Assembly: GCA_013150915.1 (NCBI GenBank)
Contig: JAADJE010000022.1
Coordinates: 1 to 64,000, forward strand
DNA length: 64,000 nt
Source: Gammaproteobacteria bacterium
GTDB lineage: Bacteria > Pseudomonadota > Gammaproteobacteria > BMS3Bbin11
Reading direction: 5' to 3'
Positions 1 through 64,000 of the stretch are shown one piece after another. Positions within the stretch are counted from its first letter, which is position 1; each line of letters starts with the position of its first letter. The notes under the pieces are model-generated. The model did no database searches and had not been told where the DNA came from. It saw only the letters and a program-made list of their open reading frames with translations. Made by a program: the position numbers and the translations under genes.

Positions 1-124
1 TGCGCCGGAATGACGGAGAGATGTTATCGATAGTCATGTCTCCAACACCATTGGGTTCCCTGCATCCCAAGCACTACGACAACGACAGCAATATAAGATC
101 AGGTTAACGGGACAGCAGTGTTTT

Positions 125-173
125 AGCTTTGAACTTTCAACTTTGAACTTTGAACTTTAAACTTTGAGCTTTT
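125..173. repeat. Heptad tandem array, consensus AACTTTG, 7 units
   Basis: Reads agctttg|aactttc|aactttg|aactttg|aacttta|aactttg|agctttt in one 7-nt phase, abutting the stop codon of the 172..2463 gene. Confidence 0.9.
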
Positions 174-2463
174 AGTCAGGCCAGTAGAATTTAGATATAT
201 TGTTCAGTGGTTTCGGGTCTACCAAATACTGATTCTCAAGTATTGGCAGGGTAAAGCGGTTAACCACATATTCAAATTTTGCGCTAGAATCACGTTCCCC
301 CAGAGGGCAATCGGGATCCCGGCCCAGTGAGATGACCAGGCCTTCACCCTGAGGCAGTTCTGAGAGTAGTGTACTGGTACAAACAACCAGATCTCCATCG
401 GATGTAAGGGGTGTCTTGCGTACGAAATAGGATGTGAATGTGTAGCCGTACAAGCCAGATATACTAATATCTGCCGGGCCGTTGTTCATTATCAGAAATT
501 CCAAGTTTTGTCCCTTGAAGCTGGTTCTGGCAATTTCAAGGTCAGTCTGAATCTCCTCTTTACCGCTATTTGCAGACAATTGTTCAAAACTGACAAAATT
601 AGGCAATAATTCAATTTCATTGGTGGCAGCAAGGACTCTGCCGTCAACAGAACGGGCTTGCAGCGTATAGACACCAAAGATGCTACCATCATCAGGAATC
701 TGCCAGAAAAATTGTCCCTTCCTGGCCGCGACAGGATTGTTATTGAGTTTTACAATTTTCTTACTGCTGCCTTCTAACAGAACAAGGTCAAGCTGCTGCC
801 CTGATAATATTTTGAGACTTGCCGGCCAGATAATTTTCAGCAGTTGTTCACCCCGATAGGATGTACCGTTTGCAGGCGAAACAAATTTTGGTATGACTTC
901 TGATTTTTGCCGGACGATCTGAAATGTTCTTTTTAGTGAGGCAATCGCTTTATTTTCAGAGACGATAGTCAGTATGTATTTACCCTCAGGCAGTGCAGAC
1001 AGGTCGGCGGAATAGGCACCGTCATTATTACTGGTAGAACTCAGGACTGTCTCCCTGGTCCGGTTATTCTGTACAGTAATATGTACAAGCTTGCCGATAT
1101 CTTCGCTGGACTTCCAGTTTACAATGAGTTTTCCCTTGCCATCCAGGCGGCTATCTGGACGTGGGCTGGTGATAATGATTTCAGACCTCGAGTCTGCTCC
1201 GGGCGGTACTGGCCTGGCTGCCGCTTGTATCGGGGATGTGGAGACTACACGAAAGGGTCTTGTGTAATTGTCCCGGGTATCTGTCTCTTCTATCTTACCT
1301 TCGATATCCGCTGTGGCTACAAATAGTTTGGATGACGACAATTGATCTTTAGGCCATTTGATCGCAAGTGTTGCGGTTTCACCGGGCTTCAGGCTTTTTA
1401 CCGGTTTACGCATCAGCCAGAGCTTACTCGGCTTCTCCTGTAGCCGCTGCACACCCATCATAAACGACTTTGTCGTTGCTGATTGGCTATTATTTGTGAT
1501 GTAGAAACGTACCTTTCCATCGTTTGTATAATGTGCACCCGAAATGGTTTCAATATAGATGACAAGATTGGCCAAGCGGGCCTGTTTTGCCTTGACTTCG
1601 GGTGTGGCGATAATATCGCCGGATTCCCCCCCCTTTACAGCAGGTCGAACGATCAGCATTTTGCTTATCAGATTATTTCGGTTGGATTTTTCATCGATTT
1701 CTCCATCCGGGTTGATAAATATAAGGACGTCCTTTTTACCCTGACGGGCGGCATTAAATTTGGTATCAATACTGACATGGGAGCCGGCGAGAATATTCAT
1801 GGTGATGTCCTTGCCGTAAGGTTGGCCATTGATAAATATACGGATCTTTACATTGTTGGCCTCCACCGTGCCGATATTAGAGATTTTTGTATTTATTAGG
1901 ATATTTTGACCGACACGAGGAGAGGCGATATTAAAATTTATTTCCTCAGCTGCCAGGTCAGGTTTGCCTGGTTTCAAGTTGTCTGTTATCGTTTTTTCAT
2001 CAACCCCGGTGGATAATGGTTGCTCTGTCATGACGGTTGGTAAAGAAAGAATAGCAAGTTGACGGGAGACTTCATCTGCTTCGATTTTTTCGTTTTCGAT
2101 ATCCAGTACGACACGAAAACGGTAACGCCCCTCGGGCGAATCCTTAAACGAAAAAACAGTTTTGGCATTGCCTGCCAGGTCAAAGGCGGTAATGATTTGC
2201 CTGCCAATTTCTTTTTTGTCAAGATAATAGCGTAAGCGCAGGCGCTTACGTCGTAAGGAAGCCTGTGCACTCACAGTGATATCAGCACTAATTTCTTCAC
2301 CGAGATAGGCGACACTGCGGTTCAGTGAAAACTGTTCGATTTTAATTTGTTTTTTTTCTGTGGCAGAGGCGGCTGTACTCACCAGTATTAGTAAAGATAG
2401 CAGGCATAGTTGTCCCATTGTGCTGAAAAAATTGCCTGAGTTTGATCGTTTTCGACAGTACAT
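172..2463 (-). CDS. Large secreted protein with CARDB-like / Ig-like repeats
   Basis: 763 aa ORF with N-terminal hydrophobic segment; repeated CARDB-like segments such as 'KPDLAAEEINFNIASPRVGQNILINTKISNIGTVEANNVKIRIFING'. Confidence 0.7.
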   Translation of the reverse strand: MYCRKRSNSGNFFSTMGQLCLLSLLILVSTAASATEKKQIKIEQFSLNRSVAYLGEEISADITVSAQASLRRKRLRLRYYLDKKEIGRQIITAFDLAGNAKTVFSFKDSPEGRYRFRVVLDIENEKIEADEVSRQLAILSLPTVMTEQPLSTGVDEKTITDNLKPGKPDLAAEEINFNIASPRVGQNILINTKISNIGTVEANNVKIRIFINGQPYGKDITMNILAGSHVSIDTKFNAARQGKKDVLIFINPDGEIDEKSNRNNLISKMLIVRPAVKGGESGDIIATPEVKAKQARLANLVIYIETISGAHYTNDGKVRFYITNNSQSATTKSFMMGVQRLQEKPSKLWLMRKPVKSLKPGETATLAIKWPKDQLSSSKLFVATADIEGKIEETDTRDNYTRPFRVVSTSPIQAAARPVPPGADSRSEIIITSPRPDSRLDGKGKLIVNWKSSEDIGKLVHITVQNNRTRETVLSSTSNNDGAYSADLSALPEGKYILTIVSENKAIASLKRTFQIVRQKSEVIPKFVSPANGTSYRGEQLLKIIWPASLKILSGQQLDLVLLEGSSKKIVKLNNNPVAARKGQFFWQIPDDGSIFGVYTLQARSVDGRVLAATNEIELLPNFVSFEQLSANSGKEEIQTDLEIARTSFKGQNLEFLIMNNGPADISISGLYGYTFTSYFVRKTPLTSDGDLVVCTSTLLSELPQGEGLVISLGRDPDCPLGERDSSAKFEYVVNRFTLPILENQYLVDPKPLNNISKFYWPD

Positions 2464-2479
2464 TCTTGAGGTATCTTTG

Positions 2480-2704
2480 ATGAAAATTGACTATTATACA
2501 AAATATGCTTGCCCCTTGTGTGACGAGGGGCTGTCAATATTACGTTACTTTCCTGAAATCGAGATCAACATTATTGATGTTGAGGAGGATGTTGAAAAAT
2601 TTCAGCCTTATTTGCTGCGTATTCCTGTGATTTCATATGATGGTGGGGAAAAGGAGTTGGGGTGGCCGTTTACTTATGAAGACATCAGAGAGATTGTTCC
2701 TTGA
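2480..2704 (+). CDS. Glutaredoxin-like protein
   Basis: 'MKIDYYTKYACPLCDEGLSIL...YLLRIPVISYDG' has CxxC and a cis-Pro region; the ATG at 2480 is more plausible than the ORF start at 2360. Confidence 0.8.
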   Translation: MKIDYYTKYACPLCDEGLSILRYFPEIEINIIDVEEDVEKFQPYLLRIPVISYDGGEKELGWPFTYEDIREIVP

Positions 2705-3087
2705 TATACCGTTTTCGTCTGTCCAGGCCCCAACGAACCAAATTATGAAGGCACACTTCATCGTACAATGAACCGAACTTATGGTTGCTAATGTGTTAAT
2801 TTTATGGGTATTTATATTATATATACGGATTTTTATGTCGCAGTGGCACAGATTTTGAAAAGATTTTATGTAATACTTTTAACACGCACTCCGTATATTT
2901 CCTTTTGATTAATGTCACGCGGTAACTTTTATTAAGTCAAAACACACGGTACGCGCCTATCTCTTTGTTTTTGAGTTAGTTTTTATGTAAACTTGTGGGG
3001 ATAACACAGAGCATAACGTTTCGTAAATTCACCTATTACGGAATCTGACTAATTTACCATGCTGAGGTGATTATTGGAGGATGTAAA

Positions 3088-3537
3088 ATGAATAAAGTCA
3101 TAATGAGTAAAGCAATAAAAGATATAAGTCTAATTTTATTTATGTCACTGTTTCTTTTTGGGAATGTATATGCCGGAGATAAAACGCATCATAAGGTGGT
3201 AATTCAAGTTAGTACTGATAATCCAAGGACTCAAAAAATAGCATTGAATAATGCTGTAAACTTACAAAAGCTCTATGGTATTGACAACATTGACATCGAG
3301 ATTGTTGCCTATGGTCCAGGTCTTGGGTTGCTGACAATGAAAAGCAAGCAGGCGGAAAGAGTGAAAAGTCTGGCAATGCAAGATATAACCTTTAGTGCAT
3401 GTAAGAATACAATGGAAAAAGTGAAGAGGAAAACGGGGAAGCTTCCCGTCCTTCTTGAAGGCGTTAAAACTGTTAAGGCTGGTGTTGCCCGTATTATAGA
3501 ATTGCAGGAACATGGGTACGCATACATCAGACCCTAA
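3088..3537 (+). CDS. DsrE-like family protein with predicted signal peptide
   Basis: Signal-like N-terminus 'ISLILFMSLFLFGNVYAGD', then a DsrE-like fold pattern 'HKVVIQVSTDNPRTQKIALNNAVNLQKLYG' and conserved 'FSACKNTM'. Confidence 0.7.
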   Translation: MNKVIMSKAIKDISLILFMSLFLFGNVYAGDKTHHKVVIQVSTDNPRTQKIALNNAVNLQKLYGIDNIDIEIVAYGPGLGLLTMKSKQAERVKSLAMQDITFSACKNTMEKVKRKTGKLPVLLEGVKTVKAGVARIIELQEHGYAYIRP

Positions 3538-3551
3538 CAACCCAAAAAGGG

Positions 3552-3597
3552 TTCCAGCTGACCCGAAAAGTGTGCAGTGACTTCGGGCCAGCTGAAT
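3552..3597 (+). terminator. Hairpin downstream of DsrE-like gene
   Basis: ccagctgacccgaa ... ttcgggccagctg inverted arms just after the stop codon; no long U-tract. Confidence 0.4.
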
Positions 3598-3613
3598 CTA
3601 CAAAAATAAAAAA

Positions 3614-3830
3614 AGGGGTAAGCCTAATGGCACTAAGTTAGGCAGCTTTAGCATGATATCTGATTTCTAAGTAGGTCTGGTTAGCGATAGCGTAACCTGA
3701 CATTTTCTTCCCTTGTCGGCTTACGCTTAGCCAAGCCGACCTGCCGGAAGGTCGTTTGCGCCGAGAAGAAAACCCAGTTGCATTGTTACATGCTAAACAC
3801 CCTTAATTCAGTGCCATTAGGCTTACCCCT
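3614..3830. mobile_element. MITE-like element (about 217 bp) with 21-bp perfect terminal inverted repeats
   Basis: aggggtaagcctaatggcact (3614-3634) is the exact reverse complement of 3810-3830; imperfect complementarity continues inward (...tttagcatg / catgctaaa...); no ORF inside. Confidence 0.8.
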
Positions 3831-3846
3831 CATCTTATCAGAAAGA

Positions 3847-4719
3847 TCACAGCGTTAGTTCCCCCGGAACACGACTCAAAACCCAGTTACGTATCCCCCA
3901 CTCAAGGACATCATCGATAGAAGATGCCTCCAGATCATCTGGCGGATCCTGCCCAAGATCCCGAAGGGCCATAACCAGCGTCCTCGCTGGATCCCTCAAC
4001 GATACGGCTTTGGCACCGGTTTGTTTGGATAATTTCTCACCTTTTGCGTTTGTCGCTATAGGAATATGGCCGTATTGCGGGGACTGGATGCCCAGTGCCT
4101 CCTGTAGGTAACGCTGTGCAGGGGTCGATATCAGGAGATCAGAGCCACGTATGATTTCCGTGGCTTGTTGGGCTGCATCATCGATGACGACTGCCAGGTG
4201 ATAGGCATACAACCTGTCTGAACGGCGTACGATGAAGTCACCATTTGAATCAAAAAGATTGAATATCTGTTGACCCTGAATCATATCCATCCATGTGACT
4301 GCCCTGTCGGGTGTTTTGATTCGTAACGAAAAACGTTTACGTTCAGGTTTAGAGCCCTTTCGGCAGTGGCCCTGGTAAAATTTTTCGCCACGTCTCGCTA
4401 TTTCCTTCCTGCTGCAGCTACAGCGATAAAGCAAATTGTCTTTTGTCAGTTGTGCCAGTGCTTCATTGTAGCGTTCACCACGACGACTCTGATAAACAAC
4501 CTCTTTGTCCCAGTACAGGCCATATTTTTCCAGTGTATGTAATATTTCTGTGCTTGCTCCTGCCACTTCGCGTGGCGGATCCAGATCCTCAATACGAACC
4601 AGCCATGCTCCATTTTTTGAACGGATATTGAGGTAGCTGGCAACAGCGGACAGCAGTGATCCATAGTGGAGAGGGCCGGTTGGGGAGGGTGCGAAGCGTC
4701 CAGTGGCCGGTGATGTCAT
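3847..4719 (-). CDS. gluQ: Glutamyl-Q tRNA(Asp) synthetase
   Basis: 'GRFAPSPTGPLHYGSLLSAVASYL', 'RIEDLDPPRE', and Cys motif 'YRCSCSRKEI'. Confidence 0.93.
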   Translation of the reverse strand: MTSPATGRFAPSPTGPLHYGSLLSAVASYLNIRSKNGAWLVRIEDLDPPREVAGASTEILHTLEKYGLYWDKEVVYQSRRGERYNEALAQLTKDNLLYRCSCSRKEIARRGEKFYQGHCRKGSKPERKRFSLRIKTPDRAVTWMDMIQGQQIFNLFDSNGDFIVRRSDRLYAYHLAVVIDDAAQQATEIIRGSDLLISTPAQRYLQEALGIQSPQYGHIPIATNAKGEKLSKQTGAKAVSLRDPARTLVMALRDLGQDPPDDLEASSIDDVLEWGIRNWVLSRVPGELTL

Positions 4720-5789
4720 TTTTTCCGGTAAAGGTGCTGAATGGCCTTTATTAGTACCTGATTTGCCTTTGCCTTGCTGTACTTACTCGTCAGCCATTTA
4801 ACAACAGGTTTACGATTATTGTTCAGGCATTTATACTTCAACTGTTCTTTAGTCATTGAATTAAGCGCAGAGACCAGCAGTTCATTTTGCTCTCTGTTAT
4901 CACGAATTTGACTGCAGTCTGTTAAATAAGTGCGAAGGGTGAAAAGTGCGGCCTGCTGCTCGGGGAATGGCCACAATATTTGACGTTCTACCCGTAAGTA
5001 CAGGGAAGGGTGGTGTGGGTCAATATGTTTCTTTTTGTCTTTACTGCCGGCTGATGACAGACAGGGGCGAGGGTGTTGATTCAGCTCGGCTTCTGGTGTC
5101 AAGCTCCAGAGAAACCGTAGAAAAGGGCCTTTCTTAACAATAGTGTTAACCACCGCTTCGGCATCCTGCTTGTTGCTGTGCACGCCAGCGACCGGTTCAT
5201 GTATAGATTGAAATGGGTGCCCTATCTTTTCTTCTGCCGCCCAGTTATTGGCATGGCAAAGGTGAATCGCAGCCAGCCAGTCTCGACCAAAAGGGGATTT
5301 GCTGATTATGGCCAGGTCTTCCTGTATCTGGCAGGCCAGGGCATCCAGGGCATCATGGTAGTCAGGGGAGGGTGCTGGCCCACTTCGCTCTACTCGGATA
5401 AAGCGCAGCTTACGGTCAAAAATAAGTGTTTCATCCGTAAGCTTGCAATGCAGTGCAATGTCTTTTTCCGATTGACTGTTCAGCTGAAACAGGTCAGGGT
5501 GTTCCAATGTCAGGCGCTCTATAATAAAGCGTAGAATACTGGTTAACACTTCTGCGGAAAGCATTTGCGTACGGTAGTACTTTGATAGCCTTTCCTGCCG
5601 TGCACCGAGTTTTACCTGACGATAGGCTGAAAAATTTTCATCCAGTTGGAACACCTGCTGATCGGCGGCAGTATTCCCGAGATCAATACCGAAATCCTTC
5701 AGGGCAGGACTGGCATCGTAAACACCATCCTGCAGGGGAAAATAACTTGCGGCCGGTGGCAACGGGATATTTTCAGGGGTATCGGTCAT
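4716..5789 (-). CDS. DUF3445 family protein (heme-dependent oxidative N-demethylase alpha-like)
   Basis: 'DWLAAIHLCHANNWAAEEKIGHPFQSIHEPVAGV' and 'LYLRVERQILWPFPEQQAALFTLRTYL' match the DUF3445 pattern from memory. Confidence 0.7.
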   Translation of the reverse strand: MTDTPENIPLPPAASYFPLQDGVYDASPALKDFGIDLGNTAADQQVFQLDENFSAYRQVKLGARQERLSKYYRTQMLSAEVLTSILRFIIERLTLEHPDLFQLNSQSEKDIALHCKLTDETLIFDRKLRFIRVERSGPAPSPDYHDALDALACQIQEDLAIISKSPFGRDWLAAIHLCHANNWAAEEKIGHPFQSIHEPVAGVHSNKQDAEAVVNTIVKKGPFLRFLWSLTPEAELNQHPRPCLSSAGSKDKKKHIDPHHPSLYLRVERQILWPFPEQQAALFTLRTYLTDCSQIRDNREQNELLVSALNSMTKEQLKYKCLNNNRKPVVKWLTSKYSKAKANQVLIKAIQHLYRKK

Positions 5790-6685
5790 GCTCTTTTTTG
5801 CTCTCCATTGATGGTCAGCCGTGTAAGAGCCTCATTGTATTTTTCCTGAGTTTGTCTGACGATATCATCAGGGATGGCGGGTGCGGGGGGTATTTTCTCC
5901 CAGCCGGTGTTCTCCAGCCAGTCACGGATATACTGTTTGTCGAAGCTTTCGGGGCTGCTGCCGGGCTGGTAGCTGGCGACGGGCCAGAAGCGGGAGGAAT
6001 CTGGTGTCAGTGCCTCATCGATGAGAAAAAGCCTGCCCTGTTCATCCTGGCCGAACTCAAATTTTGTGTCTGCAATAATAATCCCGCGCTGCAGCGCAAA
6101 TTCTGCTGCAAAACGGTATAGTGCCAAGCTGGCATCCCTGATTTCTACAGCACGTTGTTGGCCGATCTGATCAACCAGTATTTCAAAGCTGATGTTTTCG
6201 TCATGCTCGCCGGCCACAGCTTTGGTAGATGGCGTAAACAGGTCTTCCAGTAATTTATCTGCCATTTTCAATCCTGCAGGCAGGGGAATATTACAGACAC
6301 TTTGTGTCTGCTGATATTCCTTCCAGCCCGAACCCACCAGGTATCCTCGGACGATGGCTTCAACAGGCAGCACTTTCAGGTCTCTGACTATCATGCTACG
6401 CCCCTGCAGGCACTCCTTCTCACCCGGGTTTAATGGCAGGTTGGAGATGTCTGTAGATAATAGATGATTGGGGATAATGTGGCGGGTTTTCTCAAACCAG
6501 AATTCAGCAATCTGTGTCAGTATGTGTCCCTTATTGGGGATCTGTGTCGGCATGATGACATCAAAGGCAGACAGCCGATCACTGGCAACAAACAGAAGAC
6601 GCTTATCGTCTATACGGTATATTTCTCTCACCTTGCCACTGGCAATGTGTTCAAGGCTGGTGATGGTTTCGGTATTAAACGCCAT
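5786..6685 (-). CDS. purC: Phosphoribosylaminoimidazole-succinocarboxamide synthase
   Basis: 'GKVREIYRIDDKRLLFVASDRLSAFDVIMPTQIPNKGHILTQIAEFWF' and 'VRGYLVGSGWKEY'. Confidence 0.95.
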   Translation of the reverse strand: MAFNTETITSLEHIASGKVREIYRIDDKRLLFVASDRLSAFDVIMPTQIPNKGHILTQIAEFWFEKTRHIIPNHLLSTDISNLPLNPGEKECLQGRSMIVRDLKVLPVEAIVRGYLVGSGWKEYQQTQSVCNIPLPAGLKMADKLLEDLFTPSTKAVAGEHDENISFEILVDQIGQQRAVEIRDASLALYRFAAEFALQRGIIIADTKFEFGQDEQGRLFLIDEALTPDSSRFWPVASYQPGSSPESFDKQYIRDWLENTGWEKIPPAPAIPDDIVRQTQEKYNEALTRLTINGEQKRA

Positions 6686-6784
6686 GCTGATCGAATTCGC
6701 TTTCTGTAAATAATAGAAGTGGTCTGATTATTTAGCCAATTTAACTGCTCTTATAAATATTTAATAGGGCAAAATCTTTGTTCC

Positions 6785-7159
6785 TTAAACCTGACTATTT
6801 TTCAGTAATGACCTCTGGTCGGCGTGGTCATGCTTGATGTGCTGATGGATAAAATCACGGATAAAGTACATGGGTCGTGCACCACTGAAGCGATCAATAG
6901 CCTCACCCTTATGAAATAAAATGACAGTTGGAAAGCCACGTACATTATAGTGGCCTGCCAGCTTCATATTATTGCCTATATCCACTTCAACTTTTGCAAG
7001 CAGAACCAGCCCCTGTTCTTCTTCTACTGCTTTTATCAGATTCGGTGCGAGAACATGGCAGGGGCTGCACCAGTCGGCCCAGAAATCAACCAGTACCGGT
7101 AGCGTATGAGACTGCCTGATGACTCTAGCATCAAACTCTGACAAATTGCTGTCAATCAC
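6785..7159 (-). CDS. Thioredoxin family protein
   Basis: 'PVLVDFWADWCSPCHVLAPNL' and 'VRGFPTVILFHKGE'. Confidence 0.9.
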   Translation of the reverse strand: MIDSNLSEFDARVIRQSHTLPVLVDFWADWCSPCHVLAPNLIKAVEEEQGLVLLAKVEVDIGNNMKLAGHYNVRGFPTVILFHKGEAIDRFSGARPMYFIRDFIHQHIKHDHADQRSLLKNSQV

Positions 7160-7246
7160 ATGCGGATGGTCTGGTTTAATGTTAAGGCGCCTCTGTGTTT
7201 TTAGCGATATCCCTGCTGTAGAGCATAGTGTGATTTGGCGATTTGT

Positions 7247-8548
7247 CTAGGTTCTTGAATAGACAATGTTACCTGCGAGCAAGGTGTTGCTGACGCGGCC
7301 CTTCAGTAGCCAGTGCTTGAACGGGGTGTTATTGCCTTTGCTGAGTAATTTTGTACTGTTTACCTGCCATTCCTCATCCAGATCAAATATACAGATATCC
7401 GCCAGGCATCCTACGCCCAGACTGCCGGCCTCAATACCGAGCAGGGCGGCAGGCCCGGAACTTAAGCTGGCGATCAGTGTGTTGAGGCTCATGACATCTT
7501 CATGTACCAGTTTCAGGCCAAGCGGCAGCAGGGTTTCAAGACCTGAAATACCGGGTTCTGCTTCGCTGAATGCGGCAAGCTTGGCATCTCTTTCATGGGG
7601 CTGATGGTCAGAGCAAATTGCCTGGATATCGCCTTGCGCAACGGCAGACCGCAGGCTGTCTTTATCTCTTTCTGATCTCAACGGTGGGATGACGCGGCAC
7701 AGGGTATTGAAGTCAGCGACATCGTGTTCGGTCAGGTGCAGATGATGTATGGCGACATCGGCAGTTACCTTAAGGCCTCTCCCACGCGCCTGCATGATAA
7801 GATCGACTGAGCGTGCACAGGAGAGACGGGCGAAGTGTGCCCTTATACCCGTCTGTTCGATGAGTGCCAGGTCACGTGCGACAATAACGGTTTCTGCCGC
7901 TTCCGGTATACCGGCCAGGCCGAGACGTGTACTGATCTCGCCTTCGTGCATGCAGCCATTATCGCTTAGCCAGGGATCGTTGGCATGCAGTATCAGCAAC
8001 AGGTCAAAGCTTGAGGCATACTCCATCGCACGCCGCATAACCATGGTGTTGGTGATGGCCTGGTTTGCATTACTGAAGGCCACGCAACCTGCCTGATGCA
8101 GTGCATGCATGTCTGACAGGGTTTCTCCACCGAGTGCGTTTGTCAGAGCACCCAGTGGAAGTATATGCGTCAGACCGATCTCTCTACCACGATGGGTCAG
8201 CATGTTGGCCATCGCCCGAGTATCGATAGTCGGTGTGGTGTCTGGTGGGCAGCAGCTGGTCGTTATGCCGCCGGCAATGGCTGCAGTACACTCGCTCTTC
8301 AGCGTCGCCTTATACTCCTGTCCAGGTTCACGCATACGCACACTGAGATCGACCAGGCCAGGGCAAACGATTTTTTTCGCAGCATCGATGGTCTTATCTG
8401 CGGTGAATCCGTGAGGTGTACCACCCAATGCAATGATATTGCCGCGGGCAATATACAAATCCACAACGCTATCAATATTGTTGGCAGGATCAATGATCCG
8501 CCCACCCCGGATATGTATATTCATCAACTCAGCCATTGCCTTCTCCAC
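7247..8548 (-). CDS. pyrC': Dihydroorotase-like protein, predicted non-catalytic (PyrC' type)
   Basis: DHOase fold, immediately downstream of pyrB; HxH replaced by '[11 protein letters not shown]'. Internal starts at 8536 or 8524 are possible. Confidence 0.88.
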
Positions 8549-9491
8549 CGAGGATCATCGCCATCACCGCCATTCTAATAGCGATACCATTGGTGACTTG
8601 CGACAGGATGACTGATCGTGGACCGTCTGCCACCTCCGAAGATATTTCCAGGCCACGATTAATGGGGCCGGGGTGCATGATAATGGCATCCTCTGCCGCT
8701 GCTGCGAGGCTCTCAGTTGTCAGGCCATAGAGATTAAAATATTCCTGTTCGCTGGGGATGTAGGCATGCTGCATACGTTCTTTTTGCAGGCGCAGCATCA
8801 TTACGACATCAACACCGTCCAGACCCTTCTGAAGATCGTTGTAGGCATGTACCCCCAGTCGTTCTATCTGTGACGGCAGTAGACTGTTGGGGGCGACAAC
8901 ACGAATCTCGTGCACTCCCAGGCTATTCAGGGCGTGAATCTGTGATCGTGCAACACGTGAATGTAGGATGTCACCGACGATCGCCACACGCAATTCATTG
9001 AACGGACCCTTGTGTTGGCGAATGGTGAACATATCCAGCATTGCCTGTGTCGGATGTGCATGTTGGCCGTCACCTGCATTGATGATATGCACGTGATCCG
9101 GTACATGCCGGGCGATTAGTTCTGCCACGCCACTCTTTGCATGACGGATGACAAACAGATCGGTATGCATGGCCTCTAGAATGTTAATCGTGTCCAGTAG
9201 CGTTTCACCCTTGCTGGTTGACGACGTGGTTGGGTTCAGATTGATGACATCTGCGGACAGACGCTTGGCAGCAATTTCAAAGGTGGTGCGAGTACGGCTG
9301 CTGTTCTCAAAAAAAAGATTGACGACAGTGTGGCCACGCAGCAAAGGCAGCTTTTTTATCTCGCGTTGGCCAAACTGTGTGAATTTGTCTGCGGTGGTGA
9401 GTATCTGCTGTAACGTTTCTTTCTGCAGGTCTTCGATAGACAGGAAGTGGCGCAGGTTACCGTTGTTGGTATACTGCAGATGTGGTTTCAC
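8529..9491 (-). CDS. pyrB: Aspartate carbamoyltransferase catalytic subunit
   Basis: '[26 protein letters not shown]' and '[12 protein letters not shown]'. Confidence 0.95.
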
Positions 9492-10021
9492 GATTGATTG
9501 TCTCCGGCTACCAGGCCTCCCACTACCAGTGACAGCTTTTCCGGGCCAACCAGCTTTATGTGTTGATCCTGTCCCAGATCCAGCGTCATACCGCAGTAAT
9601 CAGCCTGAATAGGCAGTTCATGGCCTTTTCTTTCTACCAGCACACAGAGACGGATTGAGGCAGGTCGGCCATAGTCAAAAATTTCGTTCATGGCGGCGCG
9701 TACGGTACGCCCTGTCTGCAGTACATCATCAATCAGCAGGATGTGACGGTCACTTATGTCCTGCGGGATGTTTGAGGCTTTGACTTCGGGGTTGAGACCA
9801 ATACGGCTGAAGTCATCACGGTAGAAACTGATGTCCAGACTGCCGCAGGGTTCTTTAATGGCCAGTCGCTCATGCAGAATTTCTGCCAGCCAGGAACCCC
9901 CCGTATGAATACCGATGATAACGGGATTAACAGCAAGCAGTGGAGTAAGATCGGTGACCAGTTTGTCTAGCAGCGCAGAGACTTCGACATCAATCTTTTT
10001 TGTCATTCCCAACCAGTCCAT
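9488..10021 (-). CDS. pyrR: Bifunctional pyr operon regulator / uracil phosphoribosyltransferase
   Basis: '[49 protein letters not shown]'. The start overlaps ruvX, so a shorter start at 10003 is possible. Confidence 0.93.
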
Positions 10022-10427
10022 TCAAGAAGGTTTGCAGGATCTCTCTAGCGGCATAGCTATCAACCAGACCCCTGGAGCGCTGGCCATTATAGCCTGCCTT
10101 GCGTATTTCAGATAGTGCCACGTGTGTGCTGAGTCTTTCATCAATATGATGCACTGGCAGGCAGTAACGACCGTGCAGCCGGTTGCCGAATTGGCGCGCC
10201 CTGGGCGTTACGGGGTTATCACTGTTATCCATCTGGATTGGCCAGCCGACGATTAAGGCATCCGGTTGCCAGTCGGTAATCAATCGTGAGATATGATCCC
10301 AGTCCGGCTGGTTATTCCTAACCTGGACAGTGTCCAGTGCTGTGGCGCTGACCGATACCGTGTTGCCAACGGCTATACCGATTCGTTTGGTACCGTAGTC
10401 GAAGCCAAGGTAGGTGGCTGAATTCAT
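9990..10427 (-). CDS. ruvX: Holliday junction resolvase RuvX/YqgF
   Basis: 'YLGFDYGTKRIGIAVGN' and 'HHIDERLSTHVA'. Confidence 0.93.
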   Translation of the reverse strand: MNSATYLGFDYGTKRIGIAVGNTVSVSATALDTVQVRNNQPDWDHISRLITDWQPDALIVGWPIQMDNSDNPVTPRARQFGNRLHGRYCLPVHHIDERLSTHVALSEIRKAGYNGQRSRGLVDSYAAREILQTFLNGLVGNDKKD

Positions 10428-10978
10428 GCGTTCCCGGAATAATAAGACATCTTGTTGAGATCGATGCCAGCCAGCCTGGCCGCTGCCTCCCAGCGTTTCT
10501 CGATGGCTGTTTTAAAAATTACCTGCTTGTCAGCAGCGGCATAGACCCAGGAATTTTCTGACATTTCGAGTTCAAGTTGAGACGATGCCCAGCCGGCATA
10601 ACCCAGTGCCAGCAGGTAATGATCTATCTTTTCTCCCTCTGCCAGAGCTTCGAGAAAGTCCACTGACGTAGTTAGACGCAGTTCATCACCTATCTGGATA
10701 GTGTGATCCCATTCATGGCTGGCATCATGCAGGGCAAACACATGATCCATCCTGACGGGACCACCATGCCAGATAAAATCCGCAGGATGCCGTAGATTTT
10801 CAGTCGGCAGTCCGGCATCACTAAACAACTCTGCCACACTCAGTTGCAGGGGCTGGTTGATGATGATTCCCATAGCACCATCATCGTCATGATGGCTGAT
10901 TAGCGTCACACTGTGACCAAAGTTTTCGTCCTGCAGGGAGGGCATGGCGATAAGGAAATGGTTGGTAAGTGATTTCAA
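10424..10978 (-). CDS. YqgE/AlgH family protein (UPF0301)
   Basis: 'LTNHFLIAMPSLQDENFGHSVTLISHHDDDGAMGIIINQP'. Confidence 0.93.
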   Translation of the reverse strand: MKSLTNHFLIAMPSLQDENFGHSVTLISHHDDDGAMGIIINQPLQLSVAELFSDAGLPTENLRHPADFIWHGGPVRMDHVFALHDASHEWDHTIQIGDELRLTTSVDFLEALAEGEKIDHYLLALGYAGWASSQLELEMSENSWVYAAADKQVIFKTAIEKRWEAAARLAGIDLNKMSYYSGNA

Positions 10979-11865
10979 TGGCTAGTCAATCGGTCTCCAT
11001 GCTGGAATCTCCAGGTACGGGTAATGTGGATAATATCAACATCATCGCGAAAATTTTTCGGGAAGGGGGAATAGGGTGCGGCCAGACGGACAATACGAAT
11101 CGCCGCATCGTCTAAGGCCTTGTGACGTGAACTGCGTCGGACATTAATACTGTCCAGTCTGCCATCAGGCAGGATGGCAACATCCAGAATCAGGCTGCCT
11201 GTCAGGTTCCGACGTTTTGCCTCCTCAGGGTAATTCAGGTTACCGATACGCTCGACCTTGGCCCGCCAGGCATCCATATACGATGCATATTTATACTCAC
11301 GTGTACGTGCAGTCAGGAATTTTTTTCGTGGTCGCTTTTGATAGTTCTGTTGCTGCAGGGATATTTCAGCCAGCAAACGATCCCGTTCGTCGTCCAGGCT
11401 CATTTGCTGGGGCAGACCTATTAATGGTAACTGTTTCGGTGTTTTCTTTTTCCTGTTTTTTTGTGGTTGTAAAAGTGTTTTCCGCTTTATTGATTTAGCC
11501 ACCAGCACCTTGTCAGTTTGAGAGCTAATGTCTTCACTGGCGATACTTGCGGGGCGAAAAATGGGTGTTGATTGCTTATTTGTAGATGTCCCAGGAAGTA
11601 GGTTGGTAGCACGTAGAGGTTCGTCGCTGTCGCCACCGCCCCGCTGGCTGGCATTGGCAAGGAAATCTGCTTCCTCGGGTTCTTCCTTTGTGTGTGCCTG
11701 TACCAGTGTGATTTCTAGCTGAGAAGGGGTGTCATTGACCTGTATTCCAGGCAATGAAAAAGTTGTCCCGAGTATCAATACAATATGTAGCAGTGCTGCA
11801 CCAATCAGGGTAATGCCAAGGTCACTGCTGTTGTCCTGGTCGCTGAATAGTTCGGCGTGGCTCAT
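10975..11865 (-). CDS. TonB-family energy transducer
   Basis: N-terminal TM; C-terminal 'NLNYPEEAKRRNLTGSLILDVAILPDGRLDSINVRRSSRHKALDDAAIRIVRLAAPYSPFP'. Confidence 0.85.
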   Translation of the reverse strand: MSHAELFSDQDNSSDLGITLIGAALLHIVLILGTTFSLPGIQVNDTPSQLEITLVQAHTKEEPEEADFLANASQRGGGDSDEPLRATNLLPGTSTNKQSTPIFRPASIASEDISSQTDKVLVAKSIKRKTLLQPQKNRKKKTPKQLPLIGLPQQMSLDDERDRLLAEISLQQQNYQKRPRKKFLTARTREYKYASYMDAWRAKVERIGNLNYPEEAKRRNLTGSLILDVAILPDGRLDSINVRRSSRHKALDDAAIRIVRLAAPYSPFPKNFRDDVDIIHITRTWRFQHGDRLTSH

Positions 11866-12377
11866 ACTGTGTCTGTCAGTCTCTTTTCTATAGAGGATGC
11901 AATTATAGCGTTAAATAGACCAAAAAAAATGCCTGTTGCAATCAGTATGGGTGTTAATGCCAGTATTCCCCGGTGAGGGATGAATAACCACCACGCAACC
12001 AGCAGTTGCGCCATGACGTGGCTGATACTGGCAAGTATGCTGATGCCTGCCATTCCTACCCAGGGGCGGATGCTTGACCACAGTAGCAGCATGGCAAGTA
12101 AACTTGCCAAAGCACCACTGAGGCTGAGGAAAAAAGTCGGTGACATAAACGTTCCCAGCAACAGACTTCCAGCGGTTACCCTCAGCAGACTGACCCATGC
12201 CGCAAATCGCCAGCCATAGCGAAATAGCACCAGCAGTGTAATAATATTCGCCAGACCCGGTTTAATGCCCGGAAACGGACTCGGAAAGCTGCTTTCCAGT
12301 ACATGGATAACAATCGCCAGCGCGGCAAATGCGGCAATCTTTCTGTCTTCTTCAGTAATGTTGATATTTTTTTTCAA
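11862..12377 (-). CDS. Gx transporter family protein (heptaprenyl diphosphate synthase component I-like)
   Basis: 'HVLESSFPSPFPGIKPGLANIITLLVLFRYGWRFAAWVSLLRV'. Confidence 0.85.
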   Translation of the reverse strand: MKKNINITEEDRKIAAFAALAIVIHVLESSFPSPFPGIKPGLANIITLLVLFRYGWRFAAWVSLLRVTAGSLLLGTFMSPTFFLSLSGALASLLAMLLLWSSIRPWVGMAGISILASISHVMAQLLVAWWLFIPHRGILALTPILIATGIFFGLFNAIIASSIEKRLTDTV

Positions 12378-12386
12378 AAAGATAAC

Positions 12387-12452
12387 TTCAGTGTTCAGTG
12401 TTCAGTGTTCGTTTTAGATTTTGATTTTACTGAAAACCGAACACTGAAAACT
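12387..12452. repeat. Inverted heptad array (TTCAGTG)n ... (TACTGAA/AACCGAA/CACTGAA)
   Basis: ttcagtg x3 at 12387-12407, short spacer, then tactgaa|aaccgaa|cactgaa|aact at 12428-12452, reverse-complementary to the left array. Confidence 0.88.
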
Positions 12453-12457
12453 ATGTG

Positions 12458-12862
12458 TTAAAAATTTATCCCATCAAACTGCTCTCGGTTCGAAATTAGT
12501 GACACGCCCACTTTATTCGGCAGGCAGACGATGTTATCGCCGCTTTGCTGGTGCCAGCCGCTTAATACGCAAAGTTGCCTCTTGCCGGGTGAGCTGATTA
12601 TTCGAACTTTACCGTCACGAATTTCTATTACGCTGTTGCCAAGTTCGCCTGTTACAGTGATCTGCTGCCGGCCTTTTATCGAGTAAACAACGGGGGGCTG
12701 GTTGCCGACAGTGACCTCTATCGCTGCTACCGCACCGGAATCACTTTGAGTCATTGACCACGACAACGGAACAAGCAGTAGACTAAGAAATAAAATCAGC
12801 CAGTCTCCTACTTTCATCTTTATCATGGCATTGAGGGTCAGAAGTCGTAAGTCGTAAATCAC
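12458..12862 (-). CDS. NusG domain II-containing protein
   Basis: 'IEVTVGNQPPVVYSIKGRQQITVTGELGNSVIEIRDGKVRIISSPGKRQLCVLSGWHQQSGDNIVCLPNKVGVSLI'; the true start is probably an internal Met. Confidence 0.85.
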   Translation of the reverse strand: MIYDLRLLTLNAMIKMKVGDWLILFLSLLLVPLSWSMTQSDSGAVAAIEVTVGNQPPVVYSIKGRQQITVTGELGNSVIEIRDGKVRIISSPGKRQLCVLSGWHQQSGDNIVCLPNKVGVSLISNREQFDGINF

Positions 12863-12863
12863 T
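12843..12863. repeat. Short heptad repeat AGTCGTA
   Basis: agtcgta|agtcgta|aatcact across the apbE stop and NusG_II gene start. Confidence 0.6.
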
Positions 12864-13908
12864 GGGTCAGGGACTTGCTGATGATAATTTCTCTTTCTTT
12901 TTCTCCCGGTTCCAGTTTAATTCTTTCCTGCATTGATGGACTCATGATAATGCGTCCCCGTTTATCGATCATCATCACATCGCTTATACCCATTTTTTTT
13001 GCAAGGTCTTGCCAGTAATCTGGGCCAGCTACAAATAATGCGGTGCTGGCTGCATCCGCTAGTGCACCCTTCTTATACAGGACAGTAAGCGATGCCACTT
13101 TGTCAGCAGGGTAGCCGGTACGGGTGTCTATGATGTGATTGTAGCGTTTGCCATCATACGTAAAGTAGCGCTCATAGTCACCGGAGGTAAACACACACTC
13201 GTCCTTTCCCAGTTCTATGCTTGCCATGATCCCGTTACCCGATGGCTTACGTATACCTATGCGCCAGGGACGTTGCCCCCGATCGCCAATCCCACAGAGA
13301 TCACCGCCGGCATTGATCAGGGCGTGTTTTATGCCCAGATTACGCATTTTCTGTAGTCCGATGGAGATAGCGTAACCCTTGGCGATCGCCCCGAGATCCA
13401 GTTGTAGCTGAGGGTTGTGTCCACGCAGTCGATTACCCTCGATCTCGATATCATTTACCGTAGGTAACGTGTCCAGCAGACGCGTAATTGTTTCCTGGCT
13501 GGGCGGTATCTGAGGCCGTTCAGAGTCATGGAAGCCCCAGGACTGAATCAGTTTACCTATCGTCGGATTGAATAAACCATTGCTTAACAGAGAATATTGT
13601 TTCGACAGTTTTATCAGTGGCAGCAAGGTACTGTCTGCAGTAAACCATTCTCCCGTTGCAAGCAAGGCGCTGGTTTGTGTCAGTTTGCTGGGCTGCCAGG
13701 CATGCCAGTCGTTATGCATACGATCAAAATCTGCAAACAGGTCGGCCGCGGCCCGATCCGCCAGTGTCTTATCATTGTCACGGATTTTGACCTCTATCAG
13801 TGTACCAAAAGCAAATGATTGATAGCGATAAAGGTCTTGTTTTCCACAGGCGGCAAGCAGTACTGGCAGGACAAGCAGCATAGCCAGGGGCCATCTGAAG
13901 GACTTCAT
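12859..13908 (-). CDS. apbE: FAD:protein FMN transferase (lipoprotein)
   Basis: Lipobox 'VLLAAC'; 'LDLGAIAKGYAISIGLQKMRNLGIKHALINAGGDL', 'HIIDTRTGYPAD', 'ADAASTALFVAG'. Confidence 0.94.
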   Translation of the reverse strand: MKSFRWPLAMLLVLPVLLAACGKQDLYRYQSFAFGTLIEVKIRDNDKTLADRAAADLFADFDRMHNDWHAWQPSKLTQTSALLATGEWFTADSTLLPLIKLSKQYSLLSNGLFNPTIGKLIQSWGFHDSERPQIPPSQETITRLLDTLPTVNDIEIEGNRLRGHNPQLQLDLGAIAKGYAISIGLQKMRNLGIKHALINAGGDLCGIGDRGQRPWRIGIRKPSGNGIMASIELGKDECVFTSGDYERYFTYDGKRYNHIIDTRTGYPADKVASLTVLYKKGALADAASTALFVAGPDYWQDLAKKMGISDVMMIDKRGRIIMSPSMQERIKLEPGEKEREIIISKSLTQ

Positions 13909-14861
13909 GCAGGTAAACGTAACTCAATGGCATCCATTAAATCGCCGGCGATATCGAGTTCGAACTGTCTGTCCAGTTCGCGTATACATGTCGGGCTGGT
14001 GACATTGATTTCAGTCAGATAGTTACCGATAACATCCAGGCCGGCGAAAAGTATGCCTTTTTCTTTTAGTATTGGGCCGACCTGTTCACAGATCCAGTAG
14101 TCCCTGTCACTCAGTGCGACACCTTTGCCGGTACCACCTGCAGCCAGGTTGCCACGGGTTTCTCCAGCCAGGGGCACGCGTGCCAGTGCGTAGGGAGCGG
14201 GGTTCCCATCGACCATTAGTATGCGTTTATCCCCCTCACTGATTTCAGGAATGAAGCACTGAGCCATGGTACTGGTTGTCCCTTTTTTCGTCAGGGTCTC
14301 AATGATGACGCCTTTGTTGGGGTCGTTGGACTGCACCCGGAAAATTGATGTGCCACCCATGCCATCCAGTGGCTTGAAGATGCAGTCCTTATGTTCCTGG
14401 ATAAACTGGTGTAGCCTGCTCGCCGAGCGTGTTACCAAAGTAGGAGGCGTACACTGCGGGAAACGGGTGATAAAGAATTTCTCATTACAGTCACGCAGGC
14501 TTTGTGGTTTGTTGACGATCAATGTGCCCTGTTGCTCAACCAGTTCCAGCATATAGGTGGTATAAATATATTCCAGATCAAACGGTGGATCCTTACGCAT
14601 CAAAATCGCACTGTATTCAGACAGTTCACACGTGTTCGCTGGTGATAGCTCAAGCCAGGGATCCTGTCCCGGTATAAGTTTTATGGCACGGTTTTCCGTA
14701 TAGACTATGCCATTGCGGGTAAAAAGATCTGCCTGTTGCAGATAATGCACCTGCCAGCCCCGTTTTTGTGCCGCCAGTATCATCGCCCAGGTGCTGTCTT
14801 TTAGAATATTAATCTGTTCAATCGGGTCCATAATGACGCCGATGATGATGGGCTTGTTCAT
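13905..14861 (-). CDS. gshB: Glutathione synthetase
   Basis: 'GVIMDPIEQINILKDSTWAMILAAQKRGW', 'LMRKDPPFDLEYIYTTYML', 'FKPLDGMGGTSIFRV'. Confidence 0.95.
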   Translation of the reverse strand: MNKPIIIGVIMDPIEQINILKDSTWAMILAAQKRGWQVHYLQQADLFTRNGIVYTENRAIKLIPGQDPWLELSPANTCELSEYSAILMRKDPPFDLEYIYTTYMLELVEQQGTLIVNKPQSLRDCNEKFFITRFPQCTPPTLVTRSASRLHQFIQEHKDCIFKPLDGMGGTSIFRVQSNDPNKGVIIETLTKKGTTSTMAQCFIPEISEGDKRILMVDGNPAPYALARVPLAGETRGNLAAGGTGKGVALSDRDYWICEQVGPILKEKGILFAGLDVIGNYLTEINVTSPTCIRELDRQFELDIAGDLMDAIELRLPA

Positions 14862-16156
14862 GTTGCTACCGTTGTTTTCAGCACATTGATTTCACGCGCT
14901 GCGGCCAGTAAGGCCAGTCGGCTGATCACCCCATAAGTATAAAATCGGTTTGGGTCCGCATTCGGTTCGGCTGATTTATCCGGCAGGGTACAAGTGTCGG
15001 CGAAGGCCAGTGGTTCAAAGTGCATACCGGGAGCATTAAGGTTTTGGTTAATGCCTCTGTCGGTATGCACACGGTAAAAGCCGCCAACGACTGAACGGTC
15101 AATCATATAGGCTACCGGCTCGGCAATAGCATTATCATCTCCCCAGGTCTCAAAGGTAAAAATACCTTCCTGTACCAGTACATCACGGACAGTACTGCCG
15201 CCTTTCCCTCGCGCCATTTTCTTCCTTTGTTTCCTGTTAAGCTGCTGAATTTCAGATGGGTCACGTATGGTCATAATGTTCATACCATAGGTGCCCGCAT
15301 CGGCCTTGGCAATGACGAAAGGTTCTTCCTTGATGCCATATTCCTGATATTTCTTTTTGATGATCTCCAGCACATCGGCAATATTTTCGGCCAGGCATTC
15401 TTCACCATCGCGTTTCTGAAAGTCTATTTTTCCACAACGCCTGAAATAGGGATCAATTAGCCACGGGTCGATATCGATGATGTTGGAGAACTCTTTTGCA
15501 ATTCGCTGGTAATGGGCAAAATGGTCTGATTTTAACCTGCTAGCCCAGCCCATGGCCGGGTGTGGTGTAATGGTCTGGTCAGGGTCGATGTTTTCCAGAA
15601 TGGCGGGGATGCCATCTGACAGGTCGTTGTTCAGCAATATGATGCACGGGTCGAAATCCTCGATGTGCAGCCTGTTGCCGGATCGTTCCAGTGGGTGCTG
15701 AATCATGCTTCGGCCCGATGGCAGGGTCAGTTCGCGGGTTTGCTTCTCTTCGTCGATGTGGCCTATGCGCACCTGTAGTCCCGCTTTTTCGATTATTCCT
15801 TGCAGGGTAGAGAGACTCTCCAGATAAAACTGGTTGCGGCTATGAGATTCCGGGACGATGATTAACCTTCTCGCTTTCGGGCAGAGGTGTTCAATTGCTG
15901 TCTGTACTGCCTGCACACATAATGGCAGGAATGCCCGGTTAAGGTTGTTAAAACCGGCGGGAAACAGGTTGGTGTCGACCGGTGCAACCTTGAAGCCTGC
16001 ATTTCGCAGATCAACTGAACTGTAAAAGGGAGCACGGTATGACAGCCACTGGCTGCGAAACCAGTGTTCAATTTCGGTTTGATTTGCCAGAATATGTGTT
16101 TCCAGGTCTTGCAGCGGTCCAGCTAATGCTGTGGTCAGATTGGGGACGGAAGTCAT
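14858..16156 (-). CDS. gshA: Glutamate--cysteine ligase (Acidithiobacillus ferrooxidans-type)
   Basis: 'VIAKADAGTYGMNIMTIRDPSEIQQLNRKQRKKMA', 'NAPGMHFEPLA', 'RFYTYGVISRLALLAAARE'; overlaps gshB. Confidence 0.9.
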   Translation of the reverse strand: MTSVPNLTTALAGPLQDLETHILANQTEIEHWFRSQWLSYRAPFYSSVDLRNAGFKVAPVDTNLFPAGFNNLNRAFLPLCVQAVQTAIEHLCPKARRLIIVPESHSRNQFYLESLSTLQGIIEKAGLQVRIGHIDEEKQTRELTLPSGRSMIQHPLERSGNRLHIEDFDPCIILLNNDLSDGIPAILENIDPDQTITPHPAMGWASRLKSDHFAHYQRIAKEFSNIIDIDPWLIDPYFRRCGKIDFQKRDGEECLAENIADVLEIIKKKYQEYGIKEEPFVIAKADAGTYGMNIMTIRDPSEIQQLNRKQRKKMARGKGGSTVRDVLVQEGIFTFETWGDDNAIAEPVAYMIDRSVVGGFYRVHTDRGINQNLNAPGMHFEPLAFADTCTLPDKSAEPNADPNRFYTYGVISRLALLAAAREINVLKTTVAT

Positions 16157-16642
16157 AGTTTTATGGTTCGTTATATTTGAAAAATAAAAGACAATTATTA
16201 ATTCTAAGAAACCAGAGCAGCCTTGTTAGTACATGAATAAGCATTTCGAATTCAAAACCGGCTATCTCCGTGTCAAGAATCTTCTATTTGTACGATCCTT
16301 GCCTCAATAGGGCAAGTTTTGAATCTTAATCTGACATATCCAGAATTACATAGAGGTGTCCTTATCCTTTATTATTAGAAAAGCTGGTCTACACTATTGA
16401 ATTATATGGCATGATAGCAAAGCATCATGTAAATTCTAATTGCTAATGTGAAATTAAACCTGATTGCAAAATAGTTTATAGTTTTTGCTGGTTTTTTGTT
16501 TGTGAATATGGTCTTCTATGGCAATATAGCGATCTTTGTGCTATCTATATAAAATAACAACTTAGCAAAAGGAATAAATAATATACATTAAGGATAGGAT
16601 GATGAAGTACTCTCTCCTGGAAATACGGCTGCGTGAAATCAC

Positions 16643-17029
16643 ATGACGGTTAAAATAATGGTGATTGATGACAGTAGCACTATCCGCAAAACGGCGGAGA
16701 CGTTACTGAAAAGAGCGGGATTTGAAGTCATAACGGCAGCGGATGGTTTTGAAGCCATGTCTGTGGTTGCAGATCAACATCCGGATATTATCTTTATTGA
16801 TATTATGATGCCGCGACTGGATGGCTACCAGACCTGTGCATTAATTAAGAACAACAGACGATTTGGTTCTACACCCATTGTAATGCTGTCAAGTAAGGAC
16901 GGTCTGTTTGACCGCGCCAGGGGAAAACTGGCAGGTTCAGAACAGCATATACATAAACCTTTTACCCAGGATGATCTGGTTAATGCAATTGATAAATATG
17001 TGGTCACTGATGAGGCGGCCAACGCGTAA
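16643..17029 (+). CDS. pilG: Twitching motility response regulator PilG
   Basis: 'KIMVIDDSSTIRKTAETLLKRAGFEVITAADGFEAM'; first gene of the Chp/Pil cluster. Confidence 0.93.
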   Translation: MTVKIMVIDDSSTIRKTAETLLKRAGFEVITAADGFEAMSVVADQHPDIIFIDIMMPRLDGYQTCALIKNNRRFGSTPIVMLSSKDGLFDRARGKLAGSEQHIHKPFTQDDLVNAIDKYVVTDEAANA

Positions 17030-17073
17030 TGCCTGCAGATGTATAAGCAAAAAATGAAGAGAGGTGTAGTTTA

Positions 17074-17439
17074 ATGAGGTTTCAGAAAATACTCGTTGTT
17101 GATGATTCTCCGACAGAACTTCATTTGGTAGTCGACATGCTTAATCGACATAAAGTACCCGAAGTAGTTACTGCAACAACGGGTCTTGATGCCGTTGCCA
17201 AATCCCTGTCGGAAAAGCCTGATCTGATTCTGATGGATGTAGTGATGCCTGAAATGAATGGCTTTCAGGCAACACGAAAAATTAAAAAAAATCCGGAAAC
17301 CGCTGGAATTCCGGTCATCATCATTTCCAGCAAGGATCAGGAAACGGATAAGGTCTGGGGTAGACGTCAGGGAGCTGATGAATATCTGACCAAGCCGGTG
17401 AGAGAGGCAGATTTGATTAAGATGATGGAGGCGTTGTAG
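17074..17439 (+). CDS. pilH: Twitching motility response regulator PilH
   Basis: 'KILVVDDSPTELHLVVDMLNRH...LMDVVMPEMNGFQATRKI'. Confidence 0.92.
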   Translation: MRFQKILVVDDSPTELHLVVDMLNRHKVPEVVTATTGLDAVAKSLSEKPDLILMDVVMPEMNGFQATRKIKKNPETAGIPVIIISSKDQETDKVWGRRQGADEYLTKPVREADLIKMMEAL

Positions 17440-17448
17440 TCGTCACTA

Positions 17449-17991
17449 ATGTCACACAAACAATTACAACCACTTGAAATTCTCCAACAAATGGAGCAAG
17501 ACGTGTTGTCGGCGGATATGTCTCTGCCGGAAGAAATAGTCGTTGCTGAGCAATGGGTAGGCTTATCGTACAGAGTGGGGAAACTGCAGTTCGTCACGGC
17601 AATGGATCAGATTTCCGAAGTAGTGCCCTCGGCACCCTTTGCGATGGTGCCCAGATCACGGTCCTGGGTACGTGGTATCGCAAACGTCAGAGGTCAGTTG
17701 CTGGCGGTTGTTGATTTACAGGATTTTCTGGGTATGGATCCGGTAAATGTTGATCAGTACTCACGCCTGATTGTTATCAATAATGCCCTGCTTTCATGCT
17801 GTTTACTGATTAGCCGTTTGCAGGGTTTGCGGCATTTTGACCCGGTTGGTGATGGCTGCGACACCGGTGATCTGAGTGATCAGTTGGCCAGATTTGTTAC
17901 CGGTGCATTGGGTAGGGAAAAGGAGAAGTGGTTGGTGTTTGATACCGATCGTTTGGTAGAGGAAAAAAGTTTTCTAAACGCTGCGGCGTGA
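17449..17991 (+). CDS. pilI: Chemotaxis protein CheW-like PilI
   Basis: 'MVPRSRSWVRGIANVRGQLLAVVDLQDFLG' CheW signature, in pilGHI order. Confidence 0.9.
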   Translation: MSHKQLQPLEILQQMEQDVLSADMSLPEEIVVAEQWVGLSYRVGKLQFVTAMDQISEVVPSAPFAMVPRSRSWVRGIANVRGQLLAVVDLQDFLGMDPVNVDQYSRLIVINNALLSCCLLISRLQGLRHFDPVGDGCDTGDLSDQLARFVTGALGREKEKWLVFDTDRLVEEKSFLNAAA

Positions 17992-18050
17992 GAAGAAAAT
18001 ATGTACAGGATATGTTTACACAATAATTAGCTATTGTTGAGGGTAGTATA

Positions 18051-20135
18051 ATGGCAGAAGAAAGTGAGTTTCCAATGGATGACCTGGTAAATGCAGGTGT
18101 GGTCGACGTTGTACCCGGAGCAGTGTCCTCATCCGGTAAGGTGCGCGCGGCGCCGTCTGCATTAGGCAAACTGGTAAATAATCTGCCGCTACTGGGCATC
18201 GGCATGGTGGTCTCGGTAATCGGCCTGGTTGGTGTGCTTATGTGGCAGACGAAGATAACTACCCTGCAGTCCGGTTATGTTGAAGAATCCAGCCTGCTGC
18301 TGATGTTGTCGCAACGGGTAGCCAAAGATGCGCGGGAAGCTGTGTTGGGTAATGAAGAGGCATTTGCCACACTGCAGGATTCAAAAAACAGAATTAACAG
18401 CATTCTACACACACTGGTTAAAGGCGATGACAGACTACCGCCTTCACCGGATACAGTTAAGGATACCCTACAGCCAGTAAAAGATTTGTGGAGTGCACTG
18501 GACTCGGATGTGACGGCTATTCTTACCAACAAACCGGCACTGTTGTCCATTCGTGAGAACGTGGCGTCAATCAACCAGCTTTCGCCTCTGTTACTGGCGA
18601 TGTCGGATGAGGTCGTTGAGGCACTGATCGCTGAAAATGCACCACAGAAGATTGTATCAAGGGCAGGTACGCAGCGTACCTGGAGTCAGCGAATCACCAA
18701 GGATGTAAACGTGTTTGCTCTTGGCGGCATGGATGCGGCTGTTGCAGCGACCCAGTTTGGTAAAGATGCTAAATTGTTTAAACGTATTAATCGTGGACTG
18801 CGTAGGAAAGCCAGCCCTGCCGTTATTGAAAAAATTGATGCATCGGATGAGGTGTTTAACCAGCTGAATGAGTTTATACAGGCTGCACAGCAGGTGGTGA
18901 CCGAGTTCTTTGTATCGCAACGATCTGCGCAACGTATTACAGAAAATTCGGAGAAGTTTCTGGTAGAGATTGAAGCGCTGGTAGGCAGTTACCAGAACCT
19001 CTACGGGAACATTAAATATCTAAACGTCCTGCCTTTTGTCTTAGGTGGCGCGGCACTGCTTTTCTTTCTGCTGTTCATCCGCTCGCTGGTGGCGAGTGCC
19101 CGACAACGGGAGTTTGAGAGCAATGAACAAAACAGAGAGGCACAGGCGGCTATTCTAAAGCTGCTTGATGAAATGGGTGATCTTGCTGACGGTGACCTGA
19201 CTATCGAAGCAGAAGTAACGGACCAGGTGACAGGTGCTATTGCCGATTCCATGAACTATGCGGTACTGGAAATGCGCACATTGGTAATGCAGATCAATGA
19301 TGCATCGGCCCAGGTGACAACGGAATCTGAGGGTACGCGTGAAAAAACGATTGCACTGCAGGCACAGACAGGTCAGCAGTCCGAAGAGATTGGTACAGCG
19401 ACAGAATCTATTGTGAGGATGGCACAGTCGATGGAGCAGTTATCGGAAAGTGCTGATGGATCAGCCGAAGTTGCTGACGGCTCGGTAGACCTTGCCAAGC
19501 AGGGGTCTGAAGCCGTGGCATCAACCATTCAGGGAATGAACAATATGCGCGACAAGATGCAGGAAACCGGTAAACGAATCAAGCGCCTGGGTGAAAGTTC
19601 GCAGCAGATTGGTGAAATCGTGGGATTGATCGACGATATCGCAGAACAGACAAATATACTTTCATTGAATGCATCAATTCAGGCCGCGATGGCCGGTGAG
19701 GCAGGGCGTGGCTTTGCGGTGGTTGCTGATGAAGTACAGCGGCTGGCTGAGCGTTCAGCGGAAGCAACGAAACAGATTGCTGACCTGGTCAATAACATTC
19801 AGGCGGATACCAATGAGGCGGTGAGCTCGATGGAAGATGCTACGCGCGAAGTGGTTGAAAACACTCGACTGGCAGATGAAGCCGGCCGTGCCCTGGGTGA
19901 GATAGAAAAAGTATCTGAAGAGTTGTCTACACTTATTTCTGCCATGGCGAACACCGCACGGCAGCAGTCTGAGGAAGCTACAAGTGTCTCTGGCACAATG
20001 GTTCATATTAGAGAATTAACAACCCAGGCATCCAAAACGACGACTGAGACGGCTGAATCAGTTGACAGGTTGTCAGTACTTGCTGGGCAGCTTAAATCTT
20101 CGGTTGCAGGCTTCAGATTGCCGGCAGAAGCCTAA
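18051..20135 (+). CDS. pilJ: Methyl-accepting chemotaxis protein PilJ
   Basis: '[55 protein letters not shown]' MCP signalling domain; pilus MCP position. Confidence 0.93.
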
Positions 20136-20186
20136 TATCCACACGAGCAGTAATTACTTGTTCCTTTATCCCGGCCTGGTGAAGAC

Positions 20187-23100
20187 ATGAGTCGAGTAGA
20201 CCCCAGTACATTCAGTTGGGTTAAAGATGAGATAGACGAGTCAATTAAACAGGCTCGCTTATCATTGGAGGCCTTTTCCACCTCTACTGACGATACTAGC
20301 CAGATGCGTATGGCCGTTGCTTTTCTGCATCAGGTTTCAGGCACATTACAAATCGTCGAACTTGATGGCGCCGCCAGGCTGGTTAACGAACTTGAACTGG
20401 TATGTGAGGGACTCATTGATGAAAGTATTCCTGCCAGTGAAGAAAACCTGGATACACTGAGCAGAGGTGTATTAAGCCTTAGTACGTATATTTCACAACT
20501 CCATGCCGGTTACCCTGATTCCATCGTCGCTCTGACAGACCTGGTTAACGAATTGCGATCGACACGTGATGCGGACCTCGTCAGTGAGTTTGAACTGTTT
20601 AACCCGGAGCTGAATATTTTTCCAGAGATATCCGGTGTCAGGCCCGCACGTTTAAGTGATGAAAACTTTATTTCTGAGGCCAGCCAGGCGCGTAAGCAAT
20701 TGCTTGCGACGATGGTAAGCTGGTTTAAACAGAAGGAGGAGAAGCAGTCACTAAACACTATCCTTCTGTTATTTACACACCTGAAAAATATCTCCCGTTT
20801 CGACGTCACCTCACAATTATGGTGGGTAGCTACCGCGCTAACTGAGGCATTGCGTGATGGTGGTATTGACAGTACAGAGAATGAAGTCAGACGATTTTTT
20901 GCCACGCTAGAGCAGGAACTGAAACGTATCGTTATCAATGGTGAGTCTGTACTGGTCAAAACACCACTTGAAGCCCTTTTGCGAAGGATGCTGTTCCTGA
21001 TCGGTAAGGCAGCAAGCCGTGGCCCGCTGGTAACTGAAGTTGTGTATGCTTTTGAACTTGATGAACAGGTCAGTGGCAAGCCAACTAAGGATACAGGCAC
21101 TATATTTGAAGCAACAAGTCCCGACGTGCTGCGGCCGATTATGAAAGCACTGGGAGAGGAACTCTCTGTTGCGGAGGGCCATCTCAACGACTATTTTGAT
21201 AGTGAAAAATCTGACAAATCGGTAGAGCATTTACTTTCCAGCCTGGATAAGATTCGTGGTGCAGTTGAGGTAATAAACAAGAAAAAACTCCGCCTCCTGG
21301 TTGAAGAAATTTCGCATACAGCCCTTGCCTATGATGCGGGCGCTATCGTAATAAATAATAATATCGCATTAGAGCTTGCTGAAGGTTTATTGACACTGGA
21401 GAACGCCTGTAACGAGCTTGATGATCCGTCCTCCGACTGGGAAGAAAAAGTAGATCGAGCAGTTTCTGATTTATACTGGATAAGAACCGGTGAGCACATT
21501 GAAGCAAGTTCCTCCGAAGGGATCGGTATAGATATTGATGAGGAAGGGACATTAACTGATGTTGAGTTCTCTCAGTTAGTTAAGGTGGTGGCAGCAGAAA
21601 TTAACACCAACCTCCGGGACGTCGTCGAAAAGTTTGAGAAATATTCCTTAAATATGCACCTTAATGAAATTCTCAAACCTGTCCCCGATAAATTGCGCCA
21701 GATAGAAGGTGCATTACAGATACTTGAGCGTGAACGCGCAATTGAGCTGATTTCGTTGATCAATGAGCAGATCACAGGTATGGCCAACAGGCGTGTTAAA
21801 CCCTCAACTGAGCACGTGGAAACGACGGCCCTGGCAATAAGTGCAATAGAGTCCTATGCAGAATCACTGCAGCATGATCAACCAACCAGTGAGCTTATCG
21901 TAGAACGTGCAATGGAAGAACTGTTGCGCACAGCACCGTCTGATATTTCAGACCGGGAGACTGCCCTTGCGCGAGTTAAGCATATCCGTGATGAAGCCGA
22001 TGACTGGTTACGAAATCCAGAAGATGAACTTCATCTGGCCACCTTACGCAAAGATATGGCAGCCATTATTGCGCTTGCAAAGGGTAATAAAGACGAAAAG
22101 CTGGAGAAAATAGCTGATGAGGTTTCAAGCTTGGTCACTATGTTATCCACGGATCCCGATTTTCTTACTGATGACATAATGACGACTTTTCATCAGTCAT
22201 TATCAATACTTGAAAAACTTACAGAGCGATTGCCTGACGAGATAACCCTGTTTGAGGATAAACAGCGTGATGAACCTCAGCTTAACGAGATAGCCTCTAA
22301 AGATATTGATCTCGGCATTGAACTGGAAGAAATTGATACTTCGGAATTTGTTTCAGAGCAGGAGGCTTATGCTGAAGGCATCAATGAAGCCGATAGGGGA
22401 ATTCAGCCTACAGAGGATATAACAAGAAAACCGGCCATTTTTGATGATGAGATACTTGAGGTTTTTCTTGAAGAAGCCAAAGAAATCACTGCCAACTGTA
22501 GAGATCTTTTACAAAGGTGGGGGGCAGATATTTCTGATGATAAATCACTGGCAGATCTGCGACGAAGTTTTCATACCTTGAAGGGCAGTGGGCGGATGTC
22601 TGGTGCAGTCGAATTTGGTGAATTCTGCTGGTTGATGGAAGAATTACTCAACAATGTGATTGCCGAAAAGCTAGAAGTAAATGATCAGATGCTTGCTTTG
22701 CTTGAGGAATCACTCGATGTTTTGCCATCAATGATTGATGATCTTGAAAGGCATGATGAATCAAACATAGATGTTTCTTATTGGCAGGCGAAAGTAGAAG
22801 AAATCAGATGCAGTGAAAAGCAGCTTGCAGAAGTTGAAGTGACCGATACCACTGCAGATGAAGAATTAAAAGGGACGGCTTCTGTGAGTGAGGAATCTGC
22901 CGAGGAGTTGACAGCGGAGACAGGTCGTGTTGAAGCCGGGCCTGGAGGTGAGGAAGAAACCAAGGCCATAGAGGAGTTAGAGCTTGTAGAGTTAGAAGAA
23001 ACACCTGATAAAGCAGCTGATGTGGAAGATGCTGTTGATAGTGAGATTGATGCTGATGGCGAAGGATCTGAAATTATTCCCGGTCTACCGGCAACCCTCC

Positions 23101-26054
23101 AGTCTCCCACCGTTCGTGAAATCTATGCAACGGAGATAAATAAGCACCTGGATGATCTTATAACCGAAATCAGAAGCTGCAGTGAGAAAAAGAAGCCAGA
23201 GGTTTCTGATTCAATACATCGTTTGATACACACCCTTCGTGGAAGTGCCCGTTCAGTTGGTCTGGATGAGGTGGCGGATAGCTATGAGTCTGTGGAAAAT
23301 CTTTTGGATGGCTTAAGCTCTAGAAGCCTTTATTTAACAAAAGAGGATATCGATATACTCCAGACTGCATATGATTTAGGTATACAGTTACTTGAATCAG
23401 TACAGCAGCCTTCTGCACTGGAAGATCATTTATTGACAGGTATGTCCAAACTGTCAAATCTCTGTAGAAATAGACTGGAAAATCTACCTAATCCACAGTT
23501 ACATGACGGTACTGTTGAGATGCCCAGCTACTTTAATGTAGACGGTAGTGATGAACAGGCAGAACCGAAAGTGCTTGAGGAAGAGCCCGTAGAGGAGGTG
23601 GCTAAAGCGGCTGAGGAAGATACGAAGGATGTTGCGGAGGCGGTTGAGGAAGAACCTCTTGATGAGCTGGTAGAAATTTTCCAGGAAGAAACCATTGATT
23701 TGTTATCCCGTTTCCATGAGTCTCTGGAACTTTGGCGCAAAGACTCGGCTAATGAAGAAGCAAGTTCTGATCTAAAGCGCGTCTTCCATACCATCAAGGG
23801 CAGTGCCAGAATGATGGGGATTTCCAGTATTGGTAACCTTGCACATAATACTGAATCTATGCTTGATGAGGCGGAACGTGCCGGAAACGAAATTGATGAT
23901 TTTCTGTTTGATCTGATTGAGGAGGTTCATGACACCCTGCTGGCAATGGTAGAAAACCCTGTTGGTAAGGAGTTTGATATACAGGCAGACGAAATCAATC
24001 GGCGTTTACTGAATTACTTTTCAGAGGAAGAAGATCAAGCCGTCTTGGATGAAGTTTCCTCAGAGAAGTCTGCAGAAACAGAGGCGTCACAGCTTGCCGA
24101 GCCGGGTAGTGATACAGGAGAAGCTACACTTAAATCTGCCAGAGTAAAAAAGAGTGCCGTACCCCAGTCCCGGTCAAAAAGGGAGAAGTCCAGCGCGGAT
24201 AAACAGATACAGGTCAGAGTTGACTCAGAGTTGCTGGGTACTCTGGCAAACTATGCCGGTGAAGTCAGTATCGCGCGCTCACGTATTCAACAACAGGTTT
24301 CAAACTTTAAGGAAAATCTGGACGAATTACATAAAAACATTGAAAGATTCAACACACAGATTCGTGAGCTGGAAATTCAGGCGGATACACAAATACTTTC
24401 ACGTACTGGAACCGAGGTAGTGTTTAACAAAGATGACGAAGATTTTGATCCACTGGAATTTGATCGTTATACACAATTACAGTTTCTTTCCCGCAACCTG
24501 TCAGAGAGTTTGCATGACTTGATAATGATTCAAACCGGCATGGACAACTTTGCTGGTGATGTCGAATTATTGTTACATGAACAATCTCGCCTGAATACTG
24601 ATCTACAGGAAGGACTAACACAAACCAGGATGGTTGCATTTTCGACCTTGATGCCAAGGTTAAGGCAGTTGACAAGAAAAACATCACGCGAACTGCAAAA
24701 GCCAGTGAATCTAGAGATTACAGGTGGCGAAGTTGAGCTGGACAGAAATGTCATAGACCAGGTTGTCCCTCCACTGGAGCATCTGATTCGCAACTCCATT
24801 GCACATGGAATCGAGACGGCTAAGCAGAGAAAGAAACTGAAGAAGCGGGAAAAAGGTCTGCTTAAGCTCGATATCAGCCGTGAAGGAAAGGATATAATTA
24901 TCGAATTTTCTGATGATGGACAGGGTCTGGATCTGGATAAAATTCGCCACAAGGCAGAAGAAAGAGGTTTGCTGGATAAGGGGATGAACCCGTCGGATGA
25001 TCACCTGGCAAACCTTATTTTTGTACCCGGTTTTTCAACTGCTGACAGTGTCACCCAGGTTTCCGGGCGAGGTGTAGGCATGGATGTTGTCCAGAGTGAG
25101 TTAAAGAAAGTAGGTGGCTCTGTCTCGCTGACAACAGAAAAGAATGGGGGAACACATTTCTTTATCCGCCTGCCCCTTTCAATGACAGTCGCGCAGGCAT
25201 TGATAATTTCCTCAGGGGGGCATCGTTTTGCAGTCCCTCTGATGGCAATCCTGTCTATCACAATGGCGCATAGAAGCCATATTGTATCGGATGCCAGCGG
25301 TGAGCAAAGTGTCACTATAGGTGAAAAAACATACCCGTATATATCACTTGCTGAACGACTGGGCATGTTGGCACAAATGAGTGATGAAACCAAAACGCCA
25401 GCCCTGGTTATGAATGCGGCAACAGGGCCAATTGTTATTGGTGTGGACGAGTTAATACATTCCACTGAGATCGTGGTGAAACCAGTAGGCGTACAGATTG
25501 CATCACTTGATGGGATAGAAGGGGGAACAGTACTCAGTGATGGTGAAGTGGCATTGATTATTGATCTGGTCGACCTGTGGAATACCCGGCATGCTGAAAG
25601 AGATGAGATTGATCAGGCCAGTCTGGTGGCCAAACTGGAGGAGGATATCAGTCCAGCTACTGTTATGGTTGTTGATGATTCGTTGACGGTAAGACGGGTT
25701 ACTGAAAGAAACCTGAGTAAATATGGCATCATTACAGTGCTCGCAACAGATGGTATTGATGCGATGGAGAAGCTTTCTGATGAGGTGCCTGATGTTATGT
25801 TGGTTGACATAGAAATGCCTCGTATGGATGGATTTGAACTGACAGAGCGTGTTAGGGATGATCCTGTCTACAAGGATATTCCAATAATCATCATTACATC
25901 CCGTTCTGGCCCCAAGCACCGTGACAGAGCAATGGAACTTGGTGCAACGCTCTATCTAAGCAAGCCGTATCAGGAGCTGGAATTAATGAATGCAATCAAT
26001 TCTGTGTTGCCACTTGAAAGTTCACGTAAGATTAGTGCGATGATGGAGAGTTGA
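20187..26054 (+). CDS. chpA: Hybrid sensor kinase ChpA/PilL with multiple Hpt domains, CheA core and receiver
   Basis: 1955 aa; Hpt motifs 'FHTLKGSGRM', 'IHTLRGSARS', 'FHTIKGSARM'; CheA 'HLIRNSIAHGIE'; C-terminal receiver 'VMVVDDSLTVRRV'. Confidence 0.94.
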   Translation: MSRVDPSTFSWVKDEIDESIKQARLSLEAFSTSTDDTSQMRMAVAFLHQVSGTLQIVELDGAARLVNELELVCEGLIDESIPASEENLDTLSRGVLSLSTYISQLHAGYPDSIVALTDLVNELRSTRDADLVSEFELFNPELNIFPEISGVRPARLSDENFISEASQARKQLLATMVSWFKQKEEKQSLNTILLLFTHLKNISRFDVTSQLWWVATALTEALRDGGIDSTENEVRRFFATLEQELKRIVINGESVLVKTPLEALLRRMLFLIGKAASRGPLVTEVVYAFELDEQVSGKPTKDTGTIFEATSPDVLRPIMKALGEELSVAEGHLNDYFDSEKSDKSVEHLLSSLDKIRGAVEVINKKKLRLLVEEISHTALAYDAGAIVINNNIALELAEGLLTLENACNELDDPSSDWEEKVDRAVSDLYWIRTGEHIEASSSEGIGIDIDEEGTLTDVEFSQLVKVVAAEINTNLRDVVEKFEKYSLNMHLNEILKPVPDKLRQIEGALQILERERAIELISLINEQITGMANRRVKPSTEHVETTALAISAIESYAESLQHDQPTSELIVERAMEELLRTAPSDISDRETALARVKHIRDEADDWLRNPEDELHLATLRKDMAAIIALAKGNKDEKLEKIADEVSSLVTMLSTDPDFLTDDIMTTFHQSLSILEKLTERLPDEITLFEDKQRDEPQLNEIASKDIDLGIELEEIDTSEFVSEQEAYAEGINEADRGIQPTEDITRKPAIFDDEILEVFLEEAKEITANCRDLLQRWGADISDDKSLADLRRSFHTLKGSGRMSGAVEFGEFCWLMEELLNNVIAEKLEVNDQMLALLEESLDVLPSMIDDLERHDESNIDVSYWQAKVEEIRCSEKQLAEVEVTDTTADEELKGTASVSEESAEELTAETGRVEAGPGGEEETKAIEELELVELEETPDKAADVEDAVDSEIDADGEGSEIIPGLPATLQSPTVREIYATEINKHLDDLITEIRSCSEKKKPEVSDSIHRLIHTLRGSARSVGLDEVADSYESVENLLDGLSSRSLYLTKEDIDILQTAYDLGIQLLESVQQPSALEDHLLTGMSKLSNLCRNRLENLPNPQLHDGTVEMPSYFNVDGSDEQAEPKVLEEEPVEEVAKAAEEDTKDVAEAVEEEPLDELVEIFQEETIDLLSRFHESLELWRKDSANEEASSDLKRVFHTIKGSARMMGISSIGNLAHNTESMLDEAERAGNEIDDFLFDLIEEVHDTLLAMVENPVGKEFDIQADEINRRLLNYFSEEEDQAVLDEVSSEKSAETEASQLAEPGSDTGEATLKSARVKKSAVPQSRSKREKSSADKQIQVRVDSELLGTLANYAGEVSIARSRIQQQVSNFKENLDELHKNIERFNTQIRELEIQADTQILSRTGTEVVFNKDDEDFDPLEFDRYTQLQFLSRNLSESLHDLIMIQTGMDNFAGDVELLLHEQSRLNTDLQEGLTQTRMVAFSTLMPRLRQLTRKTSRELQKPVNLEITGGEVELDRNVIDQVVPPLEHLIRNSIAHGIETAKQRKKLKKREKGLLKLDISREGKDIIIEFSDDGQGLDLDKIRHKAEERGLLDKGMNPSDDHLANLIFVPGFSTADSVTQVSGRGVGMDVVQSELKKVGGSVSLTTEKNGGTHFFIRLPLSMTVAQALIISSGGHRFAVPLMAILSITMAHRSHIVSDASGEQSVTIGEKTYPYISLAERLGMLAQMSDETKTPALVMNAATGPIVIGVDELIHSTEIVVKPVGVQIASLDGIEGGTVLSDGEVALIIDLVDLWNTRHAERDEIDQASLVAKLEEDISPATVMVVDDSLTVRRVTERNLSKYGIITVLATDGIDAMEKLSDEVPDVMLVDIEMPRMDGFELTERVRDDPVYKDIPIIIITSRSGPKHRDRAMELGATLYLSKPYQELELMNAINSVLPLESSRKISAMMES

Positions 26055-26081
26055 GTATGTGTTACAGGAAGGGAGTACTCC

Positions 26082-26525
26082 GTGGTAGATAATACGATTC
26101 AGCCGGTACGTTGTTTGGTTGTCCCGTCAGATCCTGGTTTTCTGGTAATACCGAGTGCCGCTGTGGCAGAAATTGTCCCACTGGTATTTGATGAAGACTC
26201 GGCTAAAGGAAATATGCTTGGGGTTATGGCCTGGCGCGGTGTACAGGTTCCTGTTTACTCCATGGAAGGGCTGGCTGGATCAAGGATCCCTGTTTTTGGT
26301 AAACGCAGTAAGGCATTTGTTTTTTTTCCATGGAAGGGAATGAAAAAAAATACATTTTTTGCTATTGCTACCCTGCATGATCCGCGTCCCAGGTTATTGA
26401 CCCGTGATGATATTGAGGCGAGTGACGATGATCAGTCCAATAACACGTTCATTCGGGCCAGCTTTCTTTTTGATGGAGAACCCGCGATGATCCCTGACCT
26501 ACAGGCAATTTCACAGCAACAGTAA
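26082..26525 (+). CDS. CheW-like protein (ChpC-like)
   Basis: 'RCLVVPSDPGFLVIPSAAVAEIVPL...VMAWRGVQVPVYSMEGLAG' after chpA. Confidence 0.75.
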   Translation: MVDNTIQPVRCLVVPSDPGFLVIPSAAVAEIVPLVFDEDSAKGNMLGVMAWRGVQVPVYSMEGLAGSRIPVFGKRSKAFVFFPWKGMKKNTFFAIATLHDPRPRLLTRDDIEASDDDQSNNTFIRASFLFDGEPAMIPDLQAISQQQ

Positions 26526-26711
26526 GTCTGGTGATAGAGGGGAGTCTTGTCTCTATCAATGGATTTTTTCAAAAGCAGGCCACGCCAATTCGAGGAAGTA
26601 TGGCCGTTGAAAAATATGTCGTCGGGACATCGCCCTCCGGCACGATTGCTTCAGAGGCCAATAATCATATGAATACAGAATCGCACACCGAGGGTGTACG
26701 CCTCTTATGCG

Positions 26712-27608
26712 CTACTGCCCGGCTGGCAATTCGTTCTCGTCCAGCATTTTGCTATAACCAAAATAATCTTTATTGCTGGATTTTTCAAACGGGTTGAGTT
26801 TGGTTTGTTTGAGCATTTTCTTTCCGCTTTCGCTCTTATCAGCGGTAAGGAGCCCTTTTAAAAGCTTCTCTCTAATTTCAGATGAGACAGTCGGAGAAAC
26901 AGAAATAGCCATGCCCGGTATTGAATCTGATGTTGAAACTACCGCAACCCCACCTTCACCGGCCATTTGCACACTGACGAGAGGTGTCGGTATCATTGCA
27001 GCATCAACTTTTCCAGACAATAACATTGACATCGCCTGTCCCGTATTGTCCACCTCTATGATGCTGGGCTGGCGCACCGGGTTGTTAAATAACTCGTAGA
27101 TTCGTACTGCAGCGATACTTGGTGGGCCAAGGGTCGCAATTTTTTTCCCTATCAGTTCACTGGCATCAAATACAAGGTTATCTTCACTGACAATGAGTGA
27201 AATACTGATGATTCCAGGTTGTTTTGCCAACACAGTGAAATCCTTATTCTTGTTGCGGTAATCGATAAAGTGTGCGGCATCCAGGGAAATATCATAGCTG
27301 CCTGTCTTCTGAGTTTCTGCCCAATAGGAGATGAAGTTCGGATAGGTCACGATATTTACCTTCCGACCCGTAAGCTTCTGAAAATAATCAGCCAGAGGCT
27401 GGAAGTTGGTACGCGTTTTCTGCTCTGACTGAAACGGTTGTATAACAAACCTTAATGGTTTCTGAGACTGTAATGGTTCCTGGGATTTTGCGGAAACCTG
27501 GGACTGTGCAGAGATAGGAACGATGCTTCCCAAGATAGTGATTACGATTAGAAGGTACCCTGCAGCCCGGATCTTCCTTGATGTGAACATTGTTGTGCCT
27601 TCTAACAT
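26712..27608 (-). CDS. PhnD-like phosphate/phosphite/phosphonate substrate-binding protein (orphan)
   Basis: 'RFVIQPFQSEQKTRTNFQPLADYFQKLTGRKVNIVTYPNF'; signal peptide-like N-terminus. Confidence 0.85.
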   Translation of the reverse strand: MLEGTTMFTSRKIRAAGYLLIVITILGSIVPISAQSQVSAKSQEPLQSQKPLRFVIQPFQSEQKTRTNFQPLADYFQKLTGRKVNIVTYPNFISYWAETQKTGSYDISLDAAHFIDYRNKNKDFTVLAKQPGIISISLIVSEDNLVFDASELIGKKIATLGPPSIAAVRIYELFNNPVRQPSIIEVDNTGQAMSMLLSGKVDAAMIPTPLVSVQMAGEGGVAVVSTSDSIPGMAISVSPTVSSEIREKLLKGLLTADKSESGKKMLKQTKLNPFEKSSNKDYFGYSKMLDENELPAGQ

Positions 27609-28103
27609 TTCCCTACATTCTCCAAAATAGAATTATTTTATCCTGACTACAATTATAATTTATGTTGCTAGTATCCTTCATCTCATAATGTAGACCATTT
27701 GTCTGTAAAAACAAGCACTTTGTCGGTGATATCGAGAAGAATATTTTGATGTTGCAATTCTGCTACAGAGGCTATCAAGGTACACATAGTATTTATCCTG
27801 GCGGATATTTAGATGATACATGTCCCATTTGTGCAACATTCCAATATCTCAGGATCTTCTTTCTTGTCGACTATGAAATATTTCATGTCGACTGGCTTAA
27901 CAGAAACGCAAGCTGTCATTCAAACCCAAACAGGCAAAAGAAGAACGGTTTTCACTATTGCCGAATTCATCGAAGTAGGGGAAAATAGAGCGTTTATGTG
28001 CCGAAAAAATATTCGCTAGCGGTAAAATAAGATGCGATGGGACAGTACTGCATTCTGGCGAGGCACAACTAACAAGATTCAACATTTACCAAGAGGAAGT
28101 CCT

Positions 28104-30101
28104 ATGTCAGCAACTACCGACCGACGCAAACTGGCTAATGGCATACGTGCCCTGGCTATGGATGCCGTACAGAAAGCAAATTCTGGCCACCCAGGTGCCC
28201 CCATGGGTATGGCAGATATCGCCGAGGTTCTTTTTAACGATTTTATGAATCACAATCCTGTTAATCCTGACTGGGTGGATCGTGATCGCTTTATTATGTC
28301 AAACGGGCACGGTTCCATGCTGCCATACTCTGTCCTGCATCTGACCGGTTACGACCTGAGCATCGATGATCTCAAGGCCTTCCGCCAGTTACATTCCAAA
28401 ACACCGGGGCACCCTGAATACGGTTATACTCCCGGTATAGAAACAACCACCGGCCCACTTGGCCAGGGGATCACCAATGGTATCGGCATGGCGATAGCCG
28501 AGAAAGTACTGGCGACCCATTTCAATCGTGACGGTCACGAGGTGGTGGACCATTACACGTATGTCTTCCTTGGTGACGGTTGTCTAATGGAGGGCATTTC
28601 TCACGAATCCTGTTCACTGGCCGGTACCCTGGGCCTGGGGAAGCTGATTGCTTTCTATGATGACAACAATATCTCTATTGATGGTGAGGTCGAAGGCTGG
28701 TTTACGGATGATACACCGGAGCGTTTTGATGCCTACAGCTGGCATGTCGTTAAAGATGTTGATGGGCATGATGGTAATGCGATCAAGGCGGCGATTGAGG
28801 AAGCACGTGCTGTAACAGACAAGCCTTCTTTGATCTGTTGTAAAACAATAATTGGTTTTGGTTCACCTAACAAGGGCGGTAAGGAAGATTGTCACGGTGC
28901 ACCACTGGGTGATGAAGAAATTGCACTGACCCGCAAGGCACTGGGTTGGGAATATGGCCCTTTTGAGATTCCTGATGACGTCTATGCTGGGTGGGATGCA
29001 AAAGCCAAAGGGGCGGCTACCGAGTCTGCATGGGATGACAGCTTTGCAGCTTATAAGGCTGCATATCCTGAGCTTGCTGCTGAATTTGAGCGCCGCATCG
29101 CAGGGAAACGGGTCGATGGTTGGGAAGCTAAAGCCGATGCCTATATCGCAGAGGTCAATGCAAAAGCAGAGACAATTGCCTCACGCAAGGCGTCGCAGAA
29201 TGCGATTGCCGGCATGTTTCCCTACACACCTGAATTCATAGGTGGCTCTGCGGATCTGGCTGGATCGAACCTGACGTTTGTCGACAGTTCTGTTGCCATG
29301 CGCCACGATATTGCTGATGCCAACTACATCAACTACGGTGTACGTGAATTTGCCATGACGGCCATTATTAATGGCATTTCACTGCATGGTGGCTTTGTGG
29401 CTTATGGTGCGACTTTTCTGATGTTCTCCGAGTATGCCCGTAATGCCTTACGTATGGCAGCATTGATGAAGATACAGAACATCGAAGTCTATACCCATGA
29501 CTCGATTGGTCTGGGTGAAGATGGTCCTACGCATCAGCCAGTCGAGCAGACCGCCACCCTTCGCATGATGCCGAATATGACTGTATGGCGCCCTTGTGAT
29601 GCAGTTGAGTCCGCAGTGTGCTGGAAAGAAGCGATCAAGAACACAACAGGCCCGTGTTCGCTAATTTTTTCACGCCAGAACCTGGCTCACCAGACACGCA
29701 GTGACGAGCAAATTAAAAACATCGAAAAGGGTGCTTATATACTGCGTGATTGCAATGGCATACCGGATGCGATCATTATCGCCACCGGTTCTGAGGTCAG
29801 TCTCGCTACGTCTGCAGCGGCAGAACTTTCCGACAAGAATATCCGTGTTGTCTCCATGCCGTGCACCAGTGTATTTGATGCACAGGATGAAGCCTATCGT
29901 GAGTCTGTACTGCCTTCAGCGGTTCGGGCGCGTGTTGCAGTGGAAGCCGGGGTCAGTGATTTTTGGCAGAAATATGTTGGCTTTGATGGCAAAGTTATCG
30001 GTATTGATAGATTTGGTGAATCCGCACCGGCCGGTGATTTATTCAAAGAGTTTGGTTTTACCGTCGAGAACGTTGTCAGCACGGTAAAGTCAGTACTTTG
30101 A
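28104..30101 (+). CDS. tkt: Transketolase
   Basis: '[37 protein letters not shown]' and '[12 protein letters not shown]'; start at 28104 (MSATTDRRK) with AGGA-type RBS upstream. Confidence 0.96.
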
Positions 30102-30188
30102 AACGGTGGCACCCAAGCGCTACAGTTGCTCTGTTCGATAGCAGATGCAGCCTACAGATTTAATTTTTCTTTTCAGGAGTATTTATAG

Positions 30189-31212
<1,024 letters not shown>

Positions 31213-31241
31213 GGGGGCTTGCTTTGACCAAACTTGCCAAG

Positions 31242-31278
31242 AATTATATGCCAGGTATCCGGCATTTTGCATATAATT
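31242..31278 (+). promoter_or_regulatory. Hairpin between gap and pgk (10-bp perfect stem)
   Basis: aattatatgc ... gcatataatt followed by tttattt, close to the pgk RBS. Confidence 0.5.
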
Positions 31279-31296
31279 TTATTTAAGGAGTTCTAA

Positions 31297-32469
31297 ATGT
31301 CCGTAACCAGAATGACTGATCTTGATCTGGCTGGAAAGCGCCTGCTGATTCGTCAGGATCTAAATGTACCGATCAAAGATGGCAAGGTCAGCTCCGATAA
31401 ACGTATCCGTGCATCACTGCCCACCATTGAGTATTGTATCAATGCCGGAGCACGTGTTATGTTGATGTCGCATCTCGGCCGTCCGACAGAAGGTGAGCCT
31501 GTTGCCGAGTTTTCCATGCAGCCTGTGGCCGATCATCTGTCTAAACTGCTCGGCAAAGAAGTCCGGCTGGTAACTGACTATCTCGATTATGCCCCCGAGC
31601 TTGCCGATGGTGATGTCGTGTTACTTGAGAATTGCCGCTTCAATATTGGTGAAAAGAAAAATGATGATGTACTGGCAAAACGTTATGCGTCATTGTGTGA
31701 CATATATGTCATGGACGCCTTTGGTACAGCGCATCGTGCACAGGCATCCACCTATGGCGCGGGGGTGTTTGCCCCTGTTGCCTGCGCAGGCCCTTTACTG
31801 GCGGGTGAGCTGGAGGCATTAGGAAAGGCACTGGGTGATCCGGCCCGCCCGATGGTGGCCATCGTCGGCGGTTCCAAAGTATCAACTAAATTAACTGTGC
31901 TCGATGCGCTATCCGGCGTTGTCGATCAATTGATTCCAGGCGGTGGCATTGCTAACACCTTCATTGCTGCCTGTGGTTATAACGTCGGTAAATCACTGTA
32001 CGAGGAGGATCTTATTCCTGAAGCGAAGCGCCTGATGGAAGTCGCTAAAGCCAAGGGGGGCGAGATACCCGTGCCGACAGATGTGGTTGTGGGAAAGGAA
32101 TTTTCTGAAACTGCTGAGGCCATCACTAAAAGGGTTGAAGATGTTGAAGACGATGACATGATATTTGATATTGGCCCGGAAACTGCCGCATGTTTTGCCG
32201 ACATGATGAAAGAGGCGAGTACTATTGTCTGGAATGGCCCTGTCGGCGTGTTTGAATTCGATCAGTTTGGTGAAGGGACAAAAACACTGGGCATGGCGAT
32301 TGCTGAGTCAAAAGCGTTCTCGATTGCCGGTGGTGGTGACACCCTGGCGGCTGTCGATAAATACAATATTGCTGACAAGGTGTCTTATATATCAACCGGT
32401 GGTGGTGCATTCCTGGAGTTTCTGGAGGGGAAGAAACTGCCAGCGGTGGCTATGCTGGAAGCTAAATAA
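31297..32469 (+). CDS. pgk: Phosphoglycerate kinase
   Basis: '[28 protein letters not shown]' and '[18 protein letters not shown]'. Confidence 0.97.
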
Positions 32470-32494
32470 GCAATTTCTGGAGCAGTTCATTAAA

Positions 32495-33946
32495 ATGCCA
32501 ATACCACGGCGTACGAAGATTGTAGCAACTATCGGCCCCGCAACCGAAAGCCCTAAAATGCTTAGAAGGTTGATCAGGGCAGGGGTAGATGTTGTGCGTG
32601 TCAATTTCTCACACGGCAGCCCTGAAGAACACATTGAGCGAGCCAGAAATATTCGCGAGGCAGCAGAAAAAGTCGGTCGCCATGTCGGTATCCTTGCTGA
32701 TCTACAGGGGCCAAAAATTCGCATAGAACGCTTTAAAGATGGTTTTATTGATCTTGAAGATAATCAGGCATTCACCCTTGATGCTGCACTGGGTGTTAAT
32801 GAAGGTGATGAAAATGCTGTAGGTTTAACCTATAAAGCCCTTGCCGAAGACGTAAATGCCGGTGATATTCTATTGCTTGATGATGGTCTGATTGTACTAA
32901 AAGTGGATGATATCTCTGGCAGTAAAATTCGCTGCACGGTAGATATTGGTGGCAAACTCAGTAATAACAAAGGGGTGAATCGTCAGGGAGGCGGTTTGTC
33001 AGCGGATGCGTTGACAGAAAAAGACAAGAAAGACATCAAGCTGGCAGCAGCCATTGAGGCTGATTTTCTGGCTGTTTCGTTTGTCCGTAATGCAGAAGAC
33101 GTGCACGAAGCTCGCCGTCTGCTGCATGAGGCAGGTAGCGATGCATGGATCGTTTCAAAAATTGAACGTGCAGAAGCCATTGATGTCATCGAAGAAATTA
33201 CCCTCGCATCAGATGTTCTGATGGTTGCGCGCGGTGACCTTGGTGTCGAAATCGGGGATGCTGAGATTACTGCAGTACAGAAAAAGATTATTACCCAGGG
33301 CCGCAATATGGATTGTGTGGTCATTACGGCGACACAAATGCTGGAGTCAATGATCGACAAGCAGATGCCGACACGGGCAGAGGTAACAGACGTGGCCAAT
33401 GCTGTACTGGATGGCACCGATGCAGTGATGCTATCAGCTGAAACGGCAGTTGGAAGATTTCCGGTCAAAGCGATTAAAGCCATGGATAGAATTTGTCGTG
33501 GTGCAGAGAAACACCGCGGGGATATTGTTAGAGAATCCCGTAACGATGAAAGCTTTGAACGCATCGATGAGGCGATTGCCAAAGCCTGTATGTATACAGC
33601 AAACAGGCTGCACGTTCGTGCAATTATAGCCATGACAGAATCCGGTTCCACGGCACTGTGGATGTCACGTATTAGTTCAGGATTGCCTATCTATGCCATG
33701 TCTGGTCAGGACAAGACATTACGCCAGGTATCGATGTACCGGGGCGTAGAGCCAATTAAATTCGATACCACGAGCAGATCTCATGCGATAGTTAATGCTC
33801 AGGTACTGAAACTCCTTAAAGAGCGTGGTGCCATCAAGGATGGTGATACGGTTATCATCTCGAAGGGGGATATGGTTGGTAAGCAGGGGGGCACCAATGC
33901 AATGAAAATTCTTCGTGTTGGTGACGACGAACAGCAGATAGACTAA
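32495..33946 (+). CDS. pyk: Pyruvate kinase
   Basis: 'RRTKIVATIGPATESPKMLRRLIRAGVDVVRVNFSHGSPEEH'; ATG at 32495, as the upstream ORF extension overlaps pgk in another frame. Confidence 0.96.
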   Translation: MPIPRRTKIVATIGPATESPKMLRRLIRAGVDVVRVNFSHGSPEEHIERARNIREAAEKVGRHVGILADLQGPKIRIERFKDGFIDLEDNQAFTLDAALGVNEGDENAVGLTYKALAEDVNAGDILLLDDGLIVLKVDDISGSKIRCTVDIGGKLSNNKGVNRQGGGLSADALTEKDKKDIKLAAAIEADFLAVSFVRNAEDVHEARRLLHEAGSDAWIVSKIERAEAIDVIEEITLASDVLMVARGDLGVEIGDAEITAVQKKIITQGRNMDCVVITATQMLESMIDKQMPTRAEVTDVANAVLDGTDAVMLSAETAVGRFPVKAIKAMDRICRGAEKHRGDIVRESRNDESFERIDEAIAKACMYTANRLHVRAIIAMTESGSTALWMSRISSGLPIYAMSGQDKTLRQVSMYRGVEPIKFDTTSRSHAIVNAQVLKLLKERGAIKDGDTVIISKGDMVGKQGGTNAMKILRVGDDEQQID

Positions 33947-34033
33947 TTAAATAATACATCTTGGCCATGAGAGACCTGTTAACACACATTTTTAAACCAC
34001 ACCGATTTTAGACACTAAATAAAGGAGATAGAT

Positions 34034-35071
34034 ATGGCTCTTGTTTCAATGCGACAGTTGCTGGATTATGCGGCAGAAAATGATTTCGGTATGCCTGCAT
34101 TTAATGTAAACAATATGGAGCAGGTACATGCCATCATGCAGGCGGCCGATGCCGTTGATGCACCTGTTATTATGCAGGGATCAGCGGGCGCTCGTTCATA
34201 CGCCGGTGAATCATTTCTACGCCACATAATCACTGCGGCGGTCGAACAGTATCCACATATTCCTGTTGTAATGCATCAGGATCACGGTTCGGAGCCGGCA
34301 GTTTGTTTGCGCTCAATCCAGTCTGGTTTTTCCTCAGTTATGATGGATGGTTCCCTGATGGCAGACATGAAGACACCTTCAACATTTGAATATAATGTAG
34401 AGGTTACCAAAAAGGTTGTCGATATGGCGCATGCTGGCGGTGTTTCAGTTGAAGGCGAACTGGGTTGCCTGGGCTCGTTGGAAACAGGTGAAATGGGTGA
34501 AGAAGACGGCCACGGTGCAGAAGGCAAACTGGACATGGATATGTTGCTGACCGATGTCGAAGAGGCAGCGGCTTTCGTTGAGCAGACTGGTGTTGATGCG
34601 CTGGCAATCGCCATTGGTACTTCACACGGTGCCTACAAATTCACCAAAGAACCAACCGGCGATATTTTGCGTATAGACCGTATTAAGGAAATCCATAATC
34701 GTATACCGAATACCCATCTGGTTATGCACGGTTCCTCTTCAGTACCACAGGACTGGCTGGAAATCATCAACAACTACGGTGGTGATATGGGTCAGACCTA
34801 CGGTGTGCCAGTAGAAGAAATACAGGAGGGTATCAAACACGGTGTCGCAAAGGTTAATATTGATACTGATTTGCGTATGGCGTCTACAGGCGCTATTCGC
34901 CGTTTTCTGAGCGAGAATCCCTCTGTCTTTGATCCTCGAAAATTTCTCAAGGCATCAACAGATGCCATGATGGCAATTTGCAAAGCGCGTTATGAAGCAT
35001 TTGGCTGTGTTGGGCATGCCAGTAAGATCAAGGCGAAGAGATTGGAAGAGATGGTTTCTTATTATAGTTAG
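34034..35071 (+). CDS. fba: Class II fructose-1,6-bisphosphate aldolase
   Basis: '[38 protein letters not shown]' and '[13 protein letters not shown]'. Confidence 0.95.
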
Positions 35072-35096
35072 ATTCTATTCTTTAAGCTGGTACGAT

Positions 35097-35132
35097 AAAC
35101 GGGTGTAGGGGGCTTTCCTTACGCCCGTTTTT
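35097..35132 (+). terminator. Rho-independent terminator after fba
   Basis: aaacgggtgtaggg ... ccttacgcccgttttt. Confidence 0.75.
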
Positions 35133-35142
35133 ATAATGCTGG

Positions 35143-35224
35143 CTCAAAGCTCAAAGCTCAAAGTCACAGGACGCTGATCTTTTTTTTCGCTTTTCACTTT
35201 AGGCTTTGAGCTTTAAGCTTCTTT
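35143..35224. repeat. Inverted heptad array (CTCAAAG)3 ... CTTTTCA/CTTTAGG/CTTTGAG/CTTTAAG/CTTCTTT
   Basis: Left ctcaaag x3 at 35143-35163; right array 35190-35224 in one 7-nt phase and reverse-complementary; the right array encodes the Bcp C-terminus. Confidence 0.9.
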
Positions 35225-35679
35225 ACGAGCTCCAGTACTTCATCAGCATGCCCCTTCACTTTCACCTCCCTGTATTCCTTTCGCAAAATACCTTTCTCAT
35301 CGACAATAAAAGTACTGCGCACTATTCCCATATATTTTTTGCCGTACAGGTTTTTCTCGTGGATGACATCAAACAGCGTGCAAAGCGTTTCATGTGGGTC
35401 AGAGATTAGTTCAAAAGGAAACCCCTGTTTCGCCTTGAAGTTCTCATGTTTCTGTAGACTGTCTCGTGAGACACCCAGTATTTCACAATCGGCTTTCTGA
35501 AAATCATCATACAGGCGACTAAAGTCCTTACCTTCAGTGGTGCAGCCTGGAGTGCTGTCTCTGGGGTAGAAGTAGAGCACAAACTTTTTTCCCTTTAGGT
35601 CGGACAATTTGAACGATCGACCTGATGTTGCCTGTACTTCGCAATTGGGGATTTTCCTGTTTATTTTGGGGGCTGGCAT
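35194..35679 (-). CDS. bcp: Thioredoxin-dependent thiol peroxidase (Bcp/PrxQ)
   Basis: 'FVLYFYPRDSTPGCTTEGKDFSRLYDDFQKADCEILGVSRDS'. Confidence 0.93.
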   Translation of the reverse strand: MPAPKINRKIPNCEVQATSGRSFKLSDLKGKKFVLYFYPRDSTPGCTTEGKDFSRLYDDFQKADCEILGVSRDSLQKHENFKAKQGFPFELISDPHETLCTLFDVIHEKNLYGKKYMGIVRSTFIVDEKGILRKEYREVKVKGHADEVLELVKKLKAQSLK

Positions 35680-35704
35680 TATTGTTCTCCGTGTAAATAC
35701 GACT

Positions 35705-35770
35705 TTCAGTTTTTAGTTTCTGGTTTTTTGTATCTTACTGAACACAGAAAACCGAAAACAGAGCACTACC
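35705..35770. repeat. Inverted heptad array TTCAGTT/TTTAGTT/TCTGGTT ... TACTGAA/CACAGAA/AACCGAA/AACAGAG/CACTACC
   Basis: Left heptads 35705-35725; right heptads 35736-35770; inverted relative to each other; runs into the 3' end of the downstream gene. Confidence 0.85.
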
Positions 35771-36740
35771 TTTTCCCATATTGCCTTTGCAACAACACAA
35801 GAAATACCGGCACCCCGATCAGCGCAGTAATAACGCCAACAGGAATCTGTTGCGGTGCGAGCAGGGTGCGTGCCAGGGTATCCGCAACCACCAGGAAGCT
35901 ACCACCAGCCAGTACGGCGGCGGGCAACAGCAACCTGTAGTCTCTTAGGCCGATTAACCGTAGTGTATGCGGGATGATTAGTCCGACAAAACCGATGCTG
36001 CCAGCCATGCTGACGGCGGTGGCAGTCATTGCCGCTGCCAGGACGAATATCATCATTCGCAGTATTTTGATATTTTCTCCCAGAGCAGCAGCCTGCTGTT
36101 CACCGTGTGCCAGTAAATTTAGGGGTCGAGCAATTGCCCAGCTTGCGATGAATGTGATTGGCAGGATGAAAAACCCTGTGGCTGTCTGGTTGGCCTGTGA
36201 CAGATCGCCCATTAGCCAGAATAGCATTCCCTGAATTTGTTGCTGACTGGAAATAGAAAGTAGAAAACTAATCACAGCACCCCAGCCTGCAGCGATAACG
36301 ATACCTGTCAGGAGTAGGCGCTCGGTGGTCCATTTTCCATTGGAGAAGCTGATGCTGAATACGAGCAGGGTTGATATGAGCGCTCCGACAAAGGCTGTCA
36401 GCGGTGTCCAGCCTGATGAAACACCCAGTAACAAAGCTGCCAGGGTAAATACGCCGGCACCACCTGAAATGCCCAGAATATAAGGTTCGGCTAATGGGTT
36501 CCGTAACAACACCTGTAACAATGCGCCAGCCATTGATAATAGGGCACCGATGATGAAGGCATCTAACGCTCTGTCGACCCGTAGCATAAAAATTGTTTTC
36601 GTTAAGGCATCTGACCCGCCTGACAGGACAGGAAGTAACTCCTTAATACCGATATTTGAACTGCCAGAAAGTAGTGCCAGAAATATGCTGGCAGGGACAA
36701 GCAGTAATAACAGGCTGAGTAGTTTGTACTGGCGGGTCAT
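35766..36740 (-). CDS. FecCD/BtuC-family ABC transporter permease
   Basis: 'RVDRALDAFIIGALLSMAGALLQVLLRNPLAEPYILGISGGAGVF' and 'GSIGFVGLIIPHTLRLIGLRDYRLLLPAAVLAGGSFLVVADTLAR'. Confidence 0.92.
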   Translation of the reverse strand: MTRQYKLLSLLLLLVPASIFLALLSGSSNIGIKELLPVLSGGSDALTKTIFMLRVDRALDAFIIGALLSMAGALLQVLLRNPLAEPYILGISGGAGVFTLAALLLGVSSGWTPLTAFVGALISTLLVFSISFSNGKWTTERLLLTGIVIAAGWGAVISFLLSISSQQQIQGMLFWLMGDLSQANQTATGFFILPITFIASWAIARPLNLLAHGEQQAAALGENIKILRMMIFVLAAAMTATAVSMAGSIGFVGLIIPHTLRLIGLRDYRLLLPAAVLAGGSFLVVADTLARTLLAPQQIPVGVITALIGVPVFLVLLQRQYGKR

Positions 36741-37399
36741 TAAGGCGCAGTCAGATTCAGTATCTGCCAGCCTGATTGTTTGGCATATTTGGCCAGTCGT
36801 GGGTCTGGGTTAATGGCAACCGGATTGTCAACCTCCTGCAGCAGTGGCAGGTCGTTGTATGAATCGGTGTAAAACCAGCTATCACGCAGGTTGTTATCTG
36901 TTTCTGTCAGCCAGCTATGCAGGCGAGTTACTTTGCCCTCCTGATAGCTGGGAGTGCCGCTAACGTTACCGGTGTACTGGCCATTAATGCATTCAGCATT
37001 TGTCGCGATAAGTTCATCTATATCGAACAGATCAGCGATCGGGCGTGTTACAAAATCATTTGTTGCGGTGATGATAAGCAACGTATCACCCTGTTGGCGA
37101 TGCTTCTCAACCAGTGCCTTTGCCTCACCGGTGATAATGGGCTTGATGTGACCGTTAATAAACTCTTCCCGCATTTGCAATAATTCAGGTATGGGGATAC
37201 GGGACAGCGGTGCCAGTTGAAAACGCAAAAAGGCCCTTATATCCATTTTCCCGTTTAGGTATTCCCGATAGAAACGTTCATTTTGTTGTTGATGAAACGC
37301 TCGATCAACAGCGCCTTTTTCAATCAGGTACATGCCCCAAAGATAATCACTATCCCCTCTGAGAAGGGTGTTATCAAGATCAAAGATTGCCAGTGCCAC
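36740..37399 (-). CDS. HAD-IB family hydrolase (phosphoserine phosphatase-like)
   Basis: 'LAIFDLDNTLLRGDSDYLWG' and 'FYTDSYNDLPLLQEVDNPVAINPD'. Confidence 0.9.
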   Translation of the reverse strand: MALAIFDLDNTLLRGDSDYLWGMYLIEKGAVDRAFHQQQNERFYREYLNGKMDIRAFLRFQLAPLSRIPIPELLQMREEFINGHIKPIITGEAKALVEKHRQQGDTLLIITATNDFVTRPIADLFDIDELIATNAECINGQYTGNVSGTPSYQEGKVTRLHSWLTETDNNLRDSWFYTDSYNDLPLLQEVDNPVAINPDPRLAKYAKQSGWQILNLTAP

Positions 37400-37528
37400 G
37401 TTTTCTACCTGCAGTGTTCCATCAGCGTATTCTACAGCGGTTTCCCTTTTTGGGCGATAAGCTCTTCGAAAATGTGACAGGATGATGACAGTGTGTTAGT
37501 TTTTATCCACATTTGACTTAACTGGAAT

Positions 37529-37999
37529 ATGAACATGCTGGACAAAGAAGGCTACAGACCTAATGTCGGCATCGTATTGTGTAACAAAAATCAGCAGGTA
37601 CTGTGGGCTCGTCGCATAAGACATGATGGCTGGCAGTTTCCACAAGGTGGTGTGAAAGAGCACGAATCTGCAGACGATGCCATGTATCGCGAATTAAGAG
37701 AAGAAATTGGCCTAAAGCCACACCAGGTTCAGATTATTGGTCGCACCAGCAGTTGGCTACACTATGATTTACCACGGTCCTGTCGGCGTTACGGACACGC
37801 CCGCTTTCGTGGTCAAAAACAACTCTGGTTTCTCTTACGTTTGACAGGTTGTGATGGTGATGTCTGCCTCGATCAGGGTAATCGTCCTGAGTTTGATCAT
37901 TGGAGATGGGTTACTTACTGGCAGCCCCTAAGGCAGGTGGTACATTTTAAACGGGATGTTTATCAGGCAGCATTGCGGGAGCTAGAACCTTTTCTATAG
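37529..37999 (+). CDS. rppH: RNA pyrophosphohydrolase
   Basis: 'MLDKEGYRPNVGIVLCNKNQQVLWARRIRHDGWQFPQGG' and Nudix box 'GGVKEHESADDAMYRELREEIGL'. Confidence 0.95.
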   Translation: MNMLDKEGYRPNVGIVLCNKNQQVLWARRIRHDGWQFPQGGVKEHESADDAMYRELREEIGLKPHQVQIIGRTSSWLHYDLPRSCRRYGHARFRGQKQLWFLLRLTGCDGDVCLDQGNRPEFDHWRWVTYWQPLRQVVHFKRDVYQAALRELEPFL

Positions 38000-38040
38000 A
38001 GGAATGATTGTTTCAGAAATAAAACAAACTTATTTAAGCA

Positions 38041-38067
38041 GAATCGTGCCGAGGGCGGCGCTCCTAC
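38041..38067 (-). repeat. REP-like palindrome GTAGGAGCGCCGCCCTCGGCACGATTC
   Basis: Reverse complement of gaatcgtgccgagggcggcgctcctac. Confidence 0.7.
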
Positions 38068-38115
38068 AACGTATTATTGTGCAACGATACGACCTTTGAA
38101 TTGAACACCAGTTTT

Positions 38116-38715
38116 TTATTTTCGGGTGATTTTTAATATCTCAATAGTCTTTACAGGCACATCTCTGCGACCCTTCCGGGTATCGGTATCACTGTTTTCA
38201 ATCTTCATTACCACATCCATCCCAGCAGTGACTTTTCCAAAAACGGTATAACCCCAATCACGCCTGTTTTTCCCCGTATGATTCAGGCTATTGTTGTCCC
38301 GGGTATTTATAAAGAACTGATCGGTGGCTGAATGGGGATCACCGGTACGTGCCATGGCAATTGTGCCTTTCAGGTTTTTAAGTCCATTATCCGCCTCATT
38401 TTTTATCGGTGAGACACCGCCAATTTTTTTCATCGATGTATCCAGCCCACCTCCCTGAATCATGAAGTTCTTGATCACCCGGTGAAAAATGGTGCCGTTG
38501 TAATGTTTCTGGTCTACGAGGGTTAGGAAGTTTTTGACTGTAATGGGTGCTTTGTCAGGGTTGAGAGTGACTTCAAAGCTTCCTGCGCTGGTTTCTAATA
38601 CGACGACTGGGTCCTGTTTGGCATGGGCTGATACAAGGCCAAGACTTGTTAGCATAGAAAGAAATAGAATAGTTTTAATAAATTTCATGAAGTTTCCTTT
38701 AGTCTCAGGTTTCAA
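38116..38715 (-). CDS. Peptidyl-prolyl cis-trans isomerase (cyclophilin type), exported
   Basis: 'HYNGTIFHRVIKNFMIQGGGLD' and 'GTIAMARTGDPHSATDQFFINTRDNNSLNH'. Confidence 0.94.
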   Translation of the reverse strand: MKPETKGNFMKFIKTILFLSMLTSLGLVSAHAKQDPVVVLETSAGSFEVTLNPDKAPITVKNFLTLVDQKHYNGTIFHRVIKNFMIQGGGLDTSMKKIGGVSPIKNEADNGLKNLKGTIAMARTGDPHSATDQFFINTRDNNSLNHTGKNRRDWGYTVFGKVTAGMDVVMKIENSDTDTRKGRRDVPVKTIEILKITRK

Positions 38716-38718
38716 GTC

Positions 38719-38737
38719 GTAGGAGCGCCGCCCCTAC
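38719..38737 (+). repeat. Partial REP-like sequence GTAGGAGCGCCGCCCCTAC
   Basis: Shares the 15-nt GTAGGAGCGCCGCCC core with 38041-38067, in inverted orientation. Confidence 0.6.
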
Positions 38738-39192
38738 TCCATTCCCAAAATCAAATCCCAGTGTTCCTTATTCACCGGCATGATAGAAAGGCGGTTTCCC
38801 TTTCTAACTAGAGGCATGCCTTCGAGTTCAGGTAATGGCGTTAGCTCCCGCAGGGTAATCGTACGTTTAAGGTCTCTGATATATTTTACATCCACCATAT
38901 ACCAACGTGGCTTGTCGGGATCACTTTTTGGATCGTAGTAGTGCTGTGCGGGGTCGGTTGCTGTGTAGTCAGGGTAACCCTCTCGGGTCACTTCCATGAT
39001 GCCGACGATGCCAGGTGCCTTGCAATTGGAATGATAGAAGAAGACCTGGTCACCGGTTTTGATATTATCGCGGAGCATATTTCGGACCTGATAATTTCTA
39101 ATACCGTCCCAATGGTCTGTTTGATTGGGCAATGCCTTAAGGTGTTCGATACCGAATACATCGGGTTCGCTCTTAAATAACCAGTAATTCAT
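38734..39192 (-). CDS. EVE domain-containing protein
   Basis: 'MNYWLFKSEPDVFGIEHLKALPNQTDHWDGIRNYQVRNMLRDNIKTGDQVFFYHSNCK'. Confidence 0.94.
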   Translation of the reverse strand: MNYWLFKSEPDVFGIEHLKALPNQTDHWDGIRNYQVRNMLRDNIKTGDQVFFYHSNCKAPGIVGIMEVTREGYPDYTATDPAQHYYDPKSDPDKPRWYMVDVKYIRDLKRTITLRELTPLPELEGMPLVRKGNRLSIMPVNKEHWDLILGME

Positions 39193-39346
39193 TTTTGGGT
39201 ACCCCTACTAATTCTGCATAGAGCAGATTGTATTCCAATTCGTTCATACCAAGGCAAGGACTGTACGTGAGCTGAGTCAAGCTATTGCGAAGATTCCTAA
39301 CACAGAGAGGGGGAATTTGGGGTGTAAGATGAATAGTCATGGGTTA

Positions 39347-39664
39347 TTAGAGCTGCCCTTTAATCTCGTAATCTTTATGACTGGGATAGAAGCCGAACCA
39401 GCCTGCTATGTGTTGGTAGGCTTCTTTTGGTTGAGGATAGACCCAACAGATATCATTGATCCAACCTGTCTCAGTGTTAAGATCTACCCACAGACATTTC
39501 CCCTTGGCCGGACAGTTGTATACTCGGTCACTGACTTCAAATCTATCCAGTTTGACAAGGTCAGGGTGCACGTAATAATTGCCTTCGATTATCTGCACTT
39601 GCTCATCGACAGCCTGCAATAAAATACTGTCGTCGTGTTTCATTTTGATTTCTATTCTAGACAC
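39347..39664 (-). CDS. DUF427 domain-containing protein
   Basis: 'VYNCPAKGKCLWVDLNTETGWINDICWVYPQPKEAYQHIAGWFGFYPS'. Confidence 0.75.
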   Translation of the reverse strand: MSRIEIKMKHDDSILLQAVDEQVQIIEGNYYVHPDLVKLDRFEVSDRVYNCPAKGKCLWVDLNTETGWINDICWVYPQPKEAYQHIAGWFGFYPSHKDYEIKGQL

Positions 39665-40282
39665 TCAATCACCCTCCAGACGTAGCGGTCGGATAAAATG
39701 ACCGGGTGTTATCGTTATGTGTGGAATGACATCCCATGTATCGTGAGGCAGGTGGGGAATGTATTGAACATCATGACCTGTGGCAACCAGAAAAGGCTTT
39801 TGTGATGACGGAACAGAGCCATCACGGTCGTGCCCAGCCAGAGTGCGGTCATAGTAGCCGCCACCCATGCCGAGGCGGTTGCCACAGGCATCAAAAGCGA
39901 CCAGGGGCATAAAAATCAAATCTATTTCCGCCGCTGACAGAAGTTGGTGCTGCGGGACGATTGGCTCCCCTATCCCGTATTTGTTCTGTGACATGGTCTG
40001 CCCTGGTTGCCATTCGGCGAAACGTAGTTTTTTTTCATCAGGAGTTTCCAGTACTGGCAAATAACATCGCTGGCCTTGTTTCAGGCAGTACAACATTAGG
40101 GGTAACAGATCAATTTCCCCTTCCTGTGAAAGATAAAATGCAATGCCTCCGGCGCGCCGTATGACAGGAATTTTTCGCAGTACTTTATCGGCAATCGCGA
40201 GGCTGGCAAGCTGCTGGCGGTATGCAGGTAAGGCCGAACGTTTTTTCCGAAATTGTTGGCGTATGGCCTTTTTATCGGTCAT
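39665..40282 (-). CDS. fau: 5-formyltetrahydrofolate cyclo-ligase
   Basis: 'IDLIFMPLVAFDACGNRLGMGGGYYDRTLA' and 'RQQFRKKRSAL'. Confidence 0.93.
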   Translation of the reverse strand: MTDKKAIRQQFRKKRSALPAYRQQLASLAIADKVLRKIPVIRRAGGIAFYLSQEGEIDLLPLMLYCLKQGQRCYLPVLETPDEKKLRFAEWQPGQTMSQNKYGIGEPIVPQHQLLSAAEIDLIFMPLVAFDACGNRLGMGGGYYDRTLAGHDRDGSVPSSQKPFLVATGHDVQYIPHLPHDTWDVIPHITITPGHFIRPLRLEGD

Positions 40283-40314
40283 TGGCAGATCACATCTTTA
40301 AGTTGTTTCGAAAA

Positions 40315-40510
40315 AGGTGGCGCCCCCACCTGTGCCGTAACACGCATATACCTTGAACCAGGGGTTCAAGTGGGACTCTTGGTCGTGCATCAGGCTATCA
40401 ACATGACGTTCATGGAGACGGCTCAACAGCATTAGCGCTGAATCCCGAGTTTGTGGATTAGGTTCTAAGGGTTATTAGAATGCCACGTACACCGTAGCGG
40501 GCGCCACCCC
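40315..40510 (-). ncRNA. ssrS: 6S RNA
   Basis: Between zapA and fau on the same strand; closing stem gggcgccacc / ggtggcgccc; 3' half contains 'CUUGAACCCCUGGUUCAAGGU', as in known 6S RNAs. Ends approximate. Confidence 0.88.
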
Positions 40511-40514
40511 GTAA

Positions 40515-40826
40515 TTATAGCTCCATTTCGGCCTGCCCATCCAAGGCTTCTTCCAGATTTTTTCGAAGAGCCTTGATGCGAGTTTCCATTTCCAGTGTCA
40601 GACCGGTATTTTCACGCAGGGATAGTAGATCGTGGGCAATGTTCAGTGCAGCCATTACAGCAACACGCTCAGTACCCAGTACGGCACCGCTTTGCTGTAT
40701 TTCTCGCATATTCTGATCAAGAAATGATGCCGCTGAAAGAAGCTCATCACGTTTTTCATCGGGGCAGGCAACGGAATATTCTTTCCCGAGGATATTTATC
40801 TGAACCCCTGATTCAGTTGATCTCAA
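40515..40826 (-). CDS. zapA: Cell division protein ZapA
   Basis: 'VQINILGKEYSVACPDEKRDELLSAASFLDQNMREIQQ'. Confidence 0.92.
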   Translation of the reverse strand: MRSTESGVQINILGKEYSVACPDEKRDELLSAASFLDQNMREIQQSGAVLGTERVAVMAALNIAHDLLSLRENTGLTLEMETRIKALRKNLEEALDGQAEMEL

Positions 40827-41032
40827 GCAGATTGCTCCAGTGTTTTAAGACGATTGACAATAGACTCTAACCGGGTGCAGGCAATGCGGTTCTTCTCAGT
40901 TAGACGACCGTTTTCCTTATTCAGGGAGCGCTGGTCTACACGCAGAATGCGATTTTGCTCCTCCAGTCGACGTAGGGTCTCTGACAGTTCAAATATCCGG
41001 GCTTCCAGTTTATCCAGTTCTTCCTGAATCAC
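40823..41032 (-). CDS. ZapB-like coiled-coil protein (TIGR02449-type)
   Basis: Short coiled coil 'LEARIFELSETLRRLEEQNRILRVDQRSLNKENGRLTEKN', adjacent to zapA. Confidence 0.8.
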   Translation of the reverse strand: MIQEELDKLEARIFELSETLRRLEEQNRILRVDQRSLNKENGRLTEKNRIACTRLESIVNRLKTLEQSA

Positions 41033-41292
41033 AGAATAACCTCTCCTGGGTCACTTATTCTCTAAACAAGGGTGAGTCTTTAGAATGTTCTTTACACAAT
41101 AGAATTCTAAAAAAGACTACGAGTTGTTGTTATATCAGCCCATATAGTACTTGTTGCATAAGGCTGTTGGAAGATAATATGACTTTTTCCCTCAGGAATA
41201 AACCTGAATAGTGCAATCAGATCATATTTATGACCATTTTCTGTCGTAAGTGAATAAAAATTGGGAGCTAGATGGGCCAGAATAGCCGTATT

Positions 41293-41823
41293 ATGCCGAC
41301 GTATAGGGAGGTGACCAGTGCTTTACGACGGGTAAACAGCCAGTTGTCCGCTGCAGAGTGTCATGGTTTGATTGCAGGTGCCCTGAATACGCAAAATACG
41401 GCCTCGATTATGAGGTTCTTTACTGATGATCCTGAATCTTTACAACAGGACCCTGAGTTTTCTGTACTTATTTCACAGCTGGTACAGGTAAGCTCTGAGG
41501 GGTACAGAGACGAGGGCTTCAATTTTCAGTTTCTGTTGCCAGATGATGCCATTCCTCTGCTGGAGAGGAGTCGTGCACTGGCGGAATGGTGTGGGGGCTA
41601 CGTGATGGGTCTGCTCGAATCTGGTCTAAAAGAATTTGATAAACTGCCACAAGATGCTGCAGAAGTGGCAAAGGATCTGGTCGAAATATCTCAGCTTGAT
41701 ACGTCTATAGATGTCAGCGGTTCAGACAATGATTTGATGCAATTGGAGGAATATGTGCGTGTTGGTATACAGATAATTTATAGGGCGTTAATTAATGAGT
41801 GTGGCTGGGAAGCAGGTAAATAG
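41293..41823 (+). CDS. UPF0149 (YgfB/YecA) family protein
   Basis: 'SAAECHGLIAGALN' and 'LAEWCGGYVMGLLESGL'; start possibly at 41272. Confidence 0.92.
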   Translation: MPTYREVTSALRRVNSQLSAAECHGLIAGALNTQNTASIMRFFTDDPESLQQDPEFSVLISQLVQVSSEGYRDEGFNFQFLLPDDAIPLLERSRALAEWCGGYVMGLLESGLKEFDKLPQDAAEVAKDLVEISQLDTSIDVSGSDNDLMQLEEYVRVGIQIIYRALINECGWEAGK

Positions 41824-41848
41824 GGTGCAACGGGCAGGGACAGTGAAA

Positions 41849-43150
41849 ATGAATAATCAGTACACAAAACGTCGCCAGGAAGTGATGCAGATGATGGGTG
41901 GTGGGGTCGCGATTATACCGACAGCCAGTGAACGGGTACGCAGTCGGGATGTACTGTATCCCTTTCGTGCATCCAGTGATTTTTACTACCTGACACATTT
42001 TAATGAGCCAGAAGCCGTTGCGGTACTGGTGCCAGGACGGGAACATGGCGAGTTTATTATGTTTTGCCGGGAAAGAGACCCAGAAAAAGAAACCTGGGAT
42101 GGTTATCGAGCTGGGTTGGAAGGTGTTTGTGAATATTATGGTGCGGATGATGCTTTTCCGATTACGGATATTGACGAGATCGTACCGGGATTGCTGGAGA
42201 ATCGTGAAAAAGTATTTTACAGCATGGGTGCCAACGATGAATTTGATTCACGCCTGATGACCTGGGTGAATGAGGTGCGCAGCAAGGCCCGTACCGGGAT
42301 ATCAGCACCGGCCGAGATACTTGATCTTGGCCATATCCTGCATGAAATGCGGCTGGTGAAGCGCTGTGAAGAAAAGGCCCTTATACAGAAGGCCTGCAAG
42401 ATATCATCACGTGCCCATAAGCAGGCGATGAAGGTGTGCAAACCCGGCATGAAAGAATACGAAATTGAAGCCGAGTTTCAGTATATCTTTCGCAAGAAGG
42501 GCAGTGAATTTCCGGCGTATCCCCCTATAGTGGCTACGGGCGAGAATACCTGTGTGCTGCATTACACAGAGAACAGGGCGGAGCTAAAAGACGGTGATAT
42601 GTTGTTGATCGATGCCGGTTGTGAAATCGATGGTTATGCCGCAGATATCTCACGCAGTTTTCCTGTCAACGGTAAATTTAGCACAGAGCAACGTGCACTG
42701 TATGAGGTGGTGCTGGCTGCGCAGCAGGCAGCTATGGATACCATCAAACCCGGCACGACCTGGGATGTGCCACATAATGCGGCGGTGCGTGTGATAACAG
42801 AGGGGCTAATTGAACATGGGTTGCTGCAGGGCGATGTGGATGAATTACTCGGTACTGAGGCCTACCAGCGTTTCTATATGCACAAAACTGGCCACTGGTT
42901 AGGGCTGGATGTGCATGATGTTGGGGACTATAAAGTCAATGATAGCTGGCGTGAGCTTGAATGCGGGATGATAATGACCGTTGAACCGGGCCTTTACATC
43001 ACTGCGGGTGCAGAGGACATTGATGAACGATGGTGGAATATTGGTATCCGAATAGAAGACGACGTCGCCATAACAAAGAATGGCTATGAGGTTTTGAGTA
43101 TTGATGCACCGAAACAGATTGATGATATAGAGCACATAATGAAAAGGTAA
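41849..43150 (+). CDS. pepP: Xaa-Pro aminopeptidase
   Basis: 'DVLYPFRASSDFYYLTHFNEPEAVAVLVPG', 'HKTGHWLGLDVHDVGDY', 'GMIMTVEPGLYI'; start taken at MNNQYTKRR. Confidence 0.94.
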   Translation: MNNQYTKRRQEVMQMMGGGVAIIPTASERVRSRDVLYPFRASSDFYYLTHFNEPEAVAVLVPGREHGEFIMFCRERDPEKETWDGYRAGLEGVCEYYGADDAFPITDIDEIVPGLLENREKVFYSMGANDEFDSRLMTWVNEVRSKARTGISAPAEILDLGHILHEMRLVKRCEEKALIQKACKISSRAHKQAMKVCKPGMKEYEIEAEFQYIFRKKGSEFPAYPPIVATGENTCVLHYTENRAELKDGDMLLIDAGCEIDGYAADISRSFPVNGKFSTEQRALYEVVLAAQQAAMDTIKPGTTWDVPHNAAVRVITEGLIEHGLLQGDVDELLGTEAYQRFYMHKTGHWLGLDVHDVGDYKVNDSWRELECGMIMTVEPGLYITAGAEDIDERWWNIGIRIEDDVAITKNGYEVLSIDAPKQIDDIEHIMKR

Positions 43151-43217
43151 AAGAAGAAAGAGGGGTTGCGATTTTGATTTTCCTTTCCTCTTTAAACTTT
43201 CCTCTTTTCTCTGCCTT
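43151..43217. repeat. Heptad-phased pyrimidine array CTTTCCT/CTTTAAA/CTTTCCT/CTTTTCT/CTGCCTT with purine-rich left arm
   Basis: Right array 43183-43217 in 7-nt phase; left aaagaagaaagagggg is purine-rich and partly reverse-complementary. Confidence 0.6.
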
Positions 43218-43233
43218 TAATGCGGAGCCGTTA

Positions 43234-44481
43234 ATGACAAAGAAACCCTATGACCTGATAATCGTCGGCGGAGGCATGGCCGGTGCCAGCCTGGCCTGTG
43301 CACTGGCGGATACGGGTATTCATATGGCTATCATCGAAGCCGTGCCCTGGCAGTCTGATCAACAGCCTAGCTATGATGTGCGGACTATTTCTCTTTCGCA
43401 TGGATCGCGTTTAATCTATGAAAGCATGGGCATCTGGCCGCAGATTGATAACGATGCAGTATGCCCGATTCATCGTATCCACGTGTCAGATCGTGGTTAC
43501 CCGGGTATCGTGCACCTTGACAGGAAGGATGCCGCTGTTGAGGCGCTGGGTTATGTGATCGAGAATCGGGCCCTAGGCGCGGCCTTGATGGCTCGGCTTG
43601 AGACACTGGAGCATGTCGATGTCCTCTGCCCGGCGATGGTCAGTGATGTTGATGTGGATGAAAATTTCGCAACACTTATCTGCACAATGGACAGTGAAGA
43701 CATTACGGTAGTGGGTAAGCTGGTTGTTATTGCTGATGGTGGGCGTTCGGGTCTGCGTGAGAAGCTGGGTTTTCAGTCCATGACAGATGACTACTGCCAG
43801 ACAGCTATCGTTTGCAATGTCACACCCGGAAAATCTCACCAGCATTGTGCCTATGAAAGGTTTACCCCGTCCGGTCCGCTTGCCATGCTGCCGATGAATG
43901 AAGACCACTGCTGGTGCGTCTGGGCAGTCAATCATGAAGATGTAGAAGGGCTTATTGCCCTGCCCGAAGACCAGTTTCTGGGACGTTTACAGCAGCAGTT
44001 TGGTGACCGTTTAGGGCGTCTCTCGCGGGCAGGCAAACGTTATACCTTTCCTTTGGCCAGAAGCCGTGTTGAAGCATACACAGGCAGGCGTGTGGTGCTG
44101 GTAGGTAATGCTGCACATACTGTTCACCCGGTTGCGGCGCAGGGTTTTAACCTGGGGCTCAGGGACGTGGCCTGGTTAGCGGAAGTGCTTGCGTTTGCCT
44201 GTGGCAGGCAACAGGATCCAGGGTCATCGGATATTCTTCAGCAGTATGAAAAGATACGCGATCGGGATACACAACAGGTGACAGGGTTTACACACGGCAT
44301 GATCAAGATTTTCACCAGTCGTTTAATGCCGGTGATTGCTGCCAGAAATCTTGGTCTCCTGGTCACGGACATGTTTCCAGAGCTGAAACAGGTTTTGCTG
44401 AAACGAACTATGGGTCTCGCAGGGCGCCAGTCCCGCCTGGCACGTGGCCTGGAATTAAGAGAGCTGCCCCCTAAACAATAA
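43234..44481 (+). CDS. ubiH: FAD-dependent ubiquinone biosynthesis hydroxylase (UbiH-like)
   Basis: 'DLIIVGGGMAGASLACALADTG' and 'VVLVGNAAHTVHPVAAQGFNLGLRDVAWLAEVL'. Confidence 0.9.
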   Translation: MTKKPYDLIIVGGGMAGASLACALADTGIHMAIIEAVPWQSDQQPSYDVRTISLSHGSRLIYESMGIWPQIDNDAVCPIHRIHVSDRGYPGIVHLDRKDAAVEALGYVIENRALGAALMARLETLEHVDVLCPAMVSDVDVDENFATLICTMDSEDITVVGKLVVIADGGRSGLREKLGFQSMTDDYCQTAIVCNVTPGKSHQHCAYERFTPSGPLAMLPMNEDHCWCVWAVNHEDVEGLIALPEDQFLGRLQQQFGDRLGRLSRAGKRYTFPLARSRVEAYTGRRVVLVGNAAHTVHPVAAQGFNLGLRDVAWLAEVLAFACGRQQDPGSSDILQQYEKIRDRDTQQVTGFTHGMIKIFTSRLMPVIAARNLGLLVTDMFPELKQVLLKRTMGLAGRQSRLARGLELRELPPKQ

Positions 44482-45653
44482 TGACAGATCAACAAACAGA
44501 TATCTTTATCCTTGGTGCCGGCATGGTCGGTTCAGCCGCCGCCCTGTCTTTTGCCCGCGAGGGTTTTACTGTTAGTCTGATTGAGGCCAATGAACTGCCA
44601 CAATGGTCTGAGTCAGAATATAATTTACGTGTCTGTGCTATCAGTGCAGCCTCTGAAAGATTACTGAAGAATCTCGGTGTCTGGCAGGAAATACTGGCCA
44701 GGCGGGTATCGCCGTATGAACATATGCACGTCTGGGATGGTCGTGTCAGTTTGGATTTCGATGCAGCGGATAGCGGTCAGGCATATCTTGGGCATATCGT
44801 CGAAAATAATCTTATTAATACCTGTTTGATAATGCAGTGCCAAAGCCAGTCAAACATCAGACTGCTGATGCCCAGTCGGTTATCCGCGATGACATGGGTG
44901 GATAATTGCGTTCAAATAAAGCTGGATAGTGGAGATGAGATCAGGAGCAGTCTGGTGATTGCTGCTGACGGGGGTAATTCACAGCTGCGCTGCTTATCGA
45001 GGATAAAGAGCGACCATCACGATTACCAGCAAACAGGAATTGTTGCCAGAGTCAGGACAGGCTTGTCACATCAGAATACAGCTTGGCAACACTTCCTTGT
45101 TGGCGGCCCCCTGGCCCTGTTACCTTTGTCAGACGGCAGTTGTTCGATCGTCTGGTCTGCAGACAGCATGCGTGCAAAAGAGCTGTTGTTGCTGGATGAT
45201 GCAGCGTTCTCTGAGCAGCTTGCCAATGCTTTTGAGCATCGGCTGGGGAGTATCGAAGTACTCAGCCCACGTGCAGGGTTCCCATTAGTACTGGCCAATG
45301 CCAGGAGATATGTCAAAGACCGTATTATACTGTTGGGTGATGCGGCACACAGAGTTCACCCACTGGCAGGTCAGGGGGTTAATCTTGGTTTTGGGGATGT
45401 CGCAGAACTCTCATCTACACTGCTTGAGTCGGTAGGTCATGGTCGAGATATTGCGGACCCTTTATATTTGAGAAGATATGCACGCCGCCGACGCGCAGAA
45501 GTAAGTTTAATGCTTGCGGGAATGGACGGTATACAGCGTATTTTCACCAGCCGCCGACGGCTTGTACAAAAGTCGCGCAGGTTCGCGATGAAAATGATTG
45601 ATCATGCCCCTCCGATAAAACGGTTCCTGGTTGATCGTGCATTGGGAAACTGA
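44481..45653 (+). CDS. FAD-dependent ubiquinone biosynthesis hydroxylase (UbiI/VisC-like)
   Basis: 'DIFILGAGMVGSAAALSFAREGFTVSLIE' and 'IILLGDAAHRVHPLAGQGVNLGFGDVAEL'. Confidence 0.88.
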   Translation: MTDQQTDIFILGAGMVGSAAALSFAREGFTVSLIEANELPQWSESEYNLRVCAISAASERLLKNLGVWQEILARRVSPYEHMHVWDGRVSLDFDAADSGQAYLGHIVENNLINTCLIMQCQSQSNIRLLMPSRLSAMTWVDNCVQIKLDSGDEIRSSLVIAADGGNSQLRCLSRIKSDHHDYQQTGIVARVRTGLSHQNTAWQHFLVGGPLALLPLSDGSCSIVWSADSMRAKELLLLDDAAFSEQLANAFEHRLGSIEVLSPRAGFPLVLANARRYVKDRIILLGDAAHRVHPLAGQGVNLGFGDVAELSSTLLESVGHGRDIADPLYLRRYARRRRAEVSLMLAGMDGIQRIFTSRRRLVQKSRRFAMKMIDHAPPIKRFLVDRALGN

Positions 45654-45862
45654 AGAAGAAAAATGCCATTATTTATTGAAATTATTAAAAAAACTTGTTG
45701 GATTGACGTGCTCGGCTAGAATAAATATGAAGAATGTAGTATCTATGGTTATATGTATGGGGGTGTAGGCAGTTTTTTCGCATCTGTACACGAATAATAA
45801 TAAATTAAATGGACAATTTTACTGGCCGTTGTTGGTGAAATAGTGTTTGGAGGAAGAATCAG

Positions 45863-46699
45863 ATGAACCAAGGAAAAAAAATTATTTATGCAGGTGTCTG
45901 TGGTCTGGGAATTGCCCTGGGTGCAATGTTTCAACCGGCTATAGCCACAGCAGCAACGTTGGATTTTGCCATACAACCAATACTCGATGAAAAAGAAACC
46001 AGAAAAGCCTTCCAGCCGCTGGCTGATTATCTTGCCAAGATTACAGGTGACAAGGTGGTCATCCACACTGCCCGCGATTTTCCTGAATACTGGGTAAAAC
46101 AGAAAAAGAATAATCCTTATGAAATCATGATGGATAATGCCTTCTTTACTGATTATCGAATAGAAAAAGAGAATTGGATTTCTCTGGCTAAAATACCGGG
46201 TCTGGTAAGTTATACCTTGATAGTCAGAGGAGATAACGCCGTGTTTGAGGCCGATGAACTGGTTGGCAAACGAATCGCATCATTAATGCCACCAGCACCC
46301 TCGGGTGTTTTCCTTGGTCAGATGTTCAGAAATCCGCTACGTCAACCTTTTATCGTACCAACAAATTCTGCTGACGAGTCATTACAAATGCTCATTTCCG
46401 GTGAGGTACTTGGAGCAATTATACCCACCCCACTGGTGAACAATGCGCTGCAGGATGGTGCAGATCTGGTGGTAGTAAAAACCAGTGTACAGATTCCCCA
46501 CGTCGCTATTTCTGTATCACCGAATATGCCCGAGGCTAAACGTGAAAAAATAAAGAAGGCCCTGCTTAAGGCAGACAAGACAAAAGATGGCAAGGCCATG
46601 TTAAAAAAACTGGGTTTCACAAATTTCGAAGCCGCTGACCCAAGTCTGTATTCGGGGTTGATGCAGTACCTTGTAGATTTCTCATTTGCCAGTGAGTAG
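45863..46699 (+). CDS. PhnD-like phosphate/phosphite/phosphonate substrate-binding protein (orphan)
   Basis: 'DFAIQPILDEKETRKAFQPLADYLAKITGDKVVIHTARDFPEYW'; paralogous to 26712..27608. Confidence 0.85.
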   Translation: MNQGKKIIYAGVCGLGIALGAMFQPAIATAATLDFAIQPILDEKETRKAFQPLADYLAKITGDKVVIHTARDFPEYWVKQKKNNPYEIMMDNAFFTDYRIEKENWISLAKIPGLVSYTLIVRGDNAVFEADELVGKRIASLMPPAPSGVFLGQMFRNPLRQPFIVPTNSADESLQMLISGEVLGAIIPTPLVNNALQDGADLVVVKTSVQIPHVAISVSPNMPEAKREKIKKALLKADKTKDGKAMLKKLGFTNFEAADPSLYSGLMQYLVDFSFASE

Positions 46700-46749
46700 T
46701 TACTCATCTGAATGTTGTTTAGTCGATATTCAGCTGATTAGCACCTGCT

Positions 46750-47997
46750 ATGGACCTGTTACAAATTACTGCTGTTCTAATTACCCTGACGGCAGTTTTT
46801 AGTTTCCTGAATCATGTCTATCTGAAGCTGCCTGCAACTATCGGTGTCATGGCAATATCCATGGCATTGTCATTAATGCTGCTGATACTTGGCAGCATGG
46901 GTTTTCCGCTACTGCTGGAGCATGAAAAAACACTGCTGGCCGGAATTGATTTCAGTGCCACGTTATTACATGGCATGCTCAGCTTCCTGTTATTTGCCGG
47001 CGCCCTGCATGTCGATCTGAATCGCCTATCGGAAATGAAGTGGATAGTCGCCTCACTGGCGACTATTGGTGTACTGCTTTCTACTCTGATTGTGGCATCA
47101 CTGGTCTGGTCAGTCGCATTGCTGCTGGATTTGCCATTAAGTTTTATTCATAGCCTGTTATTTGGTGCGCTGATTTCTCCTACTGATCCTGTCGCGGTTA
47201 TCAGTACCCTGAAAACATTGGGAGTCCCCGCTTCACTGGAAACAAAAATTGCCGGAGAGTCGTTGTTCAATGATGGTGTTGGTGTGGTCCTATTTCTGGT
47301 GATATTTAACATCGCCTACAGCAGTGAGCCCATGCAGGTCGCTGAGGTGGCCGAGTTATTCATAACTGAAACTTTCGGTGGAGCATTGTTTGGATTACTA
47401 GCGGGTTACATAACCTACCGCATGTTGCGGCGGGTTGACAATTATCAGGTTGAGATTATCCTTTCCCTCGCTCTGGTCATGGGTGGTTATGCCTTTGCAG
47501 AGGCCTGGCATCTTTCAGCCCCTATCGCTATCGTAGTGGCTGGATTGCTGATCGGTAATCATGGTCGCCAGTTCGCCATGTCCAAGACGACACGTGAACA
47601 CCTGGACACATTCTGGGAATTGGTTGATGAAATTCTTAATGCCGTGCTATTTGTATTGCTGGGTCTCGAAGTTCTACTGATTATTCCCCTGTCAGCAAAT
47701 GCATTCCTGCTCGCAATAATCGCTATACCGGTCGTCCTGTTGTCACGTTTAATCAGCGTCTCTATACCCGTCTCAATATTAAGATCAAAGTATCAGTTTT
47801 CACCCGGGGTCATCAGGATTCTCACCTGGGGTGGTTTGCGCGGGGGGATATCGGTTGCACTGGTATTGTCCTTGCCTGCTGATGAAGTACGCCTGTATCT
47901 TCTACCGATGACCTATGCAGTGGTCGTTTTTGCCATGCTGGTGCAGGGCCTGACGCTTGGGCGAGTGGTTAGAAAGCAATTAGCTCAGGTATCTTGA
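46750..47997 (+). CDS. Cation:proton antiporter (NhaP/CPA1 family)
   Basis: 'GALISPTDPVAVISTLKTLGVPASLETKIAGESLFNDGVGVVLF' and 'ILTWGGLRGGISVALVLSLP'. Confidence 0.93.
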   Translation: MDLLQITAVLITLTAVFSFLNHVYLKLPATIGVMAISMALSLMLLILGSMGFPLLLEHEKTLLAGIDFSATLLHGMLSFLLFAGALHVDLNRLSEMKWIVASLATIGVLLSTLIVASLVWSVALLLDLPLSFIHSLLFGALISPTDPVAVISTLKTLGVPASLETKIAGESLFNDGVGVVLFLVIFNIAYSSEPMQVAEVAELFITETFGGALFGLLAGYITYRMLRRVDNYQVEIILSLALVMGGYAFAEAWHLSAPIAIVVAGLLIGNHGRQFAMSKTTREHLDTFWELVDEILNAVLFVLLGLEVLLIIPLSANAFLLAIIAIPVVLLSRLISVSIPVSILRSKYQFSPGVIRILTWGGLRGGISVALVLSLPADEVRLYLLPMTYAVVVFAMLVQGLTLGRVVRKQLAQVS

Positions 47998-48072
47998 CAT
48001 CATTTTTCCCAGAATACGTGGAAATCATTGCTGGATTTTCGTATAGTTTGTTCCCCGACCAGGGTTTATTGA

Positions 48073-48250
48073 GGGAGAGACCGGCAACTGAGGCACCGCC
48101 TACAGTGTCGGCGCCGAAGGCGCAACCCGCCCGGAATCGCTCAGGCAAAAGGACCGCAATAAACCATCGGCTCTGGAGAGCTGTCTTCAGCATATTTCGC
48201 AGGAAGACACACCGAAGGGGGTAAATCTCTCAGGTGAACGGACAGATGGG
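48073..48250 (+). promoter_or_regulatory. Tandem glycine riboswitch
   Basis: Two aptamer-like modules upstream of gcvT: 'gggagagaccgg...gccgaaggcgcaa...tcaggcaaaaggaccg' and 'ctctggagagct...accgaagggggtaaatctctcaggtgaacggacag'. Confidence 0.93.
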
Positions 48251-48306
48251 CGAATGACAGACAGGTAAAACCTGCTGTCAGTATCCGTGCGACTCCAGGA
48301 GCTTTT

Positions 48307-49419
48307 ATGACAGCCAAACAAACACCGCTTTATCAACAGCATGTCGATGCAGGTGCAAAGATCGTCGATTTTTCTGGCTGGCAAATGCCTGTCCACTACG
48401 GTTCACAATTGGACGAACACCATGCCGTTCGTCAATCTGCCGGTGTGTTCGATGTCTCGCACATGAACATCGTTGATTTACACGGTACCGGTAGTAAAGC
48501 TTTTTTACAGCATTTACTCGCCAATGATGTTGACAGGCTGAAGAATCCGGGTAAGGCCCTTTATAGCTGTATGTTAATGGACGACGGGGGCATCATTGAT
48601 GATCTAATCGTATATTTCATGAATGAAAGCTGGTACCGAATGATCCTAAATGCCGGCAGGCATGACAAAGATATGAAATGGATCAACAGTTCACGGCATG
48701 ATTTCCAGAATGTAAGACTTAGCGAGAGACCTGATCTGGCTATGCTAGCAATACAGGGGCCGCAGGCGATTGAAAGATTTTCTTCCCTGTTATCAGATGA
48801 GGCGGCAGATCGAGTGGCAGAACTGGCCGTGTTTCAGGCCTGTGAAATAGATGAAGTATTCATCGCTCGTACTGGTTATACCGGCGAGGATGGGCTTGAA
48901 CTTATTCTGCCGGGTAATGACGCGGTTGATCTGTGGCAGCAGCTGATGATGGCTGATGTGAAGCCTGCAGGATTGGGTGCGCGTGATACCTTGCGGCTTG
49001 AAGCAGGAATGCTACTTTACGGTCTGGATATGGATGAAACTACTTCACCGCTGGTGTCGGGTCTGGGCTGGACCGTTGCCTGGCAGCCGGAATCAAGAGA
49101 CTTTATCGGGCGCAGGGCCTTGCAAGCTGTAAAGCGGGATAGCCATCTGCAACGGATGGTCGGTTTGCTACTGACAGGGCGAGGTGTGCTACGTTCTCAT
49201 CAGCAGGTGCAATTTGCTGACGGCAGCAGCGGTGAAATTACCAGCGGTAGCTATTCACCAACCCTGGCGAGATCGATAGCGTTGGCACGTGTACCGGCCA
49301 CAGTGAAAACTGGAGATAGCTGTAAAGTTGATATACGGGGCCGTCCGGTTTCTGCAATCGTTGTTAAATGCCCTTTTGTCCGTTATGGCAAACCATGTAT
49401 AGAAACCGAACAAAAATAG
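48307..49419 (+). CDS. gcvT: Glycine cleavage system aminomethyltransferase
   Basis: 'TPLYQQHVDAGAKIVDFSGWQMPVHYGSQLDEHHAVRQSAGVFDVSHM'. Confidence 0.96.
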   Translation: MTAKQTPLYQQHVDAGAKIVDFSGWQMPVHYGSQLDEHHAVRQSAGVFDVSHMNIVDLHGTGSKAFLQHLLANDVDRLKNPGKALYSCMLMDDGGIIDDLIVYFMNESWYRMILNAGRHDKDMKWINSSRHDFQNVRLSERPDLAMLAIQGPQAIERFSSLLSDEAADRVAELAVFQACEIDEVFIARTGYTGEDGLELILPGNDAVDLWQQLMMADVKPAGLGARDTLRLEAGMLLYGLDMDETTSPLVSGLGWTVAWQPESRDFIGRRALQAVKRDSHLQRMVGLLLTGRGVLRSHQQVQFADGSSGEITSGSYSPTLARSIALARVPATVKTGDSCKVDIRGRPVSAIVVKCPFVRYGKPCIETEQK

Positions 49420-49440
49420 TTTTTTTCAGGAGAACAGAAA

Positions 49441-49830
49441 ATGAGTAATGTTCCGCGGGAATTAAAATATACCAAGTCACATGAGTGGATTTTAGCCGGT
49501 GACGACGGCCTGGTGACGATTGGTATCACTGATTATGCGCAGGTGTTACTGGGTGATATGGTTTTTATTGAGCTGCCCGAGATAGATAAAAAGCTGGATG
49601 CAGGTGATGAATGCTCAGTCATCGAATCGGTGAAAGCTGCTTCAGATGTCTATGCCCCGGTTGCCGGTACGGTGATCGCGGTCAATGAAAAACTGGTCGA
49701 TGCTCCAGAATTGATAAATGAAGACCCTTACGGTGAGGGCTGGATGTTCCGTCTACAGATAGCGGATGTCAGTGAGCTGGATGGCCTGATGGATGCTGAT
49801 GCGTATGAAGCCATTGAAGCGGATGATTAG
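49441..49830 (+). CDS. gcvH: Glycine cleavage system H protein
   Basis: '[39 protein letters not shown]' and '[18 protein letters not shown]'. Confidence 0.97.
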
Positions 49831-49863
49831 CTTGGAAGTTCCAAGTTCCAAGTTCCAAGATCT
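49831..49863. repeat. Heptad array AAGTTCC x3 with flanking cttgg/aagatct
   Basis: cttgg|aagttcc|aagttcc|aagttcc|aagatct, immediately after the gcvH stop. Confidence 0.85.
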
Positions 49864-49887
49864 GTGGCCTAAGATTATTTTTTGACT

Positions 49888-51276
49888 ATGCCTTTTATAC
49901 CTCATACCGAGAAAGAAACGCGTCAGATGCTTGAAGCCATTGGTGTCAGGCAGATCGATGAGTTATTTGATGAGATTCCTGATGAACTGATCAACGAGAA
50001 GCTAAATCATGTACCGTCTGCCATGGGCGAAGCGGCTATCCGACAGCTGTCAAAAAAACGTGCGGAAATTGATAACGCTTATGTAAACTTTATCGGTGCC
50101 GGAGCCTACGAGCATCATATTCCCGCTGCAGTATGGCAGCTTGCTACCCGTGGCGAATTTTATTCGGCCTATACGCCCTATCAGGCCGAGGCCTCTCAGG
50201 GTACGCTGCAACTGCTGTACGAATACCAGACCATGATGGCATCCTTGACCGCTATGGATGTCTCCAACGCCAGTCTTTATGAAGGTGCCAGTGCGCTGGC
50301 TGAAGCTGTACTGATGGCGGTGCGGACACGGTGTAAAAAGAGGCGTGTACTGATGCCTGAGACCGTTCACCCTCGCTATCGTGAGACAGCCCAAACTATT
50401 GTCAAAAATCAGGGCATAATCTTAAGTTCTGTTGCCTACTCCGCAGAAATCGGTTGCATAGACCTCAACAGACTAAAGGATGAACTAAGTGAAGATGTTG
50501 CCGCTATAGTGATTCCACAGCCAAACTATTTTGGCATACTGGAAGATGTCGATGGGCTGGTGGATTTGGCGCATGATAACGCTTGTCTGGTGATTGCTGT
50601 GGTCAATCCCCTGTCGCTGGCGGTACTGAAGGCCCCGGGTGACTGGGGTGAGACAGGGGCTGATATTGTTGTTGGTGAGGGACAGCCATTGGGTATTCCA
50701 CTGTCGTCCGGTGGCCCATATTTTGGCTTCATGTGCAGTAGCCAGAAGCTGGTCAGGCAGATGCCGGGGCGTTTAGTTGGGCGCACGGTCGATGTAGACG
50801 GCAAGCAGGGGTTCACCCTCACACTACAGGCCAGAGAGCAGCACATACGGCGCTCAAAGGCGACATCAAATATCTGTACTAACCAGGGTCTGATGGTAAC
50901 GGCAGCAACCCTGTACATGTCGCTGATGGGTCCCGCAGGGATGGAACAGGCGGCACAGGCTTCACATACCAACACGCGCAAGCTGATTGAAAAACTGACT
51001 TCGATTGATGGGGTAGAGGCTGAATTCAACAGTACTGTTTTCCATGAATGTGTTTTGCGTATTGATGCGCCGATGGATGATCTGCTACGAGCGATGACCG
51101 CGCAGGGTATTATTGCCGGTAAAGCGCTTGCCGCAGATTTCAATAATCTGCAGAACTGCCTCCTGGTTTGTGCGACAGAATTACGTACGGAAGAGGAGAT
51201 GGATGAGTATGCGCTGCACCTGGAACGTATCGTCAGTAAGCGTCGCCTCGATCCACCCTGTGCACGGAAGATGTGA
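49888..51276 (+). CDS. gcvPA: Glycine dehydrogenase (decarboxylating) subunit 1
   Basis: '[31 protein letters not shown]' and '[36 protein letters not shown]'. Confidence 0.96.
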
Positions 51277-51301
51277 CAGAAACAATTAAATAGAATTTGA
51301 T

Positions 51302-52765
51302 ATGACTAAACTAATTTTCGAACAATCTACAGCCGGGCGGACTAACAATTCACAATTTCTTTCCACCACATCCCCAATCGATGATATTCCAGACGGTTTG
51401 CGGCGTAAAAAAAGGCCAGCTTTGCCTGAAGTTTCCGAAATGCAGGTTGTCAGGCATTATACCCGCCTCAGCCAGTTGAACTTTTCCATCGATACGCAGT
51501 TTTACCCGCTGGGTTCCTGCACGATGAAACACAATCCACGGATCTGTAACGAAGTAGCACAGTATGAGGGGTTTAGTGGCCGCCACCCTTCGGCACCGGA
51601 CTCAACCGGGCAGGGGATACTCAGCTGTTTGTTCGATCTACAGGAGATACTGAAAGATATTTCTGGCATGTCCGAAATCAGTCTTGCGCCGATGGCCGGT
51701 GCGCAGGGTGAATTTACCGGTATTGCCATGATCCGTGCTTACCACGATGCCAGGAATGATGGAAGGCGTGAAGAAATCCTGGTGCCTGATGCTGCACATG
51801 GCACTAATCCGGCCAGTGCAGTGATGTGTGGCTACAGGGTGCGTGAGATTCCAACACAGGGTAATGGTGATGTAGACATTAAGGCATTACGTGCCACCCT
51901 TGGCCCGCAAACGGCGGGTCTGATGTTGACGAACCCATCTACTCTGGGTGTTTTTGAGAGACAAATCAAGGAGATTGCAGCGCTGGTTCATGAGGCAGGT
52001 GGGTTGTTGTATTACGACGGTGCCAATATGAATGCTATCCTTGGCAAGGTGAAACCGGGCGAAATGGGTTTTGATGTTATCCATTTGAACCTGCACAAAA
52101 CCTTCTCTACCCCGCACGGCGGGGGTGGACCGGGTGCAGGGCCTGTGGGCGTTAATGAACGACTTATACCCTTTTTGCCGGTACCAAAGATTGTGGAATC
52201 ATCCGGTGAGTACAGACTTCTCAACAAAAATGATTGCCCACAGAGCATTGGCCGCCTCTCCTGTTTCATGGGGAATACGGGTATTTTATTACGGGCCTGG
52301 GTCTATGCACGCCTGTTGGGACGTGAGGGTATGAAACGCGTAGCAGATTATGCAACCCTGAATGCCAACTATATGAAAACAAAACTTGAACGGGCCGGTT
52401 TTGAGATGGCTTACCCCACACGCCGGGCGACACATGAGTTTGTCCTGACACTGAAAAAGAATAAGGCTGACACCGGGGTTACTGCAATGGATTTTGCCAA
52501 GCGCCTGCTGGATAAGGGCTATCACGCACCGACTACATACTTCCCTTTACTGGTGCCCGAGTGTTTTCTCATTGAACCGACAGAGAGTGAAAGTCTGGAA
52601 GAACTGGATGGTTTTATCCGTGCAATGATAGAGATCGGGGAAGAGACTGTCGAGCAGGTTGAGACAGTAAAAACTGCCCCACACACCCTGCCAGTGCGAC
52701 GACTGGATGAGGTTCGCGCGGCAAGACAACTGGACATAGTATGGCAGGGAGAAAACGGAGTATAA
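51302..52765 (+). CDS. gcvPB: Glycine dehydrogenase (decarboxylating) subunit 2
   Basis: 'FYPLGSCTMKHNPRICNEVAQYEGF' and 'DVIHLNLHKTFSTPHGGGGPGAGPVGV'. Confidence 0.96.
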   Translation: MTKLIFEQSTAGRTNNSQFLSTTSPIDDIPDGLRRKKRPALPEVSEMQVVRHYTRLSQLNFSIDTQFYPLGSCTMKHNPRICNEVAQYEGFSGRHPSAPDSTGQGILSCLFDLQEILKDISGMSEISLAPMAGAQGEFTGIAMIRAYHDARNDGRREEILVPDAAHGTNPASAVMCGYRVREIPTQGNGDVDIKALRATLGPQTAGLMLTNPSTLGVFERQIKEIAALVHEAGGLLYYDGANMNAILGKVKPGEMGFDVIHLNLHKTFSTPHGGGGPGAGPVGVNERLIPFLPVPKIVESSGEYRLLNKNDCPQSIGRLSCFMGNTGILLRAWVYARLLGREGMKRVADYATLNANYMKTKLERAGFEMAYPTRRATHEFVLTLKKNKADTGVTAMDFAKRLLDKGYHAPTTYFPLLVPECFLIEPTESESLEELDGFIRAMIEIGEETVEQVETVKTAPHTLPVRRLDEVRAARQLDIVWQGENGV

Positions 52766-52769
52766 AAAA

Positions 52770-52900
52770 CATTTTTACCACAGAGGATACAGAGGTCACG
52801 AATTGATCAGAGGTTCCCCAGGTATTAACAGCAATCTTGATAACGATATAATTGCCCTGATAAAACCATATTAAAACCTCCGTATCCTCTGTCGTAAATG
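52770..52900. repeat. Inverted-repeat element, arm consensus ACAGAGGATACRGAGGT
   Basis: catttttaccacagaggatacagaggt (52770-52796) vs reverse complement of acctccgtatcctctgtcgtaaatg (52876-52900). Confidence 0.85.
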
Positions 52901-52939
52901 ATTTTGATTTTTTAATTAATACTTAAACGGAATATCAAT

Positions 52940-53875
52940 ATGACAGCTTTAATCTGTGGGTCGATGGCTTTTGATACCATTATGGTATTCGAGGATCGTT
53001 TTAAGAATCATATTCTGCCGGATCAGGTGCATATCCTGAATGTTTCCTTTCTGGTACCCAGCATGCGTCGTGAGTTTGGTGGCTGTGCCGGGAATATTGC
53101 CTACAATCTAAATCTGCTTGGTGGTGAAGGTAGGCCGATGGCTACTGTGGGAAGTGATTTTGGCCCCTATGCAGACTGGATGGACAAGGCCGGTATCAGC
53201 CGAGAGTCATTGAAAGAGCTTGCTGATGATTACACAGCACAGGCCTACATCACTACAGATCAGGATGATAATCAGATTACTGCCTTCCACCCGGGTGCTA
53301 TGAACAGGTCGCACCTGAACAGGGTGTTTGATGAAGCAGGTGTGACGATTGGTATCGTCTCTCCGGATGGTCGTCAGGGTATGATCGATCACGCGACACA
53401 GTTTGTTGAAGCCAATATCCCGTTTATTTTTGATCCGGGTCAGGGGATGCCGATGTTTGATGGTGACGACCTGAATCGGTTCCTTGTACAGGCCACCTGG
53501 CTGACCTTGAATGATTATGAATTCCAGCTATTTTCTAAGCGAACAGGTAAAAGTGTTGAGGAAATTGCTAATGAAGTGGATGCTTTAGTGATAACCCGTG
53601 GTGGCAAAGGATCAATTATCTACACAAATAGTAAGGAAATAAACATACCCGTTGCCAAAATTGATAAGCTGAAGGATCCAACCGGCTGTGGTGATGCCTA
53701 CCGCTCAGGTTTGTTGTATGGTTTGATGAACAATATGGACTGGGAAACTACCGGACGTCTGGCAGCAATAATGGGTGCAAGCAAAATCGAGGTTAACGGC
53801 ACTCAAAACCACGCGCCAACACGAGAAGAAATCGCCGCGCGTTTTCAGTACAACTTTAACTATCAGCCCTGGTAG
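52940..53875 (+). CDS. PfkB-family carbohydrate/nucleoside kinase
   Basis: 'FGGCAGNIAYNLNLLGGEGRPMATVGSDFG' and 'LKDPTGCGDAYRSGLLYGL'. Confidence 0.92.
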   Translation: MTALICGSMAFDTIMVFEDRFKNHILPDQVHILNVSFLVPSMRREFGGCAGNIAYNLNLLGGEGRPMATVGSDFGPYADWMDKAGISRESLKELADDYTAQAYITTDQDDNQITAFHPGAMNRSHLNRVFDEAGVTIGIVSPDGRQGMIDHATQFVEANIPFIFDPGQGMPMFDGDDLNRFLVQATWLTLNDYEFQLFSKRTGKSVEEIANEVDALVITRGGKGSIIYTNSKEINIPVAKIDKLKDPTGCGDAYRSGLLYGLMNNMDWETTGRLAAIMGASKIEVNGTQNHAPTREEIAARFQYNFNYQPW

Positions 53876-54012
53876 GCGGATAGATGACGGTATCTATCTT
53901 TATCTGGAATTATATAATATAATAATAAGCTTATATTGTGGCTGCTTGATGTTTTTGGTACGTGGGCAGCACAATGACTTAACACTGATCACTATCACGC
54001 GGAGTTATTGAG

Positions 54013-54948
54013 ATGGCCGACGAAAAAAACAAGGTAGCAGGAGAAAGCACGACTGCGGAAAAGATGACTAAGACTACCAAAAAGAAAGCGGTTAAAAAGG
54101 CTGCAAAGAAGTCGCTCAAAAAGAAACCTGTAAAAAAAGCAGTTAAAAAGGTGATTAATCAGAAGTCCACAAAATCTGCCAGTACGGAGAAAGTAGCGGT
54201 GACGGCTACTGTGGCTGAAAATAGTAATGGGCAGAAAGAAAAGACAAAGCCTGGTCTTAAAGCCGCACAGACGTCTGCTGTCGTTAGCCCCCCCAAACAG
54301 AAAAAAGACAGTCTGGCCACGCTATCTAGAATTTCTATCGCTCTACTGTTCATTATAGGGGTATGGGCATTTGTCTCTTATCTGTATGATGATGAAGAGA
54401 GTACTGAGGACAAAACACCTCCGGCAACAGCCGTTGCACCGGTGTCTCCAGCGGCTGTGCCTATAGCCACGCCTGAGCAGATGCCAACTAAGAAGGTGCC
54501 TGCTAAGACTACAAAGAGCGTTGAGTCTGTGCCTAAAGTGAAAGTAAAAGAGAATGCAGTGGCCATTGACAAAACAGAATCTGAAGAAAGAACAGAAGAA
54601 TCCAAAGGTTTCTTTGGAAGCCTTTTCGATGGCAAGGGTGAAATAACTGATGGTGATGCAGAGGTGGCTACCGATACTGCGTCCGACAATGTGGCCCCAT
54701 CTCAACCTGCCGTAAATCAGATGCCAATGCCCTATGGCCATCCAGCACCATGGGGACCGCCGCAGGGTGCTGGGCCGCCACGGTATGGAGTACCGTTCAA
54801 CCCAGCGATGCAGCCTATGCCATGGGGACCGCCTCAGAGATTTAGTTCCCCACAGGATTTCGGCTACCCTCAGGATTTTGGTCCACCCCCAGGGTTTTAT
54901 GACATGCCTCCACCGATGCCAATGTTTGATCAGGGCAGTGCCTGGTAA
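54013..54948 (+). CDS. Predicted single-pass membrane protein with Lys/Ala-rich N-tail and Pro/Gly/Met/Trp-rich C-terminus
   Basis: N-tail 'KKKAVKKAAKKSLKKKPVKKAVKKV', TM 'ISIALLFIIGVWAFVSYLY', C-tail 'PWGPPQGAGPPRYGVPFNPAMQPMPWGPPQ...PQDFGYPQDFGPPPGFYDMPPPMPMF'. Confidence 0.75.
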   Translation: MADEKNKVAGESTTAEKMTKTTKKKAVKKAAKKSLKKKPVKKAVKKVINQKSTKSASTEKVAVTATVAENSNGQKEKTKPGLKAAQTSAVVSPPKQKKDSLATLSRISIALLFIIGVWAFVSYLYDDEESTEDKTPPATAVAPVSPAAVPIATPEQMPTKKVPAKTTKSVESVPKVKVKENAVAIDKTESEERTEESKGFFGSLFDGKGEITDGDAEVATDTASDNVAPSQPAVNQMPMPYGHPAPWGPPQGAGPPRYGVPFNPAMQPMPWGPPQRFSSPQDFGYPQDFGPPPGFYDMPPPMPMFDQGSAW

Positions 54949-55000
54949 TCAGTCGTAAAAGATAAGAGATATTACTAACAGACGTATGCTGTTAGAGTTA

Positions 55001-55028
55001 AAAGGCCGCGATCTTCGCGGCCTTTTTT
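55001..55028 (+). terminator. Rho-independent terminator
   Basis: aaaggccgcgatcttcgcggccttttttgt. Confidence 0.9.
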
Positions 55029-55045
55029 GTTTCTAAATCAAAAGA

Positions 55046-55200
55046 TTTTTTGCCACAGAGGACACGGAGATTACAGAGGGTTAAAGAATCTATGGACATT
55101 TTCTTTTGAGATATGAGCTAGATAAAAAGTGTGGGTTTTATTCTTTTGACTAAATATTTTTTCCTCTGTGACCTCCGTGTCCTCTGTAGTAAATGTGTTT
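55046..55200. repeat. Inverted-repeat element, arm consensus ACAGAGGACACGGAGRTYACAGAGG
   Basis: gccacagaggacacggagattacagagg vs reverse complement of cctctgtgacctccgtgtcctctgtagtaaatgtg; same family as 52770..52900. Confidence 0.88.
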
Positions 55201-55219
55201 TTAGCGACTAATAATTCTT

Positions 55220-56593
55220 ATGTTTGAAAAAAGACATGTGGTGATTCGGGAATACCGGCAGCTGGTGAAGCTGGCTGTGCCGATTACTATTGGCCAGATC
55301 GCGCTGATAGCTACCGGTTTTGTCGATACCATTATGGCAGGGCGTATTAGCCCTCTGGCATTAGGTGCGATTGCCGTTGGTGCCAATTTATGGATTCCTG
55401 TCTATTTATTTGCTGTCGGGCTGATGATGGCTGTCTCTAGCATGGTGTCGCATTATTTCGGAGCAGGGCAGACGTCAGCGATTCGGGATCTAATCAAACA
55501 GTCCTTGCTGGTGTCAGTTGTGCTGGGGCTGCTGGGATTTTTTTCTGTTCGACTTCTGTCTGGAGTGATGGACTGGGTTGGGATTGATGAAGGTATCGTG
55601 CCAGTGGCAACAGGCTATCTGTATGCCGTCTCCTGGGGTATTCCGGCAGTTTGTGCCTATCTTGCACTGCGTTTTGTCAGTGAAGGTATTGGTTATACCC
55701 GGCCAATGATGGTCATTCAACTTATTGGGCTGGCTATAAATGTGTTGCTGAATTACATCCTCATGTTCGGCAAGCTGGGTGTCCCGGCGATGGGAGCGGT
55801 AGGTGCAGGTTGGGCAACTGCAGCGGTGATGTGGATTAATCTTCTGATGCTGGTGGTGTATATCTTTGCACACCACAGATATGCGGATATCTGGCAATCG
55901 GAAAGACTGAAACCGGACTGGAAGCGTACAAAAGAAATGCTGCGACTCGGCCTGCCAATAGGCCTGACGCTGGTCAATGAGGTCGGAATGTTTTCTGCTG
56001 TTGGGTTACTGATGGGGAGCCTCGGTGTCATCGAAGTGGCCGCACATCAGATCGCCATCAATTTTGCCGGTATGATGTTTATGATCCCTCTGGGGATATC
56101 AGCAGCGACGACAATAAGAGTAGGCCATGCGCTGGGGGAGCGGCGGCCTGCTGGTGCCCGTTTCCGTGGTCTGGCAGGTATCAGCCTGGCCGGCATGTGT
56201 ATGTTTGCGACCGCGAGCATTATGCTGTTATTTCCTGATTTGATTGTATCGATCTACAGTAAGGATGCTGATGTGGCGACCATGGCTGTTACCTTGTTAT
56301 TCATGGCGGCGATTTTCCAATTGTCTGATGGAATTCAGGTCTCCGCAGCCGGCGCATTGCGTGGAATGAAAGACACCTTATACCCCTTGCTGGTAAGTGT
56401 TGTGGCTTACTGGTTTGTTGGTCTGCCTTTTTCTTATTATCTGGGTATTAATCGAGCGTTTGGACCGCAGGGTTTGTGGATGGGACTGGTGGCAAGTTTG
56501 ACGCTTGCGGCGGTCTGGCTAGTTTGGCGATTTTGGCGGGTTTCGAAAATCAGTTTAAAAAATACTCCCGAAACTCATCCAGAACCGAGATAG
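55220..56593 (+). CDS. MATE family efflux transporter
   Basis: '[49 protein letters not shown]'. Confidence 0.93.
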
Positions 56594-58607
56594 GTGGCAG
56601 GCAGCTTGTTCCGCGGCAGGGATAAGCCAGCATGCCATCTTCGGGTGCTGTTTTTGAAGCCAGCAGTCCTGGCAGATACTTCGCATCTGATGGTATCGCC
56701 AGAACAACTCGGTCAGGATGGGTATATTGCTTCGTCAGATTTCTCCATGTTTCTAACTGGCTTTTTTCTCCACGCAGAATAATAATTTCCGGCGGACTAA
56801 GATGGGTCTCAAGTGCTGAAAGCAGGCTGCCATGACCCTCCGGATAACGATTGATATTGCTCCACAGTACACGAAGTGTTTTTTCTGCAGCATCGAGATA
56901 CCTTTGTTCACCAATGGTGTGACCAACTATCAATAACAGTTGCGCGGCAATGCCGTTGCCTGAGGGGATGGCATCATCGGAATCCGGTTTGATACGGATG
57001 ATAAGCTGTTCATGATCGTCGGAGGTGAAAAAGAAGCCACCGTATTCCTTGTCTTCAAAATGCTCAAGCATGCTTTCAATGAGTAATATCAGCATTTGCA
57101 TGTCATCTGTTGACCAGCGAACTTTTAGCAATTCAAACAGTCCTGTGGCCAACAGAACATAGTCATCCAGATAGGCATTTAACTGGCTTTTCCCATTTCT
57201 TGCTGTAACTTGAAGGCGATGACCATCCCACAAATGTCTACGAATAAATACCAGTGATCGTTCAGCGGAATGGATGTACTCGGGTTTGCCCAGGGCATCA
57301 CCCGCCTGTGCCATGGCGCCTATCATCATGCCGTTCCAGGCGGTCAGGATTTTGTCATCCAGTCCGGGTCGAATACGTGATGCACGTGCATGCAACAGTG
57401 TTTTCAGGGCCTGTGCAATTTCTGTTTTGGCAACCGCTTCATCAAGTTCGCTTTCTTTCGCAACGGTCTGGATCGTTTTCAGGGCATGAAAGTGCCACTG
57501 GCTTTCAAAATTAGCTTTGCCGGAAAGTTTGTAGCGTGACTGCAATAACTTCCATTGCAGAGGAGTAAGCAGCTTTTGTATCTGATCAGCCTGCCAGATA
57601 TAGAACAGACCTTCCTCTCCTTCAGAATCGGCATCGAGACTGGAGTAGTAGCCGCCTTCGGTTGACTGCATTTCTCTGCTTACCCAGGCACAGGTGTTAT
57701 CCGCGACGGCAAACATCTCTGGTGCATCACAGCTTACTGCAGCAGCGAGATAGAGGGTGATCAGCTGGGCATTATCGTAGAGCATTTTTTCAAAATGTGG
57801 GATCATCCACATCTCATCGGTCGAGTAGCGATAGAAGCCACCCCCTATGTGATCATGAATACCCCCCTCAGACATCTTGTTTAATGTGAATCGACACAAC
57901 TCAAGCAATGACTTTGCCGTGTGTTCGTTATTGCAGAAATAGGCATGCCGCAGGCAGCGTTCCAGATTGGTGGGATGAGGGAACTTGGGCGCACCACCAA
58001 AACCGCCGTGCACCGGGTCAAAGGTTTCCTGCAGGGTGCTGGCGGCAAGTTCTAGTGGTTCATTGGCCAGGCTTACCGTATTACTGGAGGATCTATTTTC
58101 GGTGATGCTGGAAAATGCCGCCATCATCTGTTGTTTATGCTCTTTCAGTTCTTCTCTATGCTGCCGAAAATGGTCGGAAATACGTTTTAGCACGACTTTG
58201 AAGGGTGGCATGCCGTGGCGGGCATCAGGTGGAAAATAGGTGCCACCAAAAAACGGCAGCTGATCTTCCGGGCTGAGAAACATGTTTAACGGCCAGCCAC
58301 CGGGTTTCTGGTTCAGCAACTGATAAGCCGTCTGGTAGATCTTGTCCAGGTCAGGTCGCTCTTCACGGTCTACCTTGATACAAATAAAGTGACGATTCAT
58401 GATGTCGGCGGTCACCTGATCCTCAAAAGACTCATGTTCCATAACGTGACACCAGTGGCAGGCGGCGTAACCAATAGACAGCAGTATTGGTTTATCTTCC
58501 TCTACCGCAAGAGTTAGTGATTTTTGTGTCCAGGGATACCAGTTCACCGGGTTCTTTGCATGTTGCAGAAGATAAGGGCTGGTTTCATTGATCAGTGAGT
58601 TTGTCAT
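56550..58607 (-). CDS. Thioredoxin domain-containing protein (YyaL/DUF255 family)
   Basis: '[24 protein letters not shown]' and '[22 protein letters not shown]'. Confidence 0.95.
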
Positions 58608-58690
58608 TCACTAAGACTGGCAATTTTTCAGGCTTTTAACAAGACTGGGAGAGTAGGGGGATTCAGATTATGCTGCGTATCCTGAGAATT

Positions 58691-59431
58691 TCATTTTTCT
58701 CTCCAGATGGCTTTTTTCCGTAAAGTGAAACTGATAATGCCGCTGATAGACAACAGTAATATTACGATTCCTGTCAGGTCGATGAGCAGGATGCCCGGTA
58801 ATTTAAAGAATCGCCCACTGTGTAAATCCTGGATCACACGTTCCCAGCTTGGGCCATAGGCAGGCAGTAACAATTTGAGTTTGGCTTCTGTGGCGGAGGG
58901 GATTGCCTCAAGTTTTGACCAGGAGGCACCAGATTCCTGATCACTAACGGGTAGCCAGTTGAGTAAGTCAGCATCACTGATATAGATCTGTTGGCCGGAT
59001 TGTATTAACAGTCCTACGTCAGCCCGTCCTATCCGCTCTATTTGTCCCGGTAGTCCGCTGCTGCGGGTCAATGTTTCAACGATTTCTCCATTTGGAGTAA
59101 GTAACAGTATCGAATTATTCAATGCGACGATCAAAAGTTGATCGAGAGTGGCGGCACCGACAAGAGCAGAACTATATTGACCGATGATGCGATCATCTAT
59201 GAATAAGGTTTCACCGAGTTTAACTACCTTGTGCTCCCGAGTACTGGCGCTTATTCCCGTGGGTGGCTTGATGCCGTATAACTGTAATATCCACGAGCTG
59301 TCCAGACGCGACTTATCCAGGCCGAGATCATGACTGTGATTGAGCATCAGGCCGGTAACCGACAGATAGATAGCAATTAATGCAGCAAATACACCAATAC
59401 GCCCGTGCCATTTACTCAAATGTTTGTGCAT
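58691..59431 (-). CDS. PepSY-associated TM domain protein
   Basis: 'HKHLSKWHGRIGVFAALIAIYLSVTGLMLNHSHDLGL' and C-terminal TM; next to an FMN-binding protein. Confidence 0.8.
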   Translation of the reverse strand: MHKHLSKWHGRIGVFAALIAIYLSVTGLMLNHSHDLGLDKSRLDSSWILQLYGIKPPTGISASTREHKVVKLGETLFIDDRIIGQYSSALVGAATLDQLLIVALNNSILLLTPNGEIVETLTRSSGLPGQIERIGRADVGLLIQSGQQIYISDADLLNWLPVSDQESGASWSKLEAIPSATEAKLKLLLPAYGPSWERVIQDLHSGRFFKLPGILLIDLTGIVILLLSISGIISFTLRKKAIWREK

Positions 59432-59433
59432 GA

Positions 59434-60000
59434 TTATTTGTTGGTTTGTTGTTTCATCACATAGTCTGACAACTGCAAGGCTACGGCGGCCAGCTTACGT
59501 ACTGCATTGACCGACAAAGTTGCTCCGCTAATACCGTCAATACGACGGTTCAGTTGACGGTTGTTATCGAGCTCTGAACCGTCGAACTGTTCGGTAAAGG
59601 ATGGGAAGCGTATCTCACCCCCCCTGTTCTCCCGGAACACAAGCACTTTCACAGACACCAGTTTTTGATCCTGTACAACAAACCCCACCGTAATCGGTTT
59701 TTCTCGTCCGATTTCTTCCAGTATCCAGGCGCTGCGATGATCTTTGAGCCAGTATCTTACTCTGAGCGCCGGATAGTTGTGTCCCAGTGTTTTGCTGATA
59801 TCAGTTTTGAGCATGCCTTTTAGCCAGACCGTTTTAACCTCTGGTATGTCACCATTAAAGGACTGCTTGAGGAAGTCATTATTACTTAAATAAACGATTG
59901 CTTTCGTGCCAGAGGACCATGCCGGGAACGCCAGTGCTGAGAGAATGAAAATCATTATAGCCGTACTGGTAAAAGGCCAGTTTTTAATAGACTTTAGCAT
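59434..60000 (-). CDS. FMN-binding domain protein, putatively flavinylated
   Basis: 'RRIDGISGATLSVNAVRKLAAVAL' SGATxS motif; ATG at 60000 sits just outside the inverted-repeat element. Confidence 0.85.
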   Translation of the reverse strand: MLKSIKNWPFTSTAIMIFILSALAFPAWSSGTKAIVYLSNNDFLKQSFNGDIPEVKTVWLKGMLKTDISKTLGHNYPALRVRYWLKDHRSAWILEEIGREKPITVGFVVQDQKLVSVKVLVFRENRGGEIRFPSFTEQFDGSELDNNRQLNRRIDGISGATLSVNAVRKLAAVALQLSDYVMKQQTNK

Positions 60001-60002
60001 CC

Positions 60003-60166
60003 AGGAGTCTGTCGGACTTAGGGGTAATCTACTGTGCTGATGGGAAAACGGTCCAAATGCCCCTGATTTTTCGTTGCGTAGGCCTACTATGCGCCTCAAA
60101 ATCATGATCATTTGTCCTCGTTCTCCCACCATGCTCGCTACGATTACCTAAGTCCGAAAGGCTCCT
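60003..60166. mobile_element. MITE-like element (about 164 bp), near-perfect ~25-bp terminal inverted repeats
   Basis: aggagtctgtcggacttaggggtaatc (60003-60029) vs reverse complement of gattacctaagtccgaaaggctcct (60142-60166). Confidence 0.8.
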
Positions 60167-61382
60167 AGAATTGATATCCAACGCCCATGTTGAAACCGTC
60201 CAGTTCTTTTGCACCTTCAGGTGCATTCTGGTCCTGCAGGTCGAACTTGAATACGACATGTTCATTCAACCAGTAGTTAGCGCCGACACTTGACTGAGTA
60301 TACTGGCTATCGATTTGGGCTCCGGCGGTATTGTCCCACTGCTCATAGCGTGCGAACAGACCAAGAGCCTTATTAATACGCCATGCCGGTTCTATATACC
60401 AGCCTAGCTGCTTATTTGCACCAATACTGGCAGGTCCATCGCCATCAAGATTCCATTGTGCATACAGGGCGCGTAATCCAAAGGCCCCACGTTCTAAAAC
60501 AATATGCGTTTCAGCCAGTGTCGCGGCGCCGGCTAATGGGTCTTCTCCCTGTGTCATATCGTCCTGATATTGCAAGCTTGCAGCAAGTTCAAGGCCGGGC
60601 AGACCTGTCCATTTGAGGCGTCCAGTTAAGGCGCCATTGTTGGCCACGGCTTCGCTGACGTTCTGGCGCCCTTTGCGGGGTTTATATTTATTTTTAGCCG
60701 ATGTTTTGAGGCCCGAAGTTGCCGTTACGTCCCATGACCAGCCGCTGGCAAATTTTCCAGTCAGGCCAAGCCCCCCTGCCCACCAGGTTGTAGGGATGAT
60801 ATTTTTTTCAATCTGGTTGCGTTCTACCCCGTAGAATGTGTTCGGTTCATGTGTTTCGTTCAGAATACCGACAGGGAGCATAAACAGTCCGGCCCTGCCA
60901 GAAAGGTTCGCCGATATATCATGTTCGATATAGGCTTGCTCCAGTTCCACCTCCCCTTTCTCACCATCCCCGGCGACGGAATGTTCTAGCTCCATTTCTG
61001 AAAAGAAGCGGGTTTTCTCATTAAACTCATGGCCAAAAAATAGCACGAAACGATGGAAGTCAATTTCATTCTTTTTTGCCCCGCTTGATTTGTCTTTGAG
61101 ATTGTTATAGTGAAGCTCACCATAACCGCCAACCTGTGTTTTTGAAACTCGGGTAGTTTGTTGTCGATCAACTGCATCAGCGGTGGCTTCAACCATAGAG
61201 ACGGTCTCATCGATTTTTGCATCACTTGATTGCTGTTGTGACATCAATGCGTCAATCTGTTTTTGCTGTTGTTGGATTATCTTCCACATTTCTTCCCGGC
61301 TGGGGAGGTCACCCGCAGCAAGTGCAGCACTGCTAATGATGAGTATACAGATGGATAAGAAAAGTGAGCGAAATATGTTCAT
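60165..61382 (-). CDS. Outer membrane porin-like beta-barrel protein
   Basis: Signal peptide, coiled-coil N-terminus, 'RFVLFFGHEFNEKTRFFSEMELEHS', C-terminal 'FNMGVGYQF' ending in Phe. Confidence 0.85.
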   Translation of the reverse strand: MNIFRSLFLSICILIISSAALAAGDLPSREEMWKIIQQQQKQIDALMSQQQSSDAKIDETVSMVEATADAVDRQQTTRVSKTQVGGYGELHYNNLKDKSSGAKKNEIDFHRFVLFFGHEFNEKTRFFSEMELEHSVAGDGEKGEVELEQAYIEHDISANLSGRAGLFMLPVGILNETHEPNTFYGVERNQIEKNIIPTTWWAGGLGLTGKFASGWSWDVTATSGLKTSAKNKYKPRKGRQNVSEAVANNGALTGRLKWTGLPGLELAASLQYQDDMTQGEDPLAGAATLAETHIVLERGAFGLRALYAQWNLDGDGPASIGANKQLGWYIEPAWRINKALGLFARYEQWDNTAGAQIDSQYTQSSVGANYWLNEHVVFKFDLQDQNAPEGAKELDGFNMGVGYQF

Positions 61383-61434
61383 ATGAGATATGCCTGAAAT
61401 GGATGGGTGTTTGAAAGGGGAGTGATAGTAAACT

Positions 61435-61457
61435 AAATAAGAATCGTTATCAATAGC
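61435..61457. promoter_or_regulatory. Candidate Fur box upstream of porin
   Basis: aaataagaatcgttatcaatagc; reverse complement gctattgataacgattcttattt resembles GATAATGATAATCATTATC. Confidence 0.6.
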
Positions 61458-61566
61458 AATAAATACATTAATTAAATGAGGTGCCGCCTATTTTATTTCC
61501 CAGCTAATTTTCTACTTTTTGTATTTTTCTATTTTTCTATTTGTTATTTCAGGTGATAATAGACGG

Positions 61567-62379
61567 ATGTTTACTTACCCTGAAATCGATCACGTCCTAC
61601 TGAGTATTGGCCCACTGAAAGTACACTGGTACGGTGTGATGTATATATTTGGATTTTTATCAGCCTGGCTGCTGGGCATCTGGCGAGCAAAAAAAAGTGA
61701 GAGCTGGGACAACGAGCAGGTTGCTGATCTGGTTCTCTATGGGGCGTTGGGGGCCGTACTCGGTGGTCGCCTGGGTTATATTCTGTTTTATAAGTTGGGA
61801 TATTATCTGGCACAGCCACTGGATATCTTCAGGATTTGGGAAGGCGGTATGTCTTTCCACGGAGGCCTGATCGGGGTACTGGTGGCGATCTGGTTGTTTG
61901 GAAGAAAAACGGATAGAAGTTTCTTTCAGGTCAGTGACTTTGTCGCACCACTGGTACCAATCGGCCTTTTCTTCGGGCGTATCGGTAACTTTATTAATCA
62001 GGAACTGTGGGGGCGTGTTACGGATGTGTCATGGGGAATGGTTTTTCCCCTGGCCGGTACAATGCCGCGTCATCCCTCACAGCTTTATGAGGCCGCGCTT
62101 GAGGGTCTGGTTCTGTTTGTAGTTCTCTGGGTCTACAGTTCTGCACCGCGGCCAGTGGCAAGAGTGTCGGGCCTGTTCCTGGTTCTATATGGCTCATTCC
62201 GTTTTATCGTAGAATTTACTCGTGAACCGGATTATTATCTTGGTTTTGTCGCCCTGGACTGGATGACCATGGGACAGGTATTGTCGCTACCAATGATAGT
62301 GTTCGGTTTGTTGATTATGTGGTTATCAGGCAATCAACGCCTTGACTATAAGGGCGAGGCCAGTAAGAAAAGTCACTAG
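61567..62379 (+). CDS. lgt: Prolipoprotein diacylglyceryl transferase
   Basis: 'FGRIGNFINQELWGRVTDVSWGMVFP' and 'RHPSQLYEAALEG'. Confidence 0.95.
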   Translation: MFTYPEIDHVLLSIGPLKVHWYGVMYIFGFLSAWLLGIWRAKKSESWDNEQVADLVLYGALGAVLGGRLGYILFYKLGYYLAQPLDIFRIWEGGMSFHGGLIGVLVAIWLFGRKTDRSFFQVSDFVAPLVPIGLFFGRIGNFINQELWGRVTDVSWGMVFPLAGTMPRHPSQLYEAALEGLVLFVVLWVYSSAPRPVARVSGLFLVLYGSFRFIVEFTREPDYYLGFVALDWMTMGQVLSLPMIVFGLLIMWLSGNQRLDYKGEASKKSH

Positions 62380-63093
62380 CTCAAATGCGCGTTTAATAGA
62401 GCGGCTGTGGCTTTTAATCGCAAGATGTGCGCCAGCATAGCCACCTATTACCGATCCCAGTATCAAGACAGGCAGCCATGACCATTGTACTGTGCCCAGT
62501 AATGTCAGTGTGAAGGCCCCGGTACCGTTCCAGAAAATGCCCACGACAACCAAAGTGTAGGCAACGGCAAGTTTGTAATCGAGACCAAACCAGCGCACTA
62601 ACCAAAGTGTGCAGAAAAGGCCAGTACCGGAGGTCAGTGACCCATTTAGAAAACCAATCAGTAGCAGGACAGTACCCCCTATCATATAACCTGTTTGATC
62701 ACGGTGAGTATTGTTGGCTTCAACACCCATGTCGGGCCTGTGCCAGGAGTAGATAGCAAGGCCGACGGTCATTATACCCAAAGCCAGATTGGCGATATTT
62801 TCTGGTATAGTGAGAATGAATCGTGCACCTGGGACGACGCCGACCACGCCGGTAATTAAAATAAACAAGGCAAACCGCCACTGCAGTTTTTTCTCCTGAG
62901 TGTGGCGAATAGCCGCACCCACTCCGAGAGCAACGCTGGCAATTTTATGTGTCGCCAATGCCATAGCAAAGGGGAGTCCGAGAAAAATCAGGGCGGGGAG
63001 CTGGAGTAATCCAGCTCCACCACCGGCATAGGCGGAGAATGTGTTTGCTAGAATCGAAATAAAAAACAGCAGGACTTGTTCGAATAGATCCAT
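62326..63093 (-). CDS. Sulfite exporter TauE/SafE family protein
   Basis: 'AYAGGGAGLLQLPALIFLGLPFAMALATHKIASVALGVGAAIRH'. Confidence 0.88.
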   Translation of the reverse strand: MDLFEQVLLFFISILANTFSAYAGGGAGLLQLPALIFLGLPFAMALATHKIASVALGVGAAIRHTQEKKLQWRFALFILITGVVGVVPGARFILTIPENIANLALGIMTVGLAIYSWHRPDMGVEANNTHRDQTGYMIGGTVLLLIGFLNGSLTSGTGLFCTLWLVRWFGLDYKLAVAYTLVVVGIFWNGTGAFTLTLLGTVQWSWLPVLILGSVIGGYAGAHLAIKSHSRSIKRAFELVTFLTGLALIVKALIA

Positions 63094-63233
63094 TTTCTCT
63101 GTTCGGATTAGTGCACGTGGTATTGAAGTTTTATTGCTTTGAAGTATGATTACCTATTATCGCTACAGCCCACCACTGAAAATTTCTGATGAGCCTGAGC
63201 GCACTGACACTATATATTACCTACGAGTAGCTC

Positions 63234-63851
63234 ATGCCCAATATAAAATTTCAGCCAGCATACCTGATTCCCATTTTAGTTTTCGCGCTGTTTACTCATT
63301 CTGGAATTGCTTACGCTATCGCTAAATGTCAGGGAGCTGATGGCAAGTGGCACTACGGGGACAATGCGGCTGCTGCCTGCGGAGATTCCAGAATAACGAT
63401 CATCGATGAGATGGGGCGCAAGGTCGAAGAAATAGACGAGCCGTTGACGCTTGAGGAAATAAATGCGCAAAAAGCAGAAGAGAAGCGAAAAAAGCTGGAG
63501 GGGAAACAGCGAGCCAAACGTGATATGGAAAAGAAACGTATTCTGGCTATTTATCCCAGTGAAGAGAGTATCATTCGTGCACGGGATGACAGGCTTCAGG
63601 GCATGGACAAGAATATCAGACTGCAGGAAGAGTTGCTGGATACTCTGCGTCTTGATGTAAAAAGACTGCAAGCAAGCGCACTTCCAGCAAAGGGAAAGGC
63701 GAGAGAAAAAATTGAGACACGGATAAAAATACGGTTGGAAAATATTGATGACTATTATCATACAATTACCCAATTACGACGAGAGCGCGAGCAAACTGCT
63801 GAAAAATATGAGAAAATCTTGATACAATTTCGTGAACTGACTGTTGATTAA
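63234..63851 (+). CDS. Exported DUF4124-like protein with coiled-coil C-terminus
   Basis: Signal-like N-terminus, 'IAKCQGADGKWHYGDNAAAACGDSRITIIDEMGRKV', then long charged helix. Confidence 0.65.
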   Translation: MPNIKFQPAYLIPILVFALFTHSGIAYAIAKCQGADGKWHYGDNAAAACGDSRITIIDEMGRKVEEIDEPLTLEEINAQKAEEKRKKLEGKQRAKRDMEKKRILAIYPSEESIIRARDDRLQGMDKNIRLQEELLDTLRLDVKRLQASALPAKGKAREKIETRIKIRLENIDDYYHTITQLRREREQTAEKYEKILIQFRELTVD

Positions 63852-64000
63852 GCTGATTTGTACGCCATTTGAGTGCCCTGTTTTCGGCTTGAGCAGGCTG
63901 AAAAGTCCAAATTTTTTAAGTCATCAATATTCTTTGCAATGTCCACATAAAAAGCATTGATTGACACGGGCGCTCTAAATCTGAAGAATCGTCCGGCTAC

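Follow-up and report, generated by a model that had tools for sequence, protein, structure and literature searches.

The genomes of this gammaproteobacterial genus carry tandem arrays of 7-nt units (heptads) that stand as inverted pairs with a fixed polarity, abut the 3' ends of genes, and recur at orthologous gene ends with changed heptads. Each species has its own heptad dialect, common to dozens of dispersed loci; copy number changes by whole units; and, in one family of elements, the order of sequence variants is mirrored between the two arms. The window, namely, the whole stretch of DNA analyzed (64,000 nt), contains such an element between fba and bcp (35143-35224), with the following parts and neighbors.

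34034-35071, plus strand: fructose-bisphosphate aldolase class II gene (fba), convergent neighbor of bcp
35099-35132, plus strand: terminator-like hairpin belonging to fba itself (ACGGGTGTAGG..CTTACGCCCGTTTTT), located ahead of the array and kept in relatives
35143-35163, plus strand: left arm, CTCAAAG x3, AAAG-type heptads, read from the sequence
35164-35189, no strand: spacer between the arms, 26 nt, read from the sequence
35190-35224, plus strand: right arm, five period-7 CTTT-type units, holding the bcp stop and last nine codons
35194-35679, minus strand: bcp, AhpC-TSA peroxiredoxin, C-terminus KKLKAQSLK*

The layout that the initial annotation had assigned to this element (three CTCAAAG units, a spacer, and right units) was recovered at these positions, the right-arm units being, in order, CTTTTCA CTTTAGG CTTTGAG CTTTAAG CTTCTTT. 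The bcp stop codon (TCA on the plus strand, 35194-35196) lies within the first right unit, and 35197-35224 codes for the nine residues KKLKAQSLK, in agreement with the earlier claim that the array supplies the tail and stop of Bcp. A tail conserved in species lacking the repeat, named beforehand as evidence against this claim, was not found, since Bcp of three relatives in the same genus (G001, G003, and G005) ends in VKSL* without KKLKAQSLK. Judging from these sequences, the C-terminus of Bcp is array-derived, and the right arm has replaced the ending seen in the relatives. The predicted fold of the whole element has an energy of -28.4 kcal/mol (z -5.0). In Thioploca and Halobeggiatoa, an inverted TTCTTAA/TTAAGAA heptad element is located directly behind fba (L115:7067-7178, L122:7077-7186); the same gene thus adjoins a heptad element there and in the window.

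The initial annotation had counted seven or more sites of this repeat class, and at least seven period-7 sites were located within the window, including the following.

121-175, minus strand: AAAG-type array, directly behind the stop of a CARDB-domain gene (172-2463, minus strand) and beside a dispersed GTTAACGGGACAGCAGTG repeat
12384-12452, minus strand: inverted TTCAGTG/ACTGAA element behind a NusG_II-domain gene
12842-12860, no strand: AAGTCGT heptads at the 3' end of a gene (12859-13908, minus strand)
35703-35762, minus strand: degenerate inverted CAGTTTT/AAAACTG element, directly behind a FecCD-type permease gene
43143-43207, plus strand: inverted AAAG/CTTT element overlapping the stop of aminopeptidase P (41795-43150)
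49836-49862, plus strand: AAGTTCC array, five bases behind the gcvH stop

The site orthologous to 12384-12452 in G001 holds a related inverted element, and the spacer core of the element at 43143-43207 (AAAATCAAAATCGCAACC) was also found at other loci. The site of the gcvH array is occupied in the sister species (G002) by a long AAAGACC array (G002:C34:14544-14666); a long AAAGACC array is also present in the host (G000:C10:79516-79630). Separately, the window encodes a 1955-aa hybrid signaling protein (20187-26054) with Hpt domains, a histidine kinase, CheW, and a response regulator, of a ChpA-like pilus chemotaxis type.

Period 7 was far above the other periods. Using one detector, 55 period-7 arrays scoring >=12 were found in 934 kb of the host genome, compared with 1-9 at every other non-multiple period, and 0 in Markov shuffles; contigs C1-C20, picked regardless of repeats, contained 8 against <=2 at other periods. 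G002 contained 73 period-7 arrays in 913 kb against <=8 at other non-multiple periods. In approximately 80 loci of other species, 20 period-7 rows (a few of them N runs) were found against 3-10 at other non-multiples. The heptads are therefore tandem 7-nt units beyond chance, as in heptanucleotide long simple sequence repeats. The stretches analyzed amount to approximately one-third of each of the host and G002 genomes, and the array densities per Mb are upper estimates because several contigs were chosen for holding arrays. Genes were called by a simple ORF rule, by which stops are reliable and starts less so. Eleven of 73 arrays were no more than 250 nt from a contig end, where 1.6 would be expected, and array lengths may be wrong because the fragmented assembly tends to break contigs at arrays.

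The two arms of an element are inverted relative to each other. In a motif-agnostic comparison of neighboring pairs, inverted similarity exceeded direct similarity in 29 of 31 (host) and 28 of 34 (sister species), and own partners matched better than swapped partners (z 4.6 and 6.4, respectively, both p<1e-4), while direct similarity between the neighboring arrays of these pairs showed no excess over swapped partners. The inverted layout of the initial annotation thus withstood the swapped-arm controls. Its description of a changing motif with a constant period was also correct, except that the sequences are not unrelated: most heptads share an AAG.../...CTT scaffold, and the rest is variable.

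The order of the arms is fixed. The pattern AAAGN3AAAG...CTTTN3CTTT had 76 matches in the host genome and its reverse order had 0, and no CTTT-then-AAAG match was detected in any of 37 relatives; among 274 gammaproteobacteria, the forward pattern was otherwise rare (<=11 per genome) and the reverse occurred <=2 times per genome, all of these counts being overlapping windows rather than independent sites. A second genus (G074 and G204) had the same architecture with AAAGGCT units, and other classes are likewise fixed in order: TTCAGTG then ACTGAA, and AAGTTCC then GGAACTT.

In the AAGWYCC elements of G002 and G003, the order of TT and AT variants was mirrored between arms (e.g., TT TT AT TT in both), and this mirroring exceeded that of swapped arms (p=0.003 by unit and 0.0006 by nucleotide). 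In the AAAG dialect of the host, partner arms fitted no better than the arms of other loci (p=0.58, length-normalized, 23 pairs), and therefore arm-to-arm templating was not visible in the very class that the initial annotation had described. An apparently worse fit of own than of swapped AAAG/CTTT arms (raw complementarity, ten pairs) was rejected because arm lengths were confounded. Taken together, the mirrored variants and the host result suggested that the arms are, or once were, mutual inverted copies, those of the host having diverged within the scaffold.

Every element tested was predicted to fold as a hairpin, with z values down to -13.7 in G002, and the fold energy worsened on swapping right arms (z -2.3 in the host and -6.3 in G002). 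Spacers as a class were no more structured than shuffled sequence (mean z 0.02), and GC-structured spacers as terminator cores were rejected on this value. An Rfam search of four array-rich loci returned only tRNAs above the gathering score.

Plain independent slippage, in which every array arises on its own in the unconstrained DNA that follows genes and neither arms nor loci are copied from one another, is disfavored and, in our judgment, very improbable. It agrees with the whole-unit length changes and with heptads being the commonest long simple repeats in many bacteria, a prevalence for which the polymerase footprint has been put forward as the cause (Mrazek 2007, cited in PMC4679880 and PMC4692102); however, inverted arm matching, mirrored variant order, genome-wide dialects, and fixed polarity are not expected from it.

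Arrays were concentrated at gene 3' ends: 27 of 67 in the host lay <=10 nt from one, whereas random intergenic placement expects 7-8, and the corresponding value in G002 was 42 of 104 (9.9 expected). At gene 5' ends, there was at most a slight excess in both species, and inverted heptad pairs were uncommon between divergent genes. Among AAAG arrays beside a stop codon, AAAG was on the sense strand of the gene at a ratio of 20:1. A purine-on-sense rule for every class was considered and dropped, since this preference, clear in AAAG/CTTT, was weak over all classes (19:8 and 25:17). Fifteen arrays extend 1-20 nt into coding sequence, the Bcp case being alike. The placement and polarity suggest a role at the transcript end, or tolerance there, and a function of the elements as putative 3' stem-loops is plausible.

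In line with this, the elements may be selected 3'-end hairpins (bidirectional terminators or mRNA 3' stem-loops), with selection acting only on pairing and on placement at the end, and with tandem heptads as a simple means of forming a stem. This explanation, which we regard as a serious possibility falling short of probable, accounts for the 3'-end abutment, the sense polarity, the strong predicted stems, the scarcity of pairs between divergent genes, and the fixed AAAG-to-CTTT order, A-rich then T-rich being the order of a bidirectional terminator. On the other hand, fba retains an ordinary terminator ahead of the array, the A/T order of the TTCAGTG/ACTGAA class is reversed, the folding of spacers does not surpass that of shuffled sequence, and the partner arms of the host dialect pair no better than swapped ones. 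Compared with intrinsic terminators, the elements have predicted stems, unstructured spacers, and one class with the opposite A/T order. Selection of hairpins is not exclusive of the slippage and template-switch model described below.

The same gene ends carry arrays in different species. Among 179 reciprocal orthologs (median identity of 89%), analyzed on contiguous blocks, an array was present behind the gene in both species in 8, in only one in 4 and 16, and in neither in 151; this co-occurrence was significant (p=1e-5), and nothing comparable was found at other periods. Most shared sites had a different heptad class in both arms, as in L175 gene 10 of the host (AGTTGAA.../CTTTGAG) and L331 gene 15 of G002 (AGTTCCA.../CTTGGAA). 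Some orthologous sites were wholly different including the spacer and another was near-identical; wholesale differences of this kind fit replacement or insertion better than gradual drift. Behind L175 gene 6 and L331 gene 12, TTCAGTG x3 and x6 were found between near-identical flanks, and the comparison of L171 gene 6 with L349 gene 0 has the appearance of in situ growth from a 2-unit seed. Two Lamellibrachia symbiont genomes have a common inverted AGGGCCR heptad element with 2 and 3 right-arm units (L152:3107-3155 and L153:3100-3155), the one-unit difference being limited to that arm.

The dialects were evident in whole-genome counts of twofold words (overlapping windows): AAAGYTN occurred 168 times in the host and 3, 0, 0, 0, 0, and 1 times in six congeners, and AAGWYCC 5 times in the host and 6, 158, 42, 32, 9, and 103 times in the congeners, 158 being the value of G002. 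Neither word was found in three genomes outside the genus, and a reversed AAGWYCC control gave zero in all genomes counted. Since dialects extend over dispersed loci, these loci share sequence by a common source, exchange, or common bias.

A common source would be provided by short non-autonomous MITE- or REP-like elements that insert behind stops and replace each other, a dialect being a recently spread family; we consider this mobile-cassette explanation rather unlikely. Consistent with it, the spacer core GAAACAATCTCGCGAG is present in contigs C94 (twice), C119, and C40, and TCAAAATCGNAAC in both G000 (the host) and G002; arms and spacer change together at orthologous sites; other inverted elements use the same 3' slots and can nest; and the host genome encodes eight Y1/IS200-REP-type transposase domains (G000 contigs C10, C14, C41, C48, C49, C84, and C106), for which no link to the arrays was seen. 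Against it, the majority of spacers are unique to their element, the number of units and the sequence of the arms are freely variable, the alignments examined revealed no target-site duplication or clean empty site, and L182 gene 14 and L171 gene 6 resemble growth in place. REP, BIME, and MITE elements are marked by a conserved palindromic unit or by termini of fixed sequence; here, spacer cores are common to only a minority of loci, and this sharing favors some whole-element copying. A universal spacer core (AATCAAAATCG) was sought and found in only approximately 7 element spacers.

Alternatively, a trans-acting DNA- or RNA-binding factor may read the heptads, as ComP reads Neisseria uptake sequences, with its shifting specificity driving the dialect. 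Dialects that differ by species but preserve a scaffold, together with gene-end inverted pairs, are also known from DNA uptake sequence dialects (PMC3630211); however, the arrays are tandem and confined to a limited number of sites, unlike single words present in thousands, and one genome contains several unlike heptad classes. We judge this explanation improbable.

Other dispersed repeats were observed in the same genomes. A second repeat, ending GTTAACGGGACAGCAGTG, has approximately 21-24 core copies in 0.93 Mb, often as facing pairs, with two upstream variants (CATGACGATGTGGC and AATAAGATCAG); its sites include window 60-125, L036:932, L165:2481, L171:13890-17053, L182:12744, and L185, among others. 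A link between the heptad elements and the GTTAACGGGACAG repeat was examined and abandoned, as it holds at only approximately 5 of 60 elements. Period-9 elements (CACAGAGGN / CCTCTGTGN), inverted like the heptads, are found in the host (L175:15747 and L176:1569) and G002 (L349:1785-1920 and L351:505-686), where one in L351 is nested within the arms of an AAGTTCC heptad element. An inverted GTAGGAGCGCCGCCTCGGCGCGA element lies downstream of L171 gene 8 and L175 gene 1, and the same gene-end slot holds heptads in G002.

The mechanism that we propose, and to which we assign about an even chance, combines 7-nt slippage, template switching at inverted repeats, and spread from one gene-end locus to another. 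Arrays would lengthen and shorten by whole 7-nt steps through replication slippage, and each inverted arm would be formed, and occasionally corrected, on the template of the other through a switch across the hairpin (quasi-palindrome correction), after which the two would diverge. Sequence would move between loci by ectopic conversion or element copying, giving a species-specific dialect, while selection would exclude the elements from coding and promoter DNA and tolerate or favor them at gene 3' ends, where they would be transcribed as a 3' stem-loop. The whole-unit changes agree with slippage and the mirrored variants with arm-to-arm copying, which has template switching in quasi-palindromes as its known route (PMC7202029, PMC8794818). 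The dialects common to dispersed loci require that loci exchange sequence, that elements spread, or that a bias is shared. From these patterns, we infer that template switching is the cause, that loci exchange sequence, and that the elements may act at transcript 3' ends. Counting against the proposal, the AAAG arms of the host fit their partners no better than swapped arms, some orthologous sites differ wholesale, no conversion tract could be traced to a donor and a recipient, and the array lengths of the fragmented assembly may be wrong.

The initial annotation had suggested a generating process rather than descent from one sequence. Heptad replacement at orthologous sites and the mirrored arms of G002 and G003 do favor templated copying, but the motif is not free and dialects are shared by dozens of loci. 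In a stronger version, which we offer tentatively and doubt, a templated process independent of any one sequence would produce matched inverted pairs of 7-nt arrays at the 3' ends of genes and overwrite them throughout the genome. Period, polarity, and place would then be passed on without the letters, and the species of one genus would use different heptad dialects at the same genes, a concerted evolution of dispersed bacterial DNA.

The reason why heptads are the favored simple repeat of bacteria has been an open question since 2007 or earlier. A natural experiment on it is offered by this genus, in which proteins are approximately 90% identical and the gene ends are the same, while both arms hold unlike heptads and dialects extend genome-wide. 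Period, inversion, polarity, and place can here be distinguished, as conserved features, from the letters, which are free to change, and the genus makes slippage, template switching, transposition, and 3' stem-loop selection testable against each other. Cyanobacterial STRR sequences are likewise tandem 7-mers with several families per genome, and differ in having specific consensus motifs; we know of no inverted-pair or gene-3'-end rule for them.

The heptanucleotide long simple repeats of Mrazek et al. 2007 similarly over-represent a 7-nt unit; this class, as cited, is statistical and, to the extent of those citations, silent on inversion, polarity, and dialects. The TAACTGA repeats of marine Beggiatoaceae (MacGregor 2015; 169 direct sets and one inverted, before start codons) resemble the present elements as intergenic heptads at many loci of sulfur-oxidizing Gammaproteobacteria with indels in 7-nt steps, but have one fixed motif, are nearly always direct, and precede starts (PMC4679880), none of which applied here. 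Of the comparisons with cyanobacterial and TAACTGA repeats in the initial annotation, only the period of 7 was apt. The DNA uptake sequence dialects of Neisseriaceae share short words, species dialects with a kept core, and inverted pairs tied to terminators, but are single 10-12-mers with thousands of copies and a known receptor, in contrast to tandem arrays (PMC3630211); they may serve as an analogy for dialects and gene-end inverted pairs, rather than indicating family membership. Quasi-palindrome template-switch mutation also copies one inverted-repeat arm into the other (PMC7202029, PMC8794818), but is not known for building tandem heptads or species dialects.

The closest system is the GGGAATC / GGGGA(T/C)T heptamer repeats of Xanthomonas and Nostoc described by Rehm et al. 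2015, who also mention cyanobacterial STRR heptanucleotides (Calothrix) and reported 70-75 convergent GGGAATC pairs per Xanthomonas genome (PMC4692102); inverted heptad pairs are, therefore, not new as such. As in those repeats, the units are tandem, keep a fixed scaffold around letters that vary, and are located mainly in intergenic DNA close behind the upstream gene, with a coding-strand preference downstream of genes and convergent inverted pairs, and, as in Xanthomonas, the same genes in sister species carry another length and sequence (PMC4692102). In contrast to them, units here mostly lack GGG runs (the host dialect AAAGYTN has none, and some G002 units, such as AAAGGGG, have one), one genome contains several heptad classes, genome-wide dialects differ between close species, and arms co-vary, those of G002 and G003 mirroring variant order. 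G-quadruplexes are thus not the common cause, because the elements share the Xanthomonas architecture without G-quadruplex units, and this architecture does not need them. While tandem heptads and convergent pairs just behind genes were already known from Xanthomonas, the 3'-end abutment, the fixed AAAG-then-CTTT order, the recurrence at orthologous sites with changed heptads, the dialects, and the mirrored variants of G002 and G003 are new here.
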